Shown here: one piece after another, positions 1 through 42,266 of the stretch | Numbering within the stretch: position 1 is the first letter of the stretch | How the letters are laid out: every line of letters begins with the position of its first letter | Assembly: GCA_022767485.1 (NCBI GenBank) | Contig: JALEMY010000039.1 | Span: forward strand, 1-42,266 | DNA length: 42,266 nucleotides | Origin: Erysipelotrichaceae bacterium | GTDB lineage: Bacteria > Bacillota_I > Bacilli_A > RFN20 > CAG-631 | Reading direction: 5' to 3' | Notes under the pieces: model-generated | The model's input: only the letters and a program-made list of their open reading frames with translations | Told to the model about the DNA's origin: nothing | Databases searched by the model: none | Translations under genes and position numbers: made by a program

Positions 1-767
1 GAGGAAATACCAATCATTATTCCTTCATTTAATGCTACATACTTCATCATTTTAAATGAAGAAACATCATCGACACTAATAGTATAATCCACATTTTCTT
101 TATAATAATTTTTGCTTTTAACATTTGATGCTATCCCGATAATATGGTGGTTTTTCTCTTTAGGTTTTATAGCAACACACGCAATATCTTTATTTTTTTC
201 TTTTAAATATTTGCATGTTCCACTAACAGTGCCGCCTGTACCATAGGTTAAGCATACACAGTCAACTAAAGGAAGATCTAAATATATTTCTTTTCCTGTT
301 GTTTTATAATGTGCTAAAACATTCTCGTAATTATCAAATTGAGATAACATAATATAATTCTTATTTTCCTTAAGCAGTTTTTGTGCCATTTTAATGCTTC
401 CGTGCATTTTTTCTGTGCTTGGAGTAAAGATGATCTTAGCTCCATATGAGCGAATCAATTTAACTCTTTCTATATTGCTATTTTCCATCATTACAATAAT
501 GCATTTTATCGATAAATAGCTACATATGCATGCCAAAGAAATACCGGTATTACCACTTGTTGGTTCAACAATTGTGGTATCACTATTTATTTTTTTACTA
601 TCTATTAATTCTTGTATCATATTGTAAACCGCACGATCTTTACTAGAACCTGTCAAATTATATTTTTCAAGTTTTAAGTAAATATTACAGTTCATTTTTT
701 TTGATAATTTATTTAAATGAATCATTGGTGTGTTACCAATTAATTGAAACGGATTATTAACTATCAA
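1..767 (-). CDS. cysK: Cysteine synthase / PLP-dependent beta-replacing enzyme, C-terminus off the window edge
   Basis: Manual minus-strand translation from TTG at 767: LIVNNPFQLIGNTPMIHLNKLSKKMNCNIYLKLEKYNLTGSSKDRAVYNMI...VEPTSGNTGISLA...; GNTP, SSKDR (PLP lysine) and TSGNTG motifs; RBS aaggag just upstream (reverse complement of ctcctt at 775-780). Not in the ORF track because it runs off the edge and uses TTG. Confidence 0.85.
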   Translation of the reverse strand, partial: MIVNNPFQLIGNTPMIHLNKLSKKMNCNIYLKLEKYNLTGSSKDRAVYNMIQELIDSKKINSDTTIVEPTSGNTGISLACICSYLSIKCIIVMMENSNIERVKLIRSYGAKIIFTPSTEKMHGSIKMAQKLLKENKNYIMLSQFDNYENVLAHYKTTGKEIYLDLPLVDCVCLTYGTGGTVSGTCKYLKEKNKDIACVAIKPKEKNHHIIGIASNVKSKNYYKENVDYTISVDDVSSFKMMKYVALNEGIMIGIS

Positions 768-825
768 TTTTTTTCTCCTTTAAAATATTTTCATAATATT
801 TTATGAATTGATAGTAGATTTGTTG

Positions 826-1419
826 CTATTTTCTTAAAAATCCTCCTATTAAAAGTGCAACTTGAAGTGGAAGACCAATTAAAAAGATTATCCATACATT
901 TTCATTGTTTACTAAAAAGTATAAATAAATTGAAGCGAGCGAAGACCAAACAAAAACAGAACCAACCAAAGGAAGAAAACGATAATTTTTTTCTTTTTTC
1001 ATTGCGATAAATAATACTATACAACTAATAGGAACAGCTACAATAAATGCTACCCAATATTTTCTAGCATTTGCCACATCTTTTATGGTTTGGTACACGA
1101 AGATTGCGACAGATACAAAAATTACTGCAGTAATAATCAAACAAATTTGGGCAATTCTTTTTTGCATAATGCTTTTAGGAAGCAAATATTTTTTTAAATT
1201 TTCACTAGAATCAGAGTGAAAAAAATAATCGATAGTTACCCCAAATAATTGTGACATCATGTATAACACTTCAACATCAGGGGTTGATTCACCACGCTCC
1301 CATTTTGAAATAGCTTTATCGGTATAATTTAATTTTTCAGCAAGTTCTACTTGTGTCCATTTTTTAGATTTTCTAAGCTCAGTGATATTTTTAGCTATAT
1401 TGCTTTTTACATCTTCCAT
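826..1419 (-). CDS. XRE-family (HTH_3) transcriptional regulator with C-terminal membrane segments
   Basis: N-terminal IAKNITELRKSKKWTQVELAEKLNYTDKAISKWERGESTPDVEVL HTH; hydrophobic TM segments in the C-terminal half. Confidence 0.9.
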   Translation of the reverse strand: MEDVKSNIAKNITELRKSKKWTQVELAEKLNYTDKAISKWERGESTPDVEVLYMMSQLFGVTIDYFFHSDSSENLKKYLLPKSIMQKRIAQICLIITAVIFVSVAIFVYQTIKDVANARKYWVAFIVAVPISCIVLFIAMKKEKNYRFLPLVGSVFVWSSLASIYLYFLVNNENVWIIFLIGLPLQVALLIGGFLRK

Positions 1420-1457
1420 AAAAACCCTTCTTTCTATTGGAAATTTTTAAGTAAACT

Positions 1458-1482
1458 ATTTGTAGAATCAAATTCTACAAAT
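1458..1482. promoter_or_regulatory. Perfect inverted repeat (11-bp arms, 3-nt spacer), candidate operator between divergent genes
   Basis: ATTTGTAGAAT-CAA-ATTCTACAAAT located between the divergently transcribed XRE gene and the glycosyltransferase gene. Confidence 0.5.
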
Positions 1483-1483
1483 C

Positions 1484-1526
1484 TATAAGTAAAGTTTAGA
1501 GAAAACTAAATTAAAATTTACTTATA
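1484..1526. promoter_or_regulatory. Second inverted repeat TATAAGTAAA...TTTACTTATA (10-bp arms)
   Basis: Exact reverse-complement arms at 1484-1493 and 1517-1526 in the same intergenic region. Confidence 0.35.
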
Positions 1527-1582
1527 AATTTTATTAAATAAAGTATACTTATTTTATAAAAAAAAGTAAAGTGGGTGATAAC

Positions 1583-2746
1583 ATGATTGTAACCATCATT
1601 GCCGATGTTTTAGGAGAAGAAAATAATGGTACTACTACCGCTTGTATGAATTTAGTAAGATACTTAACAAAATGTGGCGATATTGTAAAAATTGTCTGCT
1701 GTGATAAAGATAAAGCAGGAAAGGAAAACTACTTTATCGTACCGACATATAACTTTGGAAGGTTTTTAAATAATTACGTGAAAAAAAATAGTGTAAGTAT
1801 TGCAAAGCCTGATGAACAAATCATTGAAAACGCTATTATAGGATCCGATATTATTCATGTTATGATTCCTTTTAAACTTGGTCGCGTTGCACTAAAATTT
1901 GCTAGGAAATATCATATTCCTGTTAGCGCAGGATTTCACTGCCAAGCTGAAAACATTACTAGTCATTTGTTTTTAATGAATGTAGCATTAGCAAATCATA
2001 TTACTTATAAAAATTTTTATAACGAATTTTATAAATACGTTGATGCTATTCATTACCCTACAAACTTCATTAAAGAAGTTTTTGAAAATGATGTTAAAGT
2101 TAAAACGAATGCTTATGTTATTTCAAATGGTGTAAATGATCGTTATCATAAAATTAATTGTAAAAAACCCGATGAATTTAAAGATAAATTTGTTATTTTA
2201 TTTATCGGAAGACTTTCGAAAGAAAAATCACATTTAGTTTTATTAAATGCTGTTAACCTATCAAAATACAAAGATAATATCCAATTAATATTTGCTGGAG
2301 ATGGCCCTAGAAAACAATATATTATTAAAAAAGCTCAAGAATTAAATATTAATCCTATTATTAAATTTTTCTCGCATGATGAGTTAGTTGAAGTAATTAA
2401 CTATTCTGATTTATATTGCCATCCAGCAGAAATAGAAATCGAAGCTATTTCTTGTTTAGAAGCTATTTCTTGTGGCTTGGTTCCTCTTATTGCTAACTCT
2501 CCTAAAAGCGCTACTAAAGCCTTTGCCTTAACAAGCGACAATCTATTTGATTACAACAATCCTTTAGACTTAGCTAAAAAAATTGATTATTGGATTGAAC
2601 ACCCAGTAGAAAAAGAAAAACTAAAACAAGATTATCTTGGATATACAAAGCAGTTTAATCAAGAAGAGTGCATGAAAAAAATGAGAGCAATGCTTGAAGA
2701 AACGATAAAAAAGTATCGAGAAAATGAGAAAAATAATATATTATAG
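1583..2746 (+). CDS. Glycosyltransferase family 4 protein (glycolipid/mannosyltransferase type)
   Basis: GT4-like: VILFIGRLSKEKSHLVLLNAV, IQLIFAGDGPRKQYI, HPAEIEIEAISCLEAISCGLVPLI; track ORF starts at GTG 1571 but ATG 1583 follows a GTGGGTGATAAC spacer. Confidence 0.88.
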   Translation: MIVTIIADVLGEENNGTTTACMNLVRYLTKCGDIVKIVCCDKDKAGKENYFIVPTYNFGRFLNNYVKKNSVSIAKPDEQIIENAIIGSDIIHVMIPFKLGRVALKFARKYHIPVSAGFHCQAENITSHLFLMNVALANHITYKNFYNEFYKYVDAIHYPTNFIKEVFENDVKVKTNAYVISNGVNDRYHKINCKKPDEFKDKFVILFIGRLSKEKSHLVLLNAVNLSKYKDNIQLIFAGDGPRKQYIIKKAQELNINPIIKFFSHDELVEVINYSDLYCHPAEIEIEAISCLEAISCGLVPLIANSPKSATKAFALTSDNLFDYNNPLDLAKKIDYWIEHPVEKEKLKQDYLGYTKQFNQEECMKKMRAMLEETIKKYRENEKNNIL

Positions 2747-3515
2747 TGATGAATTAAACGATGATTTTGCGGAAAACAACATTAAAACTATATTAACTCC
2801 TTCCACACATCGTTATATTAATCATAATCCAATTTATAGATTTTTTACTTTTATTGTTTATCATATTATCGCTTCTCCTCTTGTCTTTATTTTTACAAAA
2901 ATTGCTTATCATCAAAAATTTATTAATAAAAAGATTTTAAAAAAATATAAGAAATCAGGTTATTTTGTTTATAGTAATCATACCTGCCTTATCGGTGATG
3001 CTTTCATGCCAACACTTTTATCTTTTCCAAAGAAAAACTACCTTATTTGTAATCCTGATGCAACCTCAATAAAGGGATTAAAAACCCTTGTATCTATGCT
3101 TGGAGCTCTTCCTATTCCATCAACCATTAAAGGAAACAAAAACTTTCTTGAGGCAATTAAACATCATTTAAATAATAAAAAAGCTATAACTATTTACCCT
3201 GAAGCCCATATTTGGCCTTATTATACTAAAATTAGACCTTTTAAAAATGTATCTTTTACATATCCTTATATGTTTAATGTTCCATGCTTTACAATGACTA
3301 CTACTTATGCAAAAAGAAAGATTGGAAAACGTCCTAAAATTGTAACTTATGTTGATGGTCCATTTTTTTGCGATATGTCTTTAAGTAAAAAAGAAAGCGT
3401 GCAAAAACTAAGAGATGAAGTTTATAATTCAATGTTAAAATGTAGTAGAATCAACACTCAATACGAATATATAAAATATATTCACTCAGAAAAAAATTCT
3501 CTTGTTAACCAATAA
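2724..3515 (+). CDS. PlsC-like 1-acyl-glycerol-3-phosphate acyltransferase family protein
   Basis: YSNHTCLIGDAF (NHx(5)D-type motif) and ITIYPEAHIWPYYTKIRPFK motif; overlaps end of GT4 gene by 23 bp. Confidence 0.75.
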   Translation: MRKIIYYSDELNDDFAENNIKTILTPSTHRYINHNPIYRFFTFIVYHIIASPLVFIFTKIAYHQKFINKKILKKYKKSGYFVYSNHTCLIGDAFMPTLLSFPKKNYLICNPDATSIKGLKTLVSMLGALPIPSTIKGNKNFLEAIKHHLNNKKAITIYPEAHIWPYYTKIRPFKNVSFTYPYMFNVPCFTMTTTYAKRKIGKRPKIVTYVDGPFFCDMSLSKKESVQKLRDEVYNSMLKCSRINTQYEYIKYIHSEKNSLVNQ

Positions 3516-3547
3516 AAAAAATGTGGCTGTATATACCACATTTTTTC
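3514..3547. terminator. Bidirectional rho-independent terminator
   Basis: AAAAAATGTGG...CCACATTTTTT hairpin between convergent genes. Confidence 0.85.
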
Positions 3548-3548
3548 T

Positions 3549-5570
3549 TTATAGTTTAACTAATTCTCCACCATTTTCTCTTGATTTTTCTGCGGCAAAG
3601 GCCATTAGATGAGATTGTATAGAACATGAAAGACTAGTTTCTTGAATTTCTTTATTATCAACAATCATACGATAGAAATAATTCATCATATGAATATCGC
3701 CACCACCATGTCCTCTAAGTTCATTAGTTAATTCGCTAATTGTCCATTTTTGATCTTGCCCATTATAAACATTTAAAGTGATTGTTCCTGCTGGTTCATC
3801 ATATATAATATCACCCATCGTTCCAAAAAAGTGAGCATATCTTCCAGAATATTTACTAAATGCCGTCATCTTTAAATTGGCGCTAACGCCGTTTTTAAAC
3901 AAAATGTTAACTGATTGACTATCAACCACATCGTTATCACAATAAAATACACAACGTCCATAAGGTCCTTTTTTGATTGCTTCCATTAAAGTATCTTCAC
4001 TTAATGTTTCATCAGTTAAAACATTGTAAGGCCAACAATTTTTTGGTGAACCATCAATTTTCCATTTTTTAATGTAAATATTATATGCTGAGTATGGACA
4101 TGTTTCTACATGTGGACAATCAAGACATCTTCTTTTTGCGCCTTTTGGTGCATGCTTTGCATTAAAGAAATTTAGTTTTCCAAATGAACTTATTGAATCA
4201 CACTCGCTATTTGCAAACCATTGAAGTAAGTCTAAGTCATGACAACACTTAGCTAAAATCATCGGAGCAGTATCTTCCTTTTTACGCCAGTTACCACGTA
4301 CGAAGCTATGCGCTTGATGCCAATATGTAACATTTTCTAAATGATCGATAGATACAAGTTCACCAATAGCTTTATTATTCAATAATTCTTTAATCTTTTG
4401 CATGGCAACCGTATATCTTAAAACATGACATACAAGAATTTTTACTTTCTTTTTATCAGCAGCCTCTTGAAGCATATATAATTCTTCTTCATTTGCAGTA
4501 ATTGGTTTTTCAAGAAGAATATGATAATTTAACTCAATAGCTTTAAGAGCATGCCTTACATGATCTTGATCAAGAGTAGATATCACAATAAAATCAGCTC
4601 TTTTTTCTTTAAAGAACTCATTTTCATCAACAAAGCATTGACTTTCATCAACCATAAATTCTCTTTGATATTTTTTAAGTCTATCAGGTTTTATTTCGCA
4701 AAGAGCAGATATTTTAAACATATCAGGTCTTTCCATAAAATAACGACCATATGTTTCACCGCCACGTGAACCAACGCCAATAATTGCCGCTTTTAAAACT
4801 CTGTCAACTTTAACATTTGATTTGCCTTCTGCTTCCTTATCAACAATTTCTGCTAAAAAGACAAATGATGCCACGCTATTAGCAGCAGAGACAGCTTGAG
4901 ATTTGTTTTTATATGCTTCTGATAAAACTATACATCTTCCAGATGAAGTATATAATTTAAATTGATAAGTTTTATTCTTATCACAAACAACAACAAATCT
5001 TCCATCTTTGATTGCCCCTTTAAATGCTTCTATTCCATTGTTCATAGATTGTCTTGAAGTATATTCGTTAGATGAGCAAAGTAAAACACCATTGCTTGCA
5101 ACTAATTTAAATTCATAAATATCATCGGTAACAGAAGTGATAATCTTTCCACCTTTTTTTGCTGTTTCATTATTAATTTTTATTTCTTCAATTAAATGTT
5201 CTGGATCTTCTTCTAATACTTCAATTGGAGAAATAGCAGCGAACTTTTTAAAGGAATTTGCAGCTGCTTCACATCCTTGTTGTGATGTATAATTTGCTGA
5301 TACTACAAGCAATCTTTTGTTTTGGGCAAACAATTTGAATTGCCATAAATTATGTTTATCTTTATAAATTAAAATAGTTCCATTATCGATACTTTTCTTT
5401 ACTGTTTCAATTGCTAAAACAGCACCTTTTTCTGATTTGTATATTTCTGAAACAACTAATATTTCTCCATTTGATGCTTTTAAACGATATAGATACATAT
5501 CATTAACATGGAAAATCTCATATTTACCTAAAACAACACGATTGGTTTTTGCATTTTCTACTTTAGCCAT
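3549..5570 (-). CDS. Gfo/Idh/MocA-family oxidoreductase with N-terminal tandem DUF1508 (YegP-like) repeats
   Basis: Residues ~1-255 contain four copies of an F/YxFxLxAxNGxxLxxSexYxSxxxAxxxIxxxK pattern; residues ~258 onward VLKAAIIGVGSRGGETYGRYFMERPDMFKISALCEI Rossmann start, LLEKPITAN motif, Cys cluster RRCLDCPHVETCPYSAY. Confidence 0.85.
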   Translation of the reverse strand: MAKVENAKTNRVVLGKYEIFHVNDMYLYRLKASNGEILVVSEIYKSEKGAVLAIETVKKSIDNGTILIYKDKHNLWQFKLFAQNKRLLVVSANYTSQQGCEAAANSFKKFAAISPIEVLEEDPEHLIEEIKINNETAKKGGKIITSVTDDIYEFKLVASNGVLLCSSNEYTSRQSMNNGIEAFKGAIKDGRFVVVCDKNKTYQFKLYTSSGRCIVLSEAYKNKSQAVSAANSVASFVFLAEIVDKEAEGKSNVKVDRVLKAAIIGVGSRGGETYGRYFMERPDMFKISALCEIKPDRLKKYQREFMVDESQCFVDENEFFKEKRADFIVISTLDQDHVRHALKAIELNYHILLEKPITANEEELYMLQEAADKKKVKILVCHVLRYTVAMQKIKELLNNKAIGELVSIDHLENVTYWHQAHSFVRGNWRKKEDTAPMILAKCCHDLDLLQWFANSECDSISSFGKLNFFNAKHAPKGAKRRCLDCPHVETCPYSAYNIYIKKWKIDGSPKNCWPYNVLTDETLSEDTLMEAIKKGPYGRCVFYCDNDVVDSQSVNILFKNGVSANLKMTAFSKYSGRYAHFFGTMGDIIYDEPAGTITLNVYNGQDQKWTISELTNELRGHGGGDIHMMNYFYRMIVDNKEIQETSLSCSIQSHLMAFAAEKSRENGGELVKL

Positions 5571-5716
5571 TTTGATTTTATTCCTCCATATTTCATAACT
5601 TTCTTACTATATTATAGCAAAACAAAATTATTATTAAATAATTTTTGGCAAAAATATGAATATTGTCTTTATTTTGTGTTAGAATAAAACATGTAACAAA
5701 AAGGAGATGTTAAATT

Positions 5717-6886
5717 ATGATTAAAGTCGATGTTATTTCTGGGTTTTTAGGAGCTGGAAAAACTACTCTTATCAAAAAAATATTTGAATCAGTATTAGAA
5801 AAAGAAAAAGTTGTTTTAATTGAAAACGAATTTGGTGAAATTGGAATCGATAGTACTTTTTTAAAGGACTCTAATATCCAAATTCAAGAAATAAATGCTG
5901 GCTGCATTTGTTGCTCTTTAGTAGGAGACTTTGCTTCTTCTATGAAAGAAGTAATCGACAGATTTGCACCAGAAAGAATTATTATTGAGCCTTCTGGAGT
6001 TGGCAAATTGTCCGATATTGTTAATGCTGTTTTAAAACTTGAAGAAGATGTTAAAATTAATATTTTAGCAACTGTTGTTGATGGCGTTAAAACAAAAATG
6101 TATTTAAAGAACTTTGGTGAATTTTTTAATAATCAAGTCGAAGCAGCTAATACAATTGTTATTAGCAAAACCGATAAAATGAGTGAAGACAAAATTGAAG
6201 AAGTAGTCAATTTAGTAAAAGAGAAAAACAATCATGCTACTTTAATTACAACACCAATTCAACAATTAGATAGTAAACAATTAGTAGATGTTTTAGAACA
6301 AAAAGTATCATTGAAAGATGAATTAATAAAAGAAATGCAATATGTTCATGAGCACGAAAATGATGAATGTTGTTGCAATCATGAACACCATCACGATGAT
6401 GATGAATGCTGTTGTCATCATGAACACCATCACGACGATGATGAATGTTGTTGCAATCATGAACATCACCACGATGATGATGAATGCTGTTGCAATCACG
6501 AACACCATCACGACGATGATGAATGTTGTTGCAATCACGAACACCACCACGATGATGATGAATGTTGTTGTAATCATGAACATCATCATCATGATGCAGA
6601 TGAAGTATTTACAAGCTATGGAAAAGAAACTACACGCTCTTATTCACATGATGAATTAAGTAATATTTTATCCACTTTAGCAAACGATGATTCTCTTGGT
6701 ATTATAATTCGTTCTAAGGGTGTTATAAAAGCTAGTGATAATGATAACTGGTATTATTTTGATTTCGTTTCTGGTGATTTTGAAATACGTCTTGGAAGAC
6801 CTGATTATATCGGTCGTATCGTTGTTATTGGATCTCACATTAACGAAGAAAAAATCGAATCTTTGTTTTTTAAAAAAGGTGAATAA
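5717..6886 (+). CDS. CobW/COG0523 family GTPase (putative metallochaperone) with internal Cys/His/Asp repeat region
   Basis: GFLGAGKTTLI Walker A, ENEFGEIGID, INAGCICCSL (CXCC metal site), IIIEPSGVG, ISKTDK; six 13-aa DECCCNHEHHHDD repeats; CobW C-terminal domain RSKGVIKASDNDNWYYFDFVSG. Confidence 0.93.
   Translation: MIKVDVISGFLGAGKTTLIKKIFESVLEKEKVVLIENEFGEIGIDSTFLKDSNIQIQEINAGCICCSLVGDFASSMKEVIDRFAPERIIIEPSGVGKLSDIVNAVLKLEEDVKINILATVVDGVKTKMYLKNFGEFFNNQVEAANTIVISKTDKMSEDKIEEVVNLVKEKNNHATLITTPIQQLDSKQLVDVLEQKVSLKDELIKEMQYVHEHENDECCCNHEHHHDDDECCCHHEHHHDDDECCCNHEHHHDDDECCCNHEHHHDDDECCCNHEHHHDDDECCCNHEHHHHDADEVFTSYGKETTRSYSHDELSNILSTLANDDSLGIIIRSKGVIKASDNDNWYYFDFVSGDFEIRLGRPDYIGRIVVIGSHINEEKIESLFFKKGE
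6362..6598 (+). repeat. Six tandem in-frame 39-bp repeats encoding DECCC(N/H)HEHHHDD
   Basis: gatgaatgttgttgcaatcatgaacaccatcacgatgat-type units, counted directly in sequence. Confidence 0.95.
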
Positions 6887-6888
6887 TT

Positions 6889-7836
6889 ATGCTTAATACA
6901 ATCCCTACCTATGTTATCTCAGGCTTTTTAGAATCTGGGAAAACAACCTTCATTAAAGACACCATTGCTTCTGATGATTTTTTTAAAAAAGGTAAAACCC
7001 TTATTCTTTCTGGGGAAGAAGGAGAAGTAGAATATGAGTCTTCTTTTTTAAAACACTATAATTGTGAAGTTTATTATTTTGATAAACAAGAAGATTTTAA
7101 TGCTCTTGCTTTGCAAAAAATAGTAAATGATGTAAAGCCGCAAAGAATCGTTATTGAATTAAATGGAATGTGGGATTTATCATTAATAGAATTTCCTGCA
7201 AACTTTAAGATATATCAGTTTATCAATTTTATTAACTACGTTTCTTTCCCAATTTATTTTGCAAACATGAGACAAAAATATTTAGATACAATAAAGCAAT
7301 CTGATGTTGTTGTCTTCATTAATGTCAAGGATGAACAACTTGATGAATTAGACAGTTATTCGTCATCATTTAAATTGACTAATTCTGCCGCACAATATAT
7401 GGTCATGGATGAAAATGGTCAATTAAAAGATGCCTTTAAAGTAGTTCTTCCATTTGATATAAATGCTCCTATTATAAAAATTAAAGATGATGATTATGGT
7501 ATTTGGTATATCGATACCTTTGATCATAAAGAAAACTATCAAGACAAAATTGTGGATATGAATGTTATGGTTGTAAAATCAAGTAAACTTCCAAAAGATA
7601 GTTTTGTAGCAGGAAGACTTGCTATGACTTGTTGTAGCAATGACATTCAATTATATGGCCATTTATGTTTAAATAACTTAAAAATTAAACTACCTGATCG
7701 TTGCTTTATTCATTTAGTTGCTAAAGTATCTTTTGAATATTCAAAGCAATACGATGAAGAAGAATGTGTATTAACTGCTTTATCAATTGAAAAGATTGCA
7801 CCATTGAGTAATCCTGTTTTAGATTTAACCAAGTAA
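6889..7836 (+). CDS. CobW-like P-loop GTPase-domain protein with C-terminal YcgQ/DUF1980 (TIGR03943)-like segment
   Basis: VISGFLESGKTTFIKDTI P-loop; RIVIELNGMWDL; no CXCC; C-terminal DSFVAGRLAMTCCSNDIQLYGHLC...ALSIEKIAPLSNPVL resembles the DUF1980 C-terminal FxxxRxxxTCCxxD...G pattern. Confidence 0.75.
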   Translation: MLNTIPTYVISGFLESGKTTFIKDTIASDDFFKKGKTLILSGEEGEVEYESSFLKHYNCEVYYFDKQEDFNALALQKIVNDVKPQRIVIELNGMWDLSLIEFPANFKIYQFINFINYVSFPIYFANMRQKYLDTIKQSDVVVFINVKDEQLDELDSYSSSFKLTNSAAQYMVMDENGQLKDAFKVVLPFDINAPIIKIKDDDYGIWYIDTFDHKENYQDKIVDMNVMVVKSSKLPKDSFVAGRLAMTCCSNDIQLYGHLCLNNLKIKLPDRCFIHLVAKVSFEYSKQYDEEECVLTALSIEKIAPLSNPVLDLTK

Positions 7837-7892
7837 ATATTGAGGCACTTTTATTTTTCTATCATATTATAAAATGATAGGAGGTGCATCTA

Positions 7893-8066
7893 ATGAATCC
7901 ATATGGTTACCAACCAAATGCAGTTTACCAAAATCCATATTATCAAAACCCTTGTTGTTCAGGAGTAAATCGTGGAGCTAGTTGGGTTGCTATTGCATTA
8001 GTTATCTTTTTACTATTAATCATTTGCTGCTGTTGTTGCGGAAGCTTCAAAGGCAATGTAATGTAA
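7893..8066 (+). CDS. Small Cys-rich single-TM peptide (YjcZ-like organisation)
   Basis: MNPYGYQPNAVYQNPYYQNPCCSGVNRGASWVAIALVIFLLLIICCCCCGSFKGNVM; strong RBS aggaggt upstream of ATG 7893 (track start GTG 7884 is inside the RBS). Confidence 0.7.
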   Translation: MNPYGYQPNAVYQNPYYQNPCCSGVNRGASWVAIALVIFLLLIICCCCCGSFKGNVM

Positions 8067-8076
8067 ATATATTCAA

Positions 8077-8108
8077 GCAACTGAAAGATCGCTCTTTCAG
8101 TTGTTTTA
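8077..8108 (+). terminator. Rho-independent terminator
   Basis: CAACTGAAAGA-TCGC-TCTTTCAGTTG followed by TTTTAT. Confidence 0.88.
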
Positions 8109-8137
8109 TATAAACAATTCCATTAATTTATTTTTTT

Positions 8138-8146
8138 TGTTATAAT
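8138..8146 (+). promoter_or_regulatory. Extended -10 promoter element (TTGTTATAAT)
   Basis: ttttttttgtTATAATcg about 20 bp upstream of the lipoprotein ATG. Confidence 0.45.
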
Positions 8147-8166
8147 CGTTACTATAGGAAAAAAAT

Positions 8167-9519
8167 ATGAAACACAAAGCACTCTTTATTATTTTAACTT
8201 CATTACTTATAAATAGCTGTTATTTTAATGATAATATTTTCGATTCATCTTCTTTTAATGACGTCTCTTTTAGTAGTGAAACACAAAGCACTACTTCAAG
8301 TGATACATCATCATTAAATGAAGATTTTTCTTCATCAAGCAATCAAGAATCTTCTACTGAAGAACAAGCTCAAATAAACTATGATTTTAATTATGAAGCA
8401 AAAGAAAACGAAGAAATAATAACTATAAATCAAATGCAATTTATAGAAATAGGAAATTATAGCACTGGTAATTATTCTAATTGCATTTCAAATAAAGAAA
8501 TGATAAAAGTAGATGGCATAAACTTTGAATATTACCGAGCAATTCGTGATGAAAATGCTATGACTTTACTTCCTTATACAAACCAAAATCATAAAGATTA
8601 TATACCAGGAAGTTTTTATAATACTAGTGTAATAAACAATATAACTAGAGTGATTTTATCATATTATTGTGAAGAAAATGATACTGATGGCTTAACTTTT
8701 CGTTATGGAAATGATAGAAGTTTAAATAATAGTCTTGTTTTACCAGCAAGCAAAGATAATGTTTCTTTAGAAATAACATTGTCAAATACTTGCTTTATTA
8801 AATTTGACACCATCGCTCAAAAAGTAACATTAAACTGTGTGTATATTTATTATGATTATAAACAAATAAATTACAATTCCTCTTATTTATCTCATAACTC
8901 AGATGAATTTCGTTTAAATCCAATAACTTATCAAAACGAGCTGATCGACAATGTGAGTAAAGTTGATGTTCCTATCGATATTTCTATCGATGAAGAAACA
9001 AACTCTTATGTCGTTAATGAATATAAAACATACACATATTATTCTTATGATTATATTGTTTCACATCCAGAATATATAAACGATGCCATAATGATTACTC
9101 CTCGTGATGTTATCAATTATTATATTGCTTTTAGACGTTTTCCTGTAAACTATTTTGATAGTGCTAGTAGCGCTATTAGAAGTGAAGCATATGATTTATT
9201 TGGTGATAATATTAGACAAGTAAGCGATTATAGTAGAACAAATGGCTATGTCAATAAAGTCCCTTGCAATTTAAATAATATTCTTTATTATGAATTTGAT
9301 ATTGATATAGATAAAACATACATCGTTAATAAACGCCTCACAAGAGGTGTTGGAAGAGTAATTATATTCGATACTGGATTTAACGCACCAGGATATGATA
9401 CCTCTCCTGTTGGTGTCTTTAGTGATGATCATTATTCTACATTTCAAGAATATTTAAATACAGGTAAGTTTTCTAAAAGATTTAATTGTCAAGCAAATGT
9501 AACTCCATATATTTGGTAA
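8167..9519 (+). CDS. Ser-rich lipoprotein with putative guanyl-specific RNase (barnase/RNase Sa-like) C-terminal domain
   Basis: Signal peptide with lipobox LINSC; Ser/Glu/Thr-rich linker; C-terminal YYEFDIDID...RGVGRVIIF...VFSDDHYSTFQEYLN resembles the YYhEY...RGtrRII...yYTgDHYaTF pattern of bacterial RNases. Confidence 0.6.
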   Translation: MKHKALFIILTSLLINSCYFNDNIFDSSSFNDVSFSSETQSTTSSDTSSLNEDFSSSSNQESSTEEQAQINYDFNYEAKENEEIITINQMQFIEIGNYSTGNYSNCISNKEMIKVDGINFEYYRAIRDENAMTLLPYTNQNHKDYIPGSFYNTSVINNITRVILSYYCEENDTDGLTFRYGNDRSLNNSLVLPASKDNVSLEITLSNTCFIKFDTIAQKVTLNCVYIYYDYKQINYNSSYLSHNSDEFRLNPITYQNELIDNVSKVDVPIDISIDEETNSYVVNEYKTYTYYSYDYIVSHPEYINDAIMITPRDVINYYIAFRRFPVNYFDSASSAIRSEAYDLFGDNIRQVSDYSRTNGYVNKVPCNLNNILYYEFDIDIDKTYIVNKRLTRGVGRVIIFDTGFNAPGYDTSPVGVFSDDHYSTFQEYLNTGKFSKRFNCQANVTPYIW

Positions 9520-9567
9520 CATTACTAATTAAATCACAAATAAATATGTAAAACATTTTAAAAAAAA

Positions 9568-9576
9568 TGATATAAT
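9568..9576 (+). promoter_or_regulatory. Extended -10 promoter element (TGATATAAT) upstream of def
   Basis: TGATATAAT ~49 bp upstream of def ATG. Confidence 0.45.
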
Positions 9577-9624
9577 ATTAACGATGTAATACAAACAACA
9601 TCTAATAAAAAGGAATAAAAAGAT

Positions 9625-10179
9625 ATGATTTTAAAAAAAGATATAGTTTTAGATAGCGATCCATTACTAAGAAAGAAAAGTGAAGATGTAAGCTTTCCTT
9701 TAAGTAATGAAGATGAAAAACTTTTAAATGATATGATTGAATACCTTGAAAATTCTCAAGATGAAGAAAAAGCAAAACAGTATGATTTGCAGCCAGGGGT
9801 AGGAATTGCTGCCCCACAAGTTGGCGTGTTAAAGAAAATGTTTGCTGTTTTAACTACTGATGAAAAAGGCGTATTGCATAAATATGCTTTAGTTAATCCA
9901 ACACTAGTTTCCAATTCTGTTGGTAAATGTTACTTATCAAGTGGTGAAGGTTGCTTATCGGTTAAAGATAGTCATTTTGGTTATGTTAAAAGGTCATATA
10001 AAATAAAAATTAAGGCCTATGATTATGTTAGCAAACAAAATATTGTTTTATCATTAAAAGGATATGTAGCTATTGTTGTTCAACACGAATATGATCATCT
10101 ATTTGGAATTTTATATTATGATCGAATAGATAAGAAAAATCCAACTGATACATCAGATGGCGCTATAGAAATAGTATAA
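9625..10179 (+). CDS. def: Peptide deformylase
   Basis: GVGIAAPQVGV, GEGCLSV, VQHEYDHLFGILYYDRI motifs 1-3. Confidence 0.97.
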   Translation: MILKKDIVLDSDPLLRKKSEDVSFPLSNEDEKLLNDMIEYLENSQDEEKAKQYDLQPGVGIAAPQVGVLKKMFAVLTTDEKGVLHKYALVNPTLVSNSVGKCYLSSGEGCLSVKDSHFGYVKRSYKIKIKAYDYVSKQNIVLSLKGYVAIVVQHEYDHLFGILYYDRIDKKNPTDTSDGAIEIV

Positions 10180-10194
10180 AACGCATGTTTTCTA

Positions 10195-10980
10195 ACATGT
10201 CGTAGAAAAAACTAGGTACAATTAAAGTATCAAGCCCGTTAGGGATTATATTTTTATATAAATAATGATCCGCGTCTTCAAGGCGCGGTTTTTCTCATAG
10301 CCTTCAAGGCTTATTACTGGCGGCCCCGATTTCAGGGCCTTTTTGTTTGCCCAATTGCCCGGAACACTCTTACTTACCCGTAAACGGGTCTTTGTATTCT
10401 TTTACACTCTTTTTATCTTGCAATTGGTCTTCTAATTCTTGATTTTTTATGTAATTTTGAACTACCTTTTTGTTTAGACCTACGGTCGAAACATAGTAAC
10501 CTTCTGACCAGAAGTGTCTGCTTCCATAATTGTACTTCAAATTCGCATGCTCGTCGAATATCATCAAACTCGACTTACCCTTCAAATATCCCATGAAAGA
10601 TGATACACTCAATTTGGGTGGTATCTTTACGAGCATGTGAATATGATCACTCATTGCGTGGGCTTCTACTATCTCCACACCTTTATATTCACATAATCTT
10701 CTAAGATACTTCCCTATATCTGTTCTTAACTTTGCATATATCGCTTTTCGGCGATATTTTGGTGTAAATACGATATGATACTAACAATTCCACTTCGTAT
10801 GTGATAAACTACTAGTGTCATCATTCTTGATTGGCATAAAATCATTCCCCTTTCATTTGGTGTAGGCAATTGGACACTGCCATTATATCATGGGAATGAT
10901 TTTATTTTTCTTATCGCTTCCGCTTTTTCAATTCTCGCCCCTATAAGAGGCGGTTTTATCTGTGTCCCTTAGGTCCACAT
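10195..10980 (-). mobile_element. IS200/IS605-family insertion sequence (tnpA only, no tnpB); approximate boundaries
   Basis: tnpA (Y1/HUH) remnant flanked by GC-rich hairpins: CCGCGTCTTCAAGGCGCGG, GGCCCCGATTTCAGGGCC on one side; CGCCCCTATAAGAGGCG on the other; higher GC than flanks. Confidence 0.75.
10370..10837 (-). pseudogene. tnpA: IS200-type transposase TnpA interrupted by in-frame TAG
   Basis: From ATG 10837: MPIKNDDTSSLSHTKWNC-*-YHIVFTPKYRRKAIYAKLRTDIGKYLRRLCEYKGVEIVEAHAMSDHIHMLVKIPPKLSVSSFMGYLKGKSSLMIFD...; TAG at 10783-10781 replaces the usual Lys of C-K-Y-H; HIH and downstream YIKNQE Tyr intact. Confidence 0.88.
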
Positions 10981-11007
10981 AATAAAAACGCGCCAATAAT
11001 TGACGCG
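10981..11007 (-). terminator. Rho-independent terminator downstream of trxB
   Basis: Minus strand CGCGTCAATTATTGGCGCG followed by TTTTTATT. Confidence 0.8.
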
Positions 11008-11011
11008 AATC

Positions 11012-11929
11012 TTATTTATTTAATGAATCGATATAACGAATTGCTTGTAAAGCAGCTATTGCCCCATCTGAACTTGCTGTCACTATTTGTCTAATTGCTT
11101 TATGGCGACAATCTCCAGCAGCATAAATACCATCTACGTTACATCTACAAAAATCATCAGTAATAATAAAGCCATTTTCATCTAAAGTAGTAAAATCTTT
11201 AAATGCTTCATTGTTTGCTTGTTGTCCAATAGCAACAAAAATACTTTCCGTATCAAATATAGATGTTTCATCAGTTATTTGATCTTTTAAAATAATTGAT
11301 GTTAAACTATTTTGACCATTTAAACCAACTACTATTTTATTAAATATAACTTTAATATTATTTGTCTTATTTACTTGATCAATCAAAGCTTTTTCACCAG
11401 TTAAGAAAGATAAATTTTGAATCATTGTTACGGATTTACAATAACTTGAAAGCAATATCGCTTCTTGTAAGGCACTATTACCTCCACCAATTATTGTCAC
11501 ATCCTTATTGGCATAAAATGGTCCATCACAAACTGCACAATATGATATTCCTTTACCAACAAGATTATCTTCATTTTCAAGATTTAATTTACGATGTGAA
11601 GAACCAGTTGCAATAATAACACTTAAGCCATGATATACACGATTATCACATATAACTTCAAATTCACTATCTTTTTTAACAATTTTATCTACTTTGTAAA
11701 AATCAAAATTTACATTCATATCCATCGCTTGACTTACAAATTTATCTGCTAAATCAAGCCCACTAATTGAAGGATATCCAGGATAATTTTCTACACGAGG
11801 TGAATGAGTAATAAGTCCCCCAACAGCCTCGCTTTCAAGAACTAAAACATTTTTTTGTGCTCGTGATGCATATATGGCTGATGTGAGCCCTGCAGGCCCT
11901 GAACCAATAATTATAATATCATATACCAT
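11012..11929 (-). CDS. trxB: Thioredoxin-disulfide reductase
   Basis: IIIGSGPAGLTSAIYASRA, CAVCDG redox motif (CxxC), GGGNSALQEAILL, YAAGDCRHKAIRQIVTASSDGAIAA. Confidence 0.96.
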   Translation of the reverse strand: MVYDIIIIGSGPAGLTSAIYASRAQKNVLVLESEAVGGLITHSPRVENYPGYPSISGLDLADKFVSQAMDMNVNFDFYKVDKIVKKDSEFEVICDNRVYHGLSVIIATGSSHRKLNLENEDNLVGKGISYCAVCDGPFYANKDVTIIGGGNSALQEAILLSSYCKSVTMIQNLSFLTGEKALIDQVNKTNNIKVIFNKIVVGLNGQNSLTSIILKDQITDETSIFDTESIFVAIGQQANNEAFKDFTTLDENGFIITDDFCRCNVDGIYAAGDCRHKAIRQIVTASSDGAIAALQAIRYIDSLNK

Positions 11930-11931
11930 AA

Positions 11932-14313
11932 TTATGCTTTAATTGTACTTTCACTTTCTAAGAAGTGACGAATATTAGAAACGTTTTCAATCAATTCAAC
12001 TTCGCCATTTTTAACAACAACTAATGTTGGAGCTTGACGAACATTTAATTGTTTAGCAAGTTCTACATTGTCATTAGCTAATACTTCTTTAAATTCTACA
12101 TTTGCTTGGTTTAAGAAGTTTTTCGCCATTTTACAATTTGGACATGTTGTTGTAGCAAATAAATATGTGCCATCATCTAATATGCATGTAGATACATTAA
12201 CTTCTTCTTCATTAACATTACGAGGAGTAAATTTAGCTAAAGAGCTAGGAATATCATATTCTTTACGATCTTTATATTCTTGTGTTTTTCCATCATTCCA
12301 GTTTTGAATTGGTCTATAATATCCAGTAATTCTACTATAAACTTCTGTCTTTTTACCACAAATTGGACATGAGAAATGTTCTCCTGTAATATAGCCGTGT
12401 TCTTGACATACTGAATATGTTGGAGACATAGTGTAATATGGAAGTTTATAATTTTCAGCAATTTTACGAACTAAGTTAGCTGCTGCTTTCCAATCTGGAA
12501 GTTTTTCACCTAAGAAAGCATGGAAAACTGTTCCTGAAGTATATAATGTTTGCATCTTATCTTGAATATCTAAAGCGGCAAAGATATCATCGCTAAAGCC
12601 AACTGGAAGGTGTGAACTATTTGTATAATATGGAGTTTCTCCTTCTTTTGCTGCTGTGATAATATCTGGATAACGTTTCTTATCGTGTTTTGCTAAACGA
12701 TATGTTGTTGATTCTGCAGGTGTAGCTTCAAGATTATATAAATCACCATATTGTTCTTGATAATCAGATAGACGATTACGCATATGATTTAAAACTTTAA
12801 CTACAAAATCTTGTGTTTCTTTATTTGTTAAATCTTTTCTTAGCCATTTAGCATTTAAACCAACTTCATTCATACCAATTAAGCCAATTGTTGAGAAGTG
12901 GTTGTTAAATGTTCCAAGATATCTTTTTGTATATGGATATAAACCAGCTTCTAGTAATTGAGTAATAACTTCTCTTTTAACTTTCAATGAACGAGCAGAA
13001 ATATCCATAATCTTATCTAAACGTTTAAAGAAATCTTCTTCATCGTTTGCAAGATAAGCAATACGAGGCATATTGATAGTAACAACACCAACAGAACCTG
13101 TTGATTCACCACTACCAAAGAAACCACCAGATTTCTTTCTAAGTTCACGAAGGTCAAGTCTTAAACGACAACACATACTACGAACATCACTAGGTTCCAT
13201 ATCACTATTGATATAATTTGAAAAATAAGGAGTTCCATATTTTGCTGTCATTTCAAATAATAAACGATTGTTTTCTGTATCAGACCAGTCAAAGTTTTTA
13301 GTAATTGAATAAGTAGGAATTGGATATTGGAAACCTCTACCATTAGCATCGCCTTCAATCATAGTTTCAATGAAAGCTTTATTTACCATATCCATTTCTT
13401 TTTGACAATCTTTATATTTAAAGTCGCACTCTTTACCACCAACGATAGCGTTTAATTCAGCAAGGTCATTTGGTACAACCCAGTCTAATGTAATATTAGT
13501 AAATGGTGCTTGTGTTCCCCAACGAGATGGTGTATTAACACCATAAATGAAAGATTGAACACATTGTTTAACTTGTTTGTATGTTAAGTTATCAACCTTA
13601 ACAAATGGAGCTAAATAAGTATCAAATGATGAGAATGCTTGTGCACCAGCCCACTCATTTTGCATAATACCTAAAAAGTTAACCATTTGATTACATAAAG
13701 TTGATAAATGTTTAGCAGGAGATGAAGTAATTTTTCCAGGGACTCCTCCTAAGCCTTCTTTAATTAATTGCTTTAATGACCAACCAGCACAATAACCTGT
13801 AAGCATTGATAAATCGTGAAGATGAATATCGCCATTTCTATGAGCATTAGCAATTTCATCATCATATACTTCAGATAACCAATAATTTGCTGTAATTGCT
13901 CCAGAGTTTGATAAAATCAAGCCACCTACTGAGTACGTAACAGTTGAATTTTCTTTAACTCTCCAGTCGTTAATTTTTAAATAATTATCAACTAATGATT
14001 TATAATCAAGTAAGGTATTTTTAGCTTTTCTTACATTTTCATGTTGACGACGATATAAAATATAAGCTTTAGCAACATCATCATATCCCGCTTGGATCAA
14101 AACAGTTTCTACGCTATCTTGAATGTCTTCAACAGAAACTCTAGCATCTTTAATTTTGCCTTGAAAATGTGCAGTAACTTTCAAAGCTAAGAAATCTATT
14201 GTTTCGTCTGTATATTCTTTTTTCACTGCATCAAAAGCTTTTCTGATTGCATTTATAATCTTATCTAAATTAAATTCTTTAATTGTCCCATCTCTTTTAA
14301 CTACGCTATACAT
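11932..14313 (-). CDS. nrdD: Anaerobic (class III) ribonucleoside-triphosphate reductase with C-terminal thioredoxin/glutaredoxin-like domain
   Basis: ATP-cone N-terminus (VVKRDGTIKEFNLDKI), CPICGKK zinc site, RITGYYRPIQNWNDGKTQEYKDRKEY glycyl-radical region, then TYLFATTTCPNCKMAKNFLNQANVEFKEV...VRQAPTLVVVKNGE Trx/Grx-like fold. Confidence 0.95.
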   Translation of the reverse strand: MYSVVKRDGTIKEFNLDKIINAIRKAFDAVKKEYTDETIDFLALKVTAHFQGKIKDARVSVEDIQDSVETVLIQAGYDDVAKAYILYRRQHENVRKAKNTLLDYKSLVDNYLKINDWRVKENSTVTYSVGGLILSNSGAITANYWLSEVYDDEIANAHRNGDIHLHDLSMLTGYCAGWSLKQLIKEGLGGVPGKITSSPAKHLSTLCNQMVNFLGIMQNEWAGAQAFSSFDTYLAPFVKVDNLTYKQVKQCVQSFIYGVNTPSRWGTQAPFTNITLDWVVPNDLAELNAIVGGKECDFKYKDCQKEMDMVNKAFIETMIEGDANGRGFQYPIPTYSITKNFDWSDTENNRLLFEMTAKYGTPYFSNYINSDMEPSDVRSMCCRLRLDLRELRKKSGGFFGSGESTGSVGVVTINMPRIAYLANDEEDFFKRLDKIMDISARSLKVKREVITQLLEAGLYPYTKRYLGTFNNHFSTIGLIGMNEVGLNAKWLRKDLTNKETQDFVVKVLNHMRNRLSDYQEQYGDLYNLEATPAESTTYRLAKHDKKRYPDIITAAKEGETPYYTNSSHLPVGFSDDIFAALDIQDKMQTLYTSGTVFHAFLGEKLPDWKAAANLVRKIAENYKLPYYTMSPTYSVCQEHGYITGEHFSCPICGKKTEVYSRITGYYRPIQNWNDGKTQEYKDRKEYDIPSSLAKFTPRNVNEEEVNVSTCILDDGTYLFATTTCPNCKMAKNFLNQANVEFKEVLANDNVELAKQLNVRQAPTLVVVKNGEVELIENVSNIRHFLESESTIKA

Positions 14314-14331
14314 TTTCCCCTTTTCCTTTCT

Positions 14332-15024
14332 TTAATCGATTCCTCTAAGACTTGCGTTTAATACATATTTTTTTACCACTTCTAAGCATTTTAATAATTC
14401 TTCCTTACTTAAAGGATGAAGGTTAGGTGTCAAAACGCTATCCTTATCTTGATAACTTTGTAAAAAATATCGCTTTGCTCCTTTAATGCTTTGACCAATT
14501 AAAATAAAGTCATCAATTTCATGAAACTCTTTAACTATAGTTGTGCGAAATTCATAATCAACTTTATTTTCTAAAAGAATTTTTATACTATTTTTGATAT
14601 TATCTAAAGAAAGAGAAAAACAAGATGTCGTAATAGGATATTTTTCAAAAGTGTTTTTTATATCCATCGCAACATAATCTACAAGTTTTTGCTCAATTAA
14701 ATAAGATAATTTATCCGGAAATGAACCATTGGTATCAAGCTTAATCAAAAATCCCATTTCTTTTATTTTTTGAATAAAAGGTATTATGTCTTTTTGAAGA
14801 AGCGGTTCTCCTCCAGTGATGGCGACACCATCAAGTTTCCCTTTCCTTGAATTTAAAAAAGAAAAAAATTCTTCAGTAGTAATTAATTGCTTATTTTCCA
14901 CATTTATTAATGAAGAATTGTAACAAAAGGGGCAATTAAAATTACAACCATTTAAAAATACCGTACACGCTATATGTTCTGGGTAATCTAAAAGAGTCAT
15001 TTTTTGTAAGCCACCAATTTGCAT
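14332..15024 (-). CDS. nrdG: Anaerobic ribonucleotide reductase activating protein (radical SAM)
   Basis: FLNGCNFNCPFCYNSSLI (CX3CX2C), GVAITGGEPLLQKDI; directly upstream of nrdD. Confidence 0.93.
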   Translation of the reverse strand: MQIGGLQKMTLLDYPEHIACTVFLNGCNFNCPFCYNSSLINVENKQLITTEEFFSFLNSRKGKLDGVAITGGEPLLQKDIIPFIQKIKEMGFLIKLDTNGSFPDKLSYLIEQKLVDYVAMDIKNTFEKYPITTSCFSLSLDNIKNSIKILLENKVDYEFRTTIVKEFHEIDDFILIGQSIKGAKRYFLQSYQDKDSVLTPNLHPLSKEELLKCLEVVKKYVLNASLRGID

Positions 15025-15109
15025 ACTTTTCCATCCTTAATGTGTGTGCATTTATCTTATCATATTTCTATTGCTTTTTGAATTGTTTTTTTAATTTTTT
15101 TTATTTGTC

Positions 15110-15146
15110 TAAAAACAAAAAAATGGCCAATTATATCAATCGGCCA
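15110..15146 (-). terminator. Rho-independent terminator downstream of the 133-aa ORF
   Basis: TGGCCGATT...AATTGGCCA hairpin followed on minus strand by TTTTTTTGTTTTT. Confidence 0.75.
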
Positions 15147-15156
15147 AGATGCTTTT

Positions 15157-15558
15157 TTATATGTTTAAAATTTCAATTTTATAACAAGCAATTGCTATTT
15201 CATGATTATTTATTTTTAATAAATAGTCATATGTGTCATTGAAATTGACTTTTTCTATTTCATATTTTTCATCACTTTCTTCAAATTTTATTATCGTACC
15301 TTTTCTTAAATACTTTTTATAACTCTTCTTCTTATTACTTTTGATTAATAAGCATTGATTGTCTTTATCATATACACCTTGAAAAACTTTATTTTCTTTT
15401 ACAAGTTCGCTATTTTTTATGACATAAAAAACACTAGCGTGAGAAGAAAAAGCAATTTGTCCTAATGACTTATCATAAACATTTAAAATTGACTCTTTAA
15501 CAACTTTATAAGTTTTTTTTAAGCCTCCTAGAACTTGATCTTTTGTGTTTTTATCCAT
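15157..15558 (-). CDS. Hypothetical protein, 133 aa
   Basis: Uninterrupted ORF overlapping asd by 8 bp, followed by terminator; no recognised family. Confidence 0.7.
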   Translation of the reverse strand: MDKNTKDQVLGGLKKTYKVVKESILNVYDKSLGQIAFSSHASVFYVIKNSELVKENKVFQGVYDKDNQCLLIKSNKKKSYKKYLRKGTIIKFEESDEKYEIEKVNFNDTYDYLLKINNHEIAIACYKIEILNI

Positions 15559-16534
15559 TATTTTGACTCCTTTTTAAATTAATCATTCTTTTTAATATTA
15601 AAAATGCATTAGTTGCCGCCCCAACACGTATATTATCAGCCACACAATATAAAAGAAGCGTTTGTTTCTTCTTACGAATTCTGCCAACATATACTTTATC
15701 ATTTTTACAAGATAAGACGGATGAAGGTAAAACATTTTCGCAAACAACTATATTTTCATAATTTTTAAACTGATTTTTAATTTCTGATGTTTTAAAAGGT
15801 AAAGATAATTCAACTTGCATAGCTATTCCATGAGAAAACATTACCGGTACTCGAACACATGTTGCATATATTTCTATATCTTGTTGTTCCATTATTTTCT
15901 TTGTTTCCTCAATCAGTTTGTTTTCCTCGTCAGTAAACCCATTTTCTAAATACATTCCAATTTTTGGAATACAAGAAAAAGATATATCGGTTTCATATAA
16001 TAAAGGCATTAATCCTTTACGGCATCTAAGCAAATCATCAATTCCACTTTTACCAGATCCTGAAACTGACTGATAGGTACTATAATCGATTCTTTTTATC
16101 CCATATTGTTTTAAAACATTCAATAAAATACAAGCTTGAACTGCACAACAATTAGGGTTAGCAATCAATTTATCTTTTTCATCTATCAAATTATCATTTA
16201 CACTATAAGCTACTAGTTTTACATCTTCTTTCATTCTAAAATATGGTGAATTATCAATAACCTTTACATTTTTCCTTAAAGCAATAGGAACAAATACTTT
16301 GGAAATTTCTGGAAGAGTGAAAAATAAAGCGTAATCAACATCATCAAAACTATGTTCATCTAATTTATGGATATAATAGTATTTCTTGTTATATTTTACC
16401 CTTTTACCTTCTGATATCTTAGAAGCAAAAAGTTTTAATTCATATTCATCTATTTTTTGTTCTTGAAGTATTTGTAAAAAAGTTTGACCCACTAGTCCTG
16501 TTGCTCCAACAATAGCAATTTTAACTTTTTCCAT
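15551..16534 (-). CDS. asd: Aspartate-semialdehyde dehydrogenase
   Basis: MEKVKIAIVGATGLVGQTFLQIL, IANPNCCAVQ active site, STYQSVSGSGKSGI, TCVRVPVMFSHG; internal Met (16534) preferred over track start 16606. Confidence 0.88.
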   Translation of the reverse strand: MEKVKIAIVGATGLVGQTFLQILQEQKIDEYELKLFASKISEGKRVKYNKKYYYIHKLDEHSFDDVDYALFFTLPEISKVFVPIALRKNVKVIDNSPYFRMKEDVKLVAYSVNDNLIDEKDKLIANPNCCAVQACILLNVLKQYGIKRIDYSTYQSVSGSGKSGIDDLLRCRKGLMPLLYETDISFSCIPKIGMYLENGFTDEENKLIEETKKIMEQQDIEIYATCVRVPVMFSHGIAMQVELSLPFKTSEIKNQFKNYENIVVCENVLPSSVLSCKNDKVYVGRIRKKKQTLLLYCVADNIRVGAATNAFLILKRMINLKRSQNNG

Positions 16535-16599
16535 GAAATATACCACCCATTTATATATATGCAAAAACAAGGATTTTAATGAAAGCAATAGATTAATAG

Positions 16600-16628
16600 T
16601 TGACAAACATTATATTGTTTAATAAAAT
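16600..16628 (+). promoter_or_regulatory. Sigma-A-type promoter for TetR gene
   Basis: TTGACA (16600-16605), 17-bp spacer, TAAAAT (16623-16628), followed by AAAGGAG RBS and ATG 16668. Confidence 0.75.
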
Positions 16629-16667
16629 ATTAGAGTTTACAAATGTAATCTCACAAAAGGAGAAAAA

Positions 16668-17219
16668 ATGGGAAGAGTCAGCATTATTAAATGTTCTAAT
16701 CATGAAGCCAATTTATTGACTAAAGAATACTTATCTAACGCTTTATTATCTTTGATGGATGAAAAAAACTTCGAAGACATTACCATCACAGATATTGTCA
16801 AGAAAGCAAACGTATCGCGTGTAGCTTTTTATAATAATTACAAAAATAAATTTCATCTATTAAAAGATATAGTTTTAGAATTAAGTACTTACTTGCTTGA
16901 AGAAATCGGTCGACCTTTTGAAAAAAATGTTGATTGTCATTGGTATGAAAGTTTTTTTGAACGCATTAAAAATATCAGTGATATAATTCAAACACTTTAC
17001 AAGGCTAATTTACAAAGCGATTATATTCAAATTGTCAATGAATATATTTTATCCAAAGCCGACAATGTTAATGATACTATTGCATATAATAGACTTGTGT
17101 GGAATGGTGGCATTCAAAATGTCATTTGGTTTTGGCTTAAAAGAAATATGAAAGAAAGTATTAAAGATATTGCAGCATTTAGTTTTAACTTTTTACATAA
17201 AGGTAAATCATATTGTTAG
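16668..17219 (+). CDS. TetR/AcrR-family transcriptional regulator
   Basis: FEDITITDIVKKANVSRVAFYNNYKNKFHLL HTH. Confidence 0.9.
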   Translation: MGRVSIIKCSNHEANLLTKEYLSNALLSLMDEKNFEDITITDIVKKANVSRVAFYNNYKNKFHLLKDIVLELSTYLLEEIGRPFEKNVDCHWYESFFERIKNISDIIQTLYKANLQSDYIQIVNEYILSKADNVNDTIAYNRLVWNGGIQNVIWFWLKRNMKESIKDIAAFSFNFLHKGKSYC

Positions 17220-17230
17220 GAGATAATATT

Positions 17231-18115
17231 ATGAGCAAAATTAAAATCGTTACAGATTCAAATTCAGGCATTAGTCAAAAAGAAGGAAAAGAATTAGGAG
17301 TATTTGTCATTCCAATGCCTTTTTACGTTAATGGCAAAGAATATTACGAAGATATCTCTTTAAGTTATGATCAATTTTTTGATTTTTTAGCTGAGGATGC
17401 TGATGTATCTACATCGCAACCGTCAGTTTATTATTTAGAACAAACATTTACCGATTTATTAAAAGAAAATGATGAACTTATTTATATTCCTATGTCTTCT
17501 GGCTTATCTGGAACATGTCAATCTGCAACATTAATTGCAGAAAAATTTAATAATCGTGTTCATGTTATTGATAATCAAAGAATTTCAATAACGCAAAAAA
17601 CCGCTGTTTATGAAGCGGTTCATTTAGTAAATGAAAATAAAACCGTAGAAGAAATTATCAAATATTTATTAGATAGCAAAGAGATTCATTCAATTTATAT
17701 TTGTCTTGATACTCTTAAATATTTAAAAAAGGGTGGAAGAATTACTCCAGCTGCTGCTTTACTTGGTAACCTATTTAAAATTAAACCAATTTTATTCTCT
17801 GATGGTGGCGCATTTGAAAAGTTTAATACTTGTCGCACTTTTTATAAGGCAAAAGAAATAATAATGGAACAATTTGAAAAGGAAATAAATGGTAAATTTA
17901 AAGAATATTATGAGAAAAATCTTTTAACAATTAGTGTTGCTCATACTGCTAACGAACAAGAAGCTTTAGAATTTAAAAAAGATTTGATGGCAAGATTTCC
18001 TAATATTCGTTGTGTGTTTGTAGATTCATTATCTTTAAGTGTTTCTTGTCATATTGGCCCTAAAGCTTTAGCTGCTGCTATTTGTATAGATTCTTTTGAA
18101 GCTACAAAATTATAA
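17231..18115 (+). CDS. DegV family protein (FakB-type fatty-acid-binding subunit)
   Basis: MSKIKIVTDSNSGIS, VSTSQPSVYYLE, SSGLSGTCQSA, KYLKKGGRI; start set to ATG 17231 rather than track start 17213. Confidence 0.93.
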   Translation: MSKIKIVTDSNSGISQKEGKELGVFVIPMPFYVNGKEYYEDISLSYDQFFDFLAEDADVSTSQPSVYYLEQTFTDLLKENDELIYIPMSSGLSGTCQSATLIAEKFNNRVHVIDNQRISITQKTAVYEAVHLVNENKTVEEIIKYLLDSKEIHSIYICLDTLKYLKKGGRITPAAALLGNLFKIKPILFSDGGAFEKFNTCRTFYKAKEIIMEQFEKEINGKFKEYYEKNLLTISVAHTANEQEALEFKKDLMARFPNIRCVFVDSLSLSVSCHIGPKALAAAICIDSFEATKL

Positions 18116-18125
18116 TAAAATAAAT

Positions 18126-18167
18126 AAAGGTCATTAAGTGTATAATCTATTCTTAATGGCCTTTTTA
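18126..18167. terminator. Bidirectional rho-independent terminator
   Basis: AAAGGTCATTAAG...CTTAATGGCCTTTTTA between convergent genes. Confidence 0.85.
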
Positions 18168-18175
18168 TATGAATT

Positions 18176-18781
18176 TTAATTGATGTTTTGTTTTTGCAAT
18201 GATTTAATTTCATTTATTTGACATAAGTTGGCATATGACAACTTTGCAACAATTTTAGCTGTTGAAACAATGGATGTTTGTTCATATAAAATCCATTGTT
18301 TAAAAATTCCCATCATACCATTATAAGCATATTCAAAAACAATATTCGTTTTCATATCGGATATACATAAATATTTAGAAATGTATTCTTTTGATTTGTT
18401 AAAAGAGTCTTCAAGATATTTTTGAAGTGAAGGATCTTTAATTATTACACGATAAAACTCTATTTTTTCCTTTACGTATTTTAATAAATTTCTCACGCCA
18501 ACACATATTTGAATCTCTTTTATTTCTTCGATTTTATAAGAATTAAAATATACAAATGTGCCTAAAGCTTCATTCATTTTTGCTGAAGCATCCTCAAACA
18601 TTTTTACTATTAAATCCTCTTTACTACTATAATGTAAATAAAAAGTATTTCTATTAATATCAGCTTTTTTTACGATGTCAGTAATGCTAACACTACTATA
18701 TCCTTTTTCCATAACAAGCTCCATAAGAGCATCAAATATGGCTTTTTTGGTTTTTTTTACTCTTAAATCTTCTTTGACCAT
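18176..18781 (-). CDS. TetR/AcrR-family transcriptional regulator
   Basis: YSSVSITDIVKKADINRNTFYLHYSSKEDLIVKMFED HTH; start at internal ATG 18781 with RBS aaaggag. Confidence 0.9.
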   Translation of the reverse strand: MVKEDLRVKKTKKAIFDALMELVMEKGYSSVSITDIVKKADINRNTFYLHYSSKEDLIVKMFEDASAKMNEALGTFVYFNSYKIEEIKEIQICVGVRNLLKYVKEKIEFYRVIIKDPSLQKYLEDSFNKSKEYISKYLCISDMKTNIVFEYAYNGMMGIFKQWILYEQTSIVSTAKIVAKLSYANLCQINEIKSLQKQNIN

Positions 18782-18849
18782 TTTTTTCTCCTTTATTATT
18801 AAAAACGGGTAATAAGCGACATATGTATGGATATTGCATATTGCAGGAC

Positions 18850-18870
18850 TCATTTTATATGATAAAATGA
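18850..18870. promoter_or_regulatory. Perfect palindrome TCATTTTAT-ATG-ATAAAATGA, candidate TetR operator
   Basis: 9-bp arms with 3-nt spacer in the divergent TetR/DegV intergenic region, overlapping a TAAAAT -10-like element. Confidence 0.55.
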
Positions 18871-18904
18871 CTTATGTCAAGTTATTTAAAAGGAGAAACG
18901 TATA

Positions 18905-19804
18905 ATGAGAAACTTTGTAATTGTCGTTGACTCTTGCTCTGATTTAAGTAAAGATTTAAGAGTCCAATATCAAATCGAATATGTAAAAATGAACATCATT
19001 AAGAAATTACCAAGTGGTGATGTAGAAATTCCCGCATCGCTAGATTGGGATTTGTATACAAATAAAGAATTGTTTGATTGGCAAAGAAATGGCATGAAAC
19101 TTAAAACCACTCAAGTGCCTCATGATGAATTTTATAACATGTTTGAAAAACTTGTTAGTGAAGGCAATGATGTTTTATATATCGCTTGTTCAAGCGCTTT
19201 ATCAGGATCATATAATTATTCATTGATCGTTCGCGATGAAATTTTAAAAAAATATCCTGATGCTAGAATTGAATGTGTAGATTCATTAACATCAAGTATG
19301 GGTGAAGGTTCTATGGCCATTGATGTTGCTAAATTAAAAGCAAGTGGGAAAACGCTAGATGAATGTCTTGCTTATTTAAATGAAAACAAATTATGTTACA
19401 ATCAAGTGGCAACAGTTGAAAATTTACAGTATTTAAAAGATGCTGGAAGAGTAAAAGCGTCCGCTGCTTTCTTTGGCACATTGTTTTCTGTAAAACCACT
19501 TATTATTTCTGATGCAATAGGCCAAAATTATGCAATTAAGAAAGCTAAAGGCAGAAAAACTTCACTAGTCGAAGTTGTTAATTTAATGAAAGAAAACATT
19601 GAAGATGCTAATAATCAAACTGTTTGGATCGTCCATGCCGATTGTCTTGAAGATGCAATGAAATTAAAAGAAATCGTTGAAAAAGAAATAAATCCAAAAG
19701 AAGTTCGTGTTGAATATTTAGGGCCAATCATTGGTGTTTCTACAGGGCCTGGAACACTAGGTCTTTTTGCAAAAGGAAAGAAAGTTACAATTGTTGGTAA
19801 ATAA
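18905..19804 (+). CDS. DegV family protein (FakB-type)
   Basis: FVIVVDSCSDLSKDL, KTTQVPHDEFY, IACSSALSGSYNYS, QYLKDAGRVKASAAFFGTLFSVKPL. Confidence 0.92.
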   Translation: MRNFVIVVDSCSDLSKDLRVQYQIEYVKMNIIKKLPSGDVEIPASLDWDLYTNKELFDWQRNGMKLKTTQVPHDEFYNMFEKLVSEGNDVLYIACSSALSGSYNYSLIVRDEILKKYPDARIECVDSLTSSMGEGSMAIDVAKLKASGKTLDECLAYLNENKLCYNQVATVENLQYLKDAGRVKASAAFFGTLFSVKPLIISDAIGQNYAIKKAKGRKTSLVEVVNLMKENIEDANNQTVWIVHADCLEDAMKLKEIVEKEINPKEVRVEYLGPIIGVSTGPGTLGLFAKGKKVTIVGK

Positions 19805-19806
19805 TT

Positions 19807-21438
19807 ATGAATACGAAACTATTAAATGGTCAAGCATTTAAAACATTAGTTACAAATGGCTATTTAAGTCTTTCAAAAGATATCGAAAGAATCAATTCCT
19901 TAAATGTTTTTCCTGTGCCTGATGGTGATACAGGAACAAACATGAAATTAACTATTGAAGGTGGTGTTAAAGCCATATCAAATGATGAAGATGATTCAAT
20001 CGGTGATGTATCGAAAAAAATAGCTAAAGCCATGACTATGTCTGCAAGAGGAAACTCAGGCGTTATCTTATCACAGTTTTTTAAAGGCCTTTCAAATGGC
20101 TTAATAGGTAAAGATAGTGTAGATGCTAAAGAATTAATATATGCCTTTGAATGTGGTGTTAAACAATCATATCAAGTTGTACAAAAACCAACAGAAGGGA
20201 CTATTTTAACCGTTATGCGTGAAGCAACGCAAAAAGTTAAAGATAGTTGTGATGAATGTGAATATATTGAAGACTTCTTTAAAATATTTATTAAAGAGGC
20301 TAAAGAATCATTAAATAGAACTCCTGATCTTTTACCAATTTTAAAGCAAGCTGGTGTCATTGATTCAGGAGGTGCAGGATACAATTGCATTATCGAAGGA
20401 ATGGTTGATGCATTAGATGGTAACATTTTAAAAAATGTGCAAATAAATAATACTAAAAGCAATGTTTCAGTAAATACTTTCAATGCCGATAGTGTATTAG
20501 AATTTGGCTATTGTACAGAATTTATTTTACAACTTTTAAATTCAAAAGTTGATATTGCTAATTTTGATATTCAAGAAATCATTAGTTTTCTTGAAACAGT
20601 AGGTAATTCTATTGTAGCTTTTAAAGATGATGATATTGTTAAGGTTCACGTGCATACATTCACTCCAGGGAAAGTGATCGATTATTGCCAAAAGTTTGGT
20701 GAATATGTTACTTTTAAAATGGAAAACATGTCCGTTCAACATTCATCTATCGAAGTAAACGAGAAAAAAGAACACAAAAAATTTGCCACTGTCGCAGTAT
20801 CATTAAGTGAAAATATTGCTAACACATTTAAAGAACTTGGTTGTGATGAAGTTATTTTAGGTGGTCAAACTATGAATCCTTCAAGTGAGGATTTTATCAA
20901 GGCATTTAAGAAAATAGATGCAGAAAATATCTTTGTTTTTCCAAATAATAAAAACATTTATTTAGCTGCTATGCAAGCTAAAGAAAACTATGAAAACGCT
21001 AATGTTATAGTATTAAAAACCACTTCGATTGCTCAATGTTTATCTGCTTTATCGATGATGGATTTTTCTAGCGATGATTTAGAAAAGATTCTTTTAGTTT
21101 TTAATGAATCGATCAATAATGTTTTATCAATTTCTATTACTTATGCTATTAGAGATTGCAATGTTAATGGTTTAAATATCCATCAAAACGATTATATGGC
21201 TATCGTAAATGGTAAAATTGTTTCATCAAACAAAGACAAAGTCGAATTATTAAAGACAATCTTTAACGAAATCGATGAAGTCAATGAAAAAGAAGTAATG
21301 ACTATAATTTATGGAAATGATATAAACGATGAAGAAAAAAGCAAATTCTTAGAATTTATTTCCTCAACATTCGATTATGAAATTAATGAAATAGATGGAA
21401 ATCAAGATATATATAGTGTTATTATTGCCTTAGAATAA
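19807..21438 (+). CDS. fakA: DAK2/YloV-type protein, fatty acid kinase FakA-like
   Basis: INSLNVFPVPDGDTGTNMKLT, SARGNSGVILSQFFKGLSNGL, GVIDSGGAGYNCIIEGM, VKVHVHTFTPGKV; 2 bp downstream of degV. Confidence 0.92.
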   Translation: MNTKLLNGQAFKTLVTNGYLSLSKDIERINSLNVFPVPDGDTGTNMKLTIEGGVKAISNDEDDSIGDVSKKIAKAMTMSARGNSGVILSQFFKGLSNGLIGKDSVDAKELIYAFECGVKQSYQVVQKPTEGTILTVMREATQKVKDSCDECEYIEDFFKIFIKEAKESLNRTPDLLPILKQAGVIDSGGAGYNCIIEGMVDALDGNILKNVQINNTKSNVSVNTFNADSVLEFGYCTEFILQLLNSKVDIANFDIQEIISFLETVGNSIVAFKDDDIVKVHVHTFTPGKVIDYCQKFGEYVTFKMENMSVQHSSIEVNEKKEHKKFATVAVSLSENIANTFKELGCDEVILGGQTMNPSSEDFIKAFKKIDAENIFVFPNNKNIYLAAMQAKENYENANVIVLKTTSIAQCLSALSMMDFSSDDLEKILLVFNESINNVLSISITYAIRDCNVNGLNIHQNDYMAIVNGKIVSSNKDKVELLKTIFNEIDEVNEKEVMTIIYGNDINDEEKSKFLEFISSTFDYEINEIDGNQDIYSVIIALE

Positions 21439-21456
21439 TAAAATAGGAGATAATTT

Positions 21457-22110
21457 ATGTACTCTATAGAATTAATGAAAAAAAGACATTCTGTTAGACA
21501 ATATTTAAATGAACCTATCGATAACGATAAAAAAGAAGTGTTAAATAAAATTATTGAAGATATCAACTTAAAGCAAAACACACACATACAAATTGTTTAT
21601 GATGAACCAACAGCTTTCAACAGTTTTATGGCTCATTATGGCAAATTTGAAAACGTTACAAACTATATTGCTTTAGTAGGAAAAGATGAAGAAAAATTGG
21701 GTTATTATGGCGAGGAAATCGTTTTAAAAGCCCAAGAAATCGGTTTAAACACCTGTTTTGTTGCTTTATCTTATAATAAAAATAAAGCAAAATCAAAAAT
21801 TAGTATATTGCAAAATGAAAAATTATTTTGCGTCATAGCTATTGGCAAAGGAAAAAACCATGGCATGCCTCATCATAGTAAAAAAAGGGAAGATGTATTA
21901 CAATTAGTTGGAGAAAAACCATCTTGGCTTGATGATGCCATTACTGCTTGCCTTTTAGCCCCAACAGCTTTAAATCAGCAAAAATTTATAATTTCTTGTA
22001 ACAATGGTGATGTCGACGTTAAAATTAAAGGAGTTGGACCCTACACAACTTTAGATTTAGGAATTGTAAAATTTCACCTTGATTGCATTAAAAAAGCAAA
22101 CAATCAATAA
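21457..22110 (+). CDS. Nitroreductase-like protein
   Basis: MYSIELMKKRHSVRQYLNEPI, ACLLAPTALNQQKFIIS, GVGPYTTLDLGIVKFHLD. Confidence 0.85.
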   Translation: MYSIELMKKRHSVRQYLNEPIDNDKKEVLNKIIEDINLKQNTHIQIVYDEPTAFNSFMAHYGKFENVTNYIALVGKDEEKLGYYGEEIVLKAQEIGLNTCFVALSYNKNKAKSKISILQNEKLFCVIAIGKGKNHGMPHHSKKREDVLQLVGEKPSWLDDAITACLLAPTALNQQKFIISCNNGDVDVKIKGVGPYTTLDLGIVKFHLDCIKKANNQ

Positions 22111-22129
22111 CTTAACTATAAATTAATAA

Positions 22130-22178
22130 TAAAAAAACTATGAAGCACTTAAGCAATTAAGTTTTTCATAGTTTTTTA
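22130..22178. terminator. Bidirectional rho-independent terminator
   Basis: AAAAAACTATGAA...TTCATAGTTTTTT hairpin between convergent genes. Confidence 0.88.
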
Positions 22179-22190
22179 TATGAAATTAAA

Positions 22191-23291
22191 TTAAACTCCA
22201 GTTACACCAGTATTTTCAATACCTTCAACAAACTTACGTTGTGTGAATGCATAAAGTATTAATAAAGGTAAAATTGAAATTAAAATAGATGCGGAACGAA
22301 GCCCTGCCAAATCTTCTGAATTTTCATTTTGAATACCAGAAACTTGCCCACCTTGAGAAATCTTATGTGTGAAATCAGAAAGTGCTTGAGGTAAAGTTTG
22401 GAATGTTAGTTGGTTTCCACTATATACTAAGTGACCTATAACATATACGTCATTCCAATTCCAAATAAATGCAAATAAGAAGATAACAGCGATTGTTGGA
22501 ACAGACATTTTTAAGATAACTTTTGTAAATATTTGAAAGAAGTTTGCTCCATCTATTTGTGCTGCTTCATCAAGAGCAACAGGTATCATTTTAAAGAAAC
22601 TAAAAGCGATAAAAATCAAAATAGATGAATTTATTCCTTGTCCAAATATAGTTAAAATCAATGGTGAAATTGCTGAGATTACCGAAAAGAATGAATCGAT
22701 AAAATTAGCAAGTGTTCCTTCAGCAATATTTAAAAAGTCAGATGGTAATGCCGCAGAATATTTTAGTTTGCTAAGCATCATAGATCTTGGTAAAGTCAAT
22801 AATTGAATTGGAATAATAAAAGCAAGAATTAAGCCCGCAAACCATAAGCCTTTTCCTTTAAAATTAAATCTTGCAAAGGCATATCCTGCCATACATGCAA
22901 CAACCGTTTGGAAAATAGCTGATAATAGTGAATAAATAGTTGAATTCCAAAATGTTGAAATAATAGCACCTTCAAATGATTTATCCGTTCTCCAAAGCCA
23001 CAACCCTTTAGCAGCATCCAAATAGTTTTGGAATGTTAATTGTGTAGGAATCCATACAATATCTGGATTAGTAATGTCTTCTTTAACCTTAAATGAGTCA
23101 ATGAACACACGTAAAATTGGGGACATAAAAATATAAGAAAAGATAATTAAAATTGAAATGATGATAATTTTAGGAACAATATTTTTTATTACTTTAACCA
23201 CTTTATCATATTTTTTTATAAATTTAGGAGAACTGATAATAGATTTGATATGTGCAAAATAATCTTTTAACTTATATGCAATTTTTTCCAT
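22191..23291 (-). CDS. Carbohydrate ABC transporter permease, MalG type (second pair)
   Basis: Multi-TM protein with EAA loop DEAAQIDGANFFQIFTKVILKMSVPTIAVI; terminal ENTGVTGV resembling MalG-type C-terminus. Confidence 0.92.
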   Translation of the reverse strand: MEKIAYKLKDYFAHIKSIISSPKFIKKYDKVVKVIKNIVPKIIIISILIIFSYIFMSPILRVFIDSFKVKEDITNPDIVWIPTQLTFQNYLDAAKGLWLWRTDKSFEGAIISTFWNSTIYSLLSAIFQTVVACMAGYAFARFNFKGKGLWFAGLILAFIIPIQLLTLPRSMMLSKLKYSAALPSDFLNIAEGTLANFIDSFFSVISAISPLILTIFGQGINSSILIFIAFSFFKMIPVALDEAAQIDGANFFQIFTKVILKMSVPTIAVIFLFAFIWNWNDVYVIGHLVYSGNQLTFQTLPQALSDFTHKISQGGQVSGIQNENSEDLAGLRSASILISILPLLILYAFTQRKFVEGIENTGVTGV

Positions 23292-26072
23292 TTAAAAGCC
23301 CTCCATTTCTTCTTTTTGTTTTTTCTTTGCTTTTATGCTATTTCTAACTTTATTAATTGGCGCAAATAGTTTTGCAAAAAAGTTGCTGATTTCATTGACA
23401 TGGAAGAATTCACGAATCTTTGCTTTACGTTGATTCTTCTTTCTTTTTGCCTCTTCGATTTCTTCATAATTCTTATCTTTAGAAATGAATTCACGTTCTC
23501 TAAATAGTAAAAATGAGACTAAAACAAATAATAAGACGATTAATGCTTGAATCCACGCTTCAAGAGAAATAATACCCATATTAAAACTATTGTCGTTCAT
23601 CTGATTATCTATCGTTGAGTTGATTGGGTTGACAGATGAAATACCAATTGATGAAACTTGCATTATAGTAAATAAACATACAATTAAAATAACAGATTTT
23701 ATTAAAGGATAAGTGATCGCCCAAAGCATTTGCCATTTATTTGCACCATCTATTTCTGCCGCTTCGTATAATTGTCTATTAATTTTTTGAAGAGCTGAAA
23801 TAAATAAAACAATAGGTACCCCTGTCATCCATAAAATAATGATGAAATTGCCAAATATGTTGTTAGCAAAAGTTAAAGCTTTAGGTGACAAAGCCTGTAA
23901 TATGTTAGCAAAAGTCGAACCATCTAGCGTTAACATAATGGATGACTCACCAGATGAGTTACTTTTATTTAGCATTGTCAATACAGGTCCTGAGACAATA
24001 ACAACCGGTAAGAAGTAAATTAATCTAAAGAATGTACGTCCTTTTATTTTTGTGTTTAATAACATTGCTAATACAAAACTTATAAATACGACAATTGGCA
24101 CATAAAATATTAAGTTTTTAAAGAATGTTGGAACTTGTTGGAAAGTAAAAGTAGAACTCTTTAAAAATAAAGTCTCTAGATTTTCTTTGCCTGTCCAGTT
24201 AGGAAAAGTTAAGCCGTTTTTAAATGAAAATGATACCAAAGCTGGATAGCCATCAGTAACTGTCCATTCAGAATGTGAAAAACATAGTATGATAGAATAT
24301 AAAATTGGATATAAAGTAAATACTATAAAACCAATTGCCCAAATACTTAAGAAGATATATCCAAGTTTGTTTTCTTTTGCTCTTGCTGTAACATCTTTAT
24401 GATATTTAGCTGAGCTATATTCTTTACGAATATTGTGCATAAACAATTTGTTTTCTTGTCTATGAAGTGCTTTTTTCTCCTTAAGCTTTAATTTATAATC
24501 TTTTTGATAAGATAATACTTCTGGATTTTCACTTTTAAACTTAGCGATACTATTTCTTTGATTTTCTTTTTTAATCTTGTTTAAATAAACTAAAATCGCT
24601 TTGAAATAACGAGACAACTCTTTTGATCTTATTTCTTTTTTATAAAGTCTCAATACTTCTTTCATTTCGGCATTTTTTGTAGAATCAGCCACTTTAGATG
24701 CTGTTTTAACATACGCTTTTTGCTTGATGTAGTTTTCTTTTCTTTGTTTTCTATCTTCTTTAATATCCTTAAATGATTGAACTAATTCTTGTTTTATTTT
24801 AACTTTGTTTTCTTTATGCTCTTCACCTATTTGTTTATTAATATCACCATTTGCTGTAATATTTGCAATAGCTTTTAAATACTTATTGTTAGCTTTAATA
24901 TAATCATTTTTGATTTTACTATCGACATTTACGCTATTAGTAAGACGATATTCATAGCATTCTTTTTCGTATTTTTTTTCTTCGTCTTCATAATAATCAT
25001 AAAAATAAGGGCATTTTTGAAGAACATAATCTTTTATGCTTTGAAAAATCATAGCAAAAGCGTCTTTTAATGAGCCTTTGAAACTACGAGAAATGCAATC
25101 TAAAACATTTTGTTTTAATGCATCTTCACTAGTAGTAGAAATAATAACATCATTTTCTTTTGTTGCTCTTATTGAATCCATCAATTCCTTAGCTTTATGC
25201 AACAATGTTTCATTTTGCTTAGAAATTTCTATAATATTATGGTCGTTTGTAGCAATTTCTTTTAAAAGTTCTTCTCTTTCAGAAGCTACATCCAACCCTT
25301 CTTTTTCTTGTTCTTTTAATATATCAAGGTCGATTTTCTTATAAACGTTATCAATCAATATCTTTTCTTTTTCTTTGCATTGATTAATTATAGTTTTTAT
25401 TATACTTAAAACGCTTTTTTTGCTTTCTTTTGAAAAGACAATTTGATTAGTCTCATCAATCGCTTTAAAAATCAACTCATTGAATTGTTCAATATCTTTT
25501 TTAGTTTCTTGTAACTTTTCTTGGTGGTTTATGCAAGTTTGTTGATAAAAATCCTGGAAAGATTTTTCATTTAATCTAACAGCATCTTTATTATTTTCAT
25601 AAATTTTTTCAACTAACTTATCGTATTGAAGCTTATAAGCTATTTCATCTTCCTTACATTTTTCATACCAAGAAGCCTTATTTTGTAAAACGCGATATTC
25701 GTTTTCATAAGATGTTAATGTGGCACGATTTTTAGCAATAATCTTATGAATAGACTCTTTGAATACACTGTCTTTTTCCGATTTTATAAAAGTCATACCA
25801 ATGCGGGAAAGCTTATAAACATTTTTATAAAACGTAGCCTCACATGCTAAAGAATTTGAAGAAAACAAGGCATCGATATTTTCTTTTAATGCTTCTTTAT
25901 GGGCATTATATAATTGCTCTTGAAGTGATAAAGGACGAAATGTAACTAAACATTTATAATTTGTAATTTCTTCATTTATTTTATCTTTTATTTTACTTAC
26001 TTCATGTTCAGCAATTTTTAAAGAAACTTCATAAGATTGTTGTGCTTTAATACTCAATTCATTTTTAACCAT
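23292..26072 (-). CDS. Sugar ABC transporter permease, MalF type, with ~570-aa N-terminal coiled-coil extension
   Basis: C-terminal ~360 aa: TMs plus EAA loop LYEAAEIDGANKWQMLWAITYPLIKS; N-terminal ~570 aa Lys/Glu-rich with long helices; start ATG 26072 after GGGGGGTG RBS. Confidence 0.88.
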   Translation of the reverse strand: MVKNELSIKAQQSYEVSLKIAEHEVSKIKDKINEEITNYKCLVTFRPLSLQEQLYNAHKEALKENIDALFSSNSLACEATFYKNVYKLSRIGMTFIKSEKDSVFKESIHKIIAKNRATLTSYENEYRVLQNKASWYEKCKEDEIAYKLQYDKLVEKIYENNKDAVRLNEKSFQDFYQQTCINHQEKLQETKKDIEQFNELIFKAIDETNQIVFSKESKKSVLSIIKTIINQCKEKEKILIDNVYKKIDLDILKEQEKEGLDVASEREELLKEIATNDHNIIEISKQNETLLHKAKELMDSIRATKENDVIISTTSEDALKQNVLDCISRSFKGSLKDAFAMIFQSIKDYVLQKCPYFYDYYEDEEKKYEKECYEYRLTNSVNVDSKIKNDYIKANNKYLKAIANITANGDINKQIGEEHKENKVKIKQELVQSFKDIKEDRKQRKENYIKQKAYVKTASKVADSTKNAEMKEVLRLYKKEIRSKELSRYFKAILVYLNKIKKENQRNSIAKFKSENPEVLSYQKDYKLKLKEKKALHRQENKLFMHNIRKEYSSAKYHKDVTARAKENKLGYIFLSIWAIGFIVFTLYPILYSIILCFSHSEWTVTDGYPALVSFSFKNGLTFPNWTGKENLETLFLKSSTFTFQQVPTFFKNLIFYVPIVVFISFVLAMLLNTKIKGRTFFRLIYFLPVVIVSGPVLTMLNKSNSSGESSIMLTLDGSTFANILQALSPKALTFANNIFGNFIIILWMTGVPIVLFISALQKINRQLYEAAEIDGANKWQMLWAITYPLIKSVILIVCLFTIMQVSSIGISSVNPINSTIDNQMNDNSFNMGIISLEAWIQALIVLLFVLVSFLLFREREFISKDKNYEEIEEAKRKKNQRKAKIREFFHVNEISNFFAKLFAPINKVRNSIKAKKKQKEEMEGF

Positions 26073-26085
26073 TTTGCACACCCCC

Positions 26086-28632
26086 CTATTTAATTTCCTT
26101 TACTGTCAAATTGTTGTAATCAAATTCTAATACTACTTTATCATCACCAACAACTCCATCATTAAAACTAGCATAAGTATTTCTATAACATTTAACAGAA
26201 CCATCATCATTTGTAATAACTTCACGATTAACTATTGTTTTCCCTTGTACTAATTTTAAATATGGCATAACGAAGCTACAAATTTCATTGATAATTTCAT
26301 GGTAACTTTCATATGAAGTTGAAAACCAATCTCTTGAGTTTGTATACATTATATCTTCGTTTTCCTTAGCTGTAATAATAAAGGAAGGATTCAAATTGTA
26401 TTCGATCATTTTTAGTTGTGATTCTTTATCATAAAACGAGAAATTTGCATATTCTGCGTATAAATTAACAAGTCCACTCAAAACAATTTCCATAAATGGA
26501 ACAGAGTCTGTTTCACATTGAAGTTGAGAATTATATACTGGAATATTTGTATACTCATCATAGTTTTTCCATAAGAAATCATTTGGCGTATCACCTGATA
26601 AGTTTACATAATTAGCTGCTGCTTTCGTCGATTGATAAATCGAATTTTTAGCACCAGCATAAGTTAACTTTTTACCATAATCTGGAATAACTAAAGTGGA
26701 AATACCACCTGTAGAAATACCAACATTATCGCCTAGTTGAGATAATTTTTCTGCTTGTTTGTTTAACCACTTACCAGCAACATCGGCATTTGTATAAAAC
26801 CACCATGTTATAGGTTTTGATTTATCAGCTAATAAATACTTTCCATAATCTCTTGAAAGAGCTTTTACAGTATAGCCATTAATCGAACTATATTGAAGTT
26901 CAGTAAGCATAGCATATTGTTGGTAAAAGTTAATTAGATAATCATAACTATCAGCTACTTTTACTACTTTTTTAAAGCCGCTTTTCCCACCAGCATTAGA
27001 ATTGTAATCAACCGTGCTTGGTTTAGCAACATTCATACCTTTATTTTGCCATCCATACAACGTCGATGTAATATCGTTAATGCCATCGTTATGTAAGTCA
27101 TTAAAAATATTGATAATATCATCACAACTTGTCACGTTAACTTCACTTTGACCAAAAACGCCTGATTTTGAATCGCTCATTAAGAAATCGACCTTTGGTC
27201 CTGTTTTTAATTCAACGTTTTTCTTAATTAAATTCTTTTCTTCTAAATAACTACGATACTTTAAAGCCATTCCTGTATAATTTGCAGGAAGTTCACCATT
27301 GCTTCCATCTCCTTGAAGAAAATTATAAGCCACATTTATATCGTAATCATAATAAAAACTTTCACTTTCATTTAAACAATAACTTGGTGTTTTAGATTCA
27401 ATACGATAAATATAAATTCTATTTTTTTCAAATCGAGGACGAATTGAAGCATATTCGTTTACCGTTGTTCTTCCATTGTATAATAAGCCGAAGTATTCGC
27501 TTCCTTTTTTAACATACGCTACAAAAGCATCTTGATTATTTCCATAAGAAACACCCCAAACAGGCATTGAAATATGCTTAGTTGGTACGTAACTTGGTTG
27601 TTCTACTTCATTTCTTTTGGCAAATTCTTTTTCAGTAAATACTTCACGATATGGATCTTTATACATATCAAAATATATTGCTGTCTTTTCAGAATCGTAA
27701 TATTTTATATTATCAAAACGAATCAATGCTCCTGAGCCATCAGGCACGAAAATATAGCCATCTAAATTGGTTTTAGGATTATCGACAATTGTCGATGTAT
27801 CATTGAAACTACAATTACCATTATTATCAAGTGTACAACGAATCATCTTACCACCAGATTGACCAAGTAATGGTAAAGGATATATTGCTTCAACTAAATA
27901 TTTTGATTTTCCTGTGATATCTTCATCATAAATATTTAAATCGAAGCCATCTTCAGTAAAAGTTAATCTCATATTGATATTGACTTCAAAATAATTTGAA
28001 GATGAACTACCACTTTCACTACTTTCTTGATTCTCACCTTCTTCAGATGAAGAACTATTGCTACCAATTTGTGCATAATAACTTAATTTAAACATCCATT
28101 CATTAGCATATTTATTATGTCCAAAAAAGCCAACACTAGTGTTTTCTGTTGTCGCCCAAATTGTTGATGAACTTGGATTTAATTGTTGATTAAATAATGT
28201 GAAATATAAAATTCCATTTATCTTGGCATATGTAACTGAAGATGTATCTTTTCCATCGCGAGTTGATCCGATGTCTATAGCACAAGCGTAGTATTCATCT
28301 GAATATTTTGTGATATTTGAACAATTTCTTTCTTGATCAGCTCTTTTTTCAGTATCTGCTCCTGTCGACCAAATAAATCCTGATTTTTTATTTAATATTT
28401 TTAAAATGTTTTTCTTTGTTGAATAAAAGTATTCAAAATTATTATTTTCATAAATTTTTGAATATTCACTATTTCCTGAAATAGAAACATTGTATTCATT
28501 TGGAGAAGCAGCTTCAGTTCTATTAGTTGTTTCAAGGGCATTTAAAATAACCTTATAACCGATATTGATACATGCAACAGACATTACTATAACGCAAATT
28601 ATAAAAAACCATTTTTTAATACCAGTTCGCAC
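26086..28632 (-). CDS. DUF5696-like membrane-anchored extracellular protein
   Basis: N-terminal TM; LDGYIFVPDGSGALIRFDN, DPYREVFTEKEFAKRNE, LSMPVWGVSYG-like segment, SGEYFGLLYNGRT; pattern recalled for DUF5696 proteins. Confidence 0.7.
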   Translation of the reverse strand: MRTGIKKWFFIICVIVMSVACINIGYKVILNALETTNRTEAASPNEYNVSISGNSEYSKIYENNNFEYFYSTKKNILKILNKKSGFIWSTGADTEKRADQERNCSNITKYSDEYYACAIDIGSTRDGKDTSSVTYAKINGILYFTLFNQQLNPSSSTIWATTENTSVGFFGHNKYANEWMFKLSYYAQIGSNSSSSEEGENQESSESGSSSSNYFEVNINMRLTFTEDGFDLNIYDEDITGKSKYLVEAIYPLPLLGQSGGKMIRCTLDNNGNCSFNDTSTIVDNPKTNLDGYIFVPDGSGALIRFDNIKYYDSEKTAIYFDMYKDPYREVFTEKEFAKRNEVEQPSYVPTKHISMPVWGVSYGNNQDAFVAYVKKGSEYFGLLYNGRTTVNEYASIRPRFEKNRIYIYRIESKTPSYCLNESESFYYDYDINVAYNFLQGDGSNGELPANYTGMALKYRSYLEEKNLIKKNVELKTGPKVDFLMSDSKSGVFGQSEVNVTSCDDIINIFNDLHNDGINDITSTLYGWQNKGMNVAKPSTVDYNSNAGGKSGFKKVVKVADSYDYLINFYQQYAMLTELQYSSINGYTVKALSRDYGKYLLADKSKPITWWFYTNADVAGKWLNKQAEKLSQLGDNVGISTGGISTLVIPDYGKKLTYAGAKNSIYQSTKAAANYVNLSGDTPNDFLWKNYDEYTNIPVYNSQLQCETDSVPFMEIVLSGLVNLYAEYANFSFYDKESQLKMIEYNLNPSFIITAKENEDIMYTNSRDWFSTSYESYHEIINEICSFVMPYLKLVQGKTIVNREVITNDDGSVKCYRNTYASFNDGVVGDDKVVLEFDYNNLTVKEIK

Positions 28633-31060
28633 GTAACTTCACCTCTCTCCATATTTGTTCAATAAATGTAGCAATTTGATCTAACATAACAACCACAATC
28701 GCACAAATGATAATAAATAAGACCATAAACACGATTGTTAAAACAATGTTTTTAACCGTTTGGCTAAAAGTGTAATTGTGGACTTCTAAAATTCCTAATA
28801 CTAAGATAATTCCACTACCCCAAAAAGCAGCTCCTTTTAATAAAGTTATAACAACTTGTTCGTTAAGTGTTAATCCGTAAGAAACTAAAACTGCTATTGG
28901 AAGGAAGATAATTATTGGCAATAAACTATATCCTGTAAATTTATAAATGTCTGCAAAAGTACCTTCACCATCATTTATTGCTGATACTAGATAATTACAT
29001 AAAATAAATACGCCTATAATTCCGATTGATAGGAATAATACGATCGATGGATTTAGTGTGTTTGCATTGATTATTTGGAATGGTAACGCATAGCAATAAG
29101 TGTTTAATATAATTGCAATAATTGCCAAAATGTAATAAATTGTAGCTCCTAAAATGGAACCTCTTTTCTTTGTTTTTAATTCATAGAAAGTATCGTTTGG
29201 TTTTTTAATTAATCTAAATCCGACTGTCAAGTCTTTAAACCAGCGTTTTTCACTTACTTTCTTTGTTTTTTCTTTAAACTCCTTACATTTTTTATTCTTT
29301 TTAAATAATATTTTTACACCATATATAACTACAATAATACCTATCAAACCTAAGAAAACATAAAGTAAATTTTGTTGTAAGAAATCATTTCTTAATTCCC
29401 AAAAAACATTTGAATATAAACTTCTATTTTTTGAAGTTGTAAAGTATTCAAGTGATGATTCAAAATCTAAATCATAATAATATGCTTTCCCTAAGCCATC
29501 ATTTGCTAGTACCGATAATGAATCATACTTTAAAACTTCTTCCCATGATTTTCTACTTTGCTCGTAATCATGATTATTAAAGGAAGTAATAGCATTATAA
29601 ATACTGTTCGTATAATTTGTTGGCGTAAATGTTTGTAAATAATTTGATGTGGCATCTGCAACCCATATATTATTGTTTCTATCAACGGTAATTGTCGTTA
29701 AGTTTTTAAAGAAACCAATGATGCTTGAAGTTGTGTTATTTCCAGTAAAGCCAAAGTAGAAAATGATTCTTCCTGTTGGTTCACAAACATAAATTGTACC
29801 AGTCTTACAAGCGATAAAAATCAAACCATCTTTAGTAACATATGAATCTGTAACCTGCGCTGTTCCATCACTAGTTAAAGTATATTCCAAAACCGAACTT
29901 CCACTTGTTGAATACTTATCAAAAATTAATGTCGATTCTGTCGTTAGTGAATATACTAGATTGTTATGATCAACAAAGACATTTGAAAATGGTTGTGGCT
30001 TGTCGATAATCAATTTATCTAATTGTTCTTTCGTTCCAAATTGCTTGATAATATGGTATAAGAAATCATAAGAAACTTTATTAACAACGAAAAACGAAAT
30101 AAATTCTCCAACATATGACATTTGAATCATACCAGATGATGTACCAGAGGAAGCAATAAACATATTACCTGACTTATCAACTGCTACCTTTACAGGTTTA
30201 AATGTACTTTGACCAAATGATGCTGTTTTCATAACATATTGGCCTAATGGTACTATTCTATCCTCACAATGTTCACCTACACGACATACTATTCTATTAT
30301 AAGAAATGACAGTCCCATTCAAGTCTTTTTCTTCACTTTTAAAATTGCTTGCTGTAGGAATTATTTGATAATTGTCAAAATCACTAAGTGAAGGGAATGT
30401 TTTTAACTCATACATACTATAATCTGATTTTGAATCTTCTTGAGTAGGTTCATGAATAATATCATATTGATCAAGAAGCAATTGTCTTCCTGTTTCATCA
30501 AATTGAATACGATATATTAACCCATTATATGTATATTCATAATCAGAAAGTAAAAAGGCCTCATCTTCGCTAGTGGCTTTTATTACTTCTTTATAAGAAG
30601 CAGAACCATCAGCAATATACATTTCTTTTCTTGTGACACCATTTACTGTTGTTGTTTGAATCCATAATCCAGTAGGTGTGTTGATATATTTTAATGTCCC
30701 TACCAAATCAATCTTTTTAACTGTATTTACAACATCATCTAAACGAAATTGCAAAATAAATGGTCCATTATTTAAATCACCTTGATTTAATATATAGCCA
30801 TATTCGACAAGTTTATTACCTTCATATACTTCATCGATAACCATATCTTGTGGTGAATTTAAACCAATTCTATCGTAAGTTGTTTGTGGCAAGTAGCCAT
30901 CTTGACAACGAATATATTGACCATCAGCATTTCTCGTCATCGTATAAGTCGTAGCGCTTGTCGCGTTAATATTTGTTGAAGTTGTTGGAATTAATGCTGC
31001 AATTATAATAATTATAGATAAAACTAATCCTACATAGTATTTAATATTTTTCTTTTCCAT
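28616..31060 (-). CDS. YIP1-domain membrane protein with N-terminal NHL-like beta-propeller and TPR-like segment
   Basis: Signal/TM N-terminus; propeller-like KVAVDKSGNMFIASSG, ITVDRNNNIWVADATSNYLQTF; TPR-like YEQSRKSWEEVLKYDSLSVLANDGLGKAYYYDLDFESSLEYF; C-terminal multi-TM YIP1-like domain. Confidence 0.75.
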   Translation of the reverse strand: MEKKNIKYYVGLVLSIIIIIAALIPTTSTNINATSATTYTMTRNADGQYIRCQDGYLPQTTYDRIGLNSPQDMVIDEVYEGNKLVEYGYILNQGDLNNGPFILQFRLDDVVNTVKKIDLVGTLKYINTPTGLWIQTTTVNGVTRKEMYIADGSASYKEVIKATSEDEAFLLSDYEYTYNGLIYRIQFDETGRQLLLDQYDIIHEPTQEDSKSDYSMYELKTFPSLSDFDNYQIIPTASNFKSEEKDLNGTVISYNRIVCRVGEHCEDRIVPLGQYVMKTASFGQSTFKPVKVAVDKSGNMFIASSGTSSGMIQMSYVGEFISFFVVNKVSYDFLYHIIKQFGTKEQLDKLIIDKPQPFSNVFVDHNNLVYSLTTESTLIFDKYSTSGSSVLEYTLTSDGTAQVTDSYVTKDGLIFIACKTGTIYVCEPTGRIIFYFGFTGNNTTSSIIGFFKNLTTITVDRNNNIWVADATSNYLQTFTPTNYTNSIYNAITSFNNHDYEQSRKSWEEVLKYDSLSVLANDGLGKAYYYDLDFESSLEYFTTSKNRSLYSNVFWELRNDFLQQNLLYVFLGLIGIIVVIYGVKILFKKNKKCKEFKEKTKKVSEKRWFKDLTVGFRLIKKPNDTFYELKTKKRGSILGATIYYILAIIAIILNTYCYALPFQIINANTLNPSIVLFLSIGIIGVFILCNYLVSAINDGEGTFADIYKFTGYSLLPIIIFLPIAVLVSYGLTLNEQVVITLLKGAAFWGSGIILVLGILEVHNYTFSQTVKNIVLTIVFMVLFIIICAIVVVMLDQIATFIEQIWREVKLRANWY

Positions 31061-31061
31061 A

Positions 31062-31931
31062 TTACTTAATACCTGACCTTGCCATTGTATTCATAACTTT
31101 AGATTGCATAACAATAAAGATAATCAAGTTTGGTAAAAATGTAATCAACGAGCTTGCAGCAGAAACACCCGTTGCTTGAATACCTGCTTGTGATGCTAGC
31201 AACCCTAAATAATAAGGAAGAGTTTTTAAACTTTCAGAGTTTAAATAAATCGTACTTGCTCCTCCAGAATTCCATATTGCTTGGAAAGCTAAAATTGCGA
31301 TCGTAGCAATTGTTGGTTTTACCAGTGGCATTACAAATTTTGTAATGATTTGGAAATCATTTGCACCATCTAGTCTTGCTGATTCTAATATTTCACGAGG
31401 TACCTCATCAATATTTTGTTTCATTAAAAATAAATATGTTGGAACGGCAAGAGATGGAATGATATGTACCCAAAATGTATCGATAAGTCCTAAAGCAGAA
31501 ACGATTAAATATGTTGGTATTTGCACTGCAACAGCAATAAACATTAAGGCTAGTTGGTTGATTTGAAAGAAAACTTTTTTTATCTTAAATTGCTTCTTTG
31601 AAAAAGCATAACCAGCTGTTAATGTAATAAATAAGACAGCCACAACATAAATAATGGTAATTAATAATGAATTGATTAAATATCTTAACCAAGGAAGTCC
31701 TGTAATTCGTGCTAAACGGAACAATTCTTGGAAATTAGCTAGCGTTGGATTATATACGATAATTCTTGGTGGGAAATAAAATAACTCATCAAGAGGCTTA
31801 AACGCCTGACAAAAAATATAAATAAGTGGTAAAATCATAACAGCACAAATGGGCAGCAAGATAATTAAAAACTTAATTTGACTTGCTTGAAATTTCTTGG
31901 GATTCAATTGAATAACTTGAAATGCGGCCAT
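31062..31931 (-). CDS. Carbohydrate ABC transporter permease, MalG type (first pair)
   Basis: EAA loop EILESARLDGANDFQIITKFVMPLVKPTIATI. Confidence 0.94.
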   Translation of the reverse strand: MAAFQVIQLNPKKFQASQIKFLIILLPICAVMILPLIYIFCQAFKPLDELFYFPPRIIVYNPTLANFQELFRLARITGLPWLRYLINSLLITIIYVVAVLFITLTAGYAFSKKQFKIKKVFFQINQLALMFIAVAVQIPTYLIVSALGLIDTFWVHIIPSLAVPTYLFLMKQNIDEVPREILESARLDGANDFQIITKFVMPLVKPTIATIAILAFQAIWNSGGASTIYLNSESLKTLPYYLGLLASQAGIQATGVSAASSLITFLPNLIIFIVMQSKVMNTMARSGIK

Positions 31932-31942
31932 AATTTCACCTC

Positions 31943-32902
31943 CTAATCTTTATTGCCAAACAACATGCCGGCAACTTTAGAAAATAACAATGTAAATAAT
32001 AATAATGCAACTGATAAGGCAGACGCATAACCAAGTTCGTTACGTATGAAAGCATAGTCATTCATATGTACTAAGATGGTTTGTGCTGATTTTTGTGGAG
32101 TCGGGTTAGAACCAGATAAACTAACCGCTAGTGTACCAGCTGACATTGCATTCGTAATCGACATGATAGCAGCAAAGTACATAGAACCTCTCATTTGTGG
32201 TATCGTAACGTAAATTGTTTCTTGGAAACGATTTTTTATTCCATCGATATGAGCAGCTTCATATAATTCAGGATCTAAATTACATAAAGCAGATAAAATT
32301 GATAGGAAACCGATACCAAATGAACTCCATAAGGCAACAAATATTGTAATTGGTAGTAAATATCTAGGGTCGGTCAGATACGATATTGGTGAATTAATGA
32401 GTCCTAGATTCATCAAAAAGGCATTTAAATAACCCCATTGGTCACCAGAGAATAATGACTTCCATATTACTCCAATTAATACGCCACCTGCAAGAGATGG
32501 TGTATAAACAATTAATGCTAATATAGTTCTTAATGTCTTAGGAAGTTGAGCTAACATCCATGCGATAAGAAATGATAGCAAGTAACCTCCAGGGCCAACT
32601 ATAATTGAGAAAATAAGTGTTTGTGGAACTACATATTGCATAAAGTCACGGTCTACAGAAAACATATTAATATAATTTCTAAAACCGACAAATGTTGGAA
32701 ATTCAATGGCATTATAGTAAGTTAGTGATAATAATGCTGAAATAAAAACTGGTAAGGCGATAAATACTGTAAATAATAGAATATATGGTGAAACTAGAAA
32801 GAATGTTGACCATGGTGAGCCATTGATACCATTTGTTTTAGAGTTTCTTTTTATTTTTACTTTTAAAGGATTATTTGCTTTATCCTTTATTAACTTAATC
32901 AT
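31943..32902 (-). CDS. Sugar ABC transporter permease, MalF type (first pair)
   Basis: EAA loop LYEAAHIDGIKNRFQETIYVTIPQMRGSM; six-TM pattern. Confidence 0.94.
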   Translation of the reverse strand: MIKLIKDKANNPLKVKIKRNSKTNGINGSPWSTFFLVSPYILLFTVFIALPVFISALLSLTYYNAIEFPTFVGFRNYINMFSVDRDFMQYVVPQTLIFSIIVGPGGYLLSFLIAWMLAQLPKTLRTILALIVYTPSLAGGVLIGVIWKSLFSGDQWGYLNAFLMNLGLINSPISYLTDPRYLLPITIFVALWSSFGIGFLSILSALCNLDPELYEAAHIDGIKNRFQETIYVTIPQMRGSMYFAAIMSITNAMSAGTLAVSLSGSNPTPQKSAQTILVHMNDYAFIRNELGYASALSVALLLFTLLFSKVAGMLFGNKD

Positions 32903-32917
32903 TTTGCTTCACCTCTT

Positions 32918-35900
32918 TTAAATTGGACAACTCGATGTTGAAGCATTACCACCACTTACATTATTTTTAAAGTTTTCTTGGCAAGCTTCAATCCAATCAA
33001 AGTTTCTTAAAATATATTCTCTATTTGCAACGCCGTTTTTTGAGTCATAATAGCCAAATTCATCCATTTTTCTTTGAATTTCTCTATCGATAATTACTTT
33101 TTGTAAGTCGATTGCTTCACCAACAGTTAGCTTTCCTGTTGAATTACCAGAAGATGATGTACCAAATACAACTGTATTCCATATATCAGACAAGCCTCTT
33201 TGAAGCATGTATTGTCCTGGTATTTGTTGTAAATCTATAATCCATTTAACTTGTTTTAATACAACTTTTCTAACTTCTGAATCAATTGGTAATGATTGTG
33301 CTGCATCTAAATTAGCAGAAAACCAAACTACCGATGGGCCAAATGTTGATTGAAGTGCTTCAGTGAAGGCTTCTTGTACACTAGTTGACATCCACCATTG
33401 TAAAAATAACCACGCTTCATCAATCATCTTTGAATTGTTAAATATCATAGCTGATGAACCATTCGATATATACCAACGAGATATTTCATCTTCTTCTCCA
33501 TCATGATTTAAATCCTTATATGTACCATCTTGCAAAACTTCTTGCTTGATTCCTGGAATTTGATGAACTGACCATTTACCTAAAAGTTCTGGTGCAACAT
33601 ATTTTAATTGTAAATACATACCAACATCACCAATACCTAAAGGATATGTCCCATATCTAAAGTGGTTGTAAAATGAACCAACTTCAGTTGGTAATGCATA
33701 AATCGTATATAAATCTGTTAATAATTTAATGCCTTCATATGTATTTTGGTTTCTTAAATCAGTTGTAAAAGCATCTGATGATAAAATCGAACCGTTGTTT
33801 TGTAAAATAAATTGAGCGGTTGCTGATAAAGATTTTAATGACCCTGAAGCGCTAGCTGAATAATAAAAGTTTCTGCCAGCTGATTGTAAACGAGATAAGA
33901 TACCAACAACTTCTTCCCATGTTTGTGGAATTGGTAGTGCCTCCCCTTTATCTCCCATTACATTCATAATATCATCACGAGAAAACATTAATTCTGCACT
34001 TGTTGATTCTGGTAAAGAATAAAATTTGTCATTATATAGCATTGACATCAATTGTCCACGAGGCATATTATCTACAACATCGAAATAATAAGGAGTAAAT
34101 CCCCAATAATTATTTTTATATTTCCAAGTGTCATCAAAATCGCTAAGTGGATAAGCAGCATCACCACGAAGAGCAAATTCAAATGCTCTTCCAGAGTTAA
34201 TTCCTAAAACTAAATCTGGAACCGTATTTGCAGCATAGGCATAAATCAAGTTGTCTTCACTAGGCATTTGACGAATATTAACCTTAATACCATTAGGAAA
34301 TTCTTCACATTTAGTATTTGGTGTAAATTCATTATCAGCGTATGTTTGTAAAATATCATTGTATGCTTGCGAACGTGCTGACCAAATATTAAGTTCGCCA
34401 TCATTTAAAATTGTTTTATATTTATCCGATGTAAATGTTTGTCCTAAAGTGACAAGAGAAGAATAAAATGATGAAAAGAAAGAAGAATTGCTAGGTCTAA
34501 TCTTTGATGAGTCATTTGTCACATAGATTGTATCAAGAACCATATTAGTATTTTGTAAAGTGTTTGCCGTATCAGCTACAAGCTTTGCTAAACAGTTATC
34601 ACCTGATGAAAATAAATTAAGTTTTAAAGGCAAGTCATTTGGCTCATCTATTAACTCATCAATAATTTCTCTCATTCTTTGGAAATATGATAATACACTT
34701 GATGATTTATCGTTACCAACGAAATCATAAAGTTTATTATATGAATCGATAATGATGTTTTTATAAGCCTTTAAAACGGACAATGTTTCAGGAAAATATT
34801 GTACTAATTCATATTCTTTATTTTGATCGATTGTTGCTCCAGTAATTTTTCTAATTTGAATTGAAAAATCATTGATATCATCATAAACCGCCATCAAATT
34901 GTTGTAAACTTCAAGTAGTGGTTCAATTGTTGCGGTAACAGAAATAGTATTATGCCCTGATTTTAAATAAAAATAGTAAGGATTTCCATCTTTATCACTA
35001 ACAACATGGTTAGCATAATAAGGACCTGTTGTTGGAAAAGAATAATTGACTACTTCTTTGAAAGGAACTTCTCCATTTATTTCTATTTTTCTAAATAATG
35101 GAAAGTTATCGTTGTCGTTATAATAGTGGAATGTTAATGGATAAAATCCTGCTGATTCAACGTTTAAATCCCAAGAGATTTCTTGTCCTGATTGATCCCA
35201 ACCTGATGTAACATTCAATAGTTTACGATTATAATCATAAGGAGTAACACTAGGTGATTGTTCGTTTGCTACTGTCACATCGTTAGTGTTTTTACTTGTA
35301 TATTCGATAGCATTTAATTCAATGTTATCATTACCTTGGCTTTTTGATTCTTGTTGTTGATAATATTCACTATATGATAATTGATTCGTAACAGGAATTA
35401 AAGTTATTTTACCAATATAAAAATAATCATCAGAAAGGTTAGTAATAGTAATTGTAGGATTGATTGATGATAATTCAAAAACAAGTGGTTGCGATGTTGT
35501 ATATTGCGATTCATAAATACCTTCTTTTTGCCAAGATAAAATTCGCTTTTGCCTTGGAGACATTTGATCTCCATACTTTGAAGTATAAGAATCAAAGTTT
35601 TTATTGCCATTTGGCAGCGTTGAAATGTTATCTTCAAATTGTAAAGGTAGTAAGATTGTATTTGCTTCATTAAATGGAGAAGCACCATCGATTTCTACTT
35701 TAACAAGCGCAGAAGAAGCAAAAGTAGATGGAATAAAATATTCCACCTCTAAACGATATCTTCCAAACTTTGCTGAAGTAAAATCGCTCGTTTGATATGT
35801 GATTGAAGTTTGCTTCATTGCAACTACAGCATTGGCATCACTTGGCACATATTCTGTCTCGATAAGTGATGAATTAATAGGATATCCACTAGGGCTTATT

Positions 35901-36121
35901 TCTTGCTTACAATCACTTGATAAATAATTATCTTGATATTTTTTATCTACTCGTTGAATATAATTGTAATAATCATTTTCAACTCCTTCCAATCGACTAT
36001 TGATCTTGTTAACACTAATTTGTAGTTGAGCAGGATCAATAGCTGTTGTTGACAAAGATGATGAACAACTTGCTAATAATATCAAAATAGCAAAAGACAT
36101 CATCGCTTTTTTCAACTCCAT
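32918..36121 (-). CDS. Extracellular solute-binding lipoprotein with large N-terminal jelly-roll-like modules
   Basis: Lipobox LLASC; two CBM-like segments (GRYRLEVEYFIPSTFASSALVKVEIDGASPFNEA and AGFYPLTFHYYNDNDNFPLFRKIEINGEVPFKE); C-terminal half typical SBP: PDLVLGINSG, PQTWEEVVGILSRLQSAGRN, SNGSSAMIFNNSKMIDEAWLFLQWWMS. Confidence 0.9.
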   Translation of the reverse strand: MELKKAMMSFAILILLASCSSSLSTTAIDPAQLQISVNKINSRLEGVENDYYNYIQRVDKKYQDNYLSSDCKQEISPSGYPINSSLIETEYVPSDANAVVAMKQTSITYQTSDFTSAKFGRYRLEVEYFIPSTFASSALVKVEIDGASPFNEANTILLPLQFEDNISTLPNGNKNFDSYTSKYGDQMSPRQKRILSWQKEGIYESQYTTSQPLVFELSSINPTITITNLSDDYFYIGKITLIPVTNQLSYSEYYQQQESKSQGNDNIELNAIEYTSKNTNDVTVANEQSPSVTPYDYNRKLLNVTSGWDQSGQEISWDLNVESAGFYPLTFHYYNDNDNFPLFRKIEINGEVPFKEVVNYSFPTTGPYYANHVVSDKDGNPYYFYLKSGHNTISVTATIEPLLEVYNNLMAVYDDINDFSIQIRKITGATIDQNKEYELVQYFPETLSVLKAYKNIIIDSYNKLYDFVGNDKSSSVLSYFQRMREIIDELIDEPNDLPLKLNLFSSGDNCLAKLVADTANTLQNTNMVLDTIYVTNDSSKIRPSNSSFFSSFYSSLVTLGQTFTSDKYKTILNDGELNIWSARSQAYNDILQTYADNEFTPNTKCEEFPNGIKVNIRQMPSEDNLIYAYAANTVPDLVLGINSGRAFEFALRGDAAYPLSDFDDTWKYKNNYWGFTPYYFDVVDNMPRGQLMSMLYNDKFYSLPESTSAELMFSRDDIMNVMGDKGEALPIPQTWEEVVGILSRLQSAGRNFYYSASASGSLKSLSATAQFILQNNGSILSSDAFTTDLRNQNTYEGIKLLTDLYTIYALPTEVGSFYNHFRYGTYPLGIGDVGMYLQLKYVAPELLGKWSVHQIPGIKQEVLQDGTYKDLNHDGEEDEISRWYISNGSSAMIFNNSKMIDEAWLFLQWWMSTSVQEAFTEALQSTFGPSVVWFSANLDAAQSLPIDSEVRKVVLKQVKWIIDLQQIPGQYMLQRGLSDIWNTVVFGTSSSGNSTGKLTVGEAIDLQKVIIDREIQRKMDEFGYYDSKNGVANREYILRNFDWIEACQENFKNNVSGGNASTSSCPI

Positions 36122-36148
36122 AACATTACCTCCTTGTTGCTAATAAAT

Positions 36149-37720
36149 CTATTTTGTCGTAACTATTATCGAATTTAATACTTTTCTAGTTTGATAAACA
36201 TCATAAGATCCTGTGTCAGATGATCTTGTTTGTACAGTATATGTTCCATTTTGATTGGTGATTAATTGAGTGGAGCCTCCACCATCAAAATTTGCTGCAT
36301 CATAACAACCAAAATATCGCATAAAGTCTGCAAGTTGTGTAAGAGTTAATCCCGTGCAATTTGAAGCTTTACCACCATAATGTAAATCTTCAACAGAAAC
36401 TATCACAACTTTTCCATCGGATGTTATTCCAACGGCACTACGTGGAACGCGACTAGCTGCCCCATTTTGTGTTTCTTTTGCAACACTATTAGCAATATTA
36501 CCATTTTCAACTAATGAATGACGACAACCAATAATCGTGTCATAATAATTCCATTGCCCACCAGTTGAAAAAACACAATTGTCGATAGCTGCAAAATAAT
36601 CTCCAACCTTCAATGCCTTAGCTACTTTAGAACCAACTGTAATATAGCCATATTCATCGTTGGTAATTGTAACCGATGGTGTTCCTGTTATTTCTTTTAC
36701 TATGCAGCCTCTAACTTCTTTTTCTTCACAACGTTCTTGTTGTATTTTTTTAAATAAGAAAGCCTTTGAAGCGCTTGGAATAGTTTTTTTCTGATTCATA
36801 ATTGTTATAACACCAATTGTGCTAGTGTTTAATGCTGAATCAGCAATATAAGCAAAAGTCCCATTTTCACTACCATCTTCATTATAAAAAATTATTCCTT
36901 TTTTCGATAAAGAGGATTTTAAATTATCAGAATATGAATTCAATGTTGAAATTGGTGCGATTCTTGCTCCCGAGGAAGAAACACCAAATAACATCGGCTT
37001 TGATACTGGAACATCAGATGTATCAGAATTATGAGATGATTTTAAAATAACGCCATCTTTGACAAAAGCATTAACGCAAGTACTACCAAAAAAATCAGCA
37101 TTGGTAACTGCAATAAATTCTTTTCCTTCATTATCGTTTTGCCAAGCAAGTGCTTGTGAAATAGGAGTTGACAAGTTTCTAAAAGATGTGTCTGTAACGT
37201 TATTATAACTTCCAGCAACAATGTTTGCTTTTGTTAAGTCAACCACTACGCAATATGGGCTTACTTGGCTACCATTATTTAATTTATATGTAGTAGCATA
37301 TAAATCCACCCCATCGTGCAATTTTGATATTGATGTTTGATAAGTAGTGGCATCAAAAGTTATTGGTGTATATTCATCTAATGGACTTTTTTCTTCAACA
37401 GTTGGCTGTTTAAAACCTTGTTGTTCAAAAGGAAAATCTTCATGGACTTCGTAATCATAAACATATTCATCAGAGTAAGAAGAACTTTCATTTATTGATG
37501 ATTCTTCGCTACTTATACTTTCATTACTGCTAGTTATACTTTCCTCAAAAGAAGAACTTTCTTCAAAAGAAGAAAAACTATCACTCATATTAGATTCATC
37601 TTCGCTTTCATAATTTGAAAAGTCCGATTCGTTTTCACTATTAGAAATAGTAGTATCATTGCAACCAGCCAACACTATAGAAACAATAGATGCTAATAGC
37701 ATGCACTTATTACTTTTCAT
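36149..37720 (-). CDS. Lipoprotein with NAGPA-type phosphodiester glycosidase domain
   Basis: Lipobox VLAGC; Ser/Glu-rich linker; KPMLFGVSSSGARI, PRSAVGITSDGKVVIVSVEDL, ADFMRYFGCYDAANFDGGGSTQL; start at ATG 37720 after GGAGGAAAAG RBS. Confidence 0.88.
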   Translation of the reverse strand: MKSNKCMLLASIVSIVLAGCNDTTISNSENESDFSNYESEDESNMSDSFSSFEESSSFEESITSSNESISSEESSINESSSYSDEYVYDYEVHEDFPFEQQGFKQPTVEEKSPLDEYTPITFDATTYQTSISKLHDGVDLYATTYKLNNGSQVSPYCVVVDLTKANIVAGSYNNVTDTSFRNLSTPISQALAWQNDNEGKEFIAVTNADFFGSTCVNAFVKDGVILKSSHNSDTSDVPVSKPMLFGVSSSGARIAPISTLNSYSDNLKSSLSKKGIIFYNEDGSENGTFAYIADSALNTSTIGVITIMNQKKTIPSASKAFLFKKIQQERCEEKEVRGCIVKEITGTPSVTITNDEYGYITVGSKVAKALKVGDYFAAIDNCVFSTGGQWNYYDTIIGCRHSLVENGNIANSVAKETQNGAASRVPRSAVGITSDGKVVIVSVEDLHYGGKASNCTGLTLTQLADFMRYFGCYDAANFDGGGSTQLITNQNGTYTVQTRSSDTGSYDVYQTRKVLNSIIVTTK

Positions 37721-37767
37721 TTCTTTTCCTCCAAATTTTAAAAATGATATTTTTAAATTCAATAAAA

Positions 37768-37776
37768 TTATATCAC
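37768..37776 (-). promoter_or_regulatory. Extended -10 promoter (TGATATAAT) for the 8-gene transporter operon
   Basis: Minus strand ...TTGTGATATAATTTTATTG, ~48 bp upstream of ATG 37720. Confidence 0.5.
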
Positions 37777-37863
37777 AATTAAAAATTAATACATAGTATT
37801 AAGAAAAAAAGTGAAATATTTATCAAAAAAATAATTAAGTCTTTAACTTTTTGTCACAAAAAT

Positions 37864-37914
37864 AAAAAAAGCGTCCATATGCTTTGATATTCAAAGCATT
37901 TATATGTCGCTTTT
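37864..37914 (-). terminator. Terminator overlapping dus stop codon
   Basis: Minus strand AAAGCGACATATAAATGCTTTGAATATCAAAGCATATGGACGCTTTTTTTATTTT. Confidence 0.8.
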
Positions 37915-38880
37915 AAAATTTATATTATTAAGAATGGTTTCTAGTTCTTGATAGGTTTTAATACTTGTTAGTTCGTTTCTAATTTTAGCGCCATTAGGAC
38001 AGTTTTTTACAAACCATCCTGCTTGCCCGCGAAGTTCTTTTATTGCTATAACTTCACCTTTATACCTAATTAAATCTTTAGCATATTCTTTTAAAATATC
38101 GATTTTTTCTGATAAATCCATGTCTTTAAGCAGTTCATTTTTTTTCAAATAGTGGTCTATTTGCTTAAAAATATATGGATTACCATAACTGGCTCTTCCA
38201 ATCATTATCGCATCGCAATGTGTGTATTCAAGTATTTGCTTTGCTTCAAGTGGAGTCTTTATATCACCATTTGCAATAATAGGAAAATCCATGTGTTTTT
38301 CTTTTACTTGTCTAATTAAATCATAGTCGACTTTTCCTGAATATAAATCACTTTTTGTTCTTCCATGTATAGTTATAGCACTCGCCCCAGCAGCAATTAT
38401 TGCGTCGCAAACTTCAAAGACATTAATACTTTGATGGTCCCATCCTATTCTAATTTTTACTGTAACTGGTTTTTTTACGTTTTCAACGATAGTTTTAACT
38501 GTATTGTATATTCTATTAACATCTTTTAAATAGTCACTTCCCGAGTTACTTTTAATCACTTTTGGCACAGGGCAGCCCATATTAATATCGATAATATCTG
38601 CATTACTTTGTGTATCTACCCATTTAGCAGCATATAACAAAGTATCGATAGATCCACCAAAAATTTGTATAGCAATTGGGTGTTCGTTTTCATCAATACG
38701 CGCCATATCCAATGTCTTTTTATCTTTATAAAAAATGCCTTTATCAGAAATCATTTCTGTAGTGACCATAGCGGCATGATATTTTTTACACATTTTGCGA
38801 TAAGCGATATTGCTTACACCTGCCATCGGAGCTAAAACAACATTTCCATCAATTGTAATGTTTTTTATTTTATATCCCAT
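37900..38880 (-). CDS. dus: tRNA-dihydrouridine synthase
   Basis: VVLAPMAGVSNIAYRKMCKKYHAAMVTTEMI, INMGCPVPKVIKSNSGS, ITIHGRTKSDLYSGKVDYDLI, PIIANGDI, IMIGRASYGNPYIF. Confidence 0.96.
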   Translation of the reverse strand: MGYKIKNITIDGNVVLAPMAGVSNIAYRKMCKKYHAAMVTTEMISDKGIFYKDKKTLDMARIDENEHPIAIQIFGGSIDTLLYAAKWVDTQSNADIIDINMGCPVPKVIKSNSGSDYLKDVNRIYNTVKTIVENVKKPVTVKIRIGWDHQSINVFEVCDAIIAAGASAITIHGRTKSDLYSGKVDYDLIRQVKEKHMDFPIIANGDIKTPLEAKQILEYTHCDAIMIGRASYGNPYIFKQIDHYLKKNELLKDMDLSEKIDILKEYAKDLIRYKGEVIAIKELRGQAGWFVKNCPNGAKIRNELTSIKTYQELETILNNINFKSDI

Positions 38881-38888
38881 ATTATCAA

Positions 38889-38918
38889 TTAAAAGTGCAC
38901 AAAATAGTGCACTTTTCT
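38889..38918 (-). terminator. Rho-independent terminator downstream of serS
   Basis: Perfect 10-bp arms AAAAGTGCAC-AAAATA-GTGCACTTTT. Confidence 0.75.
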
Positions 38919-38921
38919 TTC

Positions 38922-40214
38922 TTATTTTTTATTTGCAACTAGCTTTGTTTTGCCACCCATATATGGTTGCAATACTTTAGGAATATTTACGCTTCCATCT
39001 TCATTTAAATTGTTTTCAAGTAAGGCAATTAACATACGAGGAGAAGCAACAACTGTATTATTTAATGTATGAGGAAAATATTTGTTTCCTTTTTCATCTT
39101 TAACTCTAATGGAAAGTCTACGAGCTTGCGCATCAGTTAGATTTGAACAAGAACCTACTTCAAAATATTTTTGTTGACGAGGAGACCAAGCTTCAACATC
39201 AATAGAACGACATTTTAAATCAGCCAAATCACCAGAACAACATTCAAGAGTTCTTACAGGAATATCCATAGAACGGAATAAATCAACTGTATTTTTATAT
39301 AATTTTTCAAACCAAACACGTGATTCTTCAGGTTTACAAACAACGATCATTTCTTGCTTCTCAAATTGGTGAATACGATATACTCCTCTTTCTTCAATAC
39401 CATGTGCACCTTTTTCTTTTCTAAAACATGGAGAATAAGAAGTCATTACATATGGCAATTCTTTTTCAGAAATAATTTGATCGATAAAACGTCCAATCAT
39501 TGAATGTTCAGAAGTACCAATTAAATACAAGTCTTCACCTTCAATTTTATACATCATTGCATCCATTTCTTCAAATGACATAACTCCAGTAACTACGCTG
39601 CTACGAATCATAAATGGAGGAAGCACGTATGTAAAACCACGATCGATCATAAAATCTCTTGCATATGTAAGAACCGCTGAATGCAATCTTGCTATGTCGC
39701 CTGTTAAATAATAAAAGCCATTACCAGCAACTCTTCTTGCAGAATCGATATCAATCCCATTAAAACTTTCCATAATTTGTGTATGGTATGGAATATCAAA
39801 AGGTTTTAATGCTGGTTCACCAAATTTTTCTAATTCAACATTTTGACTATCATCTTTACCAAGTGGAACTTCTGGATCTAAGAAATTTGGAATCTTCATC
39901 ATCATCTTTGTTCTTAAATCGATTAGTTCGTTTTCTTTCACTTCAAGTTCTTTTAATTCTTCATCGATTTTAGTGATATTTTCTTTTATCTCAGTTGCTT
40001 TTTCAAAATCTTTATTTTTCATAAAGAATCCAATTTTCTTACTCATTTCATTTTTTTGTCCACGAAGTTCGCTACCTTTAGTAACGAATTCGCGACACTT
40101 TTTATCAACATCTAATATTTCATCTACTAAAGGTAATTTATGATCTTGAAATTTCTTTTTAATGTTTTCTTTAACTAATTCAGGATTATTCCTTAAAATT
40201 GCTATATCAATCAT
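38922..40214 (-). CDS. serS: Serine--tRNA ligase
   Basis: MIDIAILRNNPELVKENIKKK coiled-coil arm; PPFMIRSSVVTGVMSFEE, YSPCFRKEKGAHGIEERGVYRIHQFEKQEMIV, class II motif 3 NNTVVASPRMLIALLEN. Confidence 0.97.
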   Translation of the reverse strand: MIDIAILRNNPELVKENIKKKFQDHKLPLVDEILDVDKKCREFVTKGSELRGQKNEMSKKIGFFMKNKDFEKATEIKENITKIDEELKELEVKENELIDLRTKMMMKIPNFLDPEVPLGKDDSQNVELEKFGEPALKPFDIPYHTQIMESFNGIDIDSARRVAGNGFYYLTGDIARLHSAVLTYARDFMIDRGFTYVLPPFMIRSSVVTGVMSFEEMDAMMYKIEGEDLYLIGTSEHSMIGRFIDQIISEKELPYVMTSYSPCFRKEKGAHGIEERGVYRIHQFEKQEMIVVCKPEESRVWFEKLYKNTVDLFRSMDIPVRTLECCSGDLADLKCRSIDVEAWSPRQQKYFEVGSCSNLTDAQARRLSIRVKDEKGNKYFPHTLNNTVVASPRMLIALLENNLNEDGSVNIPKVLQPYMGGKTKLVANKK

Positions 40215-40237
40215 ATTTTTTTCCTCGATTTCTTTAT

Positions 40238-42266
40238 TTATTCTTCAGTATTTTCAACGTTTGTATCGTCGTTTTCTACTACTGTAGCATCTTCATTTTC
40301 ATTGCTATGATCATTTGTTAAAGAAGTTTCTTCCTCTTCTTCATCGATTGCATCAGTTACACAAAGAGATGAAACTATTTGATTATTTGAAAGTTTTATA
40401 ATTCTAACTCCCAAAGTGTTTCTGCTAGCAACATTTACTTCTTTTAATGATGTACGAATAATAATACCAAGGTTTGTCACAACCAAAATATCTTCATCGC
40501 CATCAACCGCAACAATCTTAGCTAATTTTCCATTCTTTTCGGAAGATTTTATAGTTAAGACACCTTGTCCACCACGTTTTGTTAAACGATAGTCTTCCAT
40601 CTTTGATTTCTTACCATAACCGTTTTCTGAAATAACTAAAATATATTTTCCTTCAAGTGATGTCGCAACACCAACAACGTTTCCATCACCAACATTGATA
40701 CCTTTAACACCAGAAGCCGTTCTACCCATGCAACGAACATCTTCTTCGTTGAAACGTACCACTTTGCCATTGCTTGAAGCAATAAATATTTCTGCCAAAC
40801 CGTCTGTTAATTTTACATCTATTAGTTCATCATCTTCTTTTAAATTAATTGCTTTTTTACCATTTTGATTAATTCTTATGAATTCAGATAGATAAACACG
40901 CTTGATTATACCTTTTTTAGTTACAAATACCAATGAGTGTTCATCTGTTAAGTTTTCTTCCTCATTATTAATTGAAATAATAGAACGAATACTTTCGTTT
41001 TGATCGATTTTTAAGAAGTTAACTGCTGGAATCCCTTTTGCTGTTCTTGAATATTCAGGAATTTGATGACCACGAACTCGATATACTCTACCATAGTTAG
41101 TAAAGAATAATACATCCTCATGCGTATTAGCAGTAATGATTTTATCAACTACGTCATCATCGTTTGTCGTCATTCCCTTCATTCCTTTTCCACCACGCTT
41201 TTGTGTGCGATATGTATCAAACGGAACTCGTTTAATGTAACCTTTTACTGTCAATGTAATAATGATGTCTTCCTTTGGAATTAAATCTTCATCATCGATA
41301 TTGAATTCTCCACCAATAATTTGTGATCTTCTCTTATCAGAATACTTGTCTTTAATTTCAAGCATTTCTTTTTTGATAACCTTGTATACTTCGTTTTTAT
41401 CCGATAAAATACGTTTAAATTCTTCAATTTCAGCTTTGATTTCTTTGTATTCAGATTCGATTTTTTCAGTTTCTAACGAATTTAATTTAGAAAGAGTCAT
41501 TCCTAATACCGCTTTTGCTTGCTTTTCAGATAATGAAAATCTACTACATAATTGAATAATAGAATCATCATTGTTCTTTGCTTTTTTAATCGTATCAACA
41601 ACTTCGTCAATATTTAATAAGGCTGTAATTAAACCTTCTAAAATATGTGCTCTTTCTTCATCTTTATTCAAATCAAAACGAATTCTTCTAGAAACAACAT
41701 CAAATTGATGTTCCATATAAAATTGAAGTAATGGTTTGATACCTAACACTTTTGGTTCACCATTTACTAAAACTAACATGTTCATACCATATGAAATTTG
41801 AAGAGGAGTTAATTTAAATAATTGATTTAATACTACTTCAGCAACGACATCTTTTCTAAGTTCTATAACAACACGAATATCTTCACCAGATGATTCATCA
41901 CGAATATCCGTTAAGCCATCAATTACTTTATCTCTTGCTAAATCACCGATTTTTTCAATCATTGTTGCTTTATTTACACCATAAGGTATTTCTTCAACAA
42001 CAATTCTTGTTTTACCATTAGACATGTTTTCAATTCTTGTTTTTGAACGAATAATAATTGAGCCTTGTCCTGTTTCATAAGCTTTTACAATTCCCGATTT
42101 TTTCATGATAAATGCGCCAGTTGGGAAATCTGGTCCAGGAATAATATTTAATAACTCATGAATAGTAATATCTGGATTTTCATAAATTGCAAGTGCTGCA
42201 TCTATTGTTTCTGCAAGGTTATGTGGTGGAATATTTGTTGCCATTCCAACGGCAATTCCTGTAGCA
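40238..42266 (-). CDS. gyrA: DNA gyrase subunit A, partial (N-terminus beyond window)
   Basis: In-frame extension past 42244: ATGIAVGMATNIPPHNLAE; GyrA-box-like QKRGGKG; six beta-pinwheel repeats; acidic C-terminal tail. Confidence 0.96.
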   Translation of the reverse strand, partial: ATGIAVGMATNIPPHNLAETIDAALAIYENPDITIHELLNIIPGPDFPTGAFIMKKSGIVKAYETGQGSIIIRSKTRIENMSNGKTRIVVEEIPYGVNKATMIEKIGDLARDKVIDGLTDIRDESSGEDIRVVIELRKDVVAEVVLNQLFKLTPLQISYGMNMLVLVNGEPKVLGIKPLLQFYMEHQFDVVSRRIRFDLNKDEERAHILEGLITALLNIDEVVDTIKKAKNNDDSIIQLCSRFSLSEKQAKAVLGMTLSKLNSLETEKIESEYKEIKAEIEEFKRILSDKNEVYKVIKKEMLEIKDKYSDKRRSQIIGGEFNIDDEDLIPKEDIIITLTVKGYIKRVPFDTYRTQKRGGKGMKGMTTNDDDVVDKIITANTHEDVLFFTNYGRVYRVRGHQIPEYSRTAKGIPAVNFLKIDQNESIRSIISINNEEENLTDEHSLVFVTKKGIIKRVYLSEFIRINQNGKKAINLKEDDELIDVKLTDGLAEIFIASSNGKVVRFNEEDVRCMGRTASGVKGINVGDGNVVGVATSLEGKYILVISENGYGKKSKMEDYRLTKRGGQGVLTIKSSEKNGKLAKIVAVDGDEDILVVTNLGIIIRTSLKEVNVASRNTLGVRIIKLSNNQIVSSLCVTDAIDEEEEETSLTNDHSNENEDATVVENDDTNVENTEE

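Follow-up and report, generated by a model that had tools for sequence, protein, structure and literature searches.

The window analyzed here, a stretch of 42,266 nucleotides (contig C108 of a metagenome-assembled genome of 1.69 Mb, 81% completeness and 180 contigs), encodes a CobW-type GTPase in which near-identical units rich in cysteine, histidine and aspartate follow one another in an unbroken row. The locus raises the questions of what such an array contributes to a protein of this family, whether it is peculiar to one genome, and which metal it would handle.

An array between the two domains of a COG0523 GTPase

Based on the presence of a Walker A motif, a GCXCC motif and a CobW_C domain (Table 1), the window protein can be assigned to the COG0523/CobW group of G3E GTPases. 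The Pfam profiles PF02492 cobW (E = 3.9e-36; 124.7 bits, cut-off 20.7) and PF07683 CobW_C (E = 5.4e-8; 33.0 bits, cut-off 22) flank the array, which bears out the gene family and domain position proposed by an earlier, sequence-only reading of this DNA. Across 34 homologues, residues G9-G12 and G14-T17 of the Walker A region and G62, C63, I64, C65 and C66 of the metal motif were invariant. Scores fell far short of the equivalog models for ZigA (NF038288; 72.7 of 600 bits), CobW (TIGR02475; 78.9 of 332 bits) and HypB (TIGR00073; 22.6 of 121 bits). The only sequence relative with a solved structure is E. coli YjiA (1nij, 4ixm and 4ixn, with zinc bound in 4ixm), which was also the best fold match in a Foldseek search (E = 7e-15 for 4ixm and 2e-14 for 1nij), followed by HypB and UreG. 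YjiA is 18% identical to the window protein in the structural alignment and, in contrast to it, has no comparable long Cys/His array. HypB is not known to contain a CobW_C domain.

Table 1 Positions of the features discussed, in window coordinates
Feature	Position	Strand	Basis
Probable ribosome-binding site aaggag, 10 nt ahead of the ATG	5701..5706	+	Read from sequence
COG0523/CobW-type G3E GTPase gene, 389 aa	5717..6886	+	ORF, Pfam, fold match
Walker A motif GFLGAGKT, aa 9-16	5741..5764	+	Sequence, homologue alignment
Metal-binding motif GCICC (COG0523 signature), aa 62-66	5900..5914	+	Sequence, homologue alignment
Six tandem 13-aa Cys/His/Asp units, aa 216-293	6362..6595	+	Tandem Repeats Finder, sequence, AlphaFold
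CobW_C domain, aa 307-384	6635..6868	+	PF07683, AlphaFold model
Partner gene, 315 aa, G3E-like domain without CXCC plus DUF1980_C	6889..7836	+	Pfam
DUF1980_C domain of the partner	7462..7803	+	Profile search, predicted structure
MTCC motif of the partner, aa 246-249	7624..7635	+	Alignment A3

In the AlphaFold model, CobW_C forms a well-folded alpha/beta domain (pLDDT mostly 86-96), and the G-domain is mostly confident except for poor stretches within residues 40-69, near the metal motif. Residues 211-295 had pLDDT values below 50 and were devoid of secondary structure. The array is thus predicted to be disordered, situated between two folded domains.

Six in-frame copies of 39 bp are arranged head to tail with the consensus DECCC[N/H]HEHHH[D/H]D. 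Units 1, 3, 4 and 5 read DECCCNHEHHHDD, unit 2 reads DECCCHHEHHHDD and unit 6 reads DECCCNHEHHHHD. According to Tandem Repeats Finder (period 39, 6.3 copies, 87% match, score 369), this is the strongest tandem array within the window, and residues 211-294 contain 18 Cys and 28 His. The open reading frame and the repeat search confirmed the six DECCC-type units, 18 Cys and more than 20 His that had been claimed for positions 6362-6598, although this span ran one codon beyond the true end at 6595. The periodicity of the linker was 0.85 at a period of 13 residues, a value reached by none of 200 composition shuffles, and its regularity is not a product of chance. Nine of the 39 nucleotide columns differ among the copies, and seven of these are silent T/C differences at third codon positions (binomial p = 0.008 against 1/3 for the silent share). 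This predominance of silent changes indicates that the array is real coding sequence whose amino acids have been retained.

The silent changes that distinguish each copy also speak against a pure assembly artefact, which the earlier reading had considered as a way in which its claim might fail. The copy number itself is less secure, since short-read assemblies often break inside such linkers (G000:C129:1-705, the end of G001:C1, G069:C76/C29 and L091), so that six copies may be a minimum and both the gene and its copy number are under-reported. A match to PF24748 Galaxin_repeat (E = 6e-4, below the cut-off) was dismissed as an effect of composition.

Three other genes were noticed in the window, all on the minus strand. 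Positions 3549-5570 encode DUF1508 domains together with a GFO/IDH/MocA oxidoreductase in one protein, an odd fusion. By eye, 11932-14313 appears to encode an anaerobic ribonucleotide reductase with a C-terminal glutaredoxin- or thioredoxin-like stretch (CPNCKMAKNF), with an apparent thioredoxin reductase and activase as neighbours, and the 929-aa product of 23292-26081 resembles an ABC sugar permease after approximately 580 residues of charged, coiled-coil-like sequence.

Linker composition in the homologues

The window protein had matches in 35 out of 98 genomes, which belong mostly to the same order, some of these matches being of low complexity or belonging to other subfamilies; every full-length orthologue possessed a Cys/His/acid linker. 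Scanning GTDB genomes brought up more than 580 relatives, and the best 80 that were retained include Blautia, Hungatella, Lachnoclostridium, Butyrivibrio, Mediterraneibacter, Faecousia, Traorella and many metagenome-assembled genomes. The linkers of 91 homologues from gut Lachnospiraceae, Oscillospiraceae and Bacilli were compared. Cysteine occurred in 88 of the 91 and at least four cysteines in 75, with CC in 49 and CCC in 22; at least 15 histidines were present in 85. Periodicity exceeded that of all 200 shuffles in 57 of 88 linkers, with periods from 10 to 38 residues and most commonly of 13-15. Composition stayed almost constant (~41% His, 32% Asp+Glu, 10% Cys and 7% Gly), other residues being nearly excluded, and the sequence and length of the units varied. 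The view that the array is an unusual insertion therefore needs correcting: Cys/His/acid linkers, frequently built as regular tandems, are the rule in this clade, including named isolates of Blautia, Hungatella and Lachnoclostridium.

Within this class of linkers, which is found throughout the family in gut Firmicutes, the window array stands out as extreme and very regular. It had the highest Cys density (0.205 among the 91 linkers) and the highest periodicity of the linkers compared, while one homologue (L015) has more cysteines in total (23 in the protein). Repeat units were specific to lineages, such as HDHDHECCGHDHD in L043, HHDHDHECTCGHD in L039 and HECGCGHHHEEHD in L048, and a genome of the same genus (G001) carries the 17-aa unit DHEHHHHDDDDECCCNH instead. 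The exact unit DECCCNHEHHHDD was not encountered outside the window, the closest 13-mer from other sequences agreeing at 10 of 13 positions, whereas the copies inside the window array are 95% alike. Such a difference marks local slippage and homogenisation acting under selection for composition. When a tree was built from the folded domains, the window protein fell into a supported clade of 15 members, 12 of which have CCC. The distribution of CCC over the whole tree required 12 changes, at least eight of them forced by well-supported branches, and such repeated gain and loss is expected if selection acts on ligand chemistry and not on sequence.

The near-identical copies, lineage-specific units and variable lengths are typical of replication slippage, and one could regard the array as nothing but a low-complexity expansion tolerated in an unconstrained linker. 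We consider this very unlikely, because the differences between copies are mostly silent, the His/Cys/acid composition has been retained over 91 homologues, and independent arrays of like chemistry arose repeatedly.

In small comparisons within the same order, one other COG0523 subfamily (L026-L028) had His/Glu/Asp linkers without Cys and another (L021-L025) lacked a long linker. We define a Cys/His-linker COG0523 clade of gut Firmicutes by the Cys/His/acid linker and an adjacent cobW-DUF1980_C gene; both are present in the window, whose CobW protein can accordingly be placed in this clade by sequence. The same genome encodes a second Cys/His-linker COG0523 protein (G000:C129:1-705, L120), which is 52% identical over the matched part and is cut by a contig end within its own CCC-containing linker.

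Distant low-complexity matches in L031-L035 were rejected as homologues, as they are other proteins with His/Cys tails. Among them are small unrelated proteins from related genomes with repeat tails of the CCGHHHH type (L031:1318-1743, L033:1480-1890, L034:1408-1818 and L035:1507-2031), one being HesB/IscA-like and one resembling the C-terminus of MrpORP, which suggests that Cys/His repeat modules arise convergently in unrelated small proteins.

A conserved partner gene

The start codon of a second gene, missed by the earlier reading, lies 2 nt past the CobW stop codon. Its product matches PF02492 (E = 4e-6) and PF21537 (E = 8e-14). Most members of the partner family have a Walker A motif, CXCC occurs in none of 76 sequences, and Cys248 and Cys249 of the MTCC motif are invariant in an alignment of 20 sequences (A3) and 96% conserved in the 76. 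The partner was modelled with confidence (pLDDT 90), its C-terminal domain being predicted as all-beta with OB-fold-like matches. The two genes adjoin each other in 75 of 79 loci, a count that takes in L098, L114 and L115, where the partner is represented by longer relatives. Of the four exceptions, three lie at contig ends, while the fourth (L113) has a changed gene order. The CobW gene is hence one half of a conserved two-gene cassette. Apart from the partner, no client or metal gene stood consistently beside the cassette in the loci compared.

The origin of the partner may be reflected in four basal relatives (L098, L113, L114 and L115), in which CobW stands next to a cobW-ArsP_1 permease protein and a DUF1980 protein, as in the operons of this two-component permease; the full N- plus C-terminal DUF1980 architecture was confirmed in L113-L115. 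Relative to such operons, the window cassette lacks the permease and the N-terminal part of DUF1980, and only cobW-DUF1980_C is left. The partner would result if the G-domain of the first protein became joined to the C-terminal end of the second and both the permease and the N-terminal part of DUF1980 were lost. In a G-domain tree, the partner and permease-fusion G-domains stood apart from the main CobW G-domains (support 100/99), with long branches for the permease fusions, which is consistent with this fusion origin without proving it. A single copy of DUF1980_C and no ArsP_1 permease were found in the window's own genome, as far as it is assembled (81% complete).

The relationship to permease operons, together with the thiol-rich, regular array and its top-ranking Cys density, could also point to a metallothionein-like detoxifying module, attached to a GTPase, that takes up soft metals (Cu, Cd, Zn) present in excess or at toxic levels. 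This is unlikely, as a passive sink would need neither the strictly conserved GTPase core and GCICC motif nor the well-conserved CobW_C domain, no efflux or resistance gene is linked to the cassette, and ArsP_1 did not turn up in the incompletely assembled genome.

Probable cargo and a proposed role for the array

Histidine-rich regions occur in about 40% of 887 COG0523 proteins (PMC2770081, Haas et al. 2009). The members with His-rich linkers, such as YciC/ZagA, ZigA and plant ZNG2, share with the window protein the G3E GTPase, GCXCC and CobW_C and have a stretch rich in metal ligands near the C-terminus. These documented stretches are His-rich, whereas the window array is a regular 13-aa tandem with CCC in every unit, and the ZigA score excludes the window protein from that equivalog. 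Multi-ion arms are also known from HypB of Bradyrhizobium japonicum and Rhizobium leguminosarum, another G3E GTPase, for which storage or buffering was proposed (24 His and 9 Ni per monomer in B. japonicum; PMC7055735), although that arm is N-terminal and bears His only, and the window array is internal and Cys-bearing. The unstructured C-terminal tail of SlyD in E. coli and H. pylori is rich in His, Cys, Asp and Glu and binds several Ni or Zn ions, up to 7 Ni in E. coli (PMC7055735), but belongs to an FKBP prolyl isomerase, and the window array differs in being a tandem repeat inside its protein. By analogy with these ion counts, the window array could hold several ions per monomer. As ligands, each unit offers the thiolates of three Cys, the imidazoles of four to five His and several carboxylates, which leads to the same expectation. 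The earlier suggestion of a metal store or buffer thus gains support from the conserved composition of the 91 linkers and from the HypB and SlyD analogues.

We propose, with a probability of roughly 0.6, that the protein works as a metallochaperone or insertase of the COG0523 group whose disordered, high-capacity array holds metal, likely zinc, and feeds the GCICC site. The array would form an arm joining the GTPase core to CobW_C, the domain presumed to face and bind the client, and this position suits loading or buffering. The arm would buffer metal and then supply GCICC, from where GTP hydrolysis would drive the metal to a client. The partner may serve this pathway too, its possible roles being those of metal donor, metal acceptor or GTPase partner.

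The same architecture could instead serve as a Ni or Co store for hydrogenase, urease or B12 maturation, comparable to His-rich HypB, since His-rich arms of related G3E GTPases store Ni (PMC7055735) and the window fold resembles HypB and UreG. This appears improbable. The HypB and CobW equivalog scores were far below their cut-offs, and of 15 cassette-bearing genomes, only two had HypA and only two a B12-binding domain above the cut-off, so that clients in Ni-hydrogenase or B12/Co maturation are unlikely as a general role; neither was found in the window's genome, an absence that counts weakly as this genome is incomplete. Based on such elimination and on family knowledge (PMC2770081, PMC9164220), the cargo is most likely Zn(II). 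A zinc link of DUF1980/ArsP_1 systems is further suggested by the binding of Zur to the promoter of the ArsP_1 permease operon BAS1632 in B. anthracis (PMC6336718).

In the window's genome, a Fur-family gene is divergent from znuABC (L130, G000:C164:5000-11000), which also counts in favour of zinc, and the two TGCAAATNATTTGCA palindromes between it and znuA are a candidate Zur operator for the lineage. Regulation of the window operon by Zur was rejected: the 220 bp upstream contained no site with fewer than five mismatches to either Zur-type pattern, searches with the Zur box of B. subtilis, a Fur box and the local TGCAAATNATTTGCA upstream of the window gene and its homologues gave no support, and no Zur-like operator was conserved upstream of the homologues. 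The only near-match to the B. subtilis Zur box, TTATAATTATTACGA with two mismatches, lies approximately 80 bp upstream of the paralog L120 (C129) and is weak given that the genome is AT-rich and a control pattern matches more often than the real one.

Cysteine-rich linkers are found here in gut anaerobes, and CCC runs with His are able, by general chemistry, to bind several soft ions, so that a thiol-rich arm might carry Fe-S or Cu(I) or be a redox or polysulfide module peculiar to anaerobes. As the cassette includes neither a redox nor an Fe-S partner gene, we regard this as hardly probable. A more specific and tentative reading, possible but doubtful, describes a two-GTPase delivery cassette of gut Firmicutes in which array copy number would set metal capacity, slippage would remake the unit while its ligand chemistry stays constant, and the soluble G3E-DUF1980_C protein, a re-used remnant of the ArsP_1/DUF1980 permease operon, would be the metal donor or acceptor of the array.

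The full-text literature, with partial coverage of reviews, yielded nothing on Cys-rich or tandem-repeat linkers in CobW/COG0523 proteins beyond a flexible cysteine-rich loop of plant ZNG1, which we take to be a different feature. Provisionally, we found no prior description of Cys-bearing tandem linkers, common as they are in the clade, or of the two-gene cassette; a common documented linker was the other outcome that was to count against the earlier claim. The pattern across the clade is of more interest than the window gene, which is one member. Composition is kept while sequence turns over, making these linkers a clean case of selection on chemistry and not on sequence. Both scarcity and excess of metals matter in the gut, and the intracellular metal distribution of commensal Firmicutes is poorly known; a countable, modular arm in a widespread cassette would permit a direct test of copy number against metal capacity.

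Follow-up and report, generated by a model that had tools for sequence, protein, structure and literature searches.

The usual picture of a type I importer is a compact assembly of two permeases and two ATPases, regulated mainly through the ATPase. Escherichia coli MalF is a CUT1 permease with a cytosolic N terminus; that N terminus is short, and the protein has a large periplasmic P2 loop. A short N-terminal region is a typical, rather than a defining, trait of CUT1 permeases. That one ATPase energises several importers is established in Firmicutes (PMC7658222), and the ATPase of OpuA has a positively charged membrane-proximal helix-turn-helix (PMC10710835). The window, ie the whole 42,266-nucleotide stretch of DNA analysed here, encodes a permease which shares with MalF, SugA and UgpA the core of six transmembrane (TM) helices, the EAA loop and an adjacent MalG-type partner and substrate-binding protein, but which differs from them in a 569-residue cytosolic N-terminal domain, predicted to be helical. 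Its extra mass is thus cytosolic, in contrast to that of E. coli MalF. The features of the locus are as follows.

22191-23291, minus strand: partner MalG-type permease, 366 residues, directly downstream of the extended permease
23292-24365, minus strand: CUT1/MalF-type permease domain with six TM helices, EAA motif and a basic helical C-terminal tail (Pfam BPD_transp_1, TM scan, Foldseek)
24366-26072, minus strand: N-terminal cytosolic extension, residues 1-569; predicted all-helical bundle of no known family
24576-24794, minus strand: conserved basic segment of the extension, residues about 427-499, membrane-proximal in sequence (charge and invariant columns; helices 409-459 and 464-515)
26086-28632, minus strand: DUF5696 protein, directly upstream of the extended permease
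28616-31060, minus strand: NHL-like/Yip1 membrane protein
31062-31931, minus strand: MalG-type permease of the second pair, 289 residues
31943-32902, minus strand: MalF-type permease of the second pair, 319 residues; no Pfam match, GlcT/PotB-like in NCBIfam
32918-36121, minus strand: substrate-binding protein, 1067 residues, with the binding-protein domain at residues 607-916

The reading frame of the extended permease (23292-26081, minus strand) is uninterrupted over 929 codons from a GTG start. A start at the ATG at 26072 is preferable, because an AGGGGGG ribosome-binding sequence precedes this codon and its methionine is invariant in all four homologues. The resulting protein has 926 residues (26072-23292), and the end coordinate of the initial annotation, as well as its placing of the first permease TM near residue 570, agrees with this. 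TM helix 1 starts at residue 570 (LGYIFLSIWAIGF), while TM scoring places it at 580. The assignment of the C-terminal part to the MalF type, also proposed earlier from the letters, was borne out. Pfam BPD_transp_1 (PF00528) matches residues 657-859 of the 929-residue form, with a marginal score of 27.2 bits against a gathering threshold of 26.4, and the EAA coupling motif (EAAxxDGA) is intact as YEAAEIDGA (YEAAEIDGANKWQ) and invariant in the four homologues. A Foldseek search with the full-length model matched its permease part to SugA (7caf_A, E 4.7e-6) and to subunits of MalFGK2 and PotABC, which is the type I importer fold. A MalG-type partner (22191-23291) and a binding protein (32918-36121) lie alongside, as in other CUT1 systems.

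What is not typical of CUT1 is the N terminus. Most orthologues in the class have 7-50 residues before TM1, and those without a long extension have up to about 80 (7-80 in all), against 569 here, so that the length is, as had been noted, far beyond the CUT1 norm. Six helices were scored C-terminal to the extension and none within it; its highest 19-residue Kyte-Doolittle mean is 0.76, and K and E make up 27% of its residues. The earlier description of a K/E-rich region with no TM therefore holds. The absence of a TM, together with a basic run preceding TM1, places the extension in the cytosol, and the AlphaFold2 helices agree with a long helical extension on that side of the membrane.

Firstly, a protein of this length could be the product of a sequencing or assembly error joining two genes, which the initial annotation had named as a possible objection. 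The same fusion, 917-950 residues long, is present in all four sequenced genomes of the family (two genera), and the three other genomes were assembled independently of that of the window. Their homologues are of 924 residues (same genus) and of 917 and 950 residues (second genus), with no stops inside, and the codon-position bias is that of coding DNA. Comparison of the four family assemblies gave nothing in favour of an artefact, and we consider one to be practically out of the question. Nor was a conserved start codon for a free permease found ahead of TM1 among the family homologues, and internal translation initiation was rejected on that ground. The 569-residue extension is a genuine, lineage-specific part of a single polypeptide.

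The length of the extension is held within 557-583 residues across the four family members; its sequence is held much less closely. Within the genus, identity is 34% in the extension compared with 69% in the permease, and between genera it is about 22% compared with 55%. For the closest pair (G002/G003) the dN/dS of the extension is about 0.23 (dN 0.198, dS 0.874), the corresponding values for the permease part being dN 0.057 and dS 0.886. Per codon of the extension, this pair shows 0.22 changes at position 1, 0.12 at position 2 and 0.37 at position 3. This pattern and the dN/dS indicate that the extension is translated and constrained. It is under purifying selection, yet diverges several times faster than the permease.

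A profile built from the four extension sequences was searched against 279 genomes of the order, and matched the four family members and one protein in G511. The latter match sits in an ABC-F ATPase and was taken as chance. Among 395 genomes sampled from the class the sole match was the window's own genome. A scan of named genomes gave one true relative, a rabbit-gut Bacilli MAG. In the permease tree the four extended proteins group together with full support, and their clade has a long stem; it is nested in a larger group, the rest of which has N termini of 12-47 residues.

The initial annotation called the extension a coiled coil. Its helical character was upheld, but a single coiled-coil rod was not: heptad (3.5-residue) periodicity is weak, with no dominant peak at 3.5 and with local periods that vary, and no sustained 3.5-residue hydrophobic periodicity was found over most of the length. 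AlphaFold2 gave a mean pLDDT of 83.9 for the full-length protein and, for the extension alone, 83.8 with a pTM of 0.67, from an alignment of the extension that is only four sequences deep. In the model the extension is a bundle of about 15 helices, the longest of 56 residues; in the full-length model the helix that continues as TM1 is preceded by a short break at 558-562. A folded multi-helix bundle, rather than a simple rod, is thus predicted, and "coiled coil" is a loose description.

It had also been allowed that the extension might prove to be a common annotated domain of CUT1 permeases. Comparison with Pfam, NCBIfam and PDB sequences at relaxed thresholds gave chance matches only, and Foldseek of the extension against PDB and BFVD gave nothing significant. 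Weak Foldseek matches of the full-length model to F-BAR and SMC folds were set aside as generic long-helix likeness. Internal repeats were not found in the extension, and no catalytic-looking set of invariant residues was seen among the four homologues. The extension is predicted, with confidence, to be an orphan helical fold with no known relative. The anatomy of the protein is solid: it is a real, well-supported, lineage-specific variant of a CUT1 permease carrying an orphan helical domain.

The best-conserved block of the extension, residues 427-499, is strongly basic in all four proteins. Lysine or arginine is invariant at positions 427, 438, 444, 445, 452, 456, 460, 478, 479, 491 and 499, and residues 451-510 carry a net charge of +4 to +7 per 30 residues in each of the four. 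A conserved basic segment near the membrane in sequence brings to mind a regulatory gate, in which these helices would respond to ionic strength, to the charge of the lipids or to a ligand by inhibiting the ATPase or releasing it. Extended cytosolic domains do control ProP, BetP and OpuA, and OpuA resembles the present case in that a type I importer carries an additional cationic element, cytosolic and close to the membrane (PMC10710835). However, the added element of OpuA is short and lies in the ATPase, and it has no likeness in sequence or fold to the extension, nor has any other such regulatory domain. The analogy is one of function only; the basic segment is a fraction of the 569-residue domain, and what is transported is probably a glycan rather than an osmolyte. 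We consider a gate possible, but rather unlikely.

The gene for the extended permease is the sixth of seven tightly packed minus-strand genes, in the order binding protein, MalF-type permease, MalG-type permease, NHL-like/Yip1 protein, DUF5696 protein, extended permease and MalG-type partner. The order of the DUF5696 and permease genes is conserved across the order. In relatives, operons of the same type lie near GH94/SOGP or GH2 genes, which makes a glycan the likely substrate, as judged from gene context. The first 600 residues of the binding protein have no Pfam assignment; in its G009 homologue, weak Golvesin_C/CBM35 matches fall in that N-terminal region.

That the extension is a scaffold tying the second pair to the first had been suggested earlier, and the operon does combine two pairs of permeases with a single binding protein. 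This reading is weakened by the genome of a sister family (G009, f7), which has the same seven-gene operon and keeps both pairs with an unextended permease of 356 residues; a separate homologue of the extension was not found in it. This argues that the extension is required neither for basic transport nor by the second pair, and we regard a scaffold of this kind as very improbable.

None of the seven genes encodes an ATPase. The standard UgpC/MsmX-like ATPase of the genome, 387 residues and of normal build, is on another contig, and a second UgpC/MalK-like ATPase of 605 residues adjoins its own permeases (L111:128-1945, G000:C53). In the 605-residue protein, a K/E-rich stretch of about 210 residues is inserted near residue 117, after the Q-loop region and ahead of the LSGGQ signature.

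The reading we prefer, at a probability of about one half, is that the extension serves as a cytosolic platform for docking or clustering on a CUT1 glycan importer, or as a modulator of a shared MsmX/UgpC-like ATPase, and takes no part in translocation. The initial annotation had likewise proposed that the extension could recruit an ATPase or a cytoplasmic enzyme, or act as a gate or sensor. A MalF-type permease would have acquired the 569-residue domain at its N terminus on the stem leading to a single family of gut Bacilli. A short hinge (about 558-562) would connect the domain to TM1, next to the coupling region, and the domain's conserved basic helices (427-499) may lie against the inner leaflet or against an acidic partner. 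From there it could dock or cluster cytosolic partners, or tune the engagement of the shared ATPase, encoded outside the operon. In favour of such a role are the single open reading frame in four of four genomes, the dN/dS, the intact permease core, the conserved basic segment and the folded bundle, and also the lack of an ATPase in the operon, the established sharing of ATPases and the recurrence in the order of extensions or insertions on the cytosolic face. On the other side, comparisons with Pfam, NCBIfam, PDB and BFVD gave no domain homology pointing to a function, and the fast divergence counts against a platform, being compatible also with weakly constrained accretion.

Extended permeases are found elsewhere in the order. 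Those of G517, G464 and G429 occupy the same position after the DUF5696 gene and have soluble N-terminal extensions, but these are shorter (222 and 211 residues in G517 and G464, family f5, and 147 residues in G429, family f6) and the proteins fall in a separate clade of the permease tree. In a direct comparison covering f5, no similarity could be detected between the f5 extensions and that of the window (hhalign probability 0.1%, A2 vs A4). Another permease, in G005, has about 300 soluble N-terminal residues. The long permeases examined elsewhere in the class, a sample of the closest matches rather than a census, are either MalF-MalG fusions or proteins with at most about 170 additional residues, which often include TM segments. 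Permeases of 615-650 residues elsewhere in the class were accordingly rejected as extended permeases, being fused MalF-MalG proteins with short N termini. An enrichment of the order in cytosolic extensions and insertions on importers is suggested.

This recurrence bears on a third alternative, that in this order long charged helical segments are tolerated or build up on the subunits of importers, and that the extension is one such accretion with no dedicated function. Apparently unrelated extensions on orthologous permeases (211-222 residues in f5, 147 in f6), on a MalG partner (285 residues) and on the G005 permease (about 300), helical insertions in ATPases of the order and the fast divergence of the extension itself are what accretion would produce. 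It accounts poorly for a length kept within 557-583 residues in all four family members, for a dN/dS near 0.23, and for the well-defined bundle and conserved hot spots of the predicted structure, and we think it unlikely. A platform for cytosolic partners, or for the ATPase, remains our preferred role. Still more tentatively, the type I sugar and polyamine importers of the order may repeatedly have gained large unrelated helical modules, at the MalF N terminus, the MalG N terminus and the helical subdomain of MalK/PotA, which together would form a docking or regulatory layer throughout the lineage; the 569-residue domain would be the largest purely soluble case seen.

The presence of such a domain, large, folded and conserved, at the N terminus of a permease would suggest that sugar uptake has a cytosolic layer of organisation or control which the papers found do not describe; literature searches on the extension or on DUF5696 found nothing relevant. 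The extension was gained in one family and has unrelated counterparts in other parts of the order. It offers an orphan helical fold as a soluble fragment of 60 kDa.

Several other proteins of unusual build were observed. The MalG-type partners of DUF5696-linked permeases in f5 have about 285 and 160 residues before TM1 (L099:3425-5140, L100:3572-4798), and two f5 MalF-type permeases of 920 and 1042 residues (L089:3003-5765, L090:2781-5909) have N-terminal regions of 600-700 residues comprising several TM segments and a soluble part. PotA-like ATPases of G002 and G003 (L118, L121; 544 residues) and of G008 (L127; 514 residues) have insertions of about 130-190 residues between the Q-loop region and LSGGQ. 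Fused MalF-MalG pairs of about 615-640 residues recur in other orders of the class (L085, L087, L088, L148, L150-L152). In the window itself, two copies of DUF1508 and a GFO/IDH/MocA oxidoreductase are fused in one protein of 673 residues (3549-5570, minus strand), and a 315-residue protein (6889-7836, plus strand) combines a weak cobW-type nucleotide-binding match with a DUF1980 C-terminal domain and is adjoined by a full CobW protein (5717-6886).
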